From contig JASMHE010000013.1 in the NCBI GenBank assembly GCA_030750865.1, positions 62,001 to 126,000 of the forward strand: 64,000 nucleotides of DNA. The letters run 5' to 3'. This DNA is from Alphaproteobacteria bacterium. Lineage in GTDB: Bacteria; Pseudomonadota; Alphaproteobacteria; Micavibrionales; Micavibrionaceae. Positions 1 through 64,000 of the stretch are shown here, piece after piece; the first letter of the stretch is position 1, and every line of letters begins with the position of its first letter. Below the pieces are notes generated by a model. The model was given only the letters and a program-made list of their open reading frames with translations. It ran no database searches and had not been told where the DNA came from. A program made the position numbers and the translations under genes.

Positions 1-1
1 G

Positions 2-1240
2 GATGCACAGGCCGCACGTCAGGCCGCAGATGGCTATGTTTCCAAAGCGATCAGAGATGCGGGTGTCGTGGATCAGATCAAGACAATGATGGGGCAAAAG
101 CCGCATCAGGGTTTTGGTTTGCAGGATAAGGCGATGAAGTTGTCTTTTCTGGATCGGGATTTTGTCAGTCAACAAACCTGTAAGCCGTGTCAGGGCAGAG
201 GGCGCACGCGATGTCCGCAATGCGACGGTAAGGGATATGAGCCATGCAGGAAGTGCGAGGCGGAAGGTTTTGAAGAATGCCGTGAATGTAACGGCAGCAG
301 ACAAGTGCCGGGGCCACAAGGGCAAATGCAAACATGTCCGGTATGTCAGGGACTTGGTAAAACATCATGTTCGTTTTGCCGTGAAAGTCGTCAGGTACAA
401 TGCCGGGTTTGCCAGACAAAAGGTGAAATACAATGTAAGAGTTGCAGCGGGCATGGCGCGCAATCGGAAATCCTTCATGCCGAAGTGACGGCAGAATGCA
501 TTTATGATTTCGATGCGGACGTGTTACCGGACAAAGCGGTCGCCGCTGTGAAAGTGTTGGGGGCGGCGCTGGCCGACCGGGCGGATGTGAGCCCGTCCGA
601 AGACGGCGTGCAGGGTGATAAAGAAAAAGATGCGCTGCATTTTATTTATGATGTCCGTGTGCCGCAAGGTGATCTGACGTTGACAGTCAAAGACAAAGAA
701 GTGCAGGCGTATTTGCTGGGCACAAAAGGGGCGATTCAGGATATTCCCGATTTTCTGGACGAGGTGATCGCGCCAGGTCTTCAAAGCTTGTCACAAGCCG
801 CGCGCGGTGAAGGCAATATCGATCAACACATCCAGGCGGCGGTGAAGTATAAAACGGTAAGGCAGGCGATGGTTTTGACAGCGCGGTACAATGCGAAAAA
901 AGCGGTGAAGGCGCTGTTGCATTATACGCCGTTCGGGTTGAGTCCGCAGGCGGCGCAAAGGCTGGTGAAAGATGCCGGCACGGCCTTGAAAAACGCCACA
1001 AAGAAGCAGCGTATGCTTGCAAAACTGTCCGGTGGTGGCGCGGTTGCCGCATTGGCAGCACTTTATTTCTTCTCGCCGCTGCGTGATGTGCTGTTGGGGC
1101 AAGTGGCCAATGCGTCCCTTCATATTGTCATGGATTGTATGGTATTGGGGATTTGCGGCGCGGCCGGTTACGGTATCTGGCGGACGATATCGACCCGTGC
1201 CCGTGAACATGCGCTGAAAAGTTTTGTGCCATCAAAATAG
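2..1240 (+). CDS. CXXCXGXG zinc-finger membrane protein (5' end outside window)
   Basis: The reading frame is open from the first bases, so the GTG at 68 is probably internal and the gene starts upstream of the window. The visible N-terminal half carries a run of cysteine pairs of the DnaJ central-domain type (CKPCQGRG, CPQCDGKG, CRKCEAEG, CRECNGSR, CPVCQGLG, CSFCRES, CRVCQTKG, CKSCSGHG), expected to bind several zinc ions. A mixed middle domain follows, and the C-terminus has two hydrophobic segments (around AVAALAALYFF and MVLGICGAAGYGIW) that look like membrane spans. There is no J domain in the visible part, so this is not DnaJ itself. Role unknown; a membrane-tethered chaperone or scaffold is only a guess. 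A terminator follows. Confidence 0.7.
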   Translation, partial: DAQAARQAADGYVSKAIRDAGVVDQIKTMMGQKPHQGFGLQDKAMKLSFLDRDFVSQQTCKPCQGRGRTRCPQCDGKGYEPCRKCEAEGFEECRECNGSRQVPGPQGQMQTCPVCQGLGKTSCSFCRESRQVQCRVCQTKGEIQCKSCSGHGAQSEILHAEVTAECIYDFDADVLPDKAVAAVKVLGAALADRADVSPSEDGVQGDKEKDALHFIYDVRVPQGDLTLTVKDKEVQAYLLGTKGAIQDIPDFLDEVIAPGLQSLSQAARGEGNIDQHIQAAVKYKTVRQAMVLTARYNAKKAVKALLHYTPFGLSPQAAQRLVKDAGTALKNATKKQRMLAKLSGGGAVAALAALYFFSPLRDVLLGQVANASLHIVMDCMVLGICGAAGYGIWRTISTRAREHALKSFVPSK

Positions 1241-1280
1241 GTATCAGAATAGTGATGGCATAATGGTTATGTTGGTGACA

Positions 1281-1310
1281 AAAAAAAGCCGCGATGATCG
1301 CGGCTTTTTT
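1281..1310. terminator. bidirectional rho-independent terminator
   Basis: A GC-rich inverted repeat (GCCGCGA / TCGCGGC, 1288-1304) is flanked by an A-run on the left and a T-run on the right. It can therefore terminate both the upstream zinc-finger gene (+) and the convergent DEAD-box helicase gene (-). Confidence 0.9.
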
Positions 1311-1329
1311 GCATTAAGACGCAAGTGGT

Positions 1330-2673
1330 TTACGCCGCTTTTTTCTTATTGCGGTGAAAACGTTTCTTGTTGCCTTGCTTATTATTTTGCGGCTTCCCGT
1401 TACGTGGTTTGTCGCTTTGCGGCTTTCCATTATGCGGTTTACCGTTATGTGGTTTACCGTCTTGTGACTTACCATTTTGCGCCTTGCCATTGTGTGGCTT
1501 ATTACCGCGCGATGATTTGTGACGTGATGGCTTGCCTTTTTTACCGTTTTGCGGGCGGCGTTTATTTTGGTGTCCCCGGTCATTGGCTGCATCAGGGTTC
1601 AGCAAGCGTTCGATCGCATGCCATTTGCGGCTGTCCTGATCGGATACAAAGCTGATGGCTGATCCTTCTGCACCGGCGCGGGCTGTACGGCCCATGCGGT
1701 GAATAAAATCTTCTGCGACTTGCGGTAAATCATAATTGACCACATGTTCAATGTGCGGCACATCAAGGCCGCGTGCGGCGATATCCGTTGCGATCAAAAC
1801 GCGGAATGTCTGTTTTCTGAAATTCTGCATCACGCGGTCGCGTTTATTCTGGCGCAGATCGCCGTGCAGGGCATCGGATTGAACGCCGTCGCGCCGCAGG
1901 TTTCTGGCCATACGGTCGGCGCCGTGTTTGGTTTTGACAAACACGATGACGGATCCGCTGCGATTTTCGAGTTGTTCCAGCAAGGCCGGATATTTGTTGT
2001 TTTGTTCAATGCGGATAACATCCTGTTGGATGTTACGGGCCACAACATTTGTTTCGCCAACGGCGATACGTTGTGGATTGTGCATGTATTTTTCCGACAT
2101 TTTCAGGATGTTTTTAGGCAGTGTTGCGGAAAACATCAATGTCTGGCGTTTGTCAGGCATATATTTGAAAATTCTCTCAAGTTGTACGGTAAATCCCATA
2201 TCCAGCATGCGGTCCGTTTCATCAAGCACAAGGAAATGCGTGTCGTGCAACATCATGTTGCCGCGTTCAAGGTGGTCATTGATGCGGCCCGGTGTGCCGA
2301 CGATCAAACGTGGACGGGCGCGAAGCTGGTTGACCTGTTTGCCCATCGATTCACCGCCGATGATAAAGGCTGTTTTGATGCTGCTTTTCGGACCGAGAAG
2401 CTGTTGCATGATATCCATGATCTGTTTGCCAAGCTCGCGTGTCGGTGTCAGCACAAGGGCTGATCCGCGCGGGTCAGTCAGCAGTTTTTCGACAAGTGGG
2501 ATCGCAAACGCGGCTGTTTTACCTGTACCTGTTTGCGCCGTTCCCATGATGTCGTGTCCGTCAAGCGCAAGCGGAATGGCGCGTGCCTGAATCGGGGTTG
2601 GTTTTGTATATTTCATGTGCACCAGCGATTTGGCGAGTGCGGGAGAGAGACCGAGGTCTTCAAAATTTTTCAT
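1330..2673 (-). CDS. DEAD-box RNA helicase, RhlE-like
   Basis: ATP-dependent RNA helicase of superfamily 2, expected to remodel structured RNA or ribonucleoprotein in the cytoplasm (ribosome assembly or mRNA decay in related RhlE proteins). Motifs in order: Q motif (KPTPIQARAIP), motif I AQTGTGKT, Ia PTRELGKQ, motif II DETD, motif III SAT, RGLDV, and motif VI HRMGRTARAG. Motif II reads D-E-T-D instead of D-E-A-D; the codons GAT GAA ACG GAC are plain in the sequence. The last 80 or so residues form a basic low-complexity tail with pentapeptide repeats, probably an RNA-binding extension. The gene stands alone and converges on the zinc-finger gene across a shared terminator. Family assignment is firm; the RhlE subgroup is less so. 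Confidence 0.93.
   Translation of the reverse strand: MKNFEDLGLSPALAKSLVHMKYTKPTPIQARAIPLALDGHDIMGTAQTGTGKTAAFAIPLVEKLLTDPRGSALVLTPTRELGKQIMDIMQQLLGPKSSIKTAFIIGGESMGKQVNQLRARPRLIVGTPGRINDHLERGNMMLHDTHFLVLDETDRMLDMGFTVQLERIFKYMPDKRQTLMFSATLPKNILKMSEKYMHNPQRIAVGETNVVARNIQQDVIRIEQNNKYPALLEQLENRSGSVIVFVKTKHGADRMARNLRRDGVQSDALHGDLRQNKRDRVMQNFRKQTFRVLIATDIAARGLDVPHIEHVVNYDLPQVAEDFIHRMGRTARAGAEGSAISFVSDQDSRKWHAIERLLNPDAANDRGHQNKRRPQNGKKGKPSRHKSSRGNKPHNGKAQNGKSQDGKPHNGKPHNGKPQSDKPRNGKPQNNKQGNKKRFHRNKKKAA
1372..1491 (-). repeat. pentapeptide-coding tandem repeat in helicase tail
   Basis: Eight imperfect 15-bp units encode NGKAQ, NGKSQ, DGKPH, NGKPH, NGKPQ, SDKPR, NGKPQ and NNKQG (residues about 395-434 of the helicase). 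The array is basic and glycine/asparagine-rich, as in RNA-binding tails of RhlE-type helicases, and could vary in copy number between strains. Confidence 0.8.
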
Positions 2674-3207
2674 TCTTTATCTTTCTTAATATGTAGGTGA
2701 TATGTGCAAAATCATCGTGCAGATATAATCCGCCCGTAAAAAATTTTGTCTGATTGTAATGTCCAATCCTATATCGTTTTTGTCAGACGCGCCTACCGGG
2801 CGCGTTTTCTATTGCGTTCGATATTTGAAAAACTGTTCGATAAAACTGAACTTTACGAGGGAAGGGTGAATTTTAAGGCTCACGGTCTTGCTGATATATC
2901 AAGACACCTACAAAAGCTCCGTGCTTAAAAAAGAGCATCATCGTCAAACGACGGGCGTAGTCATGACAGCTTTTCTGGAAAAGGTCAAGAAAATACGGAA
3001 AATACTGCGCAGCGATGAAGGGGGTCGGGCGCGTATTGCGGTAAATAAAATCAATATGTTATCGTTTTTCTATGTTGCGGCGCATATAAAATATCTTTCT
3101 ATAACAATCTGTTAGCCCTGTTTTGGGGCTTGCTTTTATCGTGCGAGGTGATAGCGTTTTACAGATATGGTGCGGATGAACGTGCCATTGAGCACGGAGA
3201 TATACAG
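2674..3207. other. intergenic region without a convincing gene
   Basis: About 530 bp between the helicase start and the aminotransferase start. It would hold the helicase promoter. A short open frame ending at 3115 (from an ATG at 2964 it would give about 50 residues starting MTAFLEKVKKIRKIL) lacks a clear ribosome-binding site and resembles nothing I recognise. A terminator-like hairpin at 3114-3138 closes the stretch, which suggests something short is transcribed here, either a small RNA or a small peptide gene. Confidence 0.4.
3114..3138 (+). terminator. terminator-like hairpin with no obvious upstream gene
   Basis: AGCCC pairs with GGGCT across a six-base TGTTTG-like loop, followed by a short T-rich stretch. 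It lies 70 bp upstream of the aminotransferase start and would end any transcript coming from the 2.7-3.1 kb interval. Confidence 0.5.
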
Positions 3208-4497
3208 ATGATTAAACTTGCCCGCACGATTCAGGACTTACCGCATTCTCCGACGCTATGGGCGAATGATCTGGTGCATCAAAAACGCGGCGAGGGCGAA
3301 ACGGTTTATCACATGGGCTTTGGCGAGTCGCCTTTTCCCGTGCCCGAACGTCTGAAGAAGGCATTGGCCGCGGCGGCACACCGCAAAGAATATCTGAAAG
3401 CGGATGGCCTGAATGAGCTGGTCGATGCGGTGCGTGAGTATTACCGTCCGATTTACGGCGATGCCTATATTGATGCCACAGATGTGATTGTTGCGCCGGG
3501 CAGTAAGCTAATTTTGTATGCGTTGCAAATGGCGGTTGAAGGTGATCTGCTGATGCCTGTGCCGAGCTGGGTCAGCTATGGTCCGCAGGCCCGTATGTTG
3601 CATACGGATGTGATTAAAGTGCCGACCATTTTGGATGATGCCGGATATCATATTGATCCGGATGTGTTGCGCGATGTTATTCGCGCAGCGCGCGCGGCTG
3701 GGAAAAATCCGTCCAAGATTATTTTGAATGCGCCGAACAATCCAACGGGACTGACGATCCCATCTGATGAATTGCCTGCGCTTGCCGCTGTGTGTGAAGA
3801 AGAAGGCGTGCTGATTATTTCGGATGAAATTTACGGCGTGCTCAGTTTCGACGGGCAATATCGTAGCTGCGCGCCGTGCGCGCCAAATGTAACCGCCGTG
3901 ACGACGGGGCTATCAAAACATCTGTCTTTGGGCGGCTGGCGTATCGGGATAGGGTTCATACCAAAAGGCGTTGACGGGCTTAATAATGCCTTGCGCTGTA
4001 TTGTCAGTGAAACATGGTCTTGTGTGTCGTCGCCTGTGCAGGCCGCGTGTGTCGAGGCTTATAAGCGCCATCCGGATATTGAAGCACATATACAGGCTTG
4101 CACCGATATTCATGCATTGATGAACCGTACGGTTGCCGCAGAATTGCGGGCGCTGGGAGTGATTGCTCCTACGCCGCAGGGGGCATTTTATAATTATCCC
4201 GATTTTGCGCCGTTTCGTGATGCACTGGCGGCAAACGGCATTCGTACATCACAGGATATTCACGAAGTTCTGCTGGATCAGTATAATCTGGCCACTTTGC
4301 CGGGGCATGCCTTCGGGGCGGATAACGATGTGCTGACACTGCGTTTATCAAGTTGTGATTATGATGGCGCGGTCGCGCTGGCCGCTTATCAATCCGGCGA
4401 AACGCTGGACCGTGCCTTTATCGAAAAATACGCGCCGCATGTGCTTGAATCTGTGAATGTGTTTGCGCGCTTCCTTGATAGATATGCAAAACCGTAA
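3208..4497 (+). CDS. class I/II pyridoxal-phosphate aminotransferase
   Basis: A fold-type I PLP aminotransferase of about 429 residues, probably moving amino groups between an amino acid and a 2-oxo acid in the cytoplasm. Visible motifs are NAPNNPTG (cofactor and substrate binding), SDEIYGVL (Asp contacting the pyridine nitrogen), and GLSKHLSLGGWRIG with the Schiff-base lysine at about K237. The ATG at 3208 is preferred over the longer upstream frame because GGAG lies about 9 bases before it and the protein then begins as family members do. The gene stands alone, so the substrate cannot be read from context; an aspartate-type specificity is only a default guess. The C-terminal 60 residues look somewhat extended. 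Confidence 0.88.
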   Translation: MIKLARTIQDLPHSPTLWANDLVHQKRGEGETVYHMGFGESPFPVPERLKKALAAAAHRKEYLKADGLNELVDAVREYYRPIYGDAYIDATDVIVAPGSKLILYALQMAVEGDLLMPVPSWVSYGPQARMLHTDVIKVPTILDDAGYHIDPDVLRDVIRAARAAGKNPSKIILNAPNNPTGLTIPSDELPALAAVCEEEGVLIISDEIYGVLSFDGQYRSCAPCAPNVTAVTTGLSKHLSLGGWRIGIGFIPKGVDGLNNALRCIVSETWSCVSSPVQAACVEAYKRHPDIEAHIQACTDIHALMNRTVAAELRALGVIAPTPQGAFYNYPDFAPFRDALAANGIRTSQDIHEVLLDQYNLATLPGHAFGADNDVLTLRLSSCDYDGAVALAAYQSGETLDRAFIEKYAPHVLESVNVFARFLDRYAKP

Positions 4498-4591
4498 CGT
4501 TTTTTGTGCGGGATTACGGGACCTGTTTAATATCTGCTTGTCCTGATGACGCTTTCTTGCTAGCTATGACGCAACGTTACATTTGGACTGC

Positions 4592-5026
4592 ATGACTATG
4601 AACAGACGCATCATCAACAGATTGATTGTTTCTTTGCTGGTCTTCTCGCTTATTCTGGCGGGGATCAGTCCTTTTTGTGCGACTCGGTCCGATGCCCCAT
4701 CTGCTACGGCGAACGCCTCGTCAAATATCATCGAAATTTGTACATTGCAGGGGTTGCAGCTTCTGGACTTATCCAGCGGGAAGCGGATTACAGATGCGGA
4801 TGCCAATACCGGCACGGAAGATGAAAAACCATCCAAAGCACAGGATGACAATGCGTGTCCATATTGCTTTGTAACCAATCTGGCGCGGGTGTCGCCTGAT
4901 AATATCGCGGCTGTTCCCAATTATTTGCGCATCTACCGTGATTATAATGTCACCTACGAAAATGCGGTTCTTTTGTCGTCGCAGGCAGAACGGTATGAAC
5001 CGCGCGCGCCACCTTACATAAGCTAA
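4592..5026 (+). CDS. DUF2946-like exported protein, copper-linked
   Basis: A small protein of about 145 residues with an N-terminal signal-like hydrophobic segment (LIVSLLVFSLILAGI), a CPYC motif in the middle and a C-terminal RAPP ending. This layout matches DUF2946 proteins, which commonly sit beside copper-type TonB receptors. The start could be the ATG at 4592 or 4598; neither has a strong ribosome-binding site. It lies 80 bp upstream of an OprC-like receptor on the same strand, so a shared role in copper handling in the periplasm or inner membrane is likely by association. Function of the family is not established, and the family call rests on short motifs. Confidence 0.6.
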   Translation: MTMNRRIINRLIVSLLVFSLILAGISPFCATRSDAPSATANASSNIIEICTLQGLQLLDLSSGKRITDADANTGTEDEKPSKAQDDNACPYCFVTNLARVSPDNIAAVPNYLRIYRDYNVTYENAVLLSSQAERYEPRAPPYIS

Positions 5027-5106
5027 ACCCAACACGACGTTTAGAGATCAAACCTGCATGCCGCACGAAAAGGTATGCAACTTTATTTATGTAAGGAAAA
5101 TACAAC

Positions 5107-7158
5107 ATGCAAAATACATTAAAACTTGGCGCGTTTGGCGCATCATTGCTGCTTGGCAGCTTTTTCACATCACCGTCTGTGCAGGCCGAAGAGGTTTTGA
5201 AGACAGATCCGATTATGGTGGAAGGCACGGTGCTTTTTAATCCGGCCAGTACATCATATGATGTGGGGGAACAAACAATAGGAAGCGCTCCGTACAGTGA
5301 TAGTGCGGATTATTTGTCTGCTGTGCCCGGACTGTCTGTGAGTCGGTCGGGCGGACACGGTCTTGAGCCGTTCATGCGTGGCCAGTCCAAAAGTCAGTTA
5401 AATATTGTGAATGGTAATAGTTATGCATTCGGTGCGTGTCCCGGCCGTATGGACCCGCCGACATCTTATATTCATTTGCAGCCGCAGGACGACGTGACGA
5501 TCGTGCGTGGATATCAATCTGTGTTGAATGGTTTTGGCGGCACGGGCGGTAGCGTTATTGTAAAACAAAACGCACCGGATATAAATTCAGAAGACATGCA
5601 AACGACAGGTTTGATACAAGGCGGGTACGACAGCAACCATGAAATGTGGGAAAGTGGTGCAAATGTGACATCCGGCACATCTGCGGGGTATGTCAGTGCC
5701 TATGCGTCTTATAAAGAGGCCAAGAACTATGAAGATGGTAACGGCAAGGAGGTGCGCTCGGCTTTTAAAGAAGGGGCAACCGGTTTTAAGCTCGGCTACA
5801 CACCTGATGATGCGCATCTTTATGCGGCGGTTGATTATCACCGTATTGATGATGCGCTGTTCGCCGGTGCGGGTATGGATTCCCCTCTTTCCAAGAATGT
5901 GACCTATAAAGCCGGCCTTGAAACCGCGCTCGATCATGATGTGTTTCATACGCTGCATGTCAGTGGGTATGCGTCGCTGGTTGATCACATCATGGATAAT
6001 TACAGCTTGCGGACACCGACAGGCATGTCGATGCGCGCAACGCCGGAGTCCAATACATATGGGTTTAAACTGGAAAGTGACATGACGATCATGAACCGTC
6101 TGGTGACGGCGCTGGCCGAATGGCGACGGAATACACGTGCCTCTGCCATGCCGAATGTGACGGTTGATGAATTGGCACTGGCGGCGGAAACAACATATGA
6201 TCTCGGTATTAAAAACCGTCTGGTAACCGGCGTGCGTTATGATTACGTTCATACCGATTATGATAAGGCGGGCGATCCGCAAACAGGCATGACCACAAGA
6301 ACGGCCGATGATGTGTATCAGCAATTCTATGGCACGACATCTTCACCGCAGGAAGAACATAATCTGGGTGGCCTTGTGCGTTTGGAACATGATTATACGT
6401 CGCAAACAATGCTCTATACAGGATTTAGCCGCGCCGTCAGAACGGCCGATGTCATTGAACGCGGTCTGGCGAATTATATGGGCATGGGCGGTGCGATGTC
6501 ATGGGTCGGTAATCCGGATATCAACCCCGAACAGCATCATCAATTTGATGTCGGCTTTGATACGCAGCAAGCGGACTTTGCCTTAAGCGGTTCGGCATAT
6601 GCCAATGTGGTAAAAGACTATATTTTGCGTGACTCTGCACGCGCGCAGGGCGGTGTGACTGCCGATTTACCGAATGCGGATATTTACCGCAATATTGATG
6701 CATTCCTCGGCGGGTTCGAACTGAACGGGACGTGGGATGTCGCTGATGACATGCAACTGTTCGGTGATATGACCTATACCTATGGTACGAACATCGATTC
6801 CGGTGATGCGCTGGCGCAAATTCCGCCACTGCAAGGCAAAGTCGGTCTGGACTGGCAGGCGGTCGATCATTTCGGTGTGCGGACAACAATGCGCTGGGCG
6901 ACGAAACAGACCCGCGTTGATGCGGATACAGCGACAGGATCAGGTCGTGATGTCGGTAAAACGGCGGGCTATGCCGTATTTGATGTGGAAGGGACGTTAA
7001 CGGATTTCGAACCCGCGACATTGAATTTCGGTATCACGAATGTGCTGGATACCGACTATGCCAATCACCTGAACCTGTCCAATGCGTATGATGCAACGGA
7101 AGTACAGGTCGAAGAACCGGGCCGCAGTTTCTATGTGAAGCTGAGTGTACCGTTCTAG
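5107..7158 (+). CDS. TonB-dependent copper receptor, OprC/NosA-like
   Basis: Outer membrane beta-barrel receptor of 683 residues with a signal peptide (cleavage likely after SVQA), an N-terminal plug domain and a C-terminus ending in phenylalanine (VKLSVPF). The plug contains GACPGRMDPPTSYI, a C-x-x-x-M pair at C111 and M115. This matches the copper-binding CxxxM site known from Pseudomonas OprC, so the likely substrate is copper. The start is supported by TAAGGA nine bases upstream. A DUF2946-like gene precedes it and a tonB-type gene follows by 32 bp, forming a plausible uptake operon. The CxxxM motif makes a siderophore or heme receptor less likely, though that is not excluded. Confidence 0.85.
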   Translation: MQNTLKLGAFGASLLLGSFFTSPSVQAEEVLKTDPIMVEGTVLFNPASTSYDVGEQTIGSAPYSDSADYLSAVPGLSVSRSGGHGLEPFMRGQSKSQLNIVNGNSYAFGACPGRMDPPTSYIHLQPQDDVTIVRGYQSVLNGFGGTGGSVIVKQNAPDINSEDMQTTGLIQGGYDSNHEMWESGANVTSGTSAGYVSAYASYKEAKNYEDGNGKEVRSAFKEGATGFKLGYTPDDAHLYAAVDYHRIDDALFAGAGMDSPLSKNVTYKAGLETALDHDVFHTLHVSGYASLVDHIMDNYSLRTPTGMSMRATPESNTYGFKLESDMTIMNRLVTALAEWRRNTRASAMPNVTVDELALAAETTYDLGIKNRLVTGVRYDYVHTDYDKAGDPQTGMTTRTADDVYQQFYGTTSSPQEEHNLGGLVRLEHDYTSQTMLYTGFSRAVRTADVIERGLANYMGMGGAMSWVGNPDINPEQHHQFDVGFDTQQADFALSGSAYANVVKDYILRDSARAQGGVTADLPNADIYRNIDAFLGGFELNGTWDVADDMQLFGDMTYTYGTNIDSGDALAQIPPLQGKVGLDWQAVDHFGVRTTMRWATKQTRVDADTATGSGRDVGKTAGYAVFDVEGTLTDFEPATLNFGITNVLDTDYANHLNLSNAYDATEVQVEEPGRSFYVKLSVPF

Positions 7159-7190
7159 GGCGATCGGGTCGACAAGTAAGAAAGTAAGGT

Positions 7191-7967
7191 ATGACAGAAC
7201 TACGCGGTCATAAAAATGCATCTCTCGCCGCCTCTTCTTCGACAGAGGCGACGGGAGGGCTTTTGTCATTCTGCTTGTCCGTGATGTTGCATGTTGGTCT
7301 GGTCGGGGCAGGGGTGCTGGCGACAGGGTACTGGCAAGATCATAGCGGCGGCACGGCCCATATGGGGGAAGCCGATCCGATCTATGTCACATTTGTGCAG
7401 GATGTTGAAATTGTACCGGATGTGCCTGATACGCCTGCGATGCCTGAAATGATCGACCGGATAGTCACAGAAGATATTATACCGGAAGGCGTCGAAAAGG
7501 CCGAGATACGATCAGAAAAACCGGATGTAATTGCGACGGGGACGGTACCGATGCCGGAATCGCAGCCTCGTAAAGAGCCGAAAGCCGAGAAGAAGGTTGC
7601 CGCACAATCTGCGCCGCAACGAACATCGGTGGCGACCAGCGGCGCAAAGAAAGACCGTTTTGCAGGCGCGCAGGTCGGTGCGGAAATACGGTATATTGAC
7701 AGGGTGCGCGCCTTGATTGAGTCCAAACGCATGTATCCGGCGGCGGCGCGGCGCATCGGTATGGAGGGCACAGCGATTGTACAAATTCGTGTTGCGCGGT
7801 CGGGACGTATCTTGGGTCATACATTTATTCAAAGTTCCGGTCACCATGTTTTGGATAGTGCGGTCGAAAAGATGATAAAGGCCTGCGACCCGTTGCCGGA
7901 AATTCCACCAGCCATTGGCAAGAAAACAATCATCATGAATATACCGATCGGGTTTTATCTGCGGTAG
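7191..7967 (+). CDS. TonB-family energy transducer
   Basis: Inner-membrane anchored protein of 258 residues. It has a short cytoplasmic N-terminus, one transmembrane segment (about residues 26-45), and a long periplasmic linker rich in Pro, Glu and Lys. The C-terminal TonB domain includes YPAAARRIGMEGTAIVQIRV and ends IGFYLR. It should pass proton-motive energy to a TonB-dependent receptor. Placement 32 bp after the copper receptor gene suggests it is that receptor's dedicated partner. exbB and exbD are not in the window, so it must borrow them from elsewhere. Confidence 0.88.
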   Translation: MTELRGHKNASLAASSSTEATGGLLSFCLSVMLHVGLVGAGVLATGYWQDHSGGTAHMGEADPIYVTFVQDVEIVPDVPDTPAMPEMIDRIVTEDIIPEGVEKAEIRSEKPDVIATGTVPMPESQPRKEPKAEKKVAAQSAPQRTSVATSGAKKDRFAGAQVGAEIRYIDRVRALIESKRMYPAAARRIGMEGTAIVQIRVARSGRILGHTFIQSSGHHVLDSAVEKMIKACDPLPEIPPAIGKKTIIMNIPIGFYLR

Positions 7968-8060
7968 AAATGCTGCCGGATAACAGGTCGCGATCCGATA
8001 AAATATTCGGATTTCCACTTGTCCTTTGCTTGCGTGCCAAAGGCGGTTTAAATATGAGGT

Positions 8061-9086
8061 ATGGTAAAAAAGCTTCTGAAAATTGTATCGGTTCTTGTTT
8101 TGATTGTCGCGGCAGTGGCTGCGGCTGGCTTTTATATGATGCGGGAACCGAAGACCGTTACGGTGGTGCGCCCTGCGCATGGTCCGGCTGTGCAAGCCGT
8201 TTACGCAACCGGCACGGTTGAACCTGTGGTGATGTTGCCTGTTGCTCCGCGTATGTCTTCGCGTTTAATGACGCTGCTGGTCGATGAAGGCAGTCAGGTT
8301 GAAAAAGATATGGTGATGGCGCGGATGGAAGATACCGATCTTCGGGAAGAATTGGCCGATGCGAAAGCGCGGGCCGATCTGGCGCAAAAAGATTATGACC
8401 GTCAGGCGGCATTGGTTGAAACGGGCGCGGTATCGCGGCAGTCGCTCGATCAGGCGGAAACAGAACGGCAATCGGCACAGGCCGCTGTGGACCGCATCGA
8501 AGCCAGCTTGAGTTACATGACCTTGCTGGCCCCCGGTGACGGAACAGTTATTCGGCGTGATGGCGAGATCGGAGAGCTGATTACAGCCGGTGAACCTGTT
8601 TTCTGGCTTGCCGGACAGAAAATGCGCGTGTCTGCGGAAGTCGATGAAGAAGATATCGCCCTTGTCGAGCCCGGACAAAAGGTGTTGATCAGTGCGGACG
8701 CGTTCCCCGGTGAGATATTCGAAGGAACGGTTCAAAGCATTACGCCAAAAGGTGATCCGGTGGCGCGTAGCTATCGCGTGCGGATCAGCTTGCCGCAGGA
8801 TACCAAGCTGATGATCGGCATGACGGCGGAGTCCAATATCATTATCCGCGAAACGGAAGATGCGCTTTTGTTACCTGCGAGTGTGGTCGATGCCGGAACG
8901 GTCTGGATCGTAACGAAGGACGGAGAGCTCGCCCGTAAAGTCGTGGAAATCGGCGCACAGGATGTTGATATGATCGAAATTCTGGACGGCGTGACGGAGG
9001 ACGATCTGGTTGTCAAAATCCCATCGCCCGATATGAAACAGGCCACGAACGTGAAAACCCGTATCGGTGAATGGTCGGTACAATAG
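8061..9086 (+). CDS. periplasmic adaptor subunit (HlyD/MacA-like) of ABC system
   Basis: Membrane fusion protein of 341 residues with one N-terminal membrane anchor (LLKIVSVLVLIVAAVAAAGFY), a split lipoyl-like barrel-sandwich domain, a coiled-coil hairpin around residues 90-150 (many Ala, Glu, Gln and Arg), and C-terminal beta-barrel domains. It should bridge the inner-membrane ABC permease encoded next to an outer-membrane or periplasmic partner. The permease follows after 12 bp and the ATPase after that, giving a MacAB-like tripartite set. The start at 8061 has only a weak, distant ribosome-binding site (AAAGGCGG). Substrate unknown. Confidence 0.85.
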   Translation: MVKKLLKIVSVLVLIVAAVAAAGFYMMREPKTVTVVRPAHGPAVQAVYATGTVEPVVMLPVAPRMSSRLMTLLVDEGSQVEKDMVMARMEDTDLREELADAKARADLAQKDYDRQAALVETGAVSRQSLDQAETERQSAQAAVDRIEASLSYMTLLAPGDGTVIRRDGEIGELITAGEPVFWLAGQKMRVSAEVDEEDIALVEPGQKVLISADAFPGEIFEGTVQSITPKGDPVARSYRVRISLPQDTKLMIGMTAESNIIIRETEDALLLPASVVDAGTVWIVTKDGELARKVVEIGAQDVDMIEILDGVTEDDLVVKIPSPDMKQATNVKTRIGEWSVQ

Positions 9087-9098
9087 TAAAGCACAATC

Positions 9099-10343
9099 AT
9101 GAAAATTGCGGTCTTTATTGCATTCAAACATATCTTGTCACGCAAGCGGCAAAGCCTCGTGTCCGTGATGGGAATTGTCATTGGCGTGGCATTCTTTCTG
9201 GCGATTTCTTCGTTGATGCAAGGCTCGCAAAAGGACTTTATCAAGCGCTTGATTGATAATGCGCCGCATATCACGGTTTCAGATGATTTCAGGGCGGCAA
9301 AGCCGCAGCCGGTGTCAAAGATGTATCCGCATGGTTTGGTTGAGCTGCGCAGCGTGAAGCCCTTGACAGAAACACGGGGCATTCGCGGGTATCAGAAAAT
9401 TCTGGATGAACTGAAGGCAACGCCGGGTGTGCGGGCCTCGGCGGTGTTGAACGGGCAGGCCTTGCTCAGCTTTGCAGGGCAGGATGTGAATATCAATCTG
9501 AACGGGATGATACCGCAAGAAATGCGGGAGATCACCACGATTGAGGACAATATGCTCAAAGGCAGTGTCGATGATCTTGCCGCAGACCGGAACGGTATTA
9601 TTCTGGGACAGCCTTTGCTTGATAAAATGTCTTTGAATTTTGGCGATAACATTACATTGGCGGCGGCAACCGGACAGGTGCGCGTTTTCCGCATCATCGG
9701 GACATTCAGAACAGGACGGGCCGAATATGACGAACGGCAGGCCTTTGTCGATATTGAACGGGTGCAATCATTGCTTGGACGTGCAAATCGTGCCAATTCG
9801 ATTATCATCAAGATGGATAACCCCGATGATGCTTTATCATTTTCCCGCACATTGGAACGGAAGATCGGCTATAAATCTGTCTCGTGGCAGGAGGCAACGG
9901 AAGATTTGCTGAACACGCTGGTGATCCGCAACATCATCATGTATTCGGTGGTTAGTGCTGTTTTAATTGTGGCTGCGTTCGGTATCTATAATATCATCTC
10001 GACGGTTGTGATGGAAAAACACCGTGATATTGCGATCTTGAAATCAATAGGATTTCGTGCGGCGGATATCAAACGGATTTTTCTGATACAGGGGGTCGTT
10101 CTCGGTTTTGCCGGATTGATTGCAGGATTGCCGCTTGGGTGCGGTTTGATGTACGCGCTGATGCAGATACGTTTTAACCCGCCCGGCGCGACAGAGCCCG
10201 TGAATATGCCGCTGGATTGGAGCGTGCCGCAATTCGTGATCGCGGGGGCCTTTGCGCTGGTCGCGGCGGTACTTGCGGCATGGCTTCCGGCCCGTAAAGC
10301 GGCACAGGTTCTGCCTGTCGATATTTTGCGCGGGGGGATGTAG
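9099..10343 (+). CDS. ABC transporter permease, FtsX/MacB-type
   Basis: A 414-residue permease with the four-helix FtsX/MacB layout: one transmembrane helix near the N-terminus (about residues 20-40), a large periplasmic domain (about 45-270), and three C-terminal helices. Part of the last region reads KHRDIAILKSIGFRAADIKRIF, typical of the coupling segment. It should form a dimer that works with the ATPase encoded 3 bp downstream and the adaptor upstream. Such complexes export substrates from the periplasm or pull lipids or peptides from the inner membrane. No substrate can be read from the sequence; position after a copper uptake locus hints at a link but does not show it. Confidence 0.86.
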   Translation: MKIAVFIAFKHILSRKRQSLVSVMGIVIGVAFFLAISSLMQGSQKDFIKRLIDNAPHITVSDDFRAAKPQPVSKMYPHGLVELRSVKPLTETRGIRGYQKILDELKATPGVRASAVLNGQALLSFAGQDVNINLNGMIPQEMREITTIEDNMLKGSVDDLAADRNGIILGQPLLDKMSLNFGDNITLAAATGQVRVFRIIGTFRTGRAEYDERQAFVDIERVQSLLGRANRANSIIIKMDNPDDALSFSRTLERKIGYKSVSWQEATEDLLNTLVIRNIIMYSVVSAVLIVAAFGIYNIISTVVMEKHRDIAILKSIGFRAADIKRIFLIQGVVLGFAGLIAGLPLGCGLMYALMQIRFNPPGATEPVNMPLDWSVPQFVIAGAFALVAAVLAAWLPARKAAQVLPVDILRGGM

Positions 10344-10346
10344 GTC

Positions 10347-11027
10347 ATGACCAAAACATTGCTCGAGACAAAAAACGTAACCCGTATCCTGTCTGGTGAA
10401 GTGCCGGTGACGTTGGTCAAAGATGTGTCTGTTTCCATCGATCGGGGCGAATTTATTACCATTACTGGTCCGTCCGGGTCAGGGAAATCATCGCTGCTTT
10501 ACCTGCTGGGGTTACTTGATAAACCGACGAAAGGCGTTGTTATGGTTGAGGGACAAGATACGACGACGATGCGTGAAAACCCGCTTGCTGCCCTGCGACT
10601 TGAAAAACTGGGGTTTGTGTTCCAGTTCCATTTTCTATTGCCTGAATTCACGGCATTGGAAAATGTGACATTGCCGATGCGGCGCTTGGGAAAGCTTGGT
10701 GAAAAAGAACGGCGGGCACGGGCAGAAAAATTGCTCGGTGATCTTGGGCTGGGCGACCAAATGCATAAATTGCCAAAGCAAATGTCCGGCGGTCAATGTC
10801 AGCGTGTGGCGGTGGCGCGTGCACTGGCAAACGATCCTGTGTTGATATTGGCTGACGAGCCGACAGGCAACCTTGATACGGCGTCCAGTAAAGTCGTGCA
10901 GAATATTTTAAAGGATCTGGCCCACAAACAGAACCGAACGGTGATTGCCGTGACACATGATACGGATTTTGCCGACATGGCCGACCGCCGCATTCATCTG
11001 GTCGATGGCGCAATTGTTCCTGTGTGA
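10347..11027 (+). CDS. ABC transporter ATP-binding protein, MacB/LolD-type
   Basis: Cytoplasmic ATPase of 226 residues with a complete motif set: Walker A GPSGSGKSS, Q-loop in VFQFHFLLPEFTALENV, signature SGGQCQRVAVARAL, Walker B LILADEPTGNLD, and H-loop AVTHD. The form of the Q-loop region is typical of the LolD/MacB family that drives FtsX-type permeases. It is the last gene of the adaptor-permease-ATPase set and starts 3 bp after the permease stop. The set is intact, unlike the type I secretion ATPases at 27.8-31.7 kb. Confidence 0.92.
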   Translation: MTKTLLETKNVTRILSGEVPVTLVKDVSVSIDRGEFITITGPSGSGKSSLLYLLGLLDKPTKGVVMVEGQDTTTMRENPLAALRLEKLGFVFQFHFLLPEFTALENVTLPMRRLGKLGEKERRARAEKLLGDLGLGDQMHKLPKQMSGGQCQRVAVARALANDPVLILADEPTGNLDTASSKVVQNILKDLAHKQNRTVIAVTHDTDFADMADRRIHLVDGAIVPV

Positions 11028-11066
11028 GTGTGATAATAAAGTGACCTTATTTTATATAGTGCCGCT

Positions 11067-11792
11067 TTATAACCCAAGCCCGCGCAGGAAATAGCCGATC
11101 AGAAAGGCCAGTCCCGCAGCGGCGATCCCGATAATCAGTGTTTCCATGCCTTGCCGCCACCAGGTGTGAACGGACCAGCGACTTTTGACAGAGCCAATGC
11201 CGAAGAATGTCAGGGCCGATAAGCAAAGTGCCAGATAAAAGGCGTGCGGCAGTGCAAAAGCGTAGGGCAGAAGCGGAACAGCCCCGCAAAGCACAAAGGC
11301 GCCGAATGTATGTAGGCCCGTTTTGTGTGGTGGTTTTAAGGTTTGGCTGACGCCATATTCTTCTTGCATCATAACGTCAATCCAGGCGTTACGGTTCTGT
11401 GAAACGACATCGACGACCCGCTCCAGGTCTTTGCCCTGAAAGCCTTTTGCGGCATAAATCTGTCGGATTTCTTCTTTCTCGCCATCCGGATTATTGTCGA
11501 TATGGTTGTTTTCAATCTCGCGCAGGCGTTCATAGATGTCTTCGTCCGTGCGGGCGCTGCTATATGCGCCGGCGGCCATCGAAAAACCGTCACCGATCAA
11601 ATTGGCAATGCCGAGAATGATGACGATAGCCGGCGACAGGCTGGCGCCTGTGACACCTGCGACAATGGCAAAGGTTGTGACGATTCCGTCAATGCCGCCA
11701 TAAACCCATTCGCGCATGTAATTCGGTTTGGGGCCTTTGGCAAGGCGGTCCCGTATGGCATCGGGGGCATGGCTATGGTCATGTTCAAGCAC
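11067..11792 (-). CDS. VIT1/CCC1-family metal transporter
   Basis: Inner-membrane protein of 241 residues in the VIT/CCC1 family, whose known members move iron or manganese out of the cytosol. Seen: a His/Asp-rich N-terminus (LEHDHSHAPDA), the family motif YGGIDGIVTTFAIVAGVTGA in the first helix, GDGFSMAAGAYSS in the second, an acidic cytoplasmic insertion (about residues 85-150), and three more helices to the end. The start overlaps the end of the upstream LOG-family gene by 8 bp, so the two are probably co-transcribed. Confidence 0.88.
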   Translation of the reverse strand: MLEHDHSHAPDAIRDRLAKGPKPNYMREWVYGGIDGIVTTFAIVAGVTGASLSPAIVIILGIANLIGDGFSMAAGAYSSARTDEDIYERLREIENNHIDNNPDGEKEEIRQIYAAKGFQGKDLERVVDVVSQNRNAWIDVMMQEEYGVSQTLKPPHKTGLHTFGAFVLCGAVPLLPYAFALPHAFYLALCLSALTFFGIGSVKSRWSVHTWWRQGMETLIIGIAAAGLAFLIGYFLRGLGL

Positions 11793-12471
11793 AGATTTTT
11801 TCTCCTATATTTTGTAGGCGGATGATATCAAGTGCTTCTTGCGGATCATCCGTCATGCGGGCAAAGTTCAGTTCCAGATCATGGGCGTCAATCGTACCGT
11901 GCCGTACCATTGTTTCCCGCAGGAAGGGGCCGAGTTTCTGCCAGTAATCCCGTCCCATCACGACAACAGGGAACCCGCAAATCTTGTCGGTTTGCATCAA
12001 GGTGCCCGTTTCAAAGATTTCGTCCATTGTGCCGAATCCGCCCGGAAACAGGATAAAAGCTTGGGAATATTTTAGCAGCATGACTTTGCGGACAAAGAAG
12101 TAATGGAATTCTGTCTGGATATCGAGATAGGGGTTCGGTTCTTGTTCCTGTGGCAGTTGGATGTTGCACCCGATGGATAATGCGCCCGCATCTTGTGCTC
12201 CTTTATTTGCGGCCTCCATAATGCCGGGGCCGCCGCCTGTCATGATGTTGTATCCGTTTGATGCAAGCAGGTGGGCGGTGTCATAGGCCAGTTTGTAATA
12301 AGGGTGGTCGGGGGCAAAACGCGCAGACCCGAAAACAGTCACGCAGTGATTCACGTTCCGCAGCGTTTTAAACCCTTTGCGGAATTCTTGCCATATGCGA
12401 ATGGAACGCCATAAATCGGCGGCATAATTTTTCGGCCCCTGTAAAAGGCTTTGATCATGATTGTGTTTCAT
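11785..12471 (-). CDS. LOG-family protein (Rossmann fold, TIGR00730-like)
   Basis: A 228-residue protein of the lysine-decarboxylase-like/LOG family, whose characterised members hydrolyse nucleoside 5'-monophosphates to the free base and ribose phosphate (cytokinin activation in plants). Diagnostic motifs are GGGPGIMEAANKGA and PGGFGTMDEIFE, the latter holding the catalytic glutamate. The first 50 residues before FGSARF are longer than in the shortest homologues. It leads a two-gene unit with the VIT transporter and diverges from the MBL nuclease gene. Physiological substrate in bacteria of this type is unclear. Confidence 0.9.
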   Translation of the reverse strand: MKHNHDQSLLQGPKNYAADLWRSIRIWQEFRKGFKTLRNVNHCVTVFGSARFAPDHPYYKLAYDTAHLLASNGYNIMTGGGPGIMEAANKGAQDAGALSIGCNIQLPQEQEPNPYLDIQTEFHYFFVRKVMLLKYSQAFILFPGGFGTMDEIFETGTLMQTDKICGFPVVVMGRDYWQKLGPFLRETMVRHGTIDAHDLELNFARMTDDPQEALDIIRLQNIGEKICA

Positions 12472-12537
12472 ATTGCTCTTTTTTATTTTTTATTTCATTC
12501 TTATCGGATTGCAATCAATTTAGAAAGTAGGGTTTTG

Positions 12538-13893
12538 ATGAAACTGACATTTATGGGGGCAACAGGCACAGTAACAGGGTCGAAATACCTGCTGGAAGAC
12601 GGCAATAAACGCATTCTGGTGGACTGCGGATTGTTTCAGGGATTAAAAGAATTACGGTTGCGCAATTGGAAAGCTTTTCCCGTCGATCCGGGATCAATCG
12701 ACAGCGTATTGTTGACACATGCCCATATTGACCATAGCGGTTATTTGCCGTTGTTGGTAAAGAACGGATTTAAAGGCAAAATTTATTGTACCGAAGCGAC
12801 ATATGATTTGTGCCGCATTTTGTTGCCTGATTGCGGGCGCATACAGGAAAGTGATGCCGAGCGTGCCAACCGGTACGGTTATACAAAACACAGCCCGGCA
12901 CAGCCGCTTTATACTGAAGCCGATGCCTATCAGGCGCTGAAATTATTCAAGACGGTTCCGTTCGGTAAAGACCATTTCCTGAGTGATTTTTTACGTTTCA
13001 ATATCAACCGGGCAGGCCATATTCTGGGCGCAGGCAGCATCAAGGTCAGTGACGGGCAGACATCTATTCTGTTCTCCGGTGATCTGGGACGGCCGCACGA
13101 TCCGATCATGAAAGCGCCGGTACAGGTGCAGGATGCGGATTATCTTGTGTTGGAATCAACATATGGTGACCGGTTGCATGAGGGACATGACCCGATGGAA
13201 AAAATGGCCGATATTATAAACAGAACCGTGAAGCGCGGCGGTATTGTTATTATTCCGTCTTTTGCTGTTGGACGGGCGCAGCTTATTTTATATTACGTGC
13301 ATGAATTGATACGGCAGAAAAAGATTCCGAAGCTGCCTGTTTATCTGGATAGTCCGATGGCCATTGACGCGACAAAGATATGGCAAAACCATGTTGATGA
13401 ACATCGTCTTGATGCCAAAAAATGCGGTGAAGTTTGCCGCACGGCAAAATATACGCAAACTGTCGAAGAATCGAAGGCGCTGGATACACGCGCGGTTCCT
13501 GCAATCGTCATTTCGGCCAGCGGTATGGCGACAGGCGGCCGCGTTTTGCATCATATTGCGCGCTATATCGGTGATGAAAAGAACACGATTTTGTTTGCCG
13601 GATATCAGGCTGCCGGAACGCGCGGTTCCCGTCTTGTGCATGGTGAAAAAGAAATCAAGTTATTCGGACGTCTGTTTCCGGTCCGTGCGGAAATCAATAA
13701 TTTGAATACCTTGTCGGCGCATGCTGACTATGCAGAGATTCTCGATTGGTTGCGCGGCTTCCGCGAAGCGCCGCGTAAAACATTCCTGACGCATGGTGAG
13801 CCGGAAGCCGCCAGTTCGTTCAAGTTCAAGATAGAAGAACATCTTGGCTGGAATGTCGAGATTCCGACTTACATGGAGCAAGTGGAATTATAA
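12538..13893 (+). CDS. MBL-fold beta-CASP ribonuclease-like protein
   Basis: A zinc-dependent hydrolase of about 451 residues. The metallo-beta-lactamase core includes HAHIDHSGYLP (the H-x-H-x-D-H metal site) and the downstream metal ligand in SGDLG. A beta-CASP insert follows (residues about 230-360, with PSFAVGRAQ and SASGMATGGRV), and a C-terminal RNA-specificity segment contains LSAHADYAEIL. Relatives include CPSF73-like nucleases. The ATG at 12538 is preferred over the longer upstream frame because it has a nearby purine-rich site and begins MKLTFMGATGTVTGS as relatives do. Processing of RNA is the expected activity. Confidence 0.9.
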   Translation: MKLTFMGATGTVTGSKYLLEDGNKRILVDCGLFQGLKELRLRNWKAFPVDPGSIDSVLLTHAHIDHSGYLPLLVKNGFKGKIYCTEATYDLCRILLPDCGRIQESDAERANRYGYTKHSPAQPLYTEADAYQALKLFKTVPFGKDHFLSDFLRFNINRAGHILGAGSIKVSDGQTSILFSGDLGRPHDPIMKAPVQVQDADYLVLESTYGDRLHEGHDPMEKMADIINRTVKRGGIVIIPSFAVGRAQLILYYVHELIRQKKIPKLPVYLDSPMAIDATKIWQNHVDEHRLDAKKCGEVCRTAKYTQTVEESKALDTRAVPAIVISASGMATGGRVLHHIARYIGDEKNTILFAGYQAAGTRGSRLVHGEKEIKLFGRLFPVRAEINNLNTLSAHADYAEILDWLRGFREAPRKTFLTHGEPEAASSFKFKIEEHLGWNVEIPTYMEQVEL

Positions 13894-13920
13894 GCCTTGA
13901 TTACTGTGCGATCCGGCACG

Positions 13921-14778
13921 TTATCTGAACAACAGGAGCGGCACTTTACAGGTTTTAATCAGGGATGCCGTGGTGCTGCCCAGCAACAGGCTGCGCACGC
14001 GGGAATGGCTGTATGCGCCTGTGATCAATAAATCAATGTCGTTATCTTTGACATAGGCCGCAATGGCCTGATCGGGGTGGGCGCTTTTGGCGTGTGTGAC
14101 CTGTACATCAAAACCCGCATCTTTCAGTTTTTCTTCTGTTTCTGTTGTGTCGATTTTGTCATTGTCGCCGGACTCGACAGCCAGAAGGTGGGCGTCCAGT
14201 CCTTTTAACAGTGGGCTGGATGCGATGAAATCAACTGCCTTGCGGACGCTGTCTTTACCGTCATAGGCAATGACGAACCGTTTGATCGGGCGCGCAACAG
14301 AAGAGACGACAAATAACGGTTTATGGATGGCGCGTGCCGTTTTTTCCAGATTAGCCCCTAAAAAGGCGGAGTCTGTGTCGGCGTGTTCGCCGCGCTTGCC
14401 GATGAAAACCATATCTGTTTCCGGTTCCAGTTCCTGAATGGTTTCAACAAGGCTGCCTCTGCGATGCAGCAGGTTGACGGTTTCTGCGCCCGATGCTTTC
14501 AGGATTTTCTCGCCATGCTCTAAAATAATGCGGCCTTTTTCCTGATCGAGGCGTCCGCGTCCTTCATCGACTTTTGTTAGTTCTGCGAGCAAGTCGCTAC
14601 GGGCGCCGAGGCCGATGGAACCGGTATGATCGTTGCCCGGAGCTTTGTAATCGGAATGGCGGCGCAAGACATGCAGTAAGTCGATCTCTGCGCCAAGACG
14701 TTCAGCGACCCATGCGGCATTTGTGCAGATATTATCGGCATAGGCTGAGCCATCAATGCAAACCAGTAATTTTGTCAT
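13921..14778 (-). CDS. universal stress protein with two USP domains
   Basis: A cytoplasmic protein of 285 residues made of two UspA-type domains in tandem (about 1-145 and 150-285). The second domain ends with GAYSHSRVRSLLLGSTTASL, matching the ATP-binding G-x2-G-x9-G-S/T pattern. The first has the less regular IGKRGEHADTDSAFLGANLE. Such proteins act in stress and energy-limitation responses. It is transcribed in the same direction as the SulP gene upstream (58 bp gap), an arrangement often seen for SulP and USP genes. Confidence 0.92.
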   Translation of the reverse strand: MTKLLVCIDGSAYADNICTNAAWVAERLGAEIDLLHVLRRHSDYKAPGNDHTGSIGLGARSDLLAELTKVDEGRGRLDQEKGRIILEHGEKILKASGAETVNLLHRRGSLVETIQELEPETDMVFIGKRGEHADTDSAFLGANLEKTARAIHKPLFVVSSVARPIKRFVIAYDGKDSVRKAVDFIASSPLLKGLDAHLLAVESGDNDKIDTTETEEKLKDAGFDVQVTHAKSAHPDQAIAAYVKDNDIDLLITGAYSHSRVRSLLLGSTTASLIKTCKVPLLLFR

Positions 14779-14835
14779 TCTTATCGTCCTTTTTCGCGTT
14801 TCGTCTTTCTGTCGTTTTTTTTTATGATCGTCTTT

Positions 14836-16326
14836 TTAATGTTGGTCCATCAGCTTGAGCGCGTCCGGTTTATCATGAATGGCCAAGCGATCAACAAGTG
14901 TGGCGCTGGCTTTGTTCATGCCGATAATCTCGACATCCGTACCTTCGCGGCGGAATTTCAAGACAACCTTATCTAATGCGCCAATGGCAGACAAGTCCCA
15001 GAAATGGGCGTTACTGACATCAATAGTGACATGTTCGATAACTTCTTTGAAGTCGAAAGCGGCTGAAAACTGATCGGCAGAGGCAAAGAAAACCTGCCCG
15101 TACACCGTGTAGGTGCGGCGGTTTTCCGCATCGTCGCGTGTTGACCGGATTTCCAGAAACTGTGCCACTTTGCGTGCGAACAGCAGGGCGCTCATTAATA
15201 CACCGACAAAGACGCCGATAGCCAGATCGTGGGTAAAGACAACCACAATCACGGTCGTCACCATAACAAGGCTGGCGCCTTTCGGGTGTGTGCGCAGGTT
15301 GGTGATGGATGACCAACTGAATGTCCCGATGGACACCATGATCATGACGGCGACAAGGGCGGCCATCGGAATTTGACGCACCCAGTCACCCAGCACAAGG
15401 ATCAGGAATAACAGGAATAGGCCAGCAAACAATGTTGACAGGCGGCCACGACCACCTGATTTCACGTTGATGACGGATTGACCGATCATCGCACAGCCCG
15501 CCATGCCGCCAAAGAAACCGGCGACGATATTGGCAATGCCTTGTCCTTTACATTCACGGTTTTTATCGCTGGGCGTGTCTGTCAGATCATCGACAATCGT
15601 GGCCGTCATTAATGATTCCAGAAGACCCACAGCCGTCAGGGTGACCGCATAAGGGAAAATGATTTGCAGTGTTTCGAAGTTCAGCGGAATGTCCGGCAGC
15701 AAGAACACAGGGAACGTTGCCGGCAATTCGCCCATATCACCGACCGTGCGTAAATCGAAATTGAAAAAGATGCTGATCGCGGTCAGAAGAATAATACACA
15801 CGAGCGGCGACGGTATGGCTTTTGTAAAGCGCGGCAGGATGTAAATAATGGCCAGACCTGCGGCGACCATGCCGTACATTAGCGGTCCCGCCCCGTTGAA
15901 TTCCGGCAGCTGGGCCATGAAAATCAGGATGGCAAGCGCATTGACAAAGCCGGTGACCACCGAGCGCGAGACAAACCGCATCAGGCTGCCCAGCTTGAAG
16001 GTTCCGGCCAGTATTTGCAGAATGCCGGTCAGGATGGTTGCGGCCAGCAGATATTCAAGGCCGTGTTCTTTGACCAGCGTGACCATGACGAGCGCCATTG
16101 CCCCTGTCGCGGCTGAAATCATACCCGGCCGTCCGCCGGTAAAGGCAATGACGACGGCAATACAGAATGAGGCATAAAGTCCGACCTTCGGATCAACGCC
16201 GGCGATGATCGAAAATGCAATGGCCTCGGGGATGAGGGCGAGGGCCACCACCATTCCTGCCAACAGGTCGTTTTTTACATTGCCAAACCAATGTTGTTTC
16301 ATGCGTTCTAAAGATAATGACAGCAT
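14836..16326 (-). CDS. SulP-family anion transporter with STAS domain
   Basis: Inner-membrane permease of 496 residues with ten or more hydrophobic segments and a C-terminal cytoplasmic STAS domain (about residues 395-490, with [20 protein letters not shown]). The family carries sulfate, bicarbonate or other anions with sodium or protons. The N-terminal motif [20 protein letters not shown] is characteristic. Substrate cannot be told from the sequence; many bacterial members of this size are bicarbonate carriers. It is followed by the stress protein gene. Confidence 0.9.
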
Positions 16327-16501
16327 CAGACTGTATGCTCCGTATTCCGGTTTTTATTTTCAGGGATTGCCCGAACGACCGTCTGTGCAAGGGCAACAGA
16401 CTGCAAACTCGTGCGTTCGCGCAGCACTATAAGGGCTGTGGTTTGAAACACAACCCTTTATCTTCTGTTTTTCAGCTCTTGTGCTGTTTGGGGGTGTGGG
16501 G

Positions 16502-17128
16502 TTATTGCCCCGTTTGACTGCGTGGAAATTGTTTGAAAAATTGATGGATCAACGGACGGGCATATGTTTCCAGATCCATTTTGTCGGGATCGTCCAGATA
16601 AAGCGTGACGATGCCTTTCAGATAACAATCCAGACTGAGTGTCAGAATCTCCGGATCGGTGTCGTCAATGATAATGCCTTGATCATGGGCGCGTTCGAAA
16701 TAACGTTTGAACAATTCAAAGCTTTTGGTTTTGCGCTGTTCATGTTCGTCTTTATAGACGGCCTGATCGCCGGAGTAATTACATTTAATCATGAACACGC
16801 GGGCGGCCTGCCGTTTTTGCAGATTGTTTGTCAGCTCCAGCAGTAAATTGACGCATAATGTTTCAAGCTGTTCGATCGGATGGGGGTGATCTTTTTCGCA
16901 ATCTTCTAAAATCATCTCGGCCAGTGGCTGGAACAGGCGCACATGGAGCGCATCAAAGATTTCGGCTTTATTTTTAAAGTGCCAATAGATCGCACCGCGC
17001 GTGACATTGGCTTGTTTGGCAATGTCCTGCAAGGACGTATTCGATACGCCGTTTTCTGAAAACAGGGCAACGGCGGCATCCAGAATATCGTTACGCGTTT
17101 GCTGTGCTTCCTCTTTTGTGCGTCGCAT
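16502..17128 (-). CDS. TetR-family repressor, AcrR-like
   Basis: A DNA-binding repressor of 208 residues. The N-terminal helix-turn-helix (TSLQDIAKQANVTRGAIYWHFKNKAEIF) is the AcrR/TtgR type, followed by a ligand-binding C-terminal domain. The ATG at 17128 is chosen over the upstream in-frame ATG because AAAGG precedes it and the protein then starts MRRTKEEAQQTR like its relatives. It diverges from the RND pump operon, and the intergenic palindrome lies over promoters for both directions, so it very probably represses the pump and itself until a drug or metabolite binds. Confidence 0.92.
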   Translation of the reverse strand: MRRTKEEAQQTRNDILDAAVALFSENGVSNTSLQDIAKQANVTRGAIYWHFKNKAEIFDALHVRLFQPLAEMILEDCEKDHPHPIEQLETLCVNLLLELTNNLQKRQAARVFMIKCNYSGDQAVYKDEHEQRKTKSFELFKRYFERAHDQGIIIDDTDPEILTLSLDCYLKGIVTLYLDDPDKMDLETYARPLIHQFFKQFPRSQTGQ

Positions 17129-17144
17129 TAAAATACCTTTTATA

Positions 17145-17173
17145 TTGACAACATACATTCATGTATGTATGTT
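17145..17173 (+). promoter_or_regulatory. sigma-70-type promoter for the RND pump operon
   Basis: TTGACA (17145-17150), a 17-base spacer, then TATGTT (17168-17173). The repressor palindrome fills the spacer, so bound repressor would block RNA polymerase directly. The first gene of the pump starts at 17254. Confidence 0.7.
17151..17172. promoter_or_regulatory. TetR/AcrR-type operator palindrome
   Basis: A 22-bp inverted repeat with arms ACATACAT and ATGTATGT around a near-symmetric centre containing CATG. It closely resembles the known AcrR/TtgR operator, which also has TACATACAT and ATGTATGTA arms. It overlaps the pump promoter spacer and the predicted start of the repressor transcript. Confidence 0.85.
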
Positions 17174-17174
17174 T

Positions 17175-17203
17175 ATAGTATATATTTATTATGAATTTGT
17201 CTA
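17175..17203 (-). promoter_or_regulatory. divergent promoter for the TetR repressor gene
   Basis: On the minus strand TAGACA (complement of 17198-17203), a 17-base spacer and TACTAT (complement of 17175-17180). Its transcription start would fall inside the palindromic operator, consistent with autoregulation. Confidence 0.6.
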
Positions 17204-17253
17204 GAAAATTTACCCCTCTAGAGTAATTTTCCAGAAATATCAAGAGCTTGATC

Positions 17254-18558
17254 ATGAAAAAACATTATATCCTTATTGCGTTACTTTTTGTTCTGACCGG
17301 GGTTGTGTCTTTCTCTGTGTGGAAATATACAGGTGCCGAAGACGGGACGGCAAGTGCTGCCTCCTCTGCAGCCGCTCCCGCGCAACCTGTCTCCGTTCTT
17401 GAAGTGAAGCAAGAGCAAATCATGTTGTCACGCACTTTGCCCGGACGTGTGTCGGCCTTTCGTCAGTCTCAGGTTCGTCCGCAGGTCAACGGTTTGATTA
17501 TGGAACGTTTGTTTGAAGAAGGCAGTTATGTTGAGGAAGGTCAGCAGCTCTATCAGATTGATGATGCCCGTTATAAAGCCGCATTGGCCAGTGCGCAGGC
17601 CGATTTGCGGAGTGCGCGGTCAACAATCGCATCCATCAAGGCGCGGACCGATCGTTACAAAAAACTGGTCAAGATTGATGCCGTCAGCCAGCAGGAATAT
17701 GATGATGTGAAAGCCCAGCTTGATCAGGCCAATGCCGCCGTTGCGGTGGCAAAAGCGGCTGTGGACGTGGCGCAGGTCAATCTTGATTATACAAAGGTTT
17801 ATGCGCCGATCTCGGGCCGTATTGGCCGGACATTGGTGACGGAAGGGGCGCTTGTGACAGCAAATCAGGCACAGGCGCTGGCTGTTATTACGCAGCTTGA
17901 TCCTGTTTATGTCGATATGCAGCAGGCCAGTATCGAAGCCATGACATTGCAGCAAGCCCGTCTGGAAGGGCAGGAAAGCCTGCCTGTTACATTAATGCTG
18001 GGCGAAAATAACGAGATTGCCTATCCGCATGAAGGGCGTTTGAAATTTTCCGAAGTGACAATTGATGAAACCACAGGGTCGATCACGTTGCGTGCTGTTG
18101 TACCGAACCCGGACGATGTGTTGTTACCGGGATTGTTTGTGCGTGCGGCGCTGGGCGTTGGTGAAAAAGATGTTGTTCTTGTGCCTCAGCGGGCTGCGAT
18201 CCGTAAACCTGATGGATCGCTTAGTGTCTGGGTTGTTGATCAAAATAACACAGCGCAGCCGCGCCCGATTGATGTGAGTAATGCGCATGAAGATAGCTGG
18301 ATTGTAACCGGCGGATTGCAACCGGGTGAGACAGTGATTGTCGCCGGTTATCAGAAGGTTGGTCCTGGTGCACCGGTTTCGCCGAGCCCGTGGCAAGGCT
18401 CACAGGCCGGATCACAAACAGGATCGCAAACAGGGCCGCAACATGATGAACAGGCCGGTGGAATGCAGGCTGATGCCGGTGAGAATACGGTAACGCACTC
18501 ATCGCCGGAACAGGCTGTCGCATTGTCTGAAACGACAGAAAACGAAGAACAGGAATAA
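17254..18558 (+). CDS. RND efflux periplasmic adaptor (AcrA-like)
   Basis: Membrane fusion protein of about 434 residues: N-terminal membrane anchor (YILIALLFVLTGVVSFSVW) without a lipobox cysteine, lipoyl domain (VRPQVNGLIMERLFEEGSYVEEG), coiled-coil hairpin about residues 95-170, second lipoyl half (TKVYAPISGRIGRT) and beta-barrel domains. The tail after residue 375 is a low-complexity stretch with GSQTG repeats and acidic residues, unusual for AcrA. The ATG at 17254 is preferred to the TTG two codons earlier. First gene of the pump operon; the pump gene follows 6 bp later. Confidence 0.93.
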   Translation: MKKHYILIALLFVLTGVVSFSVWKYTGAEDGTASAASSAAAPAQPVSVLEVKQEQIMLSRTLPGRVSAFRQSQVRPQVNGLIMERLFEEGSYVEEGQQLYQIDDARYKAALASAQADLRSARSTIASIKARTDRYKKLVKIDAVSQQEYDDVKAQLDQANAAVAVAKAAVDVAQVNLDYTKVYAPISGRIGRTLVTEGALVTANQAQALAVITQLDPVYVDMQQASIEAMTLQQARLEGQESLPVTLMLGENNEIAYPHEGRLKFSEVTIDETTGSITLRAVVPNPDDVLLPGLFVRAALGVGEKDVVLVPQRAAIRKPDGSLSVWVVDQNNTAQPRPIDVSNAHEDSWIVTGGLQPGETVIVAGYQKVGPGAPVSPSPWQGSQAGSQTGSQTGPQHDEQAGGMQADAGENTVTHSSPEQAVALSETTENEEQE

Positions 18559-18564
18559 TCCGAT

Positions 18565-21500
18565 ATGGCACGCTTTTTTATTGACCGTCCGGTTTTCGCA
18601 TGGGTTCTGGCCATCATCACGATGCTTGCCGGTGTGTTGGCCATCCGTTCCTTGCCTGTTGAACAATATCCGAAGGTTGCGCCGCCGACCGTGGCGATTA
18701 ATGCCAGCTATCCGGGGGCGTCTGCCGAAACGGTCGAGAATTCTGTTACACAGGTGATCGAACAGCGCCTTAGCGGGATTGATTTTTTACGCTATTTCTC
18801 TTCCAGCAGTGCTGATGGTTCCATGACGATTACGCTGACATTCGAGCCGGAAGCCGATCCCGACATTGCGCAGGTGCAAACACAGAACAAGGTGCAGGGT
18901 GCTGTGCCGCTCTTGCCGCAAGATGTGCAAGAGCAAGGTGTTATCGTTACGAAGTCGAACGATACATTTTTGCTGGTGGTGGGGCTTTACTCTGATGATG
19001 GCAAATTCACGCAAGGGGCGCTGAGTGATATTCTGGTATCCAGTTTCCGTGACCCGTTATCACGTGTAAACGGTGTCGGCAGTGTGCGCGTTTTCGGTGC
19101 ACAGAACGCAATGCGGATATGGCTCGATCCGGCCAAGCTTTACAGTTACAAGATGACCCCACTTGAGGTTGAAGCGGCCATTCAGACACAGAATACGGAT
19201 GTGTCGGCCGGACAGCTCGGCGGTATGCCTGCGGTGGAAGGCCAGCAGTTGAATGCGACGATCACGGCGCAATCCCGTTTGGAAACGGTCGAAGATTTCG
19301 AGCAGATTGTCCTGCGCGTGAATCCGGATGGATCACAGGTGCGTTTGATGGATGTGGCGCAGGTCGAGCTTGGCTCGGAATCCTATGACACGATTACCCG
19401 TTATAAACGCAAACCTGCGGCCGGTATTGCGATCAGTCTGGCCACGGGGGCCAATGCGCTGGAAACAGCGGATCTTGTGAAAGAACGTGTGAAAGAGCTT
19501 CAGCAATTCCTGCCCGAAGGCGTTGAAGTAATTTATCCATATGACACAACACCGTTTGTTAAGTTATCAATCGAATCCGTTGTACATACATTGATCGAAG
19601 CGGTTTTTCTGGTTTTCCTTGTTATGTTGCTGTTCTTGCAGAATTTTCGGGCAACGCTGATCCCGACCATTGCCGTGCCGGTGGTGTTGCTGGGGACGTT
19701 TGCCATTTTGGCGGCATTTGGTTTTTCCGTGAATACGCTGACGATGTTTGCGATGGTGCTGGCCATCGGTTTGCTGGTGGATGATGCGATTGTCGTGGTT
19801 GAAAACGTCGAACGGATCATGAGCGAAGAAGGTTTGTCCCCCAAAGAAGCAACGCGCAAATCAATGGACCAGATTACAGGGGCCTTGATCGGTATTGCGA
19901 CGGTGCTGTCCACAGTGTTTATTCCGATGGCGTTTTTCAGCGGATCGGCCGGGGCGATCTATCGCCAGTTCTCGATCACGATTGTCTCGGCGATGGTGTT
20001 GTCTGTTGCGGTGGCGCTTATTCTGTCGCCGTCACTCTGTGCGTCGATTCTGAAGCAGGACAAAGACGGTCACCGCAGAAAAGAAAAAGGATTTTTCGGG
20101 GCTTTTAACCGGTACTTCAACAAGGTGCGTGATGTATATCAACGCAGTACATCGTATATCGCGCGGCGCGTTGTGCGTTTCTTTGTCTTGTATCTGGTTC
20201 TGATCGGCGGGCTTGTTTACGGTTTTGCGAATATTCCGACGGCGTTCCTGCCGGACGAAGATCAGGGCTTTATGTTCATGATGGTTAATACACCGGCCGG
20301 ATCAACATCGGAACGGACATTGGAGTCGGTGAAAGATGTTGAAGATTATCTGCTGGAACAAGATACAGTTGAACACTTATTCACCGTGGTCGGGTTTAGT
20401 TTCGCCGGTTCGGCGCAGAATGCGGCCTTTGGTTTCGTGGGCTTGAAAGACTGGGAGGAACGCGAAGGCGACGATGAAAGTGTGTTTGCGATCTCCGGTC
20501 GCGCGATGGGAGCATTTTCGCAAATTAAAGATGCGATGGCATTTGCGTTTTTCCCGCCGCCTATTCGGGAATTGGGGAATGCGTCCGGTTTTGATTTTCA
20601 GCTCATTGACCGTGCCGGATTGGGGCATCAGGCCTTGATGAATGCACGGAACCAGCTTCTTGGTGCAGCGGCGCAGAATCCGATGCTGGTCGGCGTGCGC
20701 CCCAATGGTCTGGATGATGTGCCGCAATTCAAAATTGATATTGATAACCAAAAAGCCGCCGCGATGGGCGTGCCGCTGAATGACGTTAACCGGACCTTGC
20801 AGATTGCATGGGGGTCGAGTTACGTGAATGATTTCATTGATGATGGCCGGATCAAGAAAGTTTATATGCAGGGCGATGCGCCGTCCCGCATGATGCCCGA
20901 AGATGTGCATGATTGGTATGTGCGCAATAACGAAGGCGAAATGGTACCGTTTAACACATTTTCTGCGACGCGCTGGACATATGGATCACCGAAACTGGAG
21001 CGATTTAACGGTAGCTCTTCGGTGAATATTCAGGGCAGCCCTGCCGAAGGGATATCCACCGGTGTGGCAATGGACGAGATCGAGAAGATTGTAGAAACAT
21101 TGCCCGATGGCATTGGTCTGGAATGGTCCGGTATTTCGTACGAAGAACGTGCGGCGGGCTCACAGGCACCTGCGTTATATGCGCTGTCTGTGTTGATCGT
21201 GTTCTTGTGTCTGGCCGCATTATATGAAAGCTGGGCTGTGCCGCTGGCGGTGATGTTGGTCGTTCCGCTCGGCGTTCTGGGGTCTGTGATTGCCAGTAAC
21301 ATTTTCGGTGTGGCCAATGATGTGTACTTCCAGGTTGCGTTGCTGACGACGGTCGGACTGGCATCTAAAAATGCGATCCTGATTGTGGAATTTGCCAAAG
21401 AATTGAAAGAAGACGGGCATAGTTTGATGGAGGCTGTCGCCACGGCCGCCCGTCAACGTTTCCGTCCGATCCTGATGACATCAATGGCGTTTATGCTTGG

Positions 21501-21699
21501 TGTGACACCACTGGCTACGGCAAGCGGCGCGGGTGCTGCCAGCCAGAATGCGATTGGTATCGCCGTGATGGGCGGTATGATGGCGGCGACATTCCTTGCA
21601 ATTTTCTTTGTGCCGATGTTCTATGTGGCCGTTGAAAAGATTTTCCACAAAGAAGATGTTGACGCCAAGACAGCACACGAGGAAGGACAAGACAAATGA
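18565..21699 (+). CDS. RND multidrug efflux pump, HAE1/AcrB-like
   Basis: Inner-membrane proton/drug antiporter of 1044 residues, the usual AcrB size, expected to work as a trimer with 12 transmembrane helices per subunit. N-terminus [17 protein letters not shown] is typical. The proton-relay aspartates of helix 4 are at about D406-D407 ([12 protein letters not shown]), and the helix 10 lysine is in [17 protein letters not shown]. Two large periplasmic loops are present. It lies between the AcrA-like adaptor and the channel gene, whose ATG overlaps its stop by 4 bp. Likely controlled by the divergent TetR repressor. Confidence 0.96.
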
Positions 21700-23129
21700 G
21701 AAAAACAGTTTTGACAGTGATGGCTGTGTGCGGTGTGACGACGGCGCTGGGTGCGTGTACGATGGTGCCTGATTATTTGCGTCCGGGCTTTTCGGCGGCG
21801 GAGCAGTGGAATGATGTGCCGGGCTATGAAACGGCGCAAGGCGAACAGGCCGCGCAAAATCTGCACTGGCGGAATTTTTTCAAAGATCCGGCTTTGCGTC
21901 AGGTGATTGCCATTGCGCTGGAACATAATAAAGATTTACGGATGGCGGCGCTGAATATTGATGCGGCGCGCGCGCAATATCGTATTGAGCGCGCCGATAT
22001 TGTGCCGTCGGTTAATGCAAATGCCGATGCGACTTATCAGGAAAGCTCGGATGAGAGCAGTGTCACAGGGCGTAGCGAACGCACGGATTTGTATGATGCC
22101 AACCTCGGTATCAGTGCCTATGAACTGGATTTATTCGGGCGTGTCCGTAGTAAAAATCAGGCGGCGCTGAATGACTATCTGGCAACGGAATCTGCGCGTG
22201 ATGTCGTGCGTAACCGCTTGATTGCCGAAGTTGCGAATGCCTATTTGCGATTACTTGCCGACCAAAAACTTCTGGCGCTGACGGAAAAGACGCTCGCGGC
22301 ACAGGAAAATACATATGATCTGTTGTCGCGGACGCGTGATGAAGGTGTGGCAACGGAATCTGATGTTTCACGCGCGCAAACAGCCGTTGAAACCGCCCGT
22401 GTGAATTTGCATCAATATCGCCGTCTGGTTGAGCAAGACAAGAATGCGCTGACGCTTTTGATGGGCGTGCCGCATAGCGAAGGCATGATCCCTGTATCCG
22501 GATTGGAAAATATTGACGTTCCCGTTGCGCTTGATCCGGGATTGCCGTCCGATGTGTTGACTGCCCGCCCCGATATCCGGCAGGCCGAATATGAATTGTT
22601 GGCCCGTAATGCGGATATTGGCGCGGCCCGTGCGGCGTTCTTCCCGCAAATTTCACTGACCGGCACATATGGTTTTGCCAGTGACAGCCTGTCAGACCTT
22701 TTTACCAGTGGCGCGGCAGGGGCATGGCGTTTTGTACCGCAAGTTACGTTGCCTGTTTTTCAGGGCGGGCGGAACAAAGCCAATCTTGAACTGGCGGAAA
22801 TCAGAAAAGAAAGCGCGATTGTGAATTACGAAAAGGCCATTCAGACAGCCTTTCGCGAAGTGTCTGATGAACTGGCAGCACGTGCCACATTGACAGAACA
22901 GCTCGAGGCGCAGCGCCGTTTGGTTGCGGCATCAGAGCGCGTATATAATATGTCTGACGAGCGGTACAAAGCCGGTATCGATAGCTTCTTAAGTGTGCTG
23001 GACGCACAGCGCGAGCTTTATGTCGCGCAGCAAAATGAAATCCAGACAGAACGCCAGCGTTTGACAAATCTGGTCAATCTTTACAGAGTGCTGGGTGGCG
23101 GTTCGTTCGGTGAAGACGAAGTGCGTTAG
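21696..23129 (+). CDS. outer-membrane efflux channel, NodT/OprM family
   Basis: A 477-residue TolC-like trimeric channel subunit. The signal peptide ends in a lipobox (TALGAC), so the protein is probably an outer-membrane lipoprotein. Two OEP domains of long coiled helices follow (about 70-255 and 275-465), including [18 protein letters not shown]. It overlaps the pump gene by 4 bp (ATGA), completing an adaptor-pump-channel operon. It converges on a second TolC-family gene 27 bp away. Confidence 0.93.
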
Positions 23130-23156
23130 AAAAACGTTTTCGTTTGTAACGTTGCC

Positions 23157-24458
23157 TTACAAATCTTTGAATATATCGGGGCGTAAAAGGCCGAGACTGT
23201 TGGCGAGTGCGAATTTGGCGACGACTTCGTCACGGCGGGCGCGGGCAAGGGCTGCTTTCGCGTCGATGACTTCTTGGTCAGCATCCAGTACATCCAGAAC
23301 GGTGCGCTGCCCTTCGCGGGCTTCGATTCGTACGCCTTCCAATGCGGCTTCGGTTGCTGTGATTTGTGCTTTGCGGCTTTCGATCTGTGCTTTTGCGGCC
23401 TGATAAGCGCGCCAGTGCTTTGTGACCGTGCGCTTGATCCGTTGCCGTGTTTCCTGAATTTCATAGTGTTGCCGTTTGGCCGACCGCCGTGCCTCACGAA
23501 GACGTGAACGGGCCGCGCCGCCTTCGTATAGTGTAATGGTCGCGCGCAGGCCGACCATTTCAGTCTGGCTTTCATCGACGATGCCGGGTTGCGGGTCATA
23601 TTGCTTGTTGTATGAGGCAAAGGCCGCCAGTTGTGGCAGTAATTCGCGGAATGTTGCATCTGCGCCGTGTTCGGCGGCGCGTTGTTCGAATTGTATGATC
23701 ATGAGTTCGGGGTTTTGCCGTTCGGCCAGCGTAATCATGTCGTTCATATCCGTTGGCAGTGCAATCCGGCTATGAGGGACCAACAAGACATCCGGTACGG
23801 CCATGCCTACAATATCTTCGAATGCGGCACAGCTCATGTCAAAATCGCCTTCGGCTTTGATCCGTTCGGCTTCGGCGCGGGCCAGTCTTGATCTGGCTTG
23901 CTGCACATCCGTTGTTGTAATGTCCCCGATGGCCATCCGTTCGCGCGCGGCATTCAGTTCTTGTGTCAAGATATCTTCGTTATGCAGGCGCAAATCCAGA
24001 ATTTTGCGATCGCGGAGTACATTCATATAGACAGTGACGGCCTCAAGAAAGATGTCTTGTTCGGCTTGTGACAGCACAGCTTCACCGGCCCGGATCAAAT
24101 CACGGGCGCGGGCTGTTTCGGCAAATGTCCGGCCGCCCCGCCAAATCGGTTGATCCAGACTGACGGTCATATCTTTGGTGGTGGCACCAGTACCGTTCCC
24201 GAAATTACTGCTTTCGATATCGGTCGCAAATAAACGTGCTTCACCGCTTACCGTCGGAAGCCATCCGGCGCGGGCCTGCGGATATAATTCCATTGTTTCA
24301 TGCAGTTCTTCGCGGGCGGCTTTCAAGGTCGGGTTATTGTCATGGACGTGTTGAAGGATATCCGGTAATCCCCAATAGCCGTCCTGATTTTGTGCCTGTG
24401 CCGCATGGTTTGTGGTGATGAAAAAAGTCAGGATGATAACCGAAATGAAATGGCGCAT
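23157..24458 (-). CDS. TolC-family outer-membrane channel, likely for type I secretion
   Basis: A 433-residue TolC-family protein with a cleavable signal peptide (cut near AAQA) and no lipobox, unlike the NodT-type channel it converges on. Two OEP repeats are visible (about 45-215 and 240-425), with helices rich in Ala, Glu and Arg, such as IKAEGDFDMSCAAFEDIVG. Its position beside the OmpR regulator and close to the ABC/HlyD genes suggests it is the outer-membrane component of that secretion system. This is inference from context; the protein could also serve a pump. Confidence 0.85.
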   Translation of the reverse strand: MRHFISVIILTFFITTNHAAQAQNQDGYWGLPDILQHVHDNNPTLKAAREELHETMELYPQARAGWLPTVSGEARLFATDIESSNFGNGTGATTKDMTVSLDQPIWRGGRTFAETARARDLIRAGEAVLSQAEQDIFLEAVTVYMNVLRDRKILDLRLHNEDILTQELNAARERMAIGDITTTDVQQARSRLARAEAERIKAEGDFDMSCAAFEDIVGMAVPDVLLVPHSRIALPTDMNDMITLAERQNPELMIIQFEQRAAEHGADATFRELLPQLAAFASYNKQYDPQPGIVDESQTEMVGLRATITLYEGGAARSRLREARRSAKRQHYEIQETRQRIKRTVTKHWRAYQAAKAQIESRKAQITATEAALEGVRIEAREGQRTVLDVLDADQEVIDAKAALARARRDEVVAKFALANSLGLLRPDIFKDL

Positions 24459-24576
24459 GAAATTTCCCCGTGAGCCGTGAAGGCGGTATTATAAGATAGT
24501 ATGCAATTTATGGCAGTTATGTTGTCGCTTCAATAAATGGCTTTCCCCTATACCATCGTATGGCCTGTGTTGCGGT

Positions 24577-25299
24577 TTATGACGACTTGTCTTGATGGAA
24601 CATATAGCCGACACTGCGAATCGTTTTTATGATTTGCGGATTGGTTGCATTATCGCCCAGCTTCTTCCGCAGCCGTGCAATTTTGACATCAATGGCGCGT
24701 GGTGTTGGGGCATAGGATTTCTTGCGTAGTGCGTCGCAGAGTTCCTCCCGACTGAGCGGTTTGCCCGCATTCTGAATTAAGACATGCAGGAGTTCGAATT
24801 CCTTGACGGTTAAATTACCGACCTTGCCTGTGTCATCGATGATCTGGAATTGGTCGCAATCAACAGTCCAGTTCCCGCATTTTATATCGCGCCCGTTTTG
24901 CGTGGACGCCGGATCGATATTGCGCGTGCGTTGATATTCTTTGGCACGTCTGATGTTGGCCTTGATTTTGGCGAGTAAGACATCTACATCAACCGGTTTT
25001 GTCACATAATCGTCTGCGCCTGAGGCCAGCCCGTCCAACTTGTTATTTTTGGTATCATCACCGCTGACAATGATGACGGGCGCTTTTGTGTGAAAACGGA
25101 TGTCGTGGATGAATTCAAGCCCGCTGCCATCAGGCAGATGAATATCGAGCAGGATTAAGTCGATGGGGTGGCGTCTGACCACTTCCAGTGTGCGTTTGCC
25201 ATTTGTGCTTTCGATAACCAGAAAGTCTTCTCTTTCCAGACTCTTCTTCAGCATATGGCGTAAAAGTTTGTCGTCATCGACGAGTAAAATCGTATCCAT
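24577..25299 (-). CDS. OmpR-family response regulator
   Basis: A 240-residue transcription factor. Receiver domain at about residues 1-120 with the acidic pair DDD (8-10), phospho-acceptor D52 (LILLDIHLPDGSG) and conserved lysine in YVTKPV. Winged-helix DNA-binding domain at about 140-235 (LTVKEFELLHVLIQNAGKPLSREEL, RAIDVKIARLRKKLGD, IRSVGYMF). No kinase gene is directly adjacent. It diverges from the acidic secreted-protein gene, and phased repeats lie between them. It is the only protein of the 23-40 kb region with a recognisable DNA-binding output, so it is the natural end point of the phosphorelay encoded there. Confidence 0.93.
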   Translation of the reverse strand: MDTILLVDDDKLLRHMLKKSLEREDFLVIESTNGKRTLEVVRRHPIDLILLDIHLPDGSGLEFIHDIRFHTKAPVIIVSGDDTKNNKLDGLASGADDYVTKPVDVDVLLAKIKANIRRAKEYQRTRNIDPASTQNGRDIKCGNWTVDCDQFQIIDDTGKVGNLTVKEFELLHVLIQNAGKPLSREELCDALRKKSYAPTPRAIDVKIARLRKKLGDNATNPQIIKTIRSVGYMFHQDKSS

Positions 25300-25320
25300 T
25301 CAGTGGCCATTCTGTTCATT

Positions 25321-25380
25321 TGTAACAAAACTGAAACAAAACATTACAGAAATGAAACACAAATTTTACGGGATTACAAC
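25321..25380 (+). promoter_or_regulatory. phased 11-bp repeats, probable response-regulator binding site
   Basis: TGTAACAAAA (25321), TGAAACAAAA (25332), CATTACAGAA (25342) and TGAAACACAA (25353) follow each other at 10-11 base steps, with weaker TTAC echoes at 25366 and 25374. OmpR-family regulators typically bind head-to-tail repeats with this spacing. The array sits between the regulator gene and the acidic secreted-protein gene, 60-120 bp upstream of the latter's start. Confidence 0.55.
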
Positions 25381-25441
25381 CTTTGATTGATATTCTGAAT
25401 ACATCTTCAAAAGGGTTTTGGGTTTTTAGGGAGTGGTGTGC

Positions 25442-27754
25442 ATGGCGAAATTCATGAAACAAGATGGTATGCAAACGCGTATCGAGACGAATCTCGATAT
25501 GTCCGATATGACGATTACGATACCGACAAGAAAGCTGGATGCCGATCAATATTCTGCGGATGATCTGGATGGTGTGACCGAAAGTTTATTCGGGTCGGGC
25601 AATATGGCGTATGCCAGTTTGCAGGCCTCACAGACAGATGCTTTATTGGCTGGCGGTGGTGGTGATTATCAGCAGGCAGACCTTGTGTTGAACGCTGATA
25701 AAGGTAACCAGATGAGCAGCAATACAGACCGTCCGTTGACGGAAAGCTATGTGACCGATACCGAAAGTCTGGGAACGGAAGGCAGTTTTGCCAATACGAC
25801 GGTCGGGTCGCTGGGGGCATCTACGTTATCGTCGGATGTCGGGGCGTTTTCACCGGATTCGAATTTGAGCATTCGCGGCGAAAATTTCTTTAAAGGCACG
25901 GCAACAACATCACAAGCGGGGCGCAGCGGTGGTCAACATGATTCCGGTGATGCGGTTAGTGTCGATAATTCGACGCAAAGCGATACAACGCAAAATATTA
26001 CCAATACAACGATCGATAATTCGGTGCATCTGGGTGATGACATCACGGAAATTATCGAAGGCGACATTGTTGAAGAGGTCGTAAACACGATTACCAACGA
26101 AATTCACGACGTGACTGAAACGATCAGCACGACGGTGAATAATGTTACGGAAATTATCAATGATATTTTGCTGGATACAGGTATTACGACGATTGTGAAT
26201 AATGTCACAGAGGTCGTCAATCATGTGACCGACAGCGTAACAAATATTGTCGATCATTTGATTGACGGTACGTTATCACTTGATCTGGATGCCGATATCT
26301 TGGAAACGCTTACCGGTGATGTCGGCATTGTTATCGAGGATAGCGTTGCCGGCAATATTGATATTGGTGCAACGACAGAAAATCTTTCCTCGATTGTGAA
26401 TGATCTGACAGGGCTGAGTATTTCGTCATTGTCGATATTGGATTCCAATATCGGGTTTGATTTGCTGAGCGGTGAAAATATTGATGACGGCAATGATATA
26501 TCGATTGCCGGACTTGCAACGCCGGATATTGATCTGGACATTATCGAGGATATCGTTGGCGATATTGATATATCGCTGGATTTACCAACAGAATTACTGG
26601 ATGGCGAGATATTGGTCGATACGGTGCAGGAGACGGTCGGTAGCCTGAGCGACCTCGATATTCCCGATGTGGACGATGTGATTGAAACATTAGGTGATGA
26701 AGGCGTTGACGGCGCAGTTGAGGCTGTGATCGGCGATACTGTTCTGGGGGATGATTTTGATATTGATGTTGATGACATTCTCGGCGGTCTTGGACTTGGC
26801 GATGGCGGTGATGACCCGGATGCAGGCGCAGAGCCTGTCAGTGATATCGCTGATCCGTTGACCGAAGGGACAGGCGATGTTGTTGACGGCTTAACGGGCG
26901 GCGCAACTGACGAGATTACCGATACGGTGACGGATATTGTCGATGACATATCGGATGTGGGCGATCATATCGTGGATGGCCTCGTCGGCGATGTGTTCGG
27001 ACAGGACAATGATGAGGGTACGGATAGTGATCTGGTTGCCGGTCTGGATACCGATATTGTGGACACAGATATTATTGATGGTGCCGTGGATGTGATCCTT
27101 GATCCGGTCGAAGATTTGATCGGTGATGTCGATCTTGAAGCGGTCGGCGGTCTTGATTTATTTGGCGACAATGAAACAGACAACAATGACGGTGATACAG
27201 ATATCACGGTCAATGCAGATGCTGACCTTGTCGATGGGGATATTGCAGAGGCGCTGTCGGATATCCCGCTGGACCCTGTCGAAGAGATTGTCGGTGATGT
27301 TGATATTGATGCGGGGGCCGCTGCCGATTTATTGGATGACGTTGCCGATTCCGTTGTGAATGACGGTGAAGGCGGCACGGGCGAAGAGACAATTTTATCT
27401 GAAACCGGTGATGCGCTTGGTGATTTGGTGGAAGACCTTCTCGACGTTGACGACGACGGCGCGCTGAATGATGTGCTTGGTTTGTTGGGTGATACGGACG
27501 AAACGGCAACACAGAGTGACGGCACGGACACGCCGTCGGCAGGAATAGATGCAGATGACGATATCGGCAGCTGGACGGAAACAACGGTTGGTGATGGCGG
27601 GTTGTTCGATGATGTCGTCGATGGCATTGGCGGTGGTGACAGTGATGCATTGCCCGATCCGCTGGGAACGGTCGGTGAAGGACTTGGAATCCTCGATACG
27701 GATTCGAATGCCGGTAGTGACGGCGGTCTGTTTGGGGGAGGGCTATTCGGATAA
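25442..27754 (+). CDS. large Asp/Gly/Val/Ile-rich repetitive protein, probable type I secretion substrate
   Basis: About 770 residues, extremely acidic, without cysteine and nearly free of aromatic and basic residues after the first 120. No signal peptide and no classical GGxGxDxUx RTX repeats. Residues about 195-285 repeat a VNNVTEI / NxVT pattern. The rest is built of short units such as DIIEDIVGDIDI, DPVEDLIGDVDLEA and DPVEEIVGDVDIDA (the last two 57 residues apart). The C-terminus has GSWTETTVGDGGLFDDVV and ends GGLFGGGLFG, a plausible uncleaved secretion signal. Start at 25442 is set by TAGGGAG 9 bases upstream. The ABC gene follows after one base. Acidic side chains suggest calcium binding outside the cell. 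No family recognised; role as adhesin or matrix protein is inference. Confidence 0.8.
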   Translation: MAKFMKQDGMQTRIETNLDMSDMTITIPTRKLDADQYSADDLDGVTESLFGSGNMAYASLQASQTDALLAGGGGDYQQADLVLNADKGNQMSSNTDRPLTESYVTDTESLGTEGSFANTTVGSLGASTLSSDVGAFSPDSNLSIRGENFFKGTATTSQAGRSGGQHDSGDAVSVDNSTQSDTTQNITNTTIDNSVHLGDDITEIIEGDIVEEVVNTITNEIHDVTETISTTVNNVTEIINDILLDTGITTIVNNVTEVVNHVTDSVTNIVDHLIDGTLSLDLDADILETLTGDVGIVIEDSVAGNIDIGATTENLSSIVNDLTGLSISSLSILDSNIGFDLLSGENIDDGNDISIAGLATPDIDLDIIEDIVGDIDISLDLPTELLDGEILVDTVQETVGSLSDLDIPDVDDVIETLGDEGVDGAVEAVIGDTVLGDDFDIDVDDILGGLGLGDGGDDPDAGAEPVSDIADPLTEGTGDVVDGLTGGATDEITDTVTDIVDDISDVGDHIVDGLVGDVFGQDNDEGTDSDLVAGLDTDIVDTDIIDGAVDVILDPVEDLIGDVDLEAVGGLDLFGDNETDNNDGDTDITVNADADLVDGDIAEALSDIPLDPVEEIVGDVDIDAGAAADLLDDVADSVVNDGEGGTGEETILSETGDALGDLVEDLLDVDDDGALNDVLGLLGDTDETATQSDGTDTPSAGIDADDDIGSWTETTVGDGGLFDDVVDGIGGGDSDALPDPLGTVGEGLGILDTDSNAGSDGGLFGGGLFG

Positions 27755-27755
27755 G

Positions 27756-29477
27756 ATGTTTTCAACGGGGGTGGAGCACAAATGTCGGGATGATATCCTG
27801 AAGCCGGATGGCTATCGGCAAAGCGTATATGCGCTATTACTGTGTACGCTGGCGATTAATCTCTTATCACTTGCCTTGCCGGTGATGACGTTACAGGTTT
27901 ATGACCGTATTTTGCCAAATCCGGGCACGGGCACGTTGCCTGTTCTGGTCACTGGTGTGTGTGTTGCAATCTTTCTTGAAGTGTTGTTGCGGCTTTCCCG
28001 TTCCTATGTGATCGGTCGCGCCGGCGCCGCTTATGAACATCGCATGGCGTGCCGTGCGATGGAAAAGATACTGGGTGCAGACCTTACGAAAATGGGATCA
28101 TACGGTATCGGCGGTCATTTGCACCGGATGAGCGCGGTCGGAAAATTGCGTGATTTTTACAACGGGTATGCGTTGGTGGTGCTGGCCGAACTTGCGTTCG
28201 TGCCGTTATTTTTCGCTCTGATTATTTATATCGGACGATGGTTGGCGGTGGTGCCGGCGGCAATTCTTTGTTTGTTTATTCTGGTATCATTATGGAAGGG
28301 ATATCGCATACGGTGCGCGTTAAAAGATAGGGAAGACGCGGATGACAAGCGGTTCGATTTCCTGATTGAATCATTGGAAGGCGTGCATACGATCAAGGCG
28401 TTTGCGCTAGAGAAATTCTTTGAACGGCGGTATGAAGCGCTGGAAGAACAGTCGACGGCTGAAAATTATACGGTGACACAAGAAACGGCGGGGACATTCA
28501 ATATTGGTGCAATTTTCTCGCATATCATGGTGGCCGCTGTCATCAGCGCGGGGGCTTGGTTTGTATTGGCGCATATGTTGACGACAGGGGAGCTGATTGC
28601 CGTGCTGTTACTATCGGGGCGTATGATGCAGCCGATCCAGAAGGCGCTTGTTCTCTGGGCGCGTTATCAGGATTATGCCTTAGCCAGAAAAAACGCCGAA
28701 GAGCTTTTTACAACACCACAACAGATTGTTAAAGCGCGGAACACAGATGGTGTCCCGATGCCCGACGGGCGGTTGCGGATGGAGAATGTATCGTTCCGGT
28801 ATCAGGATGATGATACGCCGATTTTAAGACAGGTTGATCTGGACATCAAACGCGGTGACACGGTGCTTGTCTCCGGTGAACATGGTGCAGGAAAAACAAC
28901 ATTGTTGAATGTGATTGCCGGGATTTATCCGGTTGAGCAGGGGGATATGCGTGTTGACGGGCAACATGTCGGGAGTTACATGCCCGAAGCGCTTGTTTAC
29001 CATGTCGGTTATATTCGCAGTTTACCGCTGATTTTTCGCGGGACAATCCGCGATAATATTACATGTTTCGGGCAAACGAACGAACGGCAAGCACGGGAAG
29101 TTGCTGCGCTCTTGGATGTTGACCGTGATGTGGCAAAACTGCCGGGCGGGTTTGATACATTCCTGAGCGGGAATAACACGGATTCTATTCCGCCGGGATT
29201 AAAACAGCGTATCGCAATTGTGCGTGTTCTGGCGACAAAACCACGCCTGATCCTGTTTGATAATGCGGATCGCTCTCTGGATAAAGATGGCTATGCCATG
29301 ATCTATAGCTTGCTGGCACGCCTGAAAGGTAAGGCCAGCCTGATCCTGATTTCCGATGACAAAAATATTTGCGGTTTGGCGGATTGGCATTATGTGCTGG
29401 AAAATGGCGCGCTTGTGAAGGCCGAGCATGCTGTTAGTCGCGGTAATGTGCGTCCATACAGGGAGTTACGGTTATGA
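27756..29477 (+). CDS. type I secretion ABC protein with degenerate ATPase (first half)
   Basis: A 573-residue inner-membrane ABC half-transporter of the PrtD/HasD type: N-terminal transmembrane domain (about 25-310) with LPVMTLQVYDRILPN, then a nucleotide-binding domain. Walker A is normal (GEHGAGKTT from G374). The Q-loop glutamine is replaced (GYIRSLPLIF), the signature is IPPGL (478-482) instead of LSGGQ, the catalytic Walker B Glu is N503 (LILFDNAD), and the H-loop His is an Asp near 534. Hydrolysis by this domain is doubtful. Start: ATG at 27756, 1 bp after the substrate gene stop. It overlaps the next ABC gene by 4 bp, so the two products probably form a heterodimer. Confidence 0.9.
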   Translation: MFSTGVEHKCRDDILKPDGYRQSVYALLLCTLAINLLSLALPVMTLQVYDRILPNPGTGTLPVLVTGVCVAIFLEVLLRLSRSYVIGRAGAAYEHRMACRAMEKILGADLTKMGSYGIGGHLHRMSAVGKLRDFYNGYALVVLAELAFVPLFFALIIYIGRWLAVVPAAILCLFILVSLWKGYRIRCALKDREDADDKRFDFLIESLEGVHTIKAFALEKFFERRYEALEEQSTAENYTVTQETAGTFNIGAIFSHIMVAAVISAGAWFVLAHMLTTGELIAVLLLSGRMMQPIQKALVLWARYQDYALARKNAEELFTTPQQIVKARNTDGVPMPDGRLRMENVSFRYQDDDTPILRQVDLDIKRGDTVLVSGEHGAGKTTLLNVIAGIYPVEQGDMRVDGQHVGSYMPEALVYHVGYIRSLPLIFRGTIRDNITCFGQTNERQAREVAALLDVDRDVAKLPGGFDTFLSGNNTDSIPPGLKQRIAIVRVLATKPRLILFDNADRSLDKDGYAMIYSLLARLKGKASLILISDDKNICGLADWHYVLENGALVKAEHAVSRGNVRPYRELRL

Positions 29478-31714
29478 GTGCGGATGCGGGGGTAAATAAT
29501 ATGAAAGCAATGCAAATCGAAAGCGGTGTCTTTGAACGGTTTGTCGATAGTCAGCCGATTTTGAACATGCTTGATTTGCTGGTGCGCACCGGACGGGATC
29601 ATTTCCGCGAGGACGGCGTGTGGGAAGTCTGTTTATGTGCGTTGGTTCTCGGGATTGAACCGCATTGTAAGGTGCAACGTATTCTGGAGGCTTTGCCGTA
29701 CCACCACAATGAAATGGACGATGTGGATGTCCTGAATACGATGGCGCATCTGGGATATCATTGTCGCAAAGCCAGTGCAGGGCTTGATGATGTTGATGAA
29801 CGGTTGTTGCCGGGTTTGTTTGTGCCTGCCGAGGGTGAACCATGCATTATTTTGGGGCGTGATTCACGCGGCCATCTGCAATTTTATGATCCTTTGTCAA
29901 AATTGGTCAGCAATGTGCCGCCGTCTTTTGATCAGGACGGACAGGTCTGGTTCTTCCAAAAATATGACGAGAATCGTCAGGTGACATCAAAATTCATGCG
30001 CAATGGAAGCGGCGTAAGCTGGTTCCGTGCATTGATGGGGCGTTTTAAAGGTACGTTCGCGCAAATCCTGACGGCCGGATTTATATTGAATATGATTGCG
30101 CTCGCAACGCCGCTTTTCATTATGTTGGTGTATGACCGCGTGATTGCGGCCGGGTCGATTGAAACTCTGCCGATGTTGGCGTGTGGCGCGTTGATTGCGA
30201 TCGGGTTTGAATGGAAGTTGCGGCATATTCGTTCGGCCGGATTATCGTGGCTTGCGGGGCGTATGGATAATATTGTCGGGAACAAGATTTTTGCCCATCT
30301 GGTTGGATTGTCTCCCGACTTGATTGAGCACGCATCTGTTGCGGCGCAAATTGCGCGGATCAAAACATTCGAATCTGTGCGGGACTTTTTCAGCGGATCG
30401 GTCTTTCTGTCCGTTCTGGAAGCACCGTTTGTGTTCTTGTCTGTGCTGGCGGTTGCGTTTATCGCGGGCAGTCTTGTCTTTGTGCCTTTATTTATGGTGT
30501 TGGGCTACATTGCGCTGTTTGTTTTTATTCGTCACAAGGTTAAAACAGCGATCCGTTTGGCCGCTAAAGCCAGTTCGGCGCGCCAGCAATTCACGATTGA
30601 GACCTTTGAGAAACTCGAAGGGATTCGCGGTCACGGTCTTGGCAAAAAATGGCAGGAAAAATTCCGCCATCTGTCAGGCCGGGAAATGATGACGCATTTT
30701 GATCTTGGCTGGCTAGGTATGGTGGCCGAGACTTGCGCGCATGCTTTGACGGTCATTGCGGCGGTTGCCACAGTCGGGTTCGGTACACATTTGATTTGGG
30801 CCGGAACGATGAGTACGGGCGCATTGGTCGCCACAATGATTTTGGTCTGGCGGATTCTGACGCCGTTTTATTCGCTCTGTACGATGATCCCGCGTCTGGA
30901 ACAGCTGCGTAATTCGATTGTGCAGGTGAATGATTTGATGGAAATTGACACTGAAGCCGAGGAAGCCAAAAGCTTTTCACGCTTACCGACCCTAAAAGGA
31001 GCCGTATCGTTTCATAATGTCTCGTTCCGGTATGATGAAGATGCCGATAATGTCTTTCATGATTTATCGTTTGATGCGCAGGCCGGGGATATTGTCGCCC
31101 TGACCGGCAGTAACGGCACAGGTAAAGCGACGATTTTGAAATTGGTGAAATCTTTGCACCGCGCGACAAACGGAATGGTGCGTATTGACGGGTTTGATGT
31201 ACGGCAACTTGATGCGCCTTATTTGCGGCGGCAAATTGCATATGTCCCAAAGCATCCGCATTTCTTTCGTGGCAGCGTGATTGAGAATGTGCGTATGTCC
31301 AACCCGCTGGCCAGTGCAGATGATGTCGAAAAAGCATTATTGCTTGCCGATGCATGGGACGATGTTCACAAGATGCAGGCCGGACTTGATACGGTGATTG
31401 GCTCGCACGGTGCAGTCAAACTTACATCGAGTCTGGCAACCCGCCTGTCATTGGCGCGGGCTTATTTGCATCCGGCTTCTATTCTCTTGATCGATGAATT
31501 GCCCAACACATTATTGTCCGATACGGCAGGACAGAATCTGAAAGATTATTTGGTGCGGGTCAAAGGCAAACGGACGGTTTTGCTGTGTACATACCGGCAG
31601 GATTTTATGGCGTTGGCCGATACAATTGTATGGCTGCGCGGTCTGTCATCGCCGGAAACCGGACCACGGGATACCATGTTAAAAACCATTCAGGCAGGAG
31701 GTCTTGCAGCATGA
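29474..31714 (+). CDS. type I secretion ABC protein with C39-like domain and degenerate ATPase (second half)
   Basis: A 746-residue LapB/HlyB-type half-transporter. Residues about 20-165 resemble a C39-like domain without the catalytic D-C-G motif, so it should bind the substrate and not cut it. The transmembrane domain spans about 195-480. The nucleotide-binding domain has a Walker A of GSNGTGKA (Ala at 552 in place of Thr/Ser), a Q-loop with Lys (YVPKHPHFF), signature LTSSL (650-654), an intact Walker B with Glu675 (LLIDELP), and Tyr707 at the H-loop His. The gene overlaps its neighbours by 4 bp on both sides (ATGA), so translation is coupled. Which site, if any, hydrolyses ATP is unclear. 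Confidence 0.9.
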   Translation: MSADAGVNNMKAMQIESGVFERFVDSQPILNMLDLLVRTGRDHFREDGVWEVCLCALVLGIEPHCKVQRILEALPYHHNEMDDVDVLNTMAHLGYHCRKASAGLDDVDERLLPGLFVPAEGEPCIILGRDSRGHLQFYDPLSKLVSNVPPSFDQDGQVWFFQKYDENRQVTSKFMRNGSGVSWFRALMGRFKGTFAQILTAGFILNMIALATPLFIMLVYDRVIAAGSIETLPMLACGALIAIGFEWKLRHIRSAGLSWLAGRMDNIVGNKIFAHLVGLSPDLIEHASVAAQIARIKTFESVRDFFSGSVFLSVLEAPFVFLSVLAVAFIAGSLVFVPLFMVLGYIALFVFIRHKVKTAIRLAAKASSARQQFTIETFEKLEGIRGHGLGKKWQEKFRHLSGREMMTHFDLGWLGMVAETCAHALTVIAAVATVGFGTHLIWAGTMSTGALVATMILVWRILTPFYSLCTMIPRLEQLRNSIVQVNDLMEIDTEAEEAKSFSRLPTLKGAVSFHNVSFRYDEDADNVFHDLSFDAQAGDIVALTGSNGTGKATILKLVKSLHRATNGMVRIDGFDVRQLDAPYLRRQIAYVPKHPHFFRGSVIENVRMSNPLASADDVEKALLLADAWDDVHKMQAGLDTVIGSHGAVKLTSSLATRLSLARAYLHPASILLIDELPNTLLSDTAGQNLKDYLVRVKGKRTVLLCTYRQDFMALADTIVWLRGLSSPETGPRDTMLKTIQAGGLAA

Positions 31715-33051
31715 TACAGGAGACCGGAAAATCAAACAGCAGACGGCGCGAAAAACAAACGCGTTATTTGTCACAGGCGATCCAGTTAGAAGAAGCTGTG
31801 AACCCGCATATTATTCGCGCAACCATGACAATGGTATCGCTGGCGATTTTTGTCTTTCTTGTCTGGGCCGGATTCACAAATATCAACGAAGTGGCGCGCA
31901 CATCGGGCGAGGTTGTGCCGCAAGGCTATCAACAAACGGTACAACATCTGGAAGGCGGTATGGTGAAACAAATCCATGTGCAGGAAGGTGAGGTTGTAGA
32001 GCATGGGCAGGTGCTGATCTCGATGAATGAGGTCGGCATCAAGGAAGATATGGAGCGCGCCCGTAGCAGGCAATTGTCACTGGCAATGCAGGCCGAACGA
32101 CTGCGCGCCTTTGTCGAGGAACGGGAGCCCGATTTCACTGTGTTTACACAGGCCGATCCGGCCATGATTGCCGACCAGAAATCATTTTTCACCGGTATGC
32201 AAGCTGCACGGGCCAAAGAAAAACGCATCATACAGGACCAGATATCGCAGAAAACACAGATGCTGTCATCATTGCGTAGCGATTTGAGCACAGCCCGCAA
32301 AAATCTCGGCATTGTGCAAGATATGCATGAGCGGCGCAGTTTGCTGAATGAAAAGGGTTATGTGTCCGATATGCGAATTCTGGAAGAAGAAAGACGTTTG
32401 AATGAAATTCGCGGGAATATCAATAATCTCAATAATCAGATCCTGATTGCTAAAGGCGAGATCAAAGAGTTCAGAGGCCGTCTTGATTCACTGACGGCAA
32501 CGCACAGGGATGATGCGAATGAGCGGCTCGATCAGGTGTTGGCCGAAAAGGCGCAAAACACAGAAGTGATCGACAAGCTTGAAGAGCGCATCGGGCGCTT
32601 GCAAATCCGCGCGCCATCGCACGGTTTTGTGAAAGGGGTAGCGGTCAATACGGTCGGTGCTGTTGTGCAGCCGGGCCAGACGTTGATGGAGATTGTGCCG
32701 CTGGACAAAGATCTGGAGGTGCAGGTGAAAATATCGCCGAAAGATATCGGGCATTTACGGATCGGGCAGCCCGTACAGGTCAAATTCAGTACATTCGATT
32801 TCTCGCGGTATGGTTCGGTGCAAGGACGGCTTGCGCAGATATCGGCGACCACGTTCGCGGATGATAAAGGCGGGCGTTATTATCAGGGGCGTATTTTACT
32901 GGATCAAAATCATGTCGGGAGCAATCCGGATAATCGTGTGATGCCGGGCATGACGGTTATGGCCGATGTGATTACGGGAAAAAAGACAATCTTACAATAT
33001 TTGCTGAAGCCTATTCACACATCAATCAGAACGGCATTTTCGGAAAGGTAG
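31711..33051 (+). CDS. HlyD-family type I secretion adaptor
   Basis: Membrane fusion protein of about 446 residues with a short cytoplasmic N-terminus, one transmembrane helix (MVSLAIFVFLVWAGF), a lipoyl domain around HLEGGMVKQIHVQEGEVVEHG, a long coiled coil (about 100-290), and a C-terminal barrel (IRAPSHGFVKGVAVNTVG, VMPGMTVMADVITGKKTI). The last residues have the typical LLKPI...ER ending of type I secretion adaptors. Start ATG at 31711 has AGGAGGT eight bases upstream and overlaps the ABC gene stop. It should link the two ABC proteins to the TolC-type channel. Confidence 0.94.
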   Translation: MIQETGKSNSRRREKQTRYLSQAIQLEEAVNPHIIRATMTMVSLAIFVFLVWAGFTNINEVARTSGEVVPQGYQQTVQHLEGGMVKQIHVQEGEVVEHGQVLISMNEVGIKEDMERARSRQLSLAMQAERLRAFVEEREPDFTVFTQADPAMIADQKSFFTGMQAARAKEKRIIQDQISQKTQMLSSLRSDLSTARKNLGIVQDMHERRSLLNEKGYVSDMRILEEERRLNEIRGNINNLNNQILIAKGEIKEFRGRLDSLTATHRDDANERLDQVLAEKAQNTEVIDKLEERIGRLQIRAPSHGFVKGVAVNTVGAVVQPGQTLMEIVPLDKDLEVQVKISPKDIGHLRIGQPVQVKFSTFDFSRYGSVQGRLAQISATTFADDKGGRYYQGRILLDQNHVGSNPDNRVMPGMTVMADVITGKKTILQYLLKPIHTSIRTAFSER

Positions 33052-33057
33052 GGGGTC

Positions 33058-34038
33058 ATGATGACGGGGTATAATACAGGGTATAATACAGGGCATAAAC
33101 ATAAAATTGATTATTCGTTGCTGGATAAAGATGATCCTGTGCGCGTGCTGGCGGTGGAAGATGATGCGCTGGCAATGAAGTTTCTGGAAAAACAGATCGC
33201 GTTTTTGGGGCATGAAATACTCAAGGCAGAAAACGGGCGGGCTTCGCTTGCGGTGCTGGAGGATAATGCGGACGGCATTGATGTGGTGTTGATGGATCGG
33301 GAAATGCCGGTTATGGACGGGCTGGAAGCCGTGCGGCGGATCAAGGACAATCCGCGGTTGCGCAATATTCCGGTCATTATGGTGACGTGTGCGGATTCGG
33401 CGCAAGAAATGCAGGAAGGGCTGGATGCCGGTGTTTTTTATTATCTGACCAAACCCGTCAAAGCCGATATGTTGCGGTCTGTTCTGGCTGCGGCTGTGCG
33501 AGAGGCACGGCAGTCCCGCATATTGGCCGAAGAACTGGGCAAGCACCGCACCAGTTTTAATTTGATTGAAACCTGCAAATTCAATTTCCGGACATTGGCC
33601 GAAGCGGAAAGCCTTGCCGCATTTATGGCGAATTGCTTTCCCGATCCGGCGCGCGTTGTGTCCGGTCTGGGCGAGTTACTGATTAATGCGGTCGAGCACG
33701 GCAATCTGGGGATCGGATATGAGAAGAAAACCGCCTTGATTGATGCGGGTACATGGCGCGCGGAAATTGAGCGCATGCAGAATTTGCCCAAATATGCCGC
33801 GACCTATGCCGTGGCGACAATCGCACACAGAAAAGACGGTGTGTATGTGGTGATTGAAGATCAGGGTGACGGGTTTGCGTGGCGTAATTTTATGACGATT
33901 GATCCGGCGCGTGCCGGTGATAATCACGGGCGCGGCATTGCACAGGCGAATGCCACCAGTTTCGACAAGTTAACCTATAACGATATCGGCAATCAGGCAG
34001 TGGCCTGCGTCGGGTATAACAAACAGCTGGAGTGGTGA
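33058..34038 (+). CDS. receiver domain fused to RsbW-like ATPase domain
   Basis: A 326-residue signalling protein. The N-terminal receiver (about 20-150) has phospho-acceptor D80 ([13 protein letters not shown]) and KPVK. The C-terminal part (about 170-326) has GHKL/anti-sigma serine kinase features: [17 protein letters not shown] (N box), [11 protein letters not shown] (G1 box) and GRGIAQANA. It has no DNA-binding domain. It may act as a switchable protein kinase or partner-binding module in the phosphorelay. The first residues encode a tandem GYNT repeat. Starts 6 bp after the HlyD gene with AGGGGGT upstream, so it is part of the secretion operon. Confidence 0.82.
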
Positions 34039-34042
34039 AATC

Positions 34043-37000
34043 GTGTGTATGAAAACGAAATTCGGTGAGATTGTAAAGGAGTGGCCCGCCCACGTCCTGA
34101 TCCTTTTTATCGGTATCTCGTTGTCGTTTGGTGTCGCGTGGATGGTGCATTTGTCACAGACAGAACGCACGCACGAAAATTTTGAACATCTGGCCAGCAA
34201 AGATATGGCGCTGGTGAATAACCAGATTCGGGCGCATGAAGGCATGCTTTATAATCTGGGCAGTTTTTATTTGTCATCACAGAAAGTAACGCGGAATGAG
34301 TTCGCAAACTTTACAGAGAACGCGCTGGACACACATAAAAGTATCGATGCCATTGGCTGGATCGGGTTTGATCCGCAGGAAAAGCAATATAGATTTTCAC
34401 ATATTCAGCCGGATGATAACCGGCAACTCGAAGATCAGATCGTGCCGGTCAACGGGGTATTTTACAATATGATCGGAGATACGCTTGCCAGTGGTGAAAT
34501 AACACATTTTCTGCGCACCTTGCAGGATGTCAGCTTCCACGATATTCATCCGGCAAGTGCGCATGATGCGGGTTATCACTTGATTATTCTTCATCCTGTG
34601 TATGAACAGGAGGGCGGGCTGGATCGTGTTTTGAAAGGTGTCGCCTATAGTATCCTGGATTACGATGTGCTGGTGCAGGAAACCTTTGACGGTCAGCGAT
34701 CGCGTGGGTTTTTGAATTACGCAATCGAATATCGCAGTAGTACGACGGCAGACCACGCATCGGATGCCGGCGGTTTTCTGGTTTATGGCAACATCGATGA
34801 TATCAAGAATGCGCCGTACCTGTATGCGCAGATCAAAGAGCTAAGCCGTTTGAAACTGGTATGGTATTTTGCGCCGACGCAAAAATTCGTGACGCAATAT
34901 GACACCAACAATAATACGATCATCATTTTCGCTGTTTTATGTGCTTTAACAATGGCGATGCTTTTTCTGCGGCAGATGGCTGTGAATGTTGATGCGTTAA
35001 AAACGGCGCGGGAACAGGCCGAGGAAGCCAATCGTCTGAAATCAGAGTTTTTGGCCACGATGAGTCATGAAATCCGCACGCCGATGAACGGGATTCAAGG
35101 GATGGCGGAACTTATTCTCAGTTCGAAATCATGGGAGCAAGCCGAAGAACATGCGCGCACGGTTCTGCATTCCAGTGAAATGTTATTGCGGATCATTGAT
35201 GATATCTTAGACTTCTCGAAAATAGAGGCCGGTCGTCTGGAGCTTGAGCCAATGGCGATTGACATGCTGGAAATTGCCGATGAAATCGCAGAGCTTTATG
35301 CCGTGAAGGCCCGTGAGAAAGCGATCGAACTGGTGGTGCGTTATGTGCCCGGCAGTGAACAGTTTGTGTTTGCCGATCCGGTGCGCGTGCGCCAGATCCT
35401 GAGTAATCTGGTGGATAATGCGATCAAATTCACCGAAAGCGGTCATGTTGCATTGACGATCACGGAAGATAAAGAGGCAAATCTGGATAACGACCATGTC
35501 GCGTTGCAATTTTGCGTGATTGATACGGGAATCGGTTTATCGCAAAAAGCGCAGGCGCGTATCTTTGATAAATTCTCGCAGGCCGATGGATCGACCACGC
35601 GCAAATATGGCGGAACGGGTCTGGGGTTGTCAATTTGTAAAAGTCTGATTGATATGATGGGCGGTGATATCAGTGTGCAGAGCAAGGAAGGGAAGGGCAC
35701 AACATTCTGTTTTACGGTGCCGTTCAAACGCAATACCGAACAGGTTTATGAATTGCCGCGGCCACCTGTTTTGGAAGATTTACGTCTTTTGATTGTCGAT
35801 GATTTGCCGATCATACGGCAGATTGTATCCGAACAGTTGAATATGGCAGGCATGCGGTGTGATGTGGCCGGAAATGTGCGCGCGGCGCTGGAAATGATGC
35901 GCGATGCCAATATGAAAAACGATCCCTATAAAATGGTGATCATCGATTATTTAATGCCGGATATGAATGGCGAAATGCTGGCGCTGGCCATCAAAGATTA
36001 TGACGATTTTCAGAACACATGTCTTGTGATGTTGACCGCAGCCGGTAATCCGATCAGTGATGAGTCGTTTTCTGCGAAGGGATTTTCCGCTTATATCGCC
36101 AAGCCTGTACGCAGTAAGGCGTTGGTGGAAACGCTGGCGATTGTTTGGGGAGAATATGAGGCGGGCAATCGTGACAGTCTTATTCGTGTCGATACGCGTA
36201 GTCTTGGCGGGGATGCCGACGGAGAACGGGACTTTATGTTGCCGGATGCCCGTATCCTGATTGCCGAAGATAATCTGGTCAATCAGACATTTATTCGCAA
36301 AACACTTGAAGAAATGGATGCAAAATCAACGATTGCATCGAACGGACAGGAAGCGTTGGATGCTGTACGCAAAGAACGCTTTGATTTGATTCTCATGGAT
36401 TGCCTGATGCCGGTGATGGATGGATTCGAAGCAACGCGCAAGATTTGTGACATGAAAGAAAAAGGCGATGTCAGAGAAAACTTGCCGATCGTTGCGCTGA
36501 CGGCAAATGCCATGAAAGGGGACCGTGAGCGTTGCCTGGACGCCGGCATGGATTTGTATTTGACAAAACCGGTGCGCAAAAAAGCATTAAAAGATGTTGT
36601 GTTTCGTCTGATCCGCGGCGATGCGCCTGGTGATGCCGAGAGTAAGGTTGTTCATTTACAGCAGGACGAGAGAAATACGGTCACACCGCTACATGATATT
36701 CTGGACGAAGATGCGGTGAAAGAGGCGCATGATACATTACAGGACGAATATGACGAGATGCTGGATATTTATATAAGCAGTAGCAAAGAGCATATCGAGA
36801 ATATCGGGCGGGCGCTGGAGGAAAAGGATATCGAGGCGGCCATTCGTCCGGCCCATACGCTCAAATCGGCCAGTCGCCAGATGGGGGCAAGTGCGTTGTC
36901 CGTCGTGGCACAGGATATCGAATATACGGCCAAAGCCATTCAAAACGGTGACACGGCCAAAGACGAAGGCATTCAGGATCTTTTACAATTTATCGAAAAA

Positions 37001-37054
37001 GCAGAGCAGCTCTATGCGCAAACATGTGATGCCTTAGAGCGTTTGGCGGCGTAG
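34043..37054 (+). CDS. hybrid histidine kinase: CHASE-HisKA-HATPase-REC-REC-Hpt
   Basis: Membrane sensor kinase of 1003 residues. A first transmembrane helix (about 14-33) and a second (about 290-312) enclose a periplasmic CHASE domain ([30 protein letters not shown]). Then come HisKA with phospho-histidine H342 ([11 protein letters not shown]), HATPase ([29 protein letters not shown]), two receivers with aspartates at about D635 and D786, and an Hpt domain with H938 ([14 protein letters not shown]). All phosphorelay steps are thus in one protein. The start is GTG at 34043 (GGAG nearby) or ATG at 34049. It probably senses a small extracellular ligand for the secretion locus. Confidence 0.92.
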
Positions 37055-37102
37055 TGATGCGGTGGGAGGATAAAAAATAAACAAACAAAGAAGGGGATAA
37101 GG

Positions 37103-38011
37103 ATGATTGTTATTGCAAAAAACGCGGAAGAAAAATTGCTACGAACGTTACGGGCTGAACGGGAAGGTATGTCATCGCAACGATGTTTTTACATTGCGTT
37201 CTCGAAATCGAAACGACCGCAAAAAGAGCTGTTTGAGAAATTCTTGCAGGCACTTCAGGATTTGCCTGAAACCTATATGGCGCAGGTTTATATTTGCCAA
37301 GACCGTGATGTTTTCATTTTGTTGAGCGGTTTTATGTTACGGCAATTTTTTGATTTTCTGGAGAAGTTTTCAGCGGCACTGAATATGCCCGAGCTTGAAA
37401 CACTTGGTCACGTGTTCGAGATCGGTGTGCATTACGTACAACTAGAAACATTATGTCAGGACAAAATATCGAGAATTGCATGGGAACAGAGTCAGATTCG
37501 TGAAAAAGAACGAAAAGAAAATGCCGAAAAAATGGCATTTGAAACGCTGGAACAGCTGGATGCGGAACGCGTTGCAACTGTGTCGGTGCGGCGGAATGAC
37601 CGCCGTGAACCGGTGGTGCTGGTCGTGGATGATGACCAACTTGTCTGTACGTTGGCGGGCAATGTGTTACGGGAAGATTATCAGGTCGTGCTGGCCAGAG
37701 ACGGCAAAAATGCTCTATGCGCTTTTGTCGATGAAGCGCCCGATATTGTTTTTCTTGATATTATGATGCCCGATATCAGCGGATATGAGGTGCTGGAAAG
37801 TTTATTCCAGATCGACCCTGACGCTTATGTCATCATGTTCAGCGGTCGGAAAAATCAGGAAAATATGATGCGTGCCTTTGAAATCGGCGCGCAGGGGTTT
37901 CTTGGGAAACCGTTTACCCGCGAAAGGCTGTATCATCATGTCGGCAAATCGCCTTTCGTGCAAAGCAAAATAAAAGGCGATACGAAAGGCGGACGCATGC
38001 CGGCCCGGTAA
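37103..38011 (+). CDS. receiver protein with unrecognised N-terminal domain
   Basis: A 302-residue protein. The C-terminal 120 residues are a receiver domain ([12 protein letters not shown], phospho-acceptor D219 in [12 protein letters not shown], and GKPFTRERL). The N-terminal 165 residues match no family I know. They are alpha/beta-like, contain [19 protein letters not shown], and end in a Lys/Glu-rich helix. No DNA-binding or enzymatic output is visible. AAGGGGATAAGG precedes the ATG. It lies between the two hybrid kinases on the same strand and probably takes phosphate from one of them, or acts as an adaptor. Confidence 0.82.
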
Positions 38012-38085
38012 CAGTCTCATGCGTTGTGCCGCGCGGCGGCGCGTGTGCGCATTCTGATTTTGAAACAAGAGAACGGACAATAGGG

Positions 38086-40161
38086 ATGATCACTGATTTC
38101 TGGACATTCGGATATGTGTTGGTGTGCGGTTTGATGGCCGTGGTAATCATCAGGCATCAATGGCAGTCGCGCAAGTTCACAAATGCGCAGGCCATGTTAC
38201 GGCAGGCAAAACGCGAGGCACATGATCTTGCGCAATTATCACTGCATAATCCTCACCCGCTTCTGCAAATTTCGATCGACCGAGAGTTGATCTTTGCCAA
38301 TCCGGCAGCGTTGCAATCATTTCCGGGGATACAGCAAGAAATGATGACACATGCTGTGTTATCAGGCTTGCAAAATGTGATGGTGCAGGATGCGCAAACA
38401 ACGGTGCGGGAGGTTGTGTTCGAAGATTGCGTGTATCATCAAACAATCACGCCGGCACAGGTTAACGGCGATGATGCGTTTATTATTTATTGTTATGACA
38501 TCACGGCCCGCAAGGCGTATGAGCGTGCCTTGCAGGACAGTCGCCGCGCCGCCGAACAAGCGCGGCAGGCGGCCGAGAAAGCCAATCAGGCGCGCGGTGA
38601 TTTTCTGGCAAATATGAGCCATGAATTGCGCACGCCGATGAACGGTATTATCGGTTTGTCGGATATGCTGGCGCAGGCACAGTTGAAAGCAGAGCATCAT
38701 GAAATGATTGATGCCGTGAATAGCTCTGCGCGGAATTTGCTTATTTTGCTGAATGATATTCTGGACTTCTCGAAAATTGAAGCGGGCGAGCTGACAATGG
38801 AATCCATTCCGTTTGATTTGCACAAAACCATCCGTCAGGTTGAACGTCTGCAGCGCCCGGTCGCGGTTCGCAAAGGGATCGCGTTGCACGCGGTCATCGA
38901 TCATGATGTGCCGTCTGCGATTGTCGGTGATCCGTCACGCTTGCAGCAAATCTTGAATAACCTGATCAGCAATGCACTGAAATTTACAGCAGATGGTGAG
39001 GTGACATTATCGGTCGATACCGCGTCGTGTAAACAACCGGACCACGTTTTTGTGCGGATCGCGGTGACGGATACGGGGATGGGGATTCCGCAAGATAAGC
39101 AGGATACGATTTTCACCAAATTCCAGCAGGCTGACAGCTCTACGGCGCGTAAATATGGCGGCACAGGGCTTGGACTTGCCATTACCAAAGACCTTGTCGC
39201 ATTGATGCGCGGGGATATTACGTTACAAAGCGAAGAAGGTGTCGGTACGACGTTCACCGTCAGTTTCCCTGCGCAAATCGCCGATGTGTCTCATGGTAAT
39301 GAAACGCATGCGCAAGACGCACATGATCGGCCATTTGGCGGCGGCGTGAATAAGGCGGCCCGCATTCTGATTGTCGATGATCATCCGATTAATTTACTGT
39401 ATATGCGGAAAACATTGCAGGCATTCGGTTTCACAGATTTCGACGAAGCGGAAAGCGGGCCGCGCGCGTTGGATTTGTTTGCCGCGCGTCCGTACGATGT
39501 GATCTTTCTGGATTGCCAAATGCCCGAGATGAGCGGCTTTGACGTTGCGCGTAAAATACGAGACATCGAAACGGCAGAACATGAGCCGGTGATTATCGCG
39601 GTGACGGCCGATGCGATGAAAGGCGCTGAAGAAAAATGTATGGCGGCCGGAATGGATGATTATATCGGAAAGCCCGTTGATCATGACAAGATCCGTGTGG
39701 TGTTGGAACGCTGGTTGCCGGAAGATATGACGGTTTTTTTGCGTGCGGTCGATACAGATAATCAGGATGCGCGCATCACGCCGCAAGAAGAGTTGCAAGA
39801 AGATAAGACGCCGGCCGTTTTTGACTGGAGCAGAGTGCGCGAATTTACGACAGGGGACGGAATGTCGGAACAAGAGCTTCTGCATATTTTTATTGATAAT
39901 CTGGAGCAAGACGTTGATGCGTTGATCCATAGTTTTCAAACAGGAGATGATGAACAATGGGATGCGATGGCGCACAAATTATACGGCTCTTGTTCGCATA
40001 TCGGGGCTTATGCACTGGCAGCGGCCTGCGATAATGCGCAGGCCTTGTCATCTGCCCCGCCTGAAACGGATCAGGCCGCGGAAATGAAGCACGCGCACGA
40101 CGCCATTTTATATCACTTTGATCGGTTACAGGATGTCCTGAAAGACAAAATGGCGGCTTGA
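38086..40161 (+). CDS. hybrid histidine kinase: PAS-HisKA-HATPase-REC-Hpt
   Basis: About 691 residues. One N-terminal transmembrane helix ([15 protein letters not shown]) leads to a PAS-like domain (about 55-150), a HisKA with H179 ([11 protein letters not shown]), an HATPase domain ([31 protein letters not shown]), a receiver with D476 ([13 protein letters not shown]), and a C-terminal Hpt with H630 ([14 protein letters not shown]). The ATG at 38086 is preferred to the upstream in-frame ATG because it puts the membrane helix at the N-terminus as in relatives. With no periplasmic domain, it should sense an internal or membrane signal. Last gene of the run. Confidence 0.9.
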
Positions 40162-40293
40162 TGTATGTTGAGAGATATTGATTTTTTGCTTTATTATCAT
40201 GATTTTGTGCTACGATGTAACCTGTCTTTTACATCAGGCGAATAGGTGCGGGTGAATGACAATGCAAGTGAATGATGAATAGGAGTGTAAGTC

Positions 40294-40842
40294 GTGACGG
40301 AACGCAACGGAAAAGAATTTGGTCTTATATCCCGGTTGAACCATTGGGGCGTTGCCGCCATTTTTATCGGCATGCTTTGTTTCGGGTTTTATCTGGAATT
40401 CGGCGATCTCGCCCGTGAAGTCAAAGGGCCGTTGTGGGGCGTGCATAAATCCATCGGCACGCTGTTTCTGATTTTCGCTGTGTGGCGTGTCGGATGGCGC
40501 ATCTTTCAAGGGTTTCCGCAAGAGGTTGCCGTGATGCCGTTATGGCAGCGTTTTACGGCGAAGATCACGCACTGGCTTTTGTTGCTTGCGGTGCTGTTAA
40601 TGCCGTTGTCCGGTGTGCTCATGAATATTTATGGCGGACGGTCGATACATGTCTTCGATTGGTTTGTCATTCCATCACAAGGAAAGAACGAGATGGTCGC
40701 GGGGATAGCGCATACTGTGCACGAGGTCGCCCCTTATGCGATTAGTGCGATCATTTTACTGCATATCGCTGCGGCTGTGAAACATCATATCATCGATAAA
40801 GATGCAACATTGAAACGTATGATTGTTCAAACCGGCAAGTGA
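40294..40842 (+). CDS. cytochrome b561 family protein
   Basis: Inner-membrane di-heme b-type cytochrome of 182 residues with four transmembrane helices, of the bacterial CybB/YodB type. Histidines expected to bind heme are in SRLNHWGV, WGVHKSIGT, KITHWLLLL and the helix with LLHIAAAVKHH. Relatives carry electrons from quinol to superoxide or other acceptors. The start is GTG at 40294, eight bases after AGGAG, which is a strong case for GTG over later ATGs. It stands alone between the signalling cluster and a convergent lipid A deacylase gene. Confidence 0.9.
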   Translation: MTERNGKEFGLISRLNHWGVAAIFIGMLCFGFYLEFGDLAREVKGPLWGVHKSIGTLFLIFAVWRVGWRIFQGFPQEVAVMPLWQRFTAKITHWLLLLAVLLMPLSGVLMNIYGGRSIHVFDWFVIPSQGKNEMVAGIAHTVHEVAPYAISAIILLHIAAAVKHHIIDKDATLKRMIVQTGK

Positions 40843-40868
40843 AGCTGCTGGTGTTTTTGTGATGATCG

Positions 40869-41954
40869 TCAGAACTTATACGCCACGCTGACAGCGCCGA
40901 ACAGATCTGCATTTTCCTGTGTTTTAAAGGCTTTGGTGCGATGAACAAGCGTATAGCTCAGCCGTGTCCGGCCGTAGGTAAATGCAAGGCCGATATTGGA
41001 ATCCCTGACAAAAATTTTCTTATCAACACTGTGACTATCCGTAAAAGTGTTGCCGTCCAGAAAGATGTTCTGGGCGACAGCGCGTCCTTCGACACCGCCA
41101 AAGACATACCAGTCCCAGCCATTTTCCGGTGTTTCGAAATAGCCTGTCCCCGGGATAGATGGCCGCACGCGCTGTGGCGTGTCGCTCCATTGTGCGGGGC
41201 TGATGCGTAAATTCAAACCCGTATTGGCATAGGTGTAAATGTTCCCCAGACTTGCCCCGATATATGGCGTTGCCGAAAAGGTTAATCCGGCGGTTTCGTA
41301 ACTGACGGTCTGCGGCCAGCGGCGCTGCCATGACAGAATTAGGCCGGGTTCGTTTTTAAGCTGGTTAGACCAGCCCTTTGGCGTGGGGCTGTCGCTGAGA
41401 TGTTTGTGCACGGCTTTTTGGACTTGTTCCCCGAGAGCGAGCGGCCCGACAATGCCGATGGTGGCTTCCAGCTCGTCGATATGGTTGTCGGTGACGGTGG
41501 CCATACCGATCGAGCTATATAAAAAAGCGGCCCACGGTCTGTCATCCGGTTGTTGTTCGCGGTGCTTGATATCATCCGGCGTGTAAAGATTTTGGCCGAT
41601 GGAATAAAAAACGCTGGATGTGTCGTTGATCGAGAATGTCGGCACTTGATTTGCGATATGGTGTGCGAATTCGGGGAAGGCGGCATTCACGTCAAAATAA
41701 CTCAGCCGGATGCCGTTTGTGTAATTACGGTCTGTGCCGCCGCCGAACAAATCATTTTCAACCGCAAGGGTGATGAATTTGTCATCTTTATGGTTTTTGA
41801 CCTGTTTCTGCAGGTTATATTCCAGCGTTTGTGTCTTGTCTTGTGTTTGCGCGTGCTCTTGTGCATGCGCGTATGTCGGCACACAAAGCAGGAGCAAAAG
41901 TGCGGGTAGGGCTGTTATTTTTATCGTTCTTTTTGTCTGTGTAAAATGTAGCAT
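40869..41954 (-). CDS. LpxR-like lipid A deacylase (DUF2219)
   Basis: Outer-membrane beta-barrel of 361 residues with signal peptide (cut near TYAHAQ). The conserved core VENDLFGGGTDRNYTNGIRLSY, written here in parts as ENDLFGGGTD and NYTNGIRLSY, with YTPDDI and DRPWAAFLYS, is that of the LpxR/DUF2219 family, whose studied members remove the 3'-linked acyloxyacyl chain from lipid A. The C-terminus ends in aromatic F (SVAYKF). The protein may tune surface charge and immune visibility. It stands alone and converges with cytochrome b561. Activity on this organism's lipid A is inferred from the family only. Confidence 0.85.
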   Translation of the reverse strand: MLHFTQTKRTIKITALPALLLLLCVPTYAHAQEHAQTQDKTQTLEYNLQKQVKNHKDDKFITLAVENDLFGGGTDRNYTNGIRLSYFDVNAAFPEFAHHIANQVPTFSINDTSSVFYSIGQNLYTPDDIKHREQQPDDRPWAAFLYSSIGMATVTDNHIDELEATIGIVGPLALGEQVQKAVHKHLSDSPTPKGWSNQLKNEPGLILSWQRRWPQTVSYETAGLTFSATPYIGASLGNIYTYANTGLNLRISPAQWSDTPQRVRPSIPGTGYFETPENGWDWYVFGGVEGRAVAQNIFLDGNTFTDSHSVDKKIFVRDSNIGLAFTYGRTRLSYTLVHRTKAFKTQENADLFGAVSVAYKF

Positions 41955-42011
41955 GCTGTTCTGTTATTCTCTTTATCGTGTCGGTGCCTTGTGCCGGACA
42001 GATATGTTGGT

Positions 42012-42719
42012 TCAGGTGTATAATATTATGACGGCAACCGGAATAAGAATACCGGATATAATGCCCATAAGGCTCATGCCCAGTGCGGCAAATGCGCCTG
42101 CTTTTTCGCTATGTTGCAAGGCGCGCGCTACGCCGAGGCCGTGGCATGTGACGCCAAGTGCAAGACCGATGGCTTTGTCATCTTTGATGCGCACAAGTTT
42201 AAAAAGTGTTGTCGCAATCAGCGTGCCGATAATACCTGTGGTGAACAGGAAAAAGACTGCCAGCGACGTATCGGCATTGATCTTTTCGGCGATACCGATT
42301 GCAATCGGCGTGGTCGTTGATTTCGGCATGATGGCCAGACGAATATCGTCCCCTGCACCCATGAGTCCGGCGAGGTAATAGGCCACGCCGGCGGCAATGA
42401 TGCTGCAGGCAATCACCGTGCACAGCAATGCCGGAGCCGAGCGTTTGATTGTTTCGAATTGATGATAGAGCGGAATGGCAAGCGCCACGGTTGCCGGTCC
42501 GAGCAATGCATGGATCAGATTGACGTTCTGCAGATAGTCGGCGTAGGGAATGTCTGTGGCAATCAGGTAAATGACAACCATGAATATCGCCATGACCACA
42601 GGGTTTAACAGCGGGTGGCCGCCCATTTTCTTTTGAAACCATTGCGCGGCCAGAAAGCTGCCGATCGTGACGATCATGGCTGTTGCGGGGTGATATAAGA
42701 TGTCATGCAGGAACATCAT
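42012..42719 (-). CDS. LrgB/CidB-family membrane protein
   Basis: A 235-residue inner-membrane protein with about six to seven helices and the family motif PKSTTTPIAIGIAEKI. LrgB-type proteins pair with LrgA-type holin-like proteins and influence autolysis or act as carriers of small metabolites such as pyruvate or glycolate. Its start overlaps the end of the LrgA-like gene by 4 bp, so the two are translated together. Confidence 0.9.
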   Translation of the reverse strand: MMFLHDILYHPATAMIVTIGSFLAAQWFQKKMGGHPLLNPVVMAIFMVVIYLIATDIPYADYLQNVNLIHALLGPATVALAIPLYHQFETIKRSAPALLCTVIACSIIAAGVAYYLAGLMGAGDDIRLAIMPKSTTTPIAIGIAEKINADTSLAVFFLFTTGIIGTLIATTLFKLVRIKDDKAIGLALGVTCHGLGVARALQHSEKAGAFAALGMSLMGIISGILIPVAVIILYT

Positions 42720-43066
42720 TTTTTATCCTCCGCATCATTGTACAGCCACGTAAATAACAGGGCACATGATAGTAGTGTCAGGACCGTGCTGCCGACAGAA
42801 GCGACAAGAATAACATCCCATTCTGCCGCAATCAGGCCGATATACATGCTGATCCCCGCGCCGGCGGGCACAAAGAGCAGACCGATATATTTCAACAGGC
42901 CGCCGCCCGCGACCTCAAGATCATCAGGGACGCTGCCGCGGATCAACAGGCCTGCGAACATGATAATCATGCCCATGACAGGACCGGGGACCGGAAGATG
43001 CAGGCCTTCGGCGAGGATGTCGCCGCCCAGCAAGCATAAAAATAATAGCAAGATGCCGCGTAGCAA
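42716..43066 (-). CDS. LrgA/CidA-family holin-like protein
   Basis: A small inner-membrane protein of 116 residues with four hydrophobic segments and the family motif LPVPGPVMGMIIMFAGLL. Studied relatives either promote or oppose murein hydrolase export, or form a metabolite transporter with LrgB. It is the first gene of a two-gene operon with the LrgB-like gene. No LytSR-type regulator is adjacent. Confidence 0.88.
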   Translation of the reverse strand: MLRGILLLFLCLLGGDILAEGLHLPVPGPVMGMIIMFAGLLIRGSVPDDLEVAGGGLLKYIGLLFVPAGAGISMYIGLIAAEWDVILVASVGSTVLTLLSCALLFTWLYNDAEDKK

Positions 43067-43222
43067 AGTTATTCTCCTTTATTGCGGTTAAGCTAATATA
43101 TATTCATGCGGTTGCAAATGTTTAAAAAGATAAACTGGCCATTATTTCAATGTAACGGCTACGGAAGGGGTGTTTGCGGCTTATAAAACGCGTTATAATA
43201 CGCCGCGATGAAAGAGAGCGAT

Positions 43223-44464
43223 ATGTTGAAAATCAATGAAAACCGTTTACTGCAAAATATCACCGAACTGTCCTTGATCGGCAAAGACCCCGAAGGCGGT
43301 ATTACGCGCCCTGCGTTTTCGCCGCCCGATATGATGGCGCGTGAATGGCTGATTGACCGCATACAGAAAGCAGGACTGCAGTGTGATGTTGACGGGGCGG
43401 GGAATATTTTCGCAACTGTGATTCCCGCAGATGCCGCCGCAGCAGATAAGCCTGCGGTGATGTGCGGGTCCCACATTGATACGGTGCCAAATGGCGGCGC
43501 ACTGGATGGCGCGCTTGGCGTTTTGACGGGGCTGGAAGCATTGCAGGTTATCAAAGAAGAAAAGGTTGCGCTGGCACGGCCGTTGAAAATGGTGGCCTTT
43601 TCTGATGAAGAAGGACGATTTGGTGAAATGATCGGATCACGGGCTTTTTCAGGGCAGCTTGACCCCGATCATCTAACATCATTGTCTGATGTCCACGGCG
43701 TGTTACTCGCAGATGCAATGCGTGATAGCGGGTATAATATCAATGACGTTGCAAGCGCAAAGGCATCGGCCGATGCGTATGAGGCGTTTGTTGAATTGCA
43801 TATTGAACAAGGCCCTGTTCTGGAACGTAAGGGCATATCGGTTGGTGTTGTGGATGCGATTGTCGGGCTTTTTAAATGGCAGATTGATTTATACGGACAG
43901 GCCAATCATGCGGGAACAACGCCCATGAATATGCGCCGTGATGCGTTTTATGGTGGCGTCAAATTTGCCGATAAAGTGCGTGATCTTGTGAAAGAACATG
44001 GCGGCGCGGACACGGTCGCAACCATCGGCAAGTTTAACCTGTATCCCGGCGCGCCGAATGTGGTACCGGGCCATTGCCGTTTTTTCATAGAGGCACGTGA
44101 CCGGAACAAAGACACGCTGGATCATTTGAAGCGTGTGTTTAAAGATCATTTGAAACGGTGCGCAGAGGATGAACATCTGACATATGATGTGACGGTGCTG
44201 GAAGATATGACGCCTGTGCAGTGCGATCCGCAGATTATGGATGTGATTGAATCCTGCGCGGCAGAGGCGGATGTCTCGTCATTACGGATGTTTTCCGGCG
44301 CGGCACATGATGCGCAAAATATGGCCGCACTTGCAAAGGTCGGCATGATTTTTGTGCCGAGTATCGGCGGCATCAGTCACAATCCGTCCGAATGCACAGA
44401 GGATGATGATATCGTCGCGGGCGCAACGGTCATGGCGAATACATTGGCACGGCTTGTGTCATGA
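43223..44464 (+). CDS. M20-type amidohydrolase (N-carbamoyl-amino-acid / allantoate family)
   Basis: A zinc or manganese hydrolase of about 413 residues in the hydantoinase/carbamoylase branch of family M20. Visible: GSHIDTVPNGGALDGALGVL (metal-binding His-x-Asp and bridging Asp), SDEEGRFG (catalytic and metal Glu), ELHIEQGPVLE, QANHAGTTPMNMRRDA in the lid domain, and the final metal His in ISHNPSE. Members cleave N-carbamoyl-amino acids, ureidoglycolate-type intermediates or allantoate. The ATG at 43223 (LKINENRLL) fits relatives better than the ATG at 43208. No purine or pyrimidine catabolic neighbours, so the substrate stays open. Confidence 0.88.
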   Translation: MLKINENRLLQNITELSLIGKDPEGGITRPAFSPPDMMAREWLIDRIQKAGLQCDVDGAGNIFATVIPADAAAADKPAVMCGSHIDTVPNGGALDGALGVLTGLEALQVIKEEKVALARPLKMVAFSDEEGRFGEMIGSRAFSGQLDPDHLTSLSDVHGVLLADAMRDSGYNINDVASAKASADAYEAFVELHIEQGPVLERKGISVGVVDAIVGLFKWQIDLYGQANHAGTTPMNMRRDAFYGGVKFADKVRDLVKEHGGADTVATIGKFNLYPGAPNVVPGHCRFFIEARDRNKDTLDHLKRVFKDHLKRCAEDEHLTYDVTVLEDMTPVQCDPQIMDVIESCAAEADVSSLRMFSGAAHDAQNMAALAKVGMIFVPSIGGISHNPSECTEDDDIVAGATVMANTLARLVS

Positions 44465-44595
44465 TCTTTGAAAGAAAAACTGTATCTGTTTGATATTTTT
44501 TCGTTCTTTCCCTTTATTTTAGAGGCGACCAAACTAGCTTTATACGTTATATTGTCACCGTAAGTGTGTCTTTTAATCGATAAAGGTGTGGGCTT

Positions 44596-46035
44596 TTGCA
44601 TTCATTCTATAGATTTCCGTCGGTTGTCTTGAGCGTCTTTTGTTTGTCGTCCTGTTCTTTGTACGGCGATTATTTCAGCGCAGCCCCCGATGATCCTGCG
44701 CAGGGAAAACGCTATGCGGCCGTTGCCGATGTGGCTGACCGGCAGGATCATGATGCGTTATCGCCGTGGGGTGATACGCCCTGGTGGCATGTGTTCGAAC
44801 GGCCTGATCTGGATCGTTTGATCGTGTCGGCCTATGACGGAAACCAGACGGTTGCGCAGGCTGTGGCGCGTTTAAAACAGGCGCAAGCTGTTGCGAAACA
44901 AACCGGATCGGATCGATTTCCTGAGGTGTCCGCCACAGCGGATGCGGGCAAAAGCTGGGAAGAAAGTGATGCGCAGCGCGGCACGGCATCGGCGGGTGTA
45001 AGTTTGTCATGGGAAATTGACTTTTTTAACCGTATTGGCGCAGCGACAGAGGCAGATCGATTGTTGGCAGAGGCCCGCGCCGAAGATGTCGAGAGTTTAA
45101 AATTATTTCTGAGTGCGGATATCGCATCGGCTTATTTCGGGGCAGCGTCGGCGCGTCGCCGCCTTGCGCTTTTGAATGATCAGGTGACACTGGATAATGA
45201 TTTGCTTGATTTGCTGGAATTACGGCTTGAAAACGGGATCGGAACGTCCGTGGATGTCTTGCAACAAAAAAGCCAGTTAGCCGACAGCAAAACATTAATT
45301 CCGCTGGCTGAGGCAGATTTACGGGTCTTTGAAAACCAGCTCGATGTTCTGGTTGGTGAAATGCCTGACGGTGTTGATCGTGTCGCGGCGGATGAAGATT
45401 TACGTTTTGTACAAACATTACCGCATGTCGGGGTGCCGTCGGATTTATTATTGCACCGTCCTGATTTGCGGGCGCAACTGCGCGTGTTGCAGGCGGCGGA
45501 TGCGGATATCCGTGCGGCCATTGCCGATCGTCTGCCGCGTATTATGCTGGACGGATCATATTTATATTCTGATGCGGCATCTTATACCGGACCGCTCGGT
45601 ACAATTGTCGGAAACTTTGTGCAGCCTTTGCTGGACTGGGGAAAACGGCGCGCAGCAGTGACAGAGAACAAAGCAATTTACGAAGAAGAACTGGCACGTT
45701 TCACGCAAACCTATCTGGAAGCTGTGCGCGATGTTGAAAACGCACTCTATCAGGAACGCCGCCAGCGTGAATATCTCGCACGTCTGGAAGAGCGCCGTGA
45801 TATTCTGGAAGAAACCGTGTCGGAAACCGATGCGCGCTATAAACAGGGGATTGATGATTATCTGCCCGTCATTAACGCCTTACAGGAATTGCGCGAGGTG
45901 GAACGGCGTTTGATTACAGAACAGCGGGCCTTAGTTGATTACCGTATTGACCTGTACCGCGCGGTCGGTGGCAACATTGATGCGCAGGATGTGACAATAA
46001 AAAAGGATGCAACGCATGAAAAGACAAATGGATAA
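44596..46035 (+). CDS. outer-membrane efflux channel, NodT/OprM family (second)
   Basis: A 479-residue TolC-like lipoprotein channel with a signal peptide ending in lipobox LSSC, then two OEP domains (about 75-260 and 285-465). The start is TTG at 44596 with AAAGGTG eight bases upstream; there is no better in-frame ATG before the signal peptide. It is the first gene of a channel-adaptor-pump operon, opposite to the order in the first RND operon, and overlaps the adaptor gene by about 20 bp. Confidence 0.9.
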   Translation: MHSFYRFPSVVLSVFCLSSCSLYGDYFSAAPDDPAQGKRYAAVADVADRQDHDALSPWGDTPWWHVFERPDLDRLIVSAYDGNQTVAQAVARLKQAQAVAKQTGSDRFPEVSATADAGKSWEESDAQRGTASAGVSLSWEIDFFNRIGAATEADRLLAEARAEDVESLKLFLSADIASAYFGAASARRRLALLNDQVTLDNDLLDLLELRLENGIGTSVDVLQQKSQLADSKTLIPLAEADLRVFENQLDVLVGEMPDGVDRVAADEDLRFVQTLPHVGVPSDLLLHRPDLRAQLRVLQAADADIRAAIADRLPRIMLDGSYLYSDAASYTGPLGTIVGNFVQPLLDWGKRRAAVTENKAIYEEELARFTQTYLEAVRDVENALYQERRQREYLARLEERRDILEETVSETDARYKQGIDDYLPVINALQELREVERRLITEQRALVDYRIDLYRAVGGNIDAQDVTIKKDATHEKTNG

Positions 46036-47140
46036 TATCAGGAAATTTGCAGGTACAGCGGTGCTCGGCATCGGGATGGGGCTTGGACTTTCTGTGTTGA
46101 GCATACAAGCGGTGCAGGCACAATCGTCCGGTGCGGCGATGCCGCCGACCCCTGTTATTGTATCGGCTGTTGAACAAAAGCCTATTGTTGAAGAAGTGGA
46201 AGCACTTGGCACGTTGCGGGCCAACGAAAGTGTTGATCTGACATCAACTGTGACCGAACTTGTCACGGATGTGCTGTTCCAAGATGGTCAGCGTGTTTCC
46301 AAAGGGGATGTTCTGGTGAAGATGGATGCGGCCGAAGAAGAAGCCGAGCTGGCCGAAGAGCAATCTTTATTGGAAGAGGCAAAGCGTCAGGTTGACCGGA
46401 TCGAACCGCTGGCGGCCAAAGGGGCAGCGTCGGAGTCTATTCTGGATGAACGCCGCAGAGAAGTTGAAACGGCCAATGCACGGATCAAAGCGATCCGTTC
46501 CCGTATTAGTAAGCGGCAAATCACCGCGCCGTTTGATGGGGTTGTCGGGTTGCGGAATGTCAGTACCGGCGCGCTTGCCCAGCCGAGTACATTGATGACA
46601 ACGATTGATGATGACCGTGTGATGAAACTCGACTTTTCTGTGCCGTCTGTTTTCCTGAGTGTTCTGGAACCCGGTGCGAAAATTCTGGCGCAGACAAAGG
46701 CCTATCCGGCGGAAACGTTTGAAGGCACGCTTGTCAGTGTTGATAGCCGGATTGATCCGATCACGCGGGCAGTGCTGGTGCGGGCGTTGATTGAGAATCC
46801 GGATCGCCGTCTGAAACCGGGGCTGTTGATGCGGGTTGTCTTGCAGAAAAAGCCGCGTGAGACACTGGTCATTCCCGAAGAAGCCGTGATCCCGAGTGGG
46901 TCGCAATATCATGTGCTGGTTGTTCAGGATACCGAAAACGGGCAGACAGTTGCCAAGAAAAAAGTAGAGCTTGGCGTGCGCCGTCAGGGTGAGGTCGAGG
47001 TTCTGTCCGGTGTCGAACCCGGTGATTTGGTGGTCACGCACGGCACAATGCGTGCCATTCCGGGCAAGGCTGTATCCGTGACAGCCGAAGAGGACGGCAA
47101 CCAGACCTTAGAAGAGATGATGGGAGGGGACGACAAATGA
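46016..47140 (+). CDS. RND efflux periplasmic adaptor (second)
   Basis: Membrane fusion protein of about 374 residues with an N-terminal anchor or signal (AVLGIGMGLGLSVLSIQAVQA), a lipoyl domain (VTELVTDVLFQDGQRVSKGD), a rather short coiled-coil hairpin (about 95-165), and a barrel domain (KITAPFDGVVGLRN-like region). The ATG at 46016 has AAAAGGA eight bases upstream and is preferred to the ATG at 46007. Its stop overlaps the pump gene start by 4 bp. The adaptor type matches MexE/AcrA-like subunits that serve single-pump RND systems. Confidence 0.9.
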   Translation: MKRQMDNIRKFAGTAVLGIGMGLGLSVLSIQAVQAQSSGAAMPPTPVIVSAVEQKPIVEEVEALGTLRANESVDLTSTVTELVTDVLFQDGQRVSKGDVLVKMDAAEEEAELAEEQSLLEEAKRQVDRIEPLAAKGAASESILDERRREVETANARIKAIRSRISKRQITAPFDGVVGLRNVSTGALAQPSTLMTTIDDDRVMKLDFSVPSVFLSVLEPGAKILAQTKAYPAETFEGTLVSVDSRIDPITRAVLVRALIENPDRRLKPGLLMRVVLQKKPRETLVIPEEAVIPSGSQYHVLVVQDTENGQTVAKKKVELGVRRQGEVEVLSGVEPGDLVVTHGTMRAIPGKAVSVTAEEDGNQTLEEMMGGDDK

Positions 47141-50100
47141 TCCTGTCCGATATCTCGGTTAAGCGTCCTGTTTTTGCCTCGGTTCTGTCATTATTATTGA
47201 TTGCCTTCGGGCTTGTGTCTTTCGACCGTTTGCCGCTGCGTGAATATCCCGATATCGATCCGCCGATTGTCACGGTCGAGGTGGAATATCCCGGCGCGCC
47301 TGCCAATATTGTCGAAACGCGCATTACCGAAGTGATCGAAGATCGTATTTCGGGCATTGAGGGCATTGAATATATCGAGTCGTCTTCCGAAGATGGCGAG
47401 TCGAATGTCACAATCGAATTTTCCATTAACCGCGATATTGATTCCGCAGCCAATGATGTGCGTGACCGCATTTCAGGGGTGCGTGACAATCTGCCCGAAG
47501 AAGCCGAACCGCCGGAAGTCCAGAAAGTGGACAGCGGTGATGATGTGATTATCTGGCAGAATCTGGTCAGTGACCGCATGACTGTGCCGGAGCTGACCGA
47601 TTATGCCGAACGGTATCTGGTGGACCAATATTCAACACTGGATGGGGTGGCGCGCGTGCGGGCCGGTGGCGGCTTGAGCTACGCGATGCGGATATGGCTT
47701 GATCGTCAGGAAATGGCCGCGCGGCAGATCAGTGTCAGCGATATTGAAAGCGCGTTGCGATCTGAAAATATCGAATTACCGGCGGGCAGTCTGGAATCCG
47801 AAGAGCGCATGTTCAAAGCCCGTGTCGAACGAAATTTCAAAGAGCCGGAGGATTTTGCAGGCCTTGTTCTGGCGCAAGGTGATGACGGTTATCTGGTGCG
47901 ACTTGGTGATATTGCCCGCGTTGAACTGGGGTTGGTGGAAGACCGTACCTTTTTCCGCGGCAATGGCATTCCGATGGTCGGTATCGGTGTGATCAAACAA
48001 TCAACGGCTAACACGATCGAGGTTGCGCGCGGCGTCAAAGAATTAACAAAACGGTTGAATGATAATTTGCCCGAAGGGATGTCAATCAAACAAAGTTATG
48101 ATGCATCTGTCTTTATCGAAGCCGCCATCCATGAAGTGTACCAGACATTATTTATCGCGATCGGCTGTGTTGTGGCGGTGATTTATCTGTTCTTGGGCAG
48201 TTTCCGTGCCATGTTGATACCGGCGGTGACGGTACCAGTATCATTGATCGGCAGTTTCATCGTGATTTATGCGCTGGGCTTTTCGATCAATTTGCTGACC
48301 TTGCTTGCGCTTGTGCTGGCCATCGGTTTGGTGGTGGACGATGCGATCGTGATGCTGGAAAATATCGTGCGGCGGATTCAGGAGAAAAACGAAACGCCGC
48401 TTGTTGCCGCATATCGCGGAGCAAGACAGGTCGGCTTTGCCGTGATTGCCACAACGCTTGTGCTGATTTCGGTGTTTGTGCCGATTACATTTTTGCGCGG
48501 TGACATCGGCCGCCTGTTTACGGAATTTGCATTGACGATGGCGGCCACGGTGGTTTTTTCATCGTTGGTCGCGTTGACATTATCGCCGATGATGGCATCC
48601 AAAATCCTGCGCAAAGAAAAAGAAGAAGATCATAACAGATTTGTGAAAGCAACGGATGCGATGCTTGGTAAAACGCGCCAGCTTTATGTGGCAGCCGTGG
48701 AAAAAACGATCGGTCATCCGTTCATTGTGATGATTATATTTGCCGTGATGGTTGCTGCGACGGCGTTTGTTTATCAACAAGTGCCGCAGGAATTTACGCC
48801 GGAAGAAGATCGCGGGGCGTTTTACGTGTTTGTGAACGGGCCGGAAGGTGCCACATATGAATATATCGAAGAATATATGACGGCAATCGAAGCAGACCTG
48901 ATGCACTATGTGAATAATGGCGAGATCAACAGGCTTCTGGTGCGTGCCCCGCGCGGATTCGGTAATATCGAGAATTTCAATGGCGGCATGGTCATTGCCA
49001 TTTTGAATGAATGGGACAAACGGCGTCCGGCTTCGGATATCATGAACGAGATTCGCGGCAAGCTGGCGAAATATCCCGGCGTGCGGGCCTTCCCTGTGAT
49101 GCGGCAGGGGCTTGGCGGCGGCACCGGTAAACCCGTGCAGTTCGTACTGGGCGGTGCGACATACGAACAGCTGGCCAAATGGCGTGATATCCTGCTGGAG
49201 AAAATTGCCGCTGATAATCCTGGCGTCGAAGGCATCGATACAGATTACAAAGAAACACGGCCGCAGATTGACTTTAATGTTGATTATGACCGTGCGGCAA
49301 CGCTTGGCGTCACGATCGAAGAAATCGGCCGCACGTTGGAAACAATGATGGGCGGACGGCCTGTTACGACATTTCTGGATGGCGGCGAAGAATATGACGT
49401 GATCGTCGAAGGGGAGCGAACCACACAGCGTTCGTTCGATGATATTCGGAATATTTATGTGCGGTCCGAACGCACGCAATCGTTGATCCCGTTATCAAAT
49501 CTGGTTGATATTACCGAATACGGATCGGCGCAGACTTTGTCACGGTATAACCGTGTGCGGGCGATTACATTCGAAGGCAATCTGGCTGAAGGATATCGTC
49601 TGGGTGATGCGCTGGATTATTTGCGCGATATGGTACGCACGCATCTGCCTGATGAAGCGGTGATTGATTATAAAGGGCAAAGCCGTGATTTTATTCAATC
49701 GGGCGACTCGATCATTTTTGTGTTTATTCTCGGGATTGTGGTGGTGTTCCTTGTGCTTGCCGCACAGTTCGAAAGCTATATCCATCCGCTTGTGATTATG
49801 CTGACCGTGCCGCTGGCGATGGGGGGCGGGCTTCTTGGTTTGTATCTGACGGGTGCATCGCTGAATATTTATTCGCAGATCGGATTGATCATTCTGATCG
49901 GCCTTTCGGCCAAGAACGGGATCCTGATTGTTGAATTTGCCAACCAGTTACGCGATGAAGGGATGGCGTTTAACCGTGCCTTGATCGAAGCTTCGACAGT
50001 GCGGTTCCGTCCGATTATTATGACGGGGCTCACGACTATCGCGGGGGCGGTGCCGCTCGTGCTGGCCAGTGGCGCAGGGGCCGAGACGCGTTTTGTCATT

Positions 50101-50256
50101 GGTGTTGTGATTTTGTTCGGGGTGCTGGCCGCGACAATCTTTACACTTTTTATTGTGCCGGCCGCTTATGGTCTGATTGCCCGTAAAACAGGTTCAGCCG
50201 GTGATACGGCCCGCAGATTGGAAGATGAGCAAGACATGCGACAAGATGAGGTCTGA
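47137..50256 (+). CDS. RND efflux pump, HAE1 family (second)
   Basis: A 1039-residue inner-membrane pump. The N-terminus LSDISVKRPVFASVLSLLL and the size fit the AcrB-like group, with helix 4 aspartates at about D401-D402 (GLVVDDAIVMLEN) and helix 10 lysine in IGLSAKNGILIVEFAN. It differs clearly from the first pump at 18.6 kb (for example ENIELPAGSLESEER in the porter domain), so it is a separate system and not a recent duplicate. No regulator gene adjoins the operon, and no operator stands out upstream. Confidence 0.94.
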   Translation: MILSDISVKRPVFASVLSLLLIAFGLVSFDRLPLREYPDIDPPIVTVEVEYPGAPANIVETRITEVIEDRISGIEGIEYIESSSEDGESNVTIEFSINRDIDSAANDVRDRISGVRDNLPEEAEPPEVQKVDSGDDVIIWQNLVSDRMTVPELTDYAERYLVDQYSTLDGVARVRAGGGLSYAMRIWLDRQEMAARQISVSDIESALRSENIELPAGSLESEERMFKARVERNFKEPEDFAGLVLAQGDDGYLVRLGDIARVELGLVEDRTFFRGNGIPMVGIGVIKQSTANTIEVARGVKELTKRLNDNLPEGMSIKQSYDASVFIEAAIHEVYQTLFIAIGCVVAVIYLFLGSFRAMLIPAVTVPVSLIGSFIVIYALGFSINLLTLLALVLAIGLVVDDAIVMLENIVRRIQEKNETPLVAAYRGARQVGFAVIATTLVLISVFVPITFLRGDIGRLFTEFALTMAATVVFSSLVALTLSPMMASKILRKEKEEDHNRFVKATDAMLGKTRQLYVAAVEKTIGHPFIVMIIFAVMVAATAFVYQQVPQEFTPEEDRGAFYVFVNGPEGATYEYIEEYMTAIEADLMHYVNNGEINRLLVRAPRGFGNIENFNGGMVIAILNEWDKRRPASDIMNEIRGKLAKYPGVRAFPVMRQGLGGGTGKPVQFVLGGATYEQLAKWRDILLEKIAADNPGVEGIDTDYKETRPQIDFNVDYDRAATLGVTIEEIGRTLETMMGGRPVTTFLDGGEEYDVIVEGERTTQRSFDDIRNIYVRSERTQSLIPLSNLVDITEYGSAQTLSRYNRVRAITFEGNLAEGYRLGDALDYLRDMVRTHLPDEAVIDYKGQSRDFIQSGDSIIFVFILGIVVVFLVLAAQFESYIHPLVIMLTVPLAMGGGLLGLYLTGASLNIYSQIGLIILIGLSAKNGILIVEFANQLRDEGMAFNRALIEASTVRFRPIIMTGLTTIAGAVPLVLASGAGAETRFVIGVVILFGVLAATIFTLFIVPAAYGLIARKTGSAGDTARRLEDEQDMRQDEV

Positions 50257-50333
50257 TAATTCGCCATTTCTTTCCGGCGATGGTTGCGATAGTCTTGTCT
50301 GGAATAGTTATTATGATTTAAGGAGATTAAAAT

Positions 50334-50600
50334 ATGGACGAGACACACGAAAGAACAGACAAGACATGGAGTCTTCTTCGTTTTGATACGATGCTGATGC
50401 CAAAAATTATCACAGGGATTTACTGGCTGTCTCTTGCCGGGATTTTGGTATCTGCTGTCGGTATCATTTTTCAGGGCGCTTTTTTGTACGGTCTGGGCGT
50501 GTTTGTCTTTGGTACATTTATGGCCCGTCTGTGGTGTGAATTTGTGATCGTGATTTTCAAAATTAACGAGAATATCCAGAAAATCGCCGATAAGTCCTGA
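50334..50600 (+). CDS. DUF4282 small membrane protein
   Basis: An 88-residue protein with two transmembrane segments (about 28-47 and 50-72) and the family ending MARLWCEFVIVIFKINENIQ, typical of DUF4282. Function unknown. A purine-rich site (AAGGAG) precedes the ATG by about 9 bases. It follows the second RND operon by 78 bp and is closed by a terminator. Confidence 0.85.
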   Translation: MDETHERTDKTWSLLRFDTMLMPKIITGIYWLSLAGILVSAVGIIFQGAFLYGLGVFVFGTFMARLWCEFVIVIFKINENIQKIADKS

Positions 50601-50628
50601 TTATGGATATGGTAACGGTTTGAAGAAG

Positions 50629-50655
50629 ACGGGGCGTGTAGCGCTCCGTTTTTTT
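50629..50655 (+). terminator. rho-independent terminator after DUF4282 gene
   Basis: ACGGGGCG pairs with GCGCTCCGT (one G-T pair) around a short loop, followed by seven T residues. It ends the DUF4282 transcript and separates it from gcvT. Confidence 0.85.
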
Positions 50656-50690
50656 GTTATGGGTGTCTTCTGATGCGCAGGTGTATAGAC

Positions 50691-50713
50691 GCGGAAAATG
50701 AGGCGGAAAATGA
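50691..50713 (+). repeat. tandem GCGGAAAATGA repeats upstream of gcvT
   Basis: Two exact copies of GCGGAAAATGA lie at 50691 and 50703, a 12-base step, about 60-80 bp before the gcvT start. They may be a regulator site; no known consensus is matched. Confidence 0.45.
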
Positions 50714-50743
50714 AATGACCGCATCGTTTTTTGATTGCGAACG

Positions 50744-50774
50744 ATCATGAATCATTGCATTGTGATTGCATGAT
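50744..50774. promoter_or_regulatory. inverted repeat covering the gcvT start codon
   Basis: Left arm ATCATGAATCA (50744-50754) and right arm TGATTGCATGAT (50763-50774) match apart from one extra base, around an 8-base centre. The right arm contains both candidate start codons of gcvT (50770 and 50773), and no Shine-Dalgarno sequence is visible. This may be an operator or a translational control hairpin. Confidence 0.5.
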
Positions 50775-51891
50775 GACTGAAAATATTCTGAATACACCTT
50801 TGACACAAAACCATATTGATGACGGTGCAAAAATGGCCCCGTTTGCCGGATATAACATGCCGCTTTATTATGCGGACGGCGCGCTGAAAGAACATCTCTG
50901 GGTGCGCGATCATGCCGGTCTGTTTGATGTATCGCACATGGGGCAGGTTATCATATCGGGCGAGAAGGCGATGGATCTGTTTCATTATATTACCCCGACA
51001 CCGTTTGAAAAAGCGCCGCATGGCCGCGCGAAATATACCGTTTTGTTGAACGAAGACGGCGGCATTATTGATGATATGATCGTGACCAAGATGCATGAAA
51101 CATGTTTTTTTGTTGTTGTGAATGCCGGACGTAAGCATATTGATATTCCGTACATGGAAAAACACTTGCCCGAAGGATGCCGTCTGGATGTGTTGGATGA
51201 TCGTGCCTTGATTGCATTGCAAGGACCGGCGGCGCAAGAGGTTTTGAAACAGACGCTGGATATTGATGCATCGGATCATCCTTATATGTTTTTCAAAACG
51301 ATCGGTGATGCGCCCGTTGATGAAAAATTGTATATCAGCCGTTTGGGCTATACGGGGGAAGACGGGTTTGAAATCAGCGTGCCGCAAGATCAGGCCGCTG
51401 CACTGTGGACCAAGATACTCTCGCATGACGAGGCCAAACCAATCGGCCTTGCCGCACGTGACAGTCTGCGCCTTGAAATGGGGTATCCGCTTTACGGGCA
51501 TGATCTGGATGAAAAGACATCCCCTGTCGAAGCCGCGCTTTCATGGGTGGTATCGAAAAAACGCGACGGGTATCTGGGCTATGACCGGATACAAAAACAG
51601 TTACAGGACGGACCGGACCGTGTGCGTGTCGGCATTAAAATTACGGATCGCGGTATTGCGCGCGAAGGGGCCGAGATACAAAGCGAAGACGGAACGGTGA
51701 TCGGTACGCTGACGAGTGGCGGACATTCACCGTCTTTATCATCGGCCATCGGGCAGGGATACGTGAAGCCTGCATTCGCGGCTGAAGGCACGAAGGTCAA
51801 TGTCATTGTGCGCGGCAAACCGCTTGCCGCAGAAGTGTCGGGCCTGTCCTTTATTCAAGCCAAAACGGTGTCTGCCAAACTCGCGGCTTAG
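50770..51891 (+). CDS. gcvT: aminomethyltransferase (glycine cleavage T protein)
   Basis: T protein of the glycine cleavage system, about 373 residues. It transfers the methylene group from aminomethyl-lipoyl H protein to tetrahydrofolate and releases ammonia. Family motifs: PFAGYNMPLYYADGALKEH, GLFDVSHMGQV, RLGYTGEDGFEISV (substrate region), GLAARDSLRLEMGYPLYGHD and the C-terminal barrel. Start is ATG 50770 or 50773; a TTG frame extends upstream but adds nothing family-like. It is separated from gcvH-gcvPA-gcvPB by a gene on the other strand, so it has its own promoter. No glycine riboswitch is visible upstream. Confidence 0.95.
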   Translation: MMTENILNTPLTQNHIDDGAKMAPFAGYNMPLYYADGALKEHLWVRDHAGLFDVSHMGQVIISGEKAMDLFHYITPTPFEKAPHGRAKYTVLLNEDGGIIDDMIVTKMHETCFFVVVNAGRKHIDIPYMEKHLPEGCRLDVLDDRALIALQGPAAQEVLKQTLDIDASDHPYMFFKTIGDAPVDEKLYISRLGYTGEDGFEISVPQDQAAALWTKILSHDEAKPIGLAARDSLRLEMGYPLYGHDLDEKTSPVEAALSWVVSKKRDGYLGYDRIQKQLQDGPDRVRVGIKITDRGIAREGAEIQSEDGTVIGTLTSGGHSPSLSSAIGQGYVKPAFAAEGTKVNVIVRGKPLAAEVSGLSFIQAKTVSAKLAA

Positions 51892-51940
51892 CATTTAAAT
51901 TTCTTCTGTTTGTTTGTATGATCTTCGGTTCGCCGCCGTA

Positions 51941-52786
51941 TCAGGGTCTGTCCTGCGGCGTTTTGATTTTGCGTTGCGGGTCAAGATTGTGCGACTTGTC
52001 GCTGTCCGGATGGATGCACAACATATTGGTTGTTCTGAAATTGCCCAGCACATTATCAAGACGGTTTGCGTAATTGTCGGGGTTGAATAACATCGGACGA
52101 TCCCACCACGCATCATAGCCGCAATCCAGAATAAAAGAGACCAGCTCTTCGGATTTGTCTTCACGGTCATTTTCGACATATAAAACAGGCTTGAATGTTG
52201 TGATAATATTTTTCGCCCCTTGCAGCACGTCGATTTCCATGCCTTCGACATCAATTTTGATGAAGTCCAGACGGTCACCGTTGAAATGATCGTCTAGCTT
52301 GAGAACAGGAATATTCTGCCATGCGGCGGCGTCCCCGAGGCGTTTATTTTCTTCTTCCATTTTCTCAAGGCTGATACTGCCGTAATTATAATCGCGGCTA
52401 TAATTGATATGCGGGATGTTGATTTCGCCGTCCTGTGCGCCGCATCCGGCGTTGAATGTTTTGACGTTCATCAGCGCGTTCAGGCTGATATTCGCGCAAA
52501 GATTTTGAAAAACCGCCGGTTGCGGTTCATAAGCCCAGACCGCACCGCCGATCCCGACCTGTTTTGCAAAGGACACGGTGTGCCCGCCGATATTTGCACC
52601 CACATCAATGACCACATCGTTTGTGTGCGTAAAGCGTTTGAAGACCTGCCATTGGCGTTCTGAAAATTCACCATATTCAATCAGGGCGCGGCCGATAAAG
52701 CGGTCGTGCGGATTGGCAAGAAACAGGCCGTGCCGGCCACGGACCAGCGTATAAAGTTCTGTTTCAAGTATGATCTCATAGCTCAT
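51941..52786 (-). CDS. FkbM-family SAM-dependent methyltransferase
   Basis: A 281-residue enzyme with the FkbM pattern: AdoMet-binding VIDVGANIGGHTVSFAK (about 60-76) and FIKIDVEGMEIDVLQGA (about 175-190). FkbM-type enzymes methylate hydroxyls of sugars and natural products. The first 50 residues contain a short beta-rich leader without a signal peptide. It is transcribed against the flanking glycine cleavage genes and has no related neighbours, so the substrate is unknown. Confidence 0.9.
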   Translation of the reverse strand: MSYEIILETELYTLVRGRHGLFLANPHDRFIGRALIEYGEFSERQWQVFKRFTHTNDVVIDVGANIGGHTVSFAKQVGIGGAVWAYEPQPAVFQNLCANISLNALMNVKTFNAGCGAQDGEINIPHINYSRDYNYGSISLEKMEEENKRLGDAAAWQNIPVLKLDDHFNGDRLDFIKIDVEGMEIDVLQGAKNIITTFKPVLYVENDREDKSEELVSFILDCGYDAWWDRPMLFNPDNYANRLDNVLGNFRTTNMLCIHPDSDKSHNLDPQRKIKTPQDRP

Positions 52787-53012
52787 GCTTTCAAAATTAC
52801 TTGATATCGCGGTGCTTTATAAGTGTTTTGTTGATTTACGCACAAAATTCCGTTGATGAAGCGTTGCAAATTTGTTCGCCGATATTGCGGGCGCGAGCGA
52901 CTCGTTGTAATGTGTCAAAAATCAGTTGAACCACAATAGAAAAGCGCAGTGCTTGGCAAAACGGAAGGGCCAAACGCCGCAAAAGCGATCAAAAGCAATC
53001 AGGAGAGTAATG

Positions 53013-53390
53013 ATGGCGGATACCAAATATACAAAAGACCATGAAGTCGTTCATATCGAGGACGGGAATGTCGCCGTGCTGGGGATTACCGCCTATGCAC
53101 AAGATGCACTGGGCGATCTGGTTTTTGTCGAATTGCCGGAGGTCGGCGCGTCTTTTGAAAAAGGGGACGAGTTTGCGGTTGTGGAATCTGTGAAAACCGC
53201 GGCCGAGGTTTATACACCTGTGTCCGGTGAAATTGTCGAAATCAACGACCGCCTGAATGATGAGCCCGAAGCCATCAAGATTTCATTGGAAGAAGGCTGG
53301 ATCGCGAAAATCCGCATGACGGATGATAGTGAGCTGGACGCCTTGATGGACGAAGCGGCTTATAACGAATATCTGGAAACACTGGATTAA
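53013..53390 (+). CDS. gcvH: glycine cleavage system H protein
   Basis: Lipoyl carrier protein of 125 residues that shuttles the aminomethyl group between the P, T and L proteins. The lipoylated lysine is K61 in VVESVKTAAEVY. Other conserved parts are GITAYAQDALGDLVFVELP and SGEIVEINDRL. AGGAG seven bases before the ATG at 53013 sets the start; the ATG one codon earlier is too close. It leads a three-gene operon with both halves of the P protein. Confidence 0.97.
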   Translation: MADTKYTKDHEVVHIEDGNVAVLGITAYAQDALGDLVFVELPEVGASFEKGDEFAVVESVKTAAEVYTPVSGEIVEINDRLNDEPEAIKISLEEGWIAKIRMTDDSELDALMDEAAYNEYLETLD

Positions 53391-53418
53391 TCTATCTATT
53401 AGAAAAGGAGTAGCGGCG

Positions 53419-54708
53419 ATGCGCTATCTATCCCGCAGTAAAACCGACAGACAAGCCATGCTTGATGCGATTGGCTGTGGGTCGGTCGATGATCTGTTTG
53501 CCGATGTGCCAAAGCAGGCGTTTGTCGATGGCAAGGTTGATTTGCCAGATCATGCCGGTGAGCTTGAGGTCGAACGCGATTTAACGGCACTTGCGGGCCA
53601 GAATATGTCTGCGGCTGATGCGCCGTTCTTCTTGGGGGCTGGATGTTATCACCACCATATTCCGTCAACGGTCGATTATATTATCCAGCGTAGTGAATAT
53701 CTGACGGCCTATACACCGTATCAGCCCGAAATTGCGCAAGGGACACTGACGGCGATCTTTGAATTCCAAACATATATTGCACTGCTGACGGGGCAGGATA
53801 TTGCCAATGCCTCGCTTTATGACGGGGCTACGGCTATGACCGAAGCGGCCTTGATGGCCCAGCGTGTTACAAAGCGCCGGAATGTCTTACTGGCCAATGA
53901 TATTCATCCCGAATATGTCGATGTGCTGACCAGTTATATGAAGAATTACGACGATGTCACAGTGCGCGGACAAGATGATGCGCTGGATGAAACCGTCGCC
54001 TGTGTGATTGTACAAAGTCCTGATTTCTTTGGGTGTCCTGCGAAACATGATGCGTGGCGCAAGAAATGTGACGAGGTTGGCGCGCTGCTGGTCGTGGTTG
54101 TGACAGAGATTTTGTCACTTGGTTTGCTGTCCGCGCCGGTGCAAGCCGATATTGTCTGCGGCGAGGCGCAATCAATCGGTCTGCCGATGAGCTTCGGCGG
54201 CCCGCATCTGGGCTTTTTCGCAACCTCGCAGAAATATCTACGTCAGATTCCGGGGCGTTTATGCGGTGAAACGGTTGATCAGGATGGCAAGCGCAGCTTT
54301 GTGCTGACGCTGAACACACGGGAACAGCATATCCGCCGTGAAAAAGCGACATCAAATATTTGTACCAATCAGGGGTTATGTGCGCTGGCCTTCACGGTGC
54401 ATATGAGCTTGCTCGGTGAAGACGGGTTCAAGCAACTCGCGCGGTTAAATCACGAAGCGGCCTGCCGTTTTGTGGATGCGGTTGCGGCGATTGATGGTGT
54501 TGAGGTGTTGAACGAGCATTTCTTTAACGAGGTGACATTGCAGCTGCCCGTGCCATCCAAAGACATCGTCAAAGAAATGGCGGCACAAGGTGTGATTGCC
54601 GGACTTGCCGCGGACGGCAACAAGCTGGTTTGCGCGGTGACGGAAATGGTGACGGATCGGGATATCGAGGTGTTCTGTAATACGTTGCAGTCACTGATCA
54701 AAGGATAA
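53419..54708 (+). CDS. gcvPA: glycine decarboxylase P protein, subunit 1
   Basis: First half of the split P protein (429 residues). With subunit 2 it decarboxylates glycine and loads the aminomethyl group on H protein. The usual N-terminal region includes FLGAGCYHHHIPSTVDYI, TPYQPEIAQGTLTAIFEFQT and SLYDGATAMTEAALMA. The PLP lysine is on subunit 2, as normal for split enzymes. AAAAGGAG is eight bases upstream of the ATG, and the gene follows gcvH by 28 bp. Confidence 0.96.
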   Translation: MRYLSRSKTDRQAMLDAIGCGSVDDLFADVPKQAFVDGKVDLPDHAGELEVERDLTALAGQNMSAADAPFFLGAGCYHHHIPSTVDYIIQRSEYLTAYTPYQPEIAQGTLTAIFEFQTYIALLTGQDIANASLYDGATAMTEAALMAQRVTKRRNVLLANDIHPEYVDVLTSYMKNYDDVTVRGQDDALDETVACVIVQSPDFFGCPAKHDAWRKKCDEVGALLVVVVTEILSLGLLSAPVQADIVCGEAQSIGLPMSFGGPHLGFFATSQKYLRQIPGRLCGETVDQDGKRSFVLTLNTREQHIRREKATSNICTNQGLCALAFTVHMSLLGEDGFKQLARLNHEAACRFVDAVAAIDGVEVLNEHFFNEVTLQLPVPSKDIVKEMAAQGVIAGLAADGNKLVCAVTEMVTDRDIEVFCNTLQSLIKG

Positions 54709-54718
54709 GGATATAAAA

Positions 54719-56317
54719 ATGGGTGCGGAGCTTCATATGATGCAGGATGCGAAAGACAACCAGATGGAAGACAGTCAGACAGAAGATAGCCAAACAGGGC
54801 CGGTGCTGAATAACGGAACGCGGGCGCTGCGTTACGAAGAACAGCTGCTGTGGGAACGCGAATTTCACGATACGCCTGGTGTTGATTTGCCGGAACCACA
54901 GGGCATGCCATTGCGGACGGGGGATGCCCTGCGTGAGGATGTCGGTTTGCCGCAAGTCTCCGAGCCGGAGGTATTGCGTCATTTCGTGCGGCTTTCAACA
55001 TTGAACTATTCCATTGATCACGGCTTTTTCCCGCTGGGATCGTGCACGATGAAACATAATCCGCGCGTGAATGAAAAGCTGGCGCGCTTGCCCGGTTTTG
55101 CCCATATCCATCCGATGCAGGAAGAAAGCACGGTGCAGGGGGCTTTGGAACTTATGTATCGCCTGCAACATTATCTGGCGGAATTAACAGCATTGCCCGG
55201 CGTGTGTCTGACACCGGCGGCCGGTGCGCATGGTGAACTGGCTGGGATGATGACGATCCGCCGTGCTCATGAAGCGGCAGGCGAGAATGAAACACGGAAG
55301 ATCGTGCTTATTCCGGATTCGGCGCATGGGACAAACCCTGCAACAGCCGTAATCTGCGGGTATAAAGTGCGGACAATCCCGACCAAAGAAACGGGCCGTC
55401 TGACACAGGCCGCGTTTGAGGAGGCGCTGTATAAAACGGACCCTGACGGCAAAGACGTGGCCGGTATGATGGTGACAAACCCGAATACATGCGGCTTGTT
55501 TGAAAGTGATATTGTCGGGATTGCCGATGCATTACATGCGGCTGGCGGGTATTTTTATTGTGATGGTGCGAACTTTAACGCGCTGGTCGGTAAGGTGCGT
55601 CCGGGCGATTTTGGTGTTGATGTTATGCATATCAATTTGCACAAAACATTTTCAACACCGCATGGCGGTGGTGGCCCCGGCAGCGGTCCGATTTGTGTTA
55701 CAGAGGCGCTGGAACCGTATCTGCCGATCCCTGTCGTGGAACAGGATATTAACGGCGCATATTTTCTGGCCCGTGAAAAATCACGTCCTGAAACATTGGG
55801 TAAATTGCGCGGTTTTGTCGGCCAGTTCGGCATGCATGTGCGGGCGCTGGCTTATATGTTGTCACACGGCGCGGACGGTTTGAAAGAAGTGTCTGAAAAT
55901 GCCGTACTGAACGCGAATTATATTCTGAGCCAGTTGAAAGACGATTATCACGTGCCGTATGACGGGCCGTGCATGCATGAATGCATGGTGACGGACAAGT
56001 TGCAAAAAGGCGAAACCAAAGACGATGATGTCACCACGCTGGATATTGCCAAAGCGCTGGTCGAATATGGGTATCACCCGATGACAACATATTTCCCGCT
56101 TGTTTTGCCGGGGACCATGCTGATCGAGCCGACCGAAACAGAAACCAAAGGCACGCTGGATAAATTTATTACGGTGATGATGCACATCGCATCCGAAGTG
56201 CGTGCGGGCAACCGTGACCAATTTCATCATTATCCGCAAAGTGCGCCGCGCCGCCGTCTTGATGAAGTCAAAGCGGCACGCCATCCCGTGTTGCGCTGGT
56301 CGTCCGATCAAGCGTGA
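54719..56317 (+). CDS. gcvPB: glycine decarboxylase P protein, subunit 2
   Basis: Second, PLP-binding half of the P protein (532 residues). The Schiff-base lysine lies in INLHKTFSTPHGGGGPGSGP, and the substrate and cofactor regions include YFPLGSCTMKHNPRVNEK-like and NAHGTNPATA-like stretches (here DSAHGTNPATAV). The first 30 residues are a Gln/Asp/Thr-rich extension (MEDSQTEDSQTG) beyond the usual start, with a GGATATAAAA site before the ATG. An internal start near RYEEQLLWERE cannot be excluded. It is the last gene of the gcvH operon. Confidence 0.95.
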   Translation: MGAELHMMQDAKDNQMEDSQTEDSQTGPVLNNGTRALRYEEQLLWEREFHDTPGVDLPEPQGMPLRTGDALREDVGLPQVSEPEVLRHFVRLSTLNYSIDHGFFPLGSCTMKHNPRVNEKLARLPGFAHIHPMQEESTVQGALELMYRLQHYLAELTALPGVCLTPAAGAHGELAGMMTIRRAHEAAGENETRKIVLIPDSAHGTNPATAVICGYKVRTIPTKETGRLTQAAFEEALYKTDPDGKDVAGMMVTNPNTCGLFESDIVGIADALHAAGGYFYCDGANFNALVGKVRPGDFGVDVMHINLHKTFSTPHGGGGPGSGPICVTEALEPYLPIPVVEQDINGAYFLAREKSRPETLGKLRGFVGQFGMHVRALAYMLSHGADGLKEVSENAVLNANYILSQLKDDYHVPYDGPCMHECMVTDKLQKGETKDDDVTTLDIAKALVEYGYHPMTTYFPLVLPGTMLIEPTETETKGTLDKFITVMMHIASEVRAGNRDQFHHYPQSAPRRRLDEVKAARHPVLRWSSDQA

Positions 56318-56323
56318 TGTCTC

Positions 56324-56881
56324 TTATGGAGTGGGGCCTTTGAAAGGTGCATTCGTTGTGTGCTGATGCTGGGATGAAAGCTTTTGTTGTAAGCCGGAGA
56401 GAATTGCTTGCCCTGTTTCTGTGACCGAGCATAGCCCTGTGTCAATGTGGATGTCATATGGTGGATGATCTTCTTGTTCAAAGAGCGCTTGGTGTTGTGC
56501 TTCTGCTTGCCCGTTTTTACGGTCTTCGCGTTTTTCTTCCCGTGCACGTAATTGTTCTGGCGAAGAGCTAAGCAGAACTGTGAAGGGCGTATAAGGCGCA
56601 TAAGATGTCAGTAAGCGCTGCCATGTATCTGTTGGAACGCAGACGACATCAAGAATGAGGTTTTCTCCATGGCTGAGTCTGTCGCAGGTGTGATCGAGAA
56701 AGCGCTGGACGAGATCTTTGTTTTGGTCGTCGGAAATGGTTTTATCTGCGGGCAGCATGTCTAAGAAAGAATCCCACGACACATGTACGAAGTTGTACGG
56801 CGCATTATCGGCTATATATGTCGCGGCAGAGCTTTTGCCTGCGCATGATGTGCCATTAATGATGAGAAGTTTTGCTGCCAC
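56324..56881 (-). CDS. P-loop kinase, chloramphenicol-phosphotransferase-like
   Basis: A 185-residue P-loop protein: Walker A INGTSCAGKSS at the N-terminus, VSWDSFLDMLP (acceptor Asp region), LILDVVCVP (Walker B-like), and a lid with RAREEKREDRKNGQAE rich in Arg. The pattern resembles chloramphenicol 3-O-phosphotransferase and related small-molecule kinases. No resistance context is present, so the true substrate is unknown. It converges on gcvPB with a 6-bp gap. Confidence 0.75.
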   Translation of the reverse strand: MAAKLLIINGTSCAGKSSAATYIADNAPYNFVHVSWDSFLDMLPADKTISDDQNKDLVQRFLDHTCDRLSHGENLILDVVCVPTDTWQRLLTSYAPYTPFTVLLSSSPEQLRAREEKREDRKNGQAEAQHQALFEQEDHPPYDIHIDTGLCSVTETGQAILSGLQQKLSSQHQHTTNAPFKGPTP

Positions 56882-56954
56882 GGGTCAATTGTCCATCGTA
56901 TCTCGATTGCGTCATGCGGTAGTGTAGGGGTGTTCTTATTATATGTCAAATATA

Positions 56955-57749
56955 TTAATGCCCGAATTTATCGTACAGGCCGAGAATAACTTCCAGCACA
57001 ATCAGCAGGGTAATGTACCATTCCACGTGATATGTGCGGCGTTCCTGCAGCAGGCTGAGCATTGTTTCGGCTGTTTGGTGGACCAGTTCAAGCTTGTCTT
57101 TCAAAGCGGTGTGGCGTTCTTCGATTTCATATTCATCTTCGATACGCACATAAAGTGGTTCATAGTTCGGCTTTTCCCAGAGAAGTTCAGGCTTGCCTGC
57201 GATTTCGACCTGTCCGACCATTTTGCGCTGGATGGATAAGGTCATGCCGTTATGTTTTAACAGCTTGCGGGCGTGACGGCCTTTGGGCCAGCCGCCTTTT
57301 TTCATATCGGTGGCCAGCACTTCGATCTGATCGAAGGTTGCGCCGATCTCATGTTCATAGTGGGTAAGCACAGCACTTTTTGCCAGCACTTCGGCGATCA
57401 GCTGGATATAGTCCAGATTCCATTCCTTGATCCGGATATATTCGGGGTGGACGCTTTCTGCCTTGTCCGGCGCGGCGAAGGCAATGCCGTCTTCGTAGTC
57501 GGGATGATCGAACGGCATGTAAACATGTTCAGCGATATCCTGCAGGAAGTTTGTTTCTTCGGCATCGCTCAGGCCGAACATCACGACAACGCCGTAACGG
57601 AACAAAACGGCATACCCATTTTGCCCGGCTTTGATGACAAAGGGGGATTCTGTCAGGCGCGTTGCGCGTTCAAAAGCTTTTAGGTTGATACGCTGGCCGA
57701 TAAAGGCCGCGCGGCAATTGATGTCTGTATTGTCATTGAATAATGTCAT
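56955..57749 (-). CDS. RMD1/DUF155-family protein
   Basis: A 264-residue protein of the RMD1/YagE (DUF155) family. Conserved core: NGYAVLFRYGVVVMFGL near residue 50 and RIKEWNLDYIQLIAEVLAKSAVL in the middle, with a C-terminal coiled coil (EIEERHTALKDKLELVHQTAE) and one transmembrane helix at the end (YITLLIVLEVILGLY). Fungal members act in mitochondrial translation; bacterial function is not known. It stands alone upstream of secE, divergent from it. Confidence 0.88.
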   Translation of the reverse strand: MTLFNDNTDINCRAAFIGQRINLKAFERATRLTESPFVIKAGQNGYAVLFRYGVVVMFGLSDAEETNFLQDIAEHVYMPFDHPDYEDGIAFAAPDKAESVHPEYIRIKEWNLDYIQLIAEVLAKSAVLTHYEHEIGATFDQIEVLATDMKKGGWPKGRHARKLLKHNGMTLSIQRKMVGQVEIAGKPELLWEKPNYEPLYVRIEDEYEIEERHTALKDKLELVHQTAETMLSLLQERRTYHVEWYITLLIVLEVILGLYDKFGH

Positions 57750-57991
57750 GATATTTTATTTACGCCTGCTCTATATTTTATGCAAGTGATATATTGCGTG
57801 CCATGTTTTGGAATATCATTTGAATATTAGGGGGTAAGAATAAAAATTTTTCTAGCCAAAGGTGCTTTTTTATTATAGTAAGATACACATATTACTTCCC
57901 GTCATTGTTGGTTCTTTTGAAAAGCGGCGCAAGCCACGATACGAACCTTTGGTAAAAATGGCAGGAAAAGAACATTTGTGAAGAGGTAAAA

Positions 57992-58189
57992 ATGGCTAAA
58001 GCATCGCCGATGGAATTTGTCCGTAACGTCAAAACAGAGATGAAAAAAGTGACGTGGCCGTCCCGTCAGGAAACGACGGTCAGCACGATTGCTGTTTTTG
58101 TAATGGTCATTCTGGCATCATTGTTTTTGTTTTTTGCAGACCAGATTATCGCCTGGGCCATTCACTTGATTTTGGGATTGGGCGCTTAA
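57992..58189 (+). CDS. secE: preprotein translocase subunit SecE
   Basis: A 65-residue single-helix SecE, the short form common in alphaproteobacteria. It has an amphipathic helix with VKTEMKKVTWPSRQETT (the SecE signature) and one transmembrane helix (VFVMVILASLFLFF). It stabilises SecY in the SecYEG channel. GAAGAGG precedes the ATG. First gene of the secE-nusG pair ahead of the ribosomal protein genes. Confidence 0.97.
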   Translation: MAKASPMEFVRNVKTEMKKVTWPSRQETTVSTIAVFVMVILASLFLFFADQIIAWAIHLILGLGA

Positions 58190-58255
58190 GGCGGGGTATG
58201 GTGAACCCGCACATAAATTGAATTGATTTACGATATAGTAAAAGAGGAAAGAAAA

Positions 58256-58783
58256 ATGGCACATCGTTGGTACGTACTTCATGTATATTCGGGCTTTGAA
58301 AACAAGGTTGCCGAGGCAATCCGTGAAAAAGCACGCAAGCAAGGGTTGGAAGCACAGGTCGAGGATATTATGGTCCCGACCGAAGAAGTTGTTGAAGTCA
58401 AACGCGGCCAGCGCGTGCAGGCCGAACGTAAATTCTTCCCCGGTTACGTGCTGGCGAAGATGGATCTGAATGACCAGCTTTGGCACCTTGTGAAAGATAC
58501 ACCGAAAGTCACAGGCTTTCTGGGTGCAACGAAACCTGTGCCGATCAGCGAAAAAGAAGCAGAGAAGCTGATTCAGCAGATTCAGGAAGGGATCGAACGT
58601 CCACGTCCGAGTGTTGTTTACGATATTGGCGAGGAAGTCAAAGTGACGGACGGTCCGTTTGCATCGTTTAACGGTATTGTTGAAGAAGTTGATGAAGACA
58701 AAGCAAAGCTGAAAGTCTCTGTGTCGATCTTTGGTCGTGCAACGCCTGTCGAACTGGAATACAGCCAGGTCGAGAAGATATAA
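58256..58783 (+). CDS. nusG: transcription elongation/termination factor NusG
   Basis: A 175-residue NusG: N-terminal NGN domain (HRWYVLHVYSGFENKVAEAI, FFPGYVLAKMDL, GFLGATKPVPISEKEAE) and C-terminal KOW domain (GEEVKVTDGPFASFNGIVEEVDEDKAKLKV). It binds RNA polymerase and links it to Rho or the ribosome. The ATG at 58256 is chosen over an upstream in-frame ATG because GAGGAAAG lies just before it and relatives begin MAHRWYV. Confidence 0.97.
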   Translation: MAHRWYVLHVYSGFENKVAEAIREKARKQGLEAQVEDIMVPTEEVVEVKRGQRVQAERKFFPGYVLAKMDLNDQLWHLVKDTPKVTGFLGATKPVPISEKEAEKLIQQIQEGIERPRPSVVYDIGEEVKVTDGPFASFNGIVEEVDEDKAKLKVSVSIFGRATPVELEYSQVEKI

Positions 58784-58850
58784 AAAGCTTGCAATTTGAT
58801 TATGGCAGCGTTAAGTTGCCCCGGATTTCGGGCTGTGGCCTGAAAAATGC

Positions 58851-58900
58851 GTGGGAGGTGTTCTTGTAAACCCCTGATATCAGGGTGCCATCAAGAGCCG
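58851..58900 (+). promoter_or_regulatory. rplK leader resembling the L1 site of 23S rRNA
   Basis: GTGGGAGG (58851-58858) and GAGCCG (58895-58900) reproduce the two conserved single-strand segments of the L1-binding stalk of 23S rRNA. They lie either side of a hairpin: TCTTG (58862) pairs with CAAGA (58892), and an inner CCCTGA/TCAGGG stem lies at 58872-58885. Ribosomal protein L1 is known to repress its own rplK-rplA operon by binding such a mimic. Confidence 0.75.
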
Positions 58901-58948
58901 GACCACGGAACTCTAAAACCATAAGCTATTTATGTAAGGAGATTTACA

Positions 58949-59380
58949 ATGGCAAAGAAAGTTTCGGGTTTTATTAACCTGATTATCCCTGCGGGTAGTG
59001 CGAACCCGTCTCCGCCGGTTGGTCCTGCTTTGGGTCAGCAAGGCGTAAACATCATGGAATTCTGTAAAGCGTTTAACGCGGAAACGGAACAGGCCGGTAA
59101 AGGCGTTCCGATTCCTGTGACGATTACGGTTTACGAAGACCGCTCATTCACGTTCGAAACAAGAACACCTCCTGCGAGTTACTTCCTGAAAAAAGCTGCG
59201 AAGCTTGAAAAGGCTGCAAGTAACCCGTCACGCGAAGTTGCCGGTACGGTAACGATGAAGCAAGTACGCGAAATCGCAGAAGAAAAAATGAAAGACTTGA
59301 ATGCGAACGACATTGATGCGGCTGCAAAAATTATTGCAGGTTCAGCGCGTTCAATGGGCATTGAAGTGGTTGGAGGTTAA
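58949..59380 (+). CDS. rplK: 50S ribosomal protein L11
   Basis: A 143-residue L11 of normal length. N-terminal domain [21 protein letters not shown] with the conserved [19 protein letters not shown], and C-terminal rRNA-binding domain [16 protein letters not shown] with SMGIEVVGG at the end. It builds the GTPase-associated centre with 23S rRNA. TAAGGAG precedes the ATG by about eight bases. The L1-type leader upstream and rplA 2 bp downstream form the classic autoregulated pair. Confidence 0.98.
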
Positions 59381-59382
59381 TC

Positions 59383-60093
59383 ATGGCAAAAGTAACAAAG
59401 ATTTCAAAAAAGCACGCTGAAAAGATCGATCGATCAAAAGTGTATGGTGTTGATGAAGCTGTGAAGCTTTTGAAGGACTTGGCCAAAGACCGCAAATTTG
59501 CCGAAACATTCGAAATTGCGATGAATCTTGGTATTGATCCGAAGCACGCCGATCAGGCGCTGCGCGGTATGATTGAATTGCCGCACGGTACAGGGTCTTC
59601 TGTGCGCGTTGCTGTTTTCGCCCGTGACGAAAAAGCGGAAGAAGCGAAAAAAGCCGGTGCGGATATCGTTGGTGCGGAAGATCTGGCTGATAAAATTCAG
59701 GCCGGTGAGATGGACTTTGAACGTTGCATCGCCACACCTGATATGATGCCTGTTGTTGGCCGTCTTGGTAAGGTGCTTGGCCCGAAAGGCCTGATGCCGA
59801 ACCCGAAACTGGGTACGGTTACACCGGATGTTGCCAAAGCTGTTGCGTCTGCGAAAGCCGGTGCGATTGAATATCGCGCGGAAAAAGAAGGTATCGTTCA
59901 CGCCGGTGTTGCGAAATCTGATATGACAGATGAAAAGATCGTCGAGAACATCGTGGCCTTTATTTCTGAAATTCAGCGCAACCGCCCGTCAGGTACAAAA
60001 GGAACATATGTTCTGAAGATGACACTGACGACAACAATGGGCCCAGGCCTGAAATTGTCTTTGGACTCGATCGAAGAGAAAAAAGCAGCGTAA
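59383..60093 (+). CDS. rplA: 50S ribosomal protein L1
   Basis: A 236-residue L1 of the large subunit stalk. Key regions: [20 protein letters not shown] and [19 protein letters not shown], the rRNA-binding hallmarks. It binds 23S rRNA and very likely its own mRNA leader upstream of rplK. It is translated from GGAGG two bases after the rplK stop, and a terminator follows. Confidence 0.98.
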
Positions 60094-60114
60094 AGCGACG
60101 ATAGTTATAGATTT

Positions 60115-60148
60115 AAAAAGCGGGCCTGATATTGTCGGGCCCGTTTTT
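60115..60148 (+). terminator. rho-independent terminator after rplA
   Basis: CGGGCC (60121-60126) pairs with GGCCCG (60138-60143), with an A-run before and five Ts after. It separates the rplKA transcript from the rplJL-rpoB unit. Confidence 0.9.
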
Positions 60149-60204
60149 ATATGCGGTTTGTTTTTGACGGTTTTGCGGAGACGTAAAAAAGATTCAAAAA
60201 TATG

Positions 60205-60233
60205 TTGACGTTCTGTCAGCGGTGCGCTAAAAC
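60205..60233 (+). promoter_or_regulatory. sigma-70-type promoter for rplJ-rplL(-rpoB)
   Basis: TTGACG (60205-60210), a 17-base spacer, TAAAAC (60228-60233). It lies between the rplA terminator and the rplJ leader, and would start a leader of about 210 bases. Confidence 0.7.
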
Positions 60234-60239
60234 ACGCGC

Positions 60240-60440
60240 ACGATTACGCAGCCTTTATTGGTTGCCCTGTCCAAGACTACAGGTTTTTCGGAATGGTCCG
60301 GAGGGTAAATCCTGTATAGATAGGAAAATGCATTTTAAGCGGCATGACGATTGTGTCGATCATTTTTTCATTTTCCCCTATTCATGTCTTGGTCTGGTCC
60401 GGTAAAGCCGGATCGCTTTACATTTTGTATTTTTATTTTA
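60240..60440 (+). promoter_or_regulatory. rplJ leader, candidate L10(L12)4-binding region
   Basis: About 200 bases without a gene before rplJ. ACAGG at 60279-60283 can pair either with CCTGT at 60266-60270 (a small hairpin with CCAAGACT in the loop) or with CCTGT at 60311-60315, so two exclusive structures are possible. L10 autoregulation through a leader of this kind is known in other bacteria. I cannot confirm the exact protein site here. Confidence 0.5.
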
Positions 60441-60452
60441 AGGAGAAATGCG

Positions 60453-60971
60453 ATGCCATTGACACGCGCGCAAAAAGAAGAGCAGGTTAAATTCTTGAAT
60501 GAACGTTTCGCAAATGACGAGATCGTCATTGTGACACAAAACGAAGGTTTGACTGTTTCTGAAGTAACAGAACTTCGTGCAAAGCTGCGCGAGCAAGGCG
60601 CAAGCTTCAAAGTGCCGAAAAACACGCTTGCGAAAAGAGCGCTCGAAGGCACACAGTATGAGCAAATCTCAGATATGTTTACAGGCCCGGTTGGTATTGC
60701 AACAGGCGAAGATCCGGTTGCGGCTGCGAAAGCTGCACAAGAGTTCTGCAAGGGTCATAAGAAGTTCGTAATTGTCGGTGGCGCGATGGGCAACGTAAAG
60801 CTTGACCCTGCGGCTGTTGAACAATTGTCGAAGCTGCCGTCTCTGGACGAGCTTCGTGCGAAATTGGTTGGCTTGATCCAGGCACCAGCAACAAAAGTTG
60901 CGACTGTCGTTCAGGCACCAGTGACCAAAGTGGCACGCGTATTTGCCGCTTATGGTGAAAAAGGAGAGTAA
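60453..60971 (+). CDS. rplJ: 50S ribosomal protein L10
   Basis: A 172-residue L10, base of the L7/L12 stalk. Starts MPLTRAQKEEQVKFLNERF, with the 23S-binding N-terminal domain (SFKVPKNTLAKRALEGTQYE), a central KFVIVGGAMGN region and a C-terminal helix for L12 dimers. AGGAGA lies seven bases before the ATG at 60453; the longer upstream frame is not used. It leads rplL by 91 bp. Confidence 0.97.
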   Translation: MPLTRAQKEEQVKFLNERFANDEIVIVTQNEGLTVSEVTELRAKLREQGASFKVPKNTLAKRALEGTQYEQISDMFTGPVGIATGEDPVAAAKAAQEFCKGHKKFVIVGGAMGNVKLDPAAVEQLSKLPSLDELRAKLVGLIQAPATKVATVVQAPVTKVARVFAAYGEKGE

Positions 60972-61062
60972 TTCGGTTTCACCGGTGGGCGGTAAATTGA
61001 ATTTAAAGTCGATAGCTGGAAACAGCTTTTAAAAATGATCAAAAGTAAAAAGGAGAAAAACT

Positions 61063-61446
61063 ATGGCTGCTGATCTAGAGAAAATTGCGGAAGACCTTTC
61101 AAGCTTGACAGTTCTTGAAGCTGCAGAGCTTGCAACACTTCTGGAAGACAAATGGGGCGTATCTGCTGCTGCAGCTGCACCTGTTGCTGTTGCTGCTGCT
61201 GGCGGCGCTGCTGACGGTGGTGCTGCTGAAGAGAAAGACGAATTTGACGTCGTTCTTGCTGCTGCTGGCGGAAACAAAATCGCCGTGATTAAAGAAGTGC
61301 GCGCAATTACAGGTCTTGGCTTGAAAGAAGCCAAAGAGCTGGTTGAAGGTGCACCGAAGCCTCTGAAAGAAGGCGTTAAGAAAGAAGAAGCTGAAGAGCT
61401 GAAGAAGAAGCTTGAAGAAGCCGGCGCATCTGTCGAGCTGAAATAA
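61063..61446 (+). CDS. rplL: 50S ribosomal protein L7/L12
   Basis: A 127-residue L7/L12: N-terminal dimerisation domain ([21 protein letters not shown]), an Ala/Gly-rich hinge and the factor-binding C-terminal domain ([20 protein letters not shown]). It recruits translation GTPases. AAAAGGAG is nine bases before the ATG. A large hairpin follows before rpoB. Confidence 0.98.
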
Positions 61447-61468
61447 GCACTCTTTCTAAGAGATTGTG

Positions 61469-61504
61469 TCTCGGGCAAACGAAGGGTTCCTTCGTCGCCC
61501 GAGA
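61469..61504 (+). other. large hairpin between rplL and rpoB
   Basis: TCTCGGGC (61469) pairs with GCCCGAGA (61497), and inside it ACGAAGG (61479) pairs with CCTTCGT (61489). No T-run follows, so it looks more like an attenuator or RNA-processing site than a full terminator. In E. coli this gap holds a partial terminator and an RNase III site. Confidence 0.6.
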
Positions 61505-61773
61505 TTCGTCTATATGGGATTTTTCTCATAAAAAGGCTTGACAAGAAGGGGCGCGATGCGCCATATATCACTCGCAATTGCACCCGGGATGATTTTGAGT
61601 AATAGAAATTCGACATAGTTTTTATTAATTTTTTCGCCGCTTGACCTTTGACGAGAAGGTTTAAAGTGGCTGTATTTGTTTGTAATTTAATATTCTGCTC
61701 TTGCTGTAAAGTGACGTTTTAAACGGTCCGCATTATACAAGGTCAGAATCAACCAGCGTCAGAAGGTACGGAT
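61505..61773 (+). other. rplL-rpoB intergenic remainder, possible weak promoter
   Basis: About 270 bases without a coding frame I trust. TTGACA at 61538 with CATATA 18 bases on (61562) could be a secondary rpoB promoter. GAAGG seven bases before the rpoB ATG is its ribosome-binding site. Confidence 0.35.
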
Positions 61774-64000
61774 ATGACTGCATCTAAAAAGACTTCAGAA
61801 ACACCAGTGAAAAAACAACCAGCGAATGATGTCGGCAGCTTTACAGGCAGAAAGCGTGTGCGCCGTAATTTCGGTAGTATCAACGAAGTTGCCGATATGC
61901 CGAACCTGATCGAGGTTCAGCGTCGTTCTTATGAGCTTTTCTTGCAGTCTGACGTCCCTGCGGACGAGCGCAAGATGATGGGCTTGCACGAAGTCTTTAC
62001 ATCGGTCTTCCCGATCAAGGATTTCTCTGATCGCGCCGAGATCGACTACGTGAAGTACGAACTTGAAGCACCGAAATATGACGAAGAAGAATGCCGTCAG
62101 CGCGACATGACATATGCCGCGCCGTTGCGTGTTACATTGCGTCTGTCTGTGTTCGATGTGGACGAAGATTCCGGTCTGCGTTCAATCCGCGATATTAAAG
62201 AACAAGATGTTTACATGGTTGATATGCCACTCATGACAGATGAGGGCACGTTCCTTGTAAATGGTACACCGCGTGTGATTGTTTCACAGATGCACCGTTC
62301 ACCGGGTGTCTTCTTCGATCATGATGGCGGTAAAACACATGCCTCCGGTAAGTATCTCTTCTCATCCCGTATCATTCCTTACCGTGGTTCATGGCTTGAT
62401 TTTGAGTTCGACGCGAAAGACCACCTTAATGTGCGTATTGACCGTCGTCGTAAATTGCCGGTCACAACATTCCTGCGTGCTCTTGATAGTGCGGAAACAG
62501 CAGAATACCGTGCGAAATGTGAAGAGAATGACGAGGAAATCGATCCGCTGATGATTCAGGGGATGTCCAATGAGGAAATCCTGGCGACATTCTATGGCCA
62601 AACGATTTACAGCAAAGATAAAAAAGGCTGGAAATGTTCCTTTGATGCAGAGCGCTTCCGTGGCGTGAAGCTTGGGTATGATCTGGTTGATGCCAAAACA
62701 GGCAAAGCTGTTCTGGAAGCCGGTAAGAAAGTCACACCGCGCAAAGCCAAGAAATTGGCCGAAGACGGTCTGAAAGATATTCTTGTCAGTGAAGAGCAGT
62801 TGATCGGCTCTTATCTTGCGATTGACGTCTTTGATAATGAAACAGGTCAGGTTCTGCTTGAAGCAGGTCATGAGCTGACAAAAGACGATCTTGAAACACT
62901 TGAAGAGAAAAATGTGAAAGAACTGCCATTGCTGGCGATTGATCACATCAATATCGGTCCGTACATCCGTAACACATTGACAATCGATAAATGTGATACA
63001 CGCGAAGAAGCGCTGATCGATATTTACCGTGTGATGCGTCCGGGTGAGCCGCCGACCGTTGAATCGGCTGAAGCCCTGTTTGAATCACTGTTCTTCGATC
63101 CTGAGCGTTACGACCTGTCTTCTGTTGGTCGTGTGAAAATGAACGCGCGTCTTGATCTGGATGCAGATGACCAAATGCGTATTTTGCGCCGCGAAGACAT
63201 TCTTGCCATCATCAAATATCTGCATGGCTTGAAAGACGGTATTGGCGACGTTGACGATATCGATAACCTCGGTAACCGTCGTGTGCGTTCTGTCGGTGAA
63301 TTGATGGAAAACCAGATCCGTGTCGGTTTGCTGCGTATGGAACGTGCAATCCGTGAACGTATGTCTTCTGTCGATATCGACACATACATGCCGCACGATT
63401 TGATTAACGCAAAACCGGCTGCGGCTGCTGTGCGTGAATTCTTCGGATCATCACAGTTGTCACAGTTTATGGACCAGACAAACCCATTGTCTGAAATTAC
63501 ACATAAACGCCGTTTGTCGGCGCTTGGTCCGGGTGGTTTGACACGTGAACGTGCCGGTTTCGAGGTACGTGACGTTCACCCGACACACTATGGTCGTATT
63601 TGTCCGATTGAAACACCGGAAGGACCGAACATTGGTCTGATTAACTCACTGGCGACATTTGCGCGTGTGAACCAGTACGGCTTTATCGAAAGCCCGTACC
63701 GCCGCGTTGTTGATGGTAAGGTGACAGACGAAGTTGTTTACATGTCCGCGATGGAAGAAGCCCGCTACACAGTGGCGCAGGCGAACGCCGAGCTTGATAA
63801 AGCAGGCAAGTTTGAAGCCGAGTTGGTTTCATGTCGTGCGGCCGGTGAAAACTTGATGGCGACGCCGGATCAGATTGAGTTCATGGACGTGTCTCCGAAA
63901 CAGATTGTGTCTGTGGCATCTGCGTTGATCCCGTTCCTTGAGAACGACGATGCGAACCGTGCCTTGATGGGGTCTAACATGATGCGTCAGGCTGTGCCGC
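61774..64000 (+). CDS. rpoB: RNA polymerase beta subunit (3' end outside window)
   Basis: The frame from ATG 61774 stays open to the window end, giving the first 742 codons of RpoB. Conserved regions include [55 protein letters not shown] and the rifampicin region [20 protein letters not shown]. In that region the residues matching E. coli Asp516, His526 and Ser531 are wild type (D in FMDQTN, H in ITHKRR, S in RLSALGPGG), so no rifampicin-resistance change is seen there. It follows rplL by 327 bp, in the usual order. Confidence 0.98.

Follow-up and report, generated by a model that had tools for sequence, protein, structure and literature searches.

A paired type I secretion ABC exporter of a Micavibrio-like bacterium in which both ATP sites have lost key residues

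Whether ATP hydrolysis or ATP binding alone drives ABC export is a long-standing question. According to PMC6222333, the H-loop His to Ala change in HlyB leaves <0.1% of ATPase activity and His to Tyr in HisP leaves <2%. The hydrolysis-dead HlyB H662A still binds ATP while HlyA secretion stops, according to PMC5018854, so that a hydrolysis-free type I secretion system (T1SS) would break this tested precedent. The same paper reports that proton motive force is essential early in HlyA secretion and that external Ca2+ is without effect on the secretion rate, which speaks against a folding ratchet in HlyA secretion. TM287/288 is described, in PMC8277102, as switchable by ATP binding alone.

The window, as we call the whole stretch of 64,000 nucleotides analysed, carries one operon in which the gene for a very acidic secreted-type protein (25442..27754, + strand, 770 aa) is followed by ABC1 (27756..29477, +, 573 aa), ABC2 (29474..31714, +, 746 aa) and an HlyD-type periplasmic adaptor gene (31711..33051, +, 446 aa). 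The initial annotation had described two overlapping T1SS ABC genes with open frames, and its coordinates and frames are correct; both frames are intact, and 4-bp ATGA overlaps join ABC1 to ABC2 and ABC2 to HlyD. A TolC-type outer-membrane channel gene (23157..24458, −, 433 aa) adjoins divergently, together with an OmpR-type response regulator gene (24577..25299, −, 240 aa, Response_reg and Trans_reg_C). Downstream lie a receiver domain fused to a HATPase_c_2-like domain (33058..34038, +, 326 aa; HATPase_c_2 at 21.4 bits, below the cut-off of 27.4) and a hybrid histidine kinase with receiver and Hpt domains (34043..37054, +), assigned by domain matches and comparison with orthologous stretches; annotation of these phosphorelay genes revealed no energy source. 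Among 18 orthologous stretches, a relative of the acidic protein occupies the same place in 15, the receiver/HATPase_c_2-like relative follows HlyD in 14, the OmpR-type relative adjoins the pair in 11, and a TolC relative is present in 8. The acidic protein, a putative exported substrate, contains 10 Lys plus Arg, 185 Asp plus Glu and no Cys, bears an N-terminal motif KLDADQYSADDLDGVTESLFGSGN and a C-terminal GGLFG, and matches no Pfam family above cut-off; comparison of the termini among relatives shows its C-terminus to be conserved.

Membership in the T1SS class is indicated by the TMD and NBD present in both halves (PF00664 and PF00005 over cut-off) and by the partners encoded alongside, the HlyD-type adaptor (TIGR01843, 395.7 bits against a cut-off of 208.65) and the TolC-type channel (TIGR01844, 274.3 bits against 225.15). 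The pair resembles the HlyB and LssB-LapB exporters (TIGR01846, TIGR03375) in this domain plan, in its operon with HlyD, the TolC gene and an acidic neighbour, and, for LssB, in the cytosolic N-terminal domain of ABC2, which is covered by the LssB model. It is unlike them in having two different halves, in the lack of an N-terminal domain from ABC1, in the absence of LSGGQ, and in scores well under the family cut-offs. TIGR03375 is the best NCBIfam match of ABC1 (339.7 bits) and also matches ABC2 (430.3 bits, model positions 3-694), in both cases below its cut-off of 693.1, and no LssB, PrtD or HlyB subfamily model (TIGR03375, TIGR01842, TIGR01846) exceeds its curated cut-off for either protein. 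The NHLP bacteriocin export pair (TIGR03796/TIGR03797) likewise has two ABC exporters encoded by neighbouring genes, one of them extended by an N-terminal domain; we set this assignment aside, the scores being 171-206 bits where 853 and 709 are required. A PCAT-like exporter with a C39 peptidase was rejected too, as residues 1-181 of ABC2 have no Pfam match at E up to 0.5. The window's proteins reach no dedicated Pfam or NCBIfam model for an LSGGQ-less paired or fused family.

Alignments corroborate every motif substitution listed in the initial annotation. In ABC1, alignment with paralogues and orthologues shows an intact Walker A, GEHGAGKTT (28875..28901, +). The signature is IPPGL for LSGGQ with Gly481 kept (29187..29201, +), and Asp502-Asn503 stands for Asp-Glu, the Asn replacing the catalytic Glu (29262..29264, +) as in 19/29 Micavibrionales ABC1 proteins; the Q-loop has Ser for Gln and the H-loop has Asp. 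In ABC2, Walker A is GSNGTGKAT with Ala552 (31127..31129, +), an Ala found in 7/32 Micavibrionales ABC2 proteins, all of one clade. Lys593 occupies the Q-loop Gln position (31250..31252, +), LTSSL the signature position (residues 650-654; 31421..31435, +), and Tyr707 the H-loop His position (31592..31594, +), where Micavibrionales ABC2 has Tyr in 22/32 and His in 6/32. The catalytic Glu675 (31496..31498, +) is kept, aligning with the Walker B Glu of HlyB, which also anchors the signature and H-loop alignments, and is Glu in 31/32 Micavibrionales ABC2 proteins. The D-loop Asp, which the initial annotation did not discuss, is gone from ABC2 and kept in ABC1 (Asp509). Walker A Ala and H-loop Tyr occur together in six other ABC2 loci, where the Q-loop residue is Lys, Arg or Ala.

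We define site A as the ABC1 Walker A/B with the ABC2 signature, and site B as the ABC2 Walker A/B with the ABC1 signature. Neither has the LSGGQ, GK[ST], Walker B Glu, Q-loop Gln and H-loop His of a canonical ABC ATPase at one composite site, and the earlier proposal that a heterodimer would contain no canonical site holds as far as sequence can tell. Site B retains Lys551, Asp674 and Glu675 and, in trans, Gly481 and Asp509 of ABC1; judged by these residues, the window's two composite sites are still unequal. The full consensus stands at the same positions in 13/13 ordinary T1SS ABC paralogues of related genomes, so the window's substitutions are beyond chance. These paralogues are those given a locus among 23 lower-scoring matches; the frames were chosen by SGGQ presence, so that the pick was not blind, although their lengths equal those of the matched frames and all 13 loci are represented.

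A search of genomes for the same pair revealed that the family is wide. In a tree built with the motif columns included, ABC1 and ABC2 fall into separate clades on either side of a branch (SH-aLRT 100 and 99), and they are side by side or fused in 68/73 loci read, which suggests that they probably form a heterodimer. Fused forms occur in L155, on two named Azospirillum plasmids, and in 11/20 loci of a phylum search, those 20 having been picked partly for long frames. The Azospirillum fused protein (e.g. WP_244442643.1) belongs to the same family, with ABC1 and ABC2 in one chain beside HlyD and an Ig-like giant protein; unlike in the window, Walker A, Gln, Glu, D-loop Asp and His are all present in its ABC2 half. 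LSGGQ is found in 0/70 ABC1 and 0/72 readable ABC2 proteins, and in 0/20 and 0/19 of the wider phylum sample, against 13/13 of the ordinary paralogues read, whose frames were picked by SGGQ presence. Orthologues with canonical motifs, named in the initial annotation as a sign of local decay, did not appear: none read has LSGGQ. Judged from these counts, LSGGQ loss is a property of the whole family and not of the window's locus. Excluded before counting were L036, which shares a contig with L032, the split ABC1 of L149, and the partial ABC2 of L129 and L031; the ABC2 of L151 breaks off at the signature and could be read only up to that point, and L104, L168, L171 and L175, near contig ends, are without ABC1. 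L104 and L172 belong to a single genome (G481), and the rows are not all independent. 'Micavibrionales' denotes loci from same-order searches plus L031 and L032; in the tree this group also takes in L123, L124 and L127, which are counted with the other alphaproteobacteria.

TM287/288, TmrAB, TAP and CFTR-type exporters share with the wider family an asymmetric NBD pair, mostly with one catalytic site and one that is not. The site B set of Lys, Ser/Thr, Glu and His is kept in 32/39 other alphaproteobacterial pairs and 19/19 phylum-sample pairs; outside Micavibrionales the residues thus point mostly to that familiar plan of one working site (signature aside) and one degenerate site. The set is kept in 5/28 Micavibrionales pairs and in 0/6 of the window's subclade. 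Since site B keeps its other catalytic residues in most pairs outside Micavibrionales, loss of the second site within this order looks derived, and living relatives present a readable series from one good site to none. The window's subclade departs from TM287/288 and its like in that both sites are degenerate, in its tripartite T1SS setting and in the absence of LSGGQ on either side: no consensus site was found in the window, 0/6 complete subclade pairs have one, and in 6/6 neither half keeps Walker A Lys-Ser/Thr together with Glu. The Ala552-type ABC2 rows form one clade (SH-aLRT 100), as do their ABC1 partners (99). His is missing at both sites also in the fused L155 and so is not confined to the Micavibrionales lineage, and L145-L147 have the site A set and are without His at site B. 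L042, L165 and L166 have a destroyed ABC1 Walker A, and L123 an altered one. We claim no mutual exclusion of Walker A loss between halves: the damaged halves never coincide, but by a rough estimate the overlap expected by chance is <1 pair.

The operon, the frames and the transmembrane parts are conserved. Three low-dS congeneric pairs of Micavibrionales, all outside the window's subclade, gave dN/dS of 0.016-0.018 (L046/L164), 0.035-0.040 (L040/L163) and 0.135-0.143 (L047/L170) over both halves. Synonymous sites within the subclade are at or close to saturation, and saturated for window ABC1 against L031, L032 and L035; window ABC2 against L032 and L035 gives a ratio of 0.067-0.075, resting on dS above 2.5. 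Conservation of the NBD exceeds that of the TMD in 70/78 canonical comparisons and 694/780 comparisons of other alphaproteobacterial ABC2; the count is 124/496 for Micavibrionales ABC2 (183/496 with other boundaries) and 0/15 for ABC2 of the window's subclade. ABC1 of the wider family shows the same tendency, with the NBD higher in only 158/741. AlphaFold models built with 3 and 2 alignment rows had mean pLDDT of 36.6 and 35.4, too low for geometry.

Taking the pair, its conservation, its fusion in relatives and the position of each missing residue directly from the alignments, we hold, with slightly more confidence than doubt, that the best explanation is a heterodimeric T1SS exporter with both sites eroded, hydrolysis very slow or absent, and export mainly by ATP binding. 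The ABC1-ABC2 heterodimer with HlyD and TolC would carry the upstream acidic protein to the cell surface. An ancestor would have had a degenerate site A and a working site B with altered signature; Micavibrionales would have lost the remaining catalytic residues of site A. At site B, most Micavibrionales would have lost the H-loop His first, and the window's subclade then the Mg2+-binding Ser/Thr and the Q-loop Gln. We consider it very probable that ATP is still bound and the dimer still closed. Hydrolysis should be very slow, if it occurs at all, and the main drive for transport would then be ATP binding, perhaps assisted by proton motive force or by folding of the substrate outside. Such a pump may function while itself hydrolyzing little ATP or none, and evolution appears to have made a natural counterpart of the hydrolysis-dead HlyB mutant described in PMC5018854. 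By sequence, what is at hand is an evolutionarily maintained secretion pump both of whose ATP sites have lost key residues. Only tentatively, and with more doubt than conviction, we suggest that the Micavibrio-like lineage has a pseudo-ATPase T1SS that hydrolyzes ATP at neither site, takes its drive from nucleotide binding, from proton motive force or from a partner, and arose stepwise from an asymmetric heterodimer. Our literature search found no biochemistry on any member of the ABC1/ABC2 family.

Site B might instead hydrolyze ATP usefully by unusual chemistry, for example with Glu675 as base and Tyr707 plus another residue replacing His, Ser/Thr and Gln. In complete Micavibrionales pairs the ABC2 Lys and Walker B Asp (28/28 each), the Glu (27/28), and the ABC1 signature Gly and D-loop Asp (28/28 each) are retained, and this near-universal retention of the residues equivalent to Lys551, Asp674, Glu675, Gly481 and Asp509 hints at remaining chemistry. 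Moreover, PMC6703430 reports that two LptB changes, each lethal alone, together restore function, which indicates that motif counting can mislead. We nevertheless regard this possibility as unlikely: the window's subclade is without three further site B residues, in 15/15 comparisons the TMD of its ABC2 is better conserved than the NBD, and the HisP His to Tyr change loses >98% of ATPase according to PMC6222333.

The ABC1-ABC2 pair could also be a structural or regulatory pseudo-exporter that accompanies a canonical T1SS ABC dimer, for instance in a mixed hexamer, or a sensor for the adjacent two-component proteins. The genome does have two SGGQ-bearing T1SS-type ABC genes, and kinase and receiver genes lie downstream of the pair. 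Each canonical gene, however, comes with a separate HlyD and a large acidic RTX-type neighbour, one also with a TolC-like gene; the pair is likewise equipped with an HlyD, a TolC and a substrate-like gene of its own; and we found no evidence of mixing. Among the matches listed, giant acidic proteins adjoin the pair at many loci outside Micavibrionales, as they do for exporters, and we judge this role improbable.

Local decay, against which the initial annotation had argued, or sequencing error is very unlikely, close to negligible: although motif residues vary between genera, ABC1 Walker A is lost or altered in the four loci named above and HlyD of L043 is split into two frames, the window's frames are open with their 4-bp overlaps, the conserved pair is fused in some relatives, Ala and Tyr recur at the same positions in 7 ABC2 loci of one clade, and dN/dS of 0.016-0.143 in the three congeneric pairs, outside the subclade, points to purifying selection.

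The operon lies on the forward strand and opens with a 770-residue acidic protein (25442-27754), which is followed by two adjacent type I secretion (T1SS) ABC exporter halves, ABC1 (27756-29477) and ABC2 (29474-31714), each with Pfam transmembrane and ATPase domains, by HlyD (31711-33051), by a receiver fused to an RsbW-like HATPase domain (a weak match, 33058-34038) and, as its last named gene, by a hybrid histidine kinase. The acidic protein and ABC1 are one base apart, and the ABC1/ABC2 and ABC2/HlyD junctions overlap by 4 bases each. Upstream of the operon, in divergent orientation, are genes for a TolC-type protein and an OmpR-type regulator; the TolC gene adjoins an RND (AcrB-type) efflux pump gene and the outer-membrane efflux gene after it (18565-23129). 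The best NCBIfam model for both halves is TIGR03375 (LssB type), at 340 bits for ABC1 and 430 bits for ABC2 against a cut-off of 693, and relatives named Micavibrio sp. share 71-72% identity. The genome comprises 2.19 Mb in 14 contigs.

Every motif substitution that the initial annotation named in the two halves was borne out when ABC2 was compared with HlyB (HMMER) and both halves with 13 ordinary T1SS ABC paralogues from related genomes. ABC1 has an intact Walker A, Ser, Asn, and Asp in place of Gln, Glu, and His, and IPPGL as its signature. ABC2 has GKAT in Walker A, Lys for Gln, Tyr for His, and the signature LTSSL; Glu675 is kept and the D-loop Asp is lost. The paralogues show the full consensus at these positions; their frames were selected by the presence of SGGQ, hence not blindly, and all 13 loci are represented.

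The pair recurs as a pair. ABC1 orthologues of at least 34% identity occur in 17 of the 58 genomes searched, the window's own included, and ABC2 follows ABC1 in 18/18 fetched stretches, one of which (L036) repeats another (L032). HlyD comes next in 16/18, split into two frames in L043, with L031 and L047 stopping short of its position; a relative of the acidic protein lies upstream in 15/18 and the receiver/HATPase protein downstream of the exporter in 14/18. The same-order search gave 32 ABC2 matches above 590 bits in 31/142 genomes (next match 464 bits), and the class search with an ABC1 profile gave 41 places scoring at least 489 bits in 40/385 genomes (the next scored 405 bits, and under 400 the matches form a continuum). 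Both halves are adjacent or fused in 68 of the 73 loci read; the five with one half only are all at contig ends.

Fusions are found in locus L155 (a single frame of 1317 aa) and on plasmids of Azospirillum lipoferum 4B and A. ramasamyi (1378 and 1375 aa), where they adjoin a giant Ig-like protein and HlyD. In a phylum sample of 20 loci, chosen from a phylum-wide search partly for long frames, 11 are fused (L190, L195-L198, L200-L202, L204-L206; ∼1300-1390 aa), with LSGGQ in neither half; their genomes belong to the same phylum, outside the class. A 155-row tree, built by a quick method with motif columns included, sets ABC1, ABC2, and the paralogues each apart by a single branch (SH-aLRT 100, 99, 100), and ABC1 and ABC2 branch broadly alike. 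Given the fusions, the separate clades, and this similar branching, the simplest reading of the sequences would be that ABC1 and ABC2 act as one unit.

LSGGQ is missing from 70/70 ABC1 and 72/72 readable ABC2 sequences, and from 20/20 ABC1 and 19/19 ABC2 in the phylum sample. At site B, the P-loop site of ABC2, the set Lys, Ser/Thr, Glu, and His is kept in all 19 phylum-sample pairs (three of them from the window's class), 32/39 other alphaproteobacterial pairs, 5/28 Micavibrionales pairs, and 0/6 pairs from the window's subclade. The corresponding counts for site A, the P-loop site of ABC1, are 2/19, 15/39, 0/28, and 0/6. Lys, Ser/Thr, and Glu occur together in neither half in 6/28 Micavibrionales pairs, namely the six subclade pairs, and in 0/39 others. 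Walker A has Ala in seven ABC2 rows, which group as a single clade (support 100), as do their ABC1 partners (support 99), including L031, whose ABC2 is cut off. Losses in Micavibrionales ABC2 affect the D-loop Asp in 32/32, His in 26/32, Ser/Thr in 7/32, and Gln in 8/32. This distribution suggests that the signatures changed family-wide first, that the ABC2 D-loop Asp and, in most members, His were lost next, and that Ser/Thr and Gln followed. The exceptions are L155, where His is gone at both sites, L123, L124, and L127, with the full set at neither site, and L145-L147, which retain it at site A and have no His at site B. L042, L123, L165, and L166 have a destroyed or altered Walker A in ABC1 (e.g., ADHSASKGA, AADDVALAV) and an intact one in ABC2, so that these ABC1 proteins may bind no ATP. 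The ABC2 of L038 (5259-7640, reverse strand) carries a Gly/Ser-rich insertion of ∼20 residues, immediately N-terminal of the P-loop, that resembles P-loop repeats.

In three pairs of loci, all outside the window's subclade, dN/dS for both halves is 0.016-0.018 (L046 vs L164), 0.035-0.040 (L040 vs L163), and 0.135-0.143 (L047 vs L170). The nucleotide-binding domain (NBD) is better conserved than the transmembrane domain (TMD) in 70/78 canonical paralogue comparisons and 694/780 of other alphaproteobacterial ABC2, in 124/496 of Micavibrionales ABC2 (183 with other domain limits), and in 0/15 of subclade ABC2 (TMD 0.81, NBD 0.68); the comparisons share branches, and the counts are descriptive, with no significance test. 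For ABC1 the counts are 158/741 in other Alphaproteobacteria, 125 (163) of 406 in Micavibrionales, and 1/15 in the subclade; since the NBD is rarely the better-conserved domain in other Alphaproteobacteria too, the ABC1 pattern is old.

Judged by published mutants and exporters, site A is expected to be inactive and site B greatly impaired. ATPase activity is <0.1% for HlyB H662A and <2% for HisP H211Y (PMC6222333), HlyB H662A keeps ATP binding with secretion abolished (PMC5018854), ATP held at the degenerate site of known exporters serves as a hinge for the working site opposite (PMC7756269), and TM287/288 may be switched by ATP binding alone (PMC8277102). Because of what is expected of the two sites, we favor an export cycle that would be driven by ATP binding and be slow or hydrolysis-free. 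A rival explanation is that site B functions through altered chemistry. Among the 28 Micavibrionales pairs, site B keeps Lys and Walker B Asp in 28/28 and Glu in 27/28, and the ABC1 residues that serve it, the signature Gly and D-loop Asp, are present in 28/28; these residues argue against its complete loss. Another rival is that a partner supplies the energy. The genome holds two canonical T1SS-type ABC genes, each accompanied by its own HlyD and a large acidic neighbor of the RTX type; a partner is thus conceivable, but we found no link between these genes and the pair.

Our literature search, with subscription journals mostly outside it, showed no description of paired, fused, or doubly degenerate T1SS ABC exporters among the results listed, which is weak evidence of novelty. 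The parts of the M. aeruginosavorus genome paper available to us place a T1SS cluster at GMV0107-0111 and contain no mention of an ABC1-ABC2-type pair.

The neighbor protein is extremely acidic, with 185 acidic residues against 10 basic ones; it lacks Cys and matched no Pfam family. Most of the 19 relatives compared share its N-terminal motif, of the type KLDADQYxAEDLDGVTESxFGSGN, and its C-terminal GGLFG, with L131 as the clearest exception. It is at these termini that likeness among the relatives is most evident. Giant acidic proteins adjoin the pair in many other alphaproteobacterial loci among the matches listed. The putatively exported acidic protein would fit a surface protein or adhesin. 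The receiver/HATPase protein may be a switch of the anti-sigma type.
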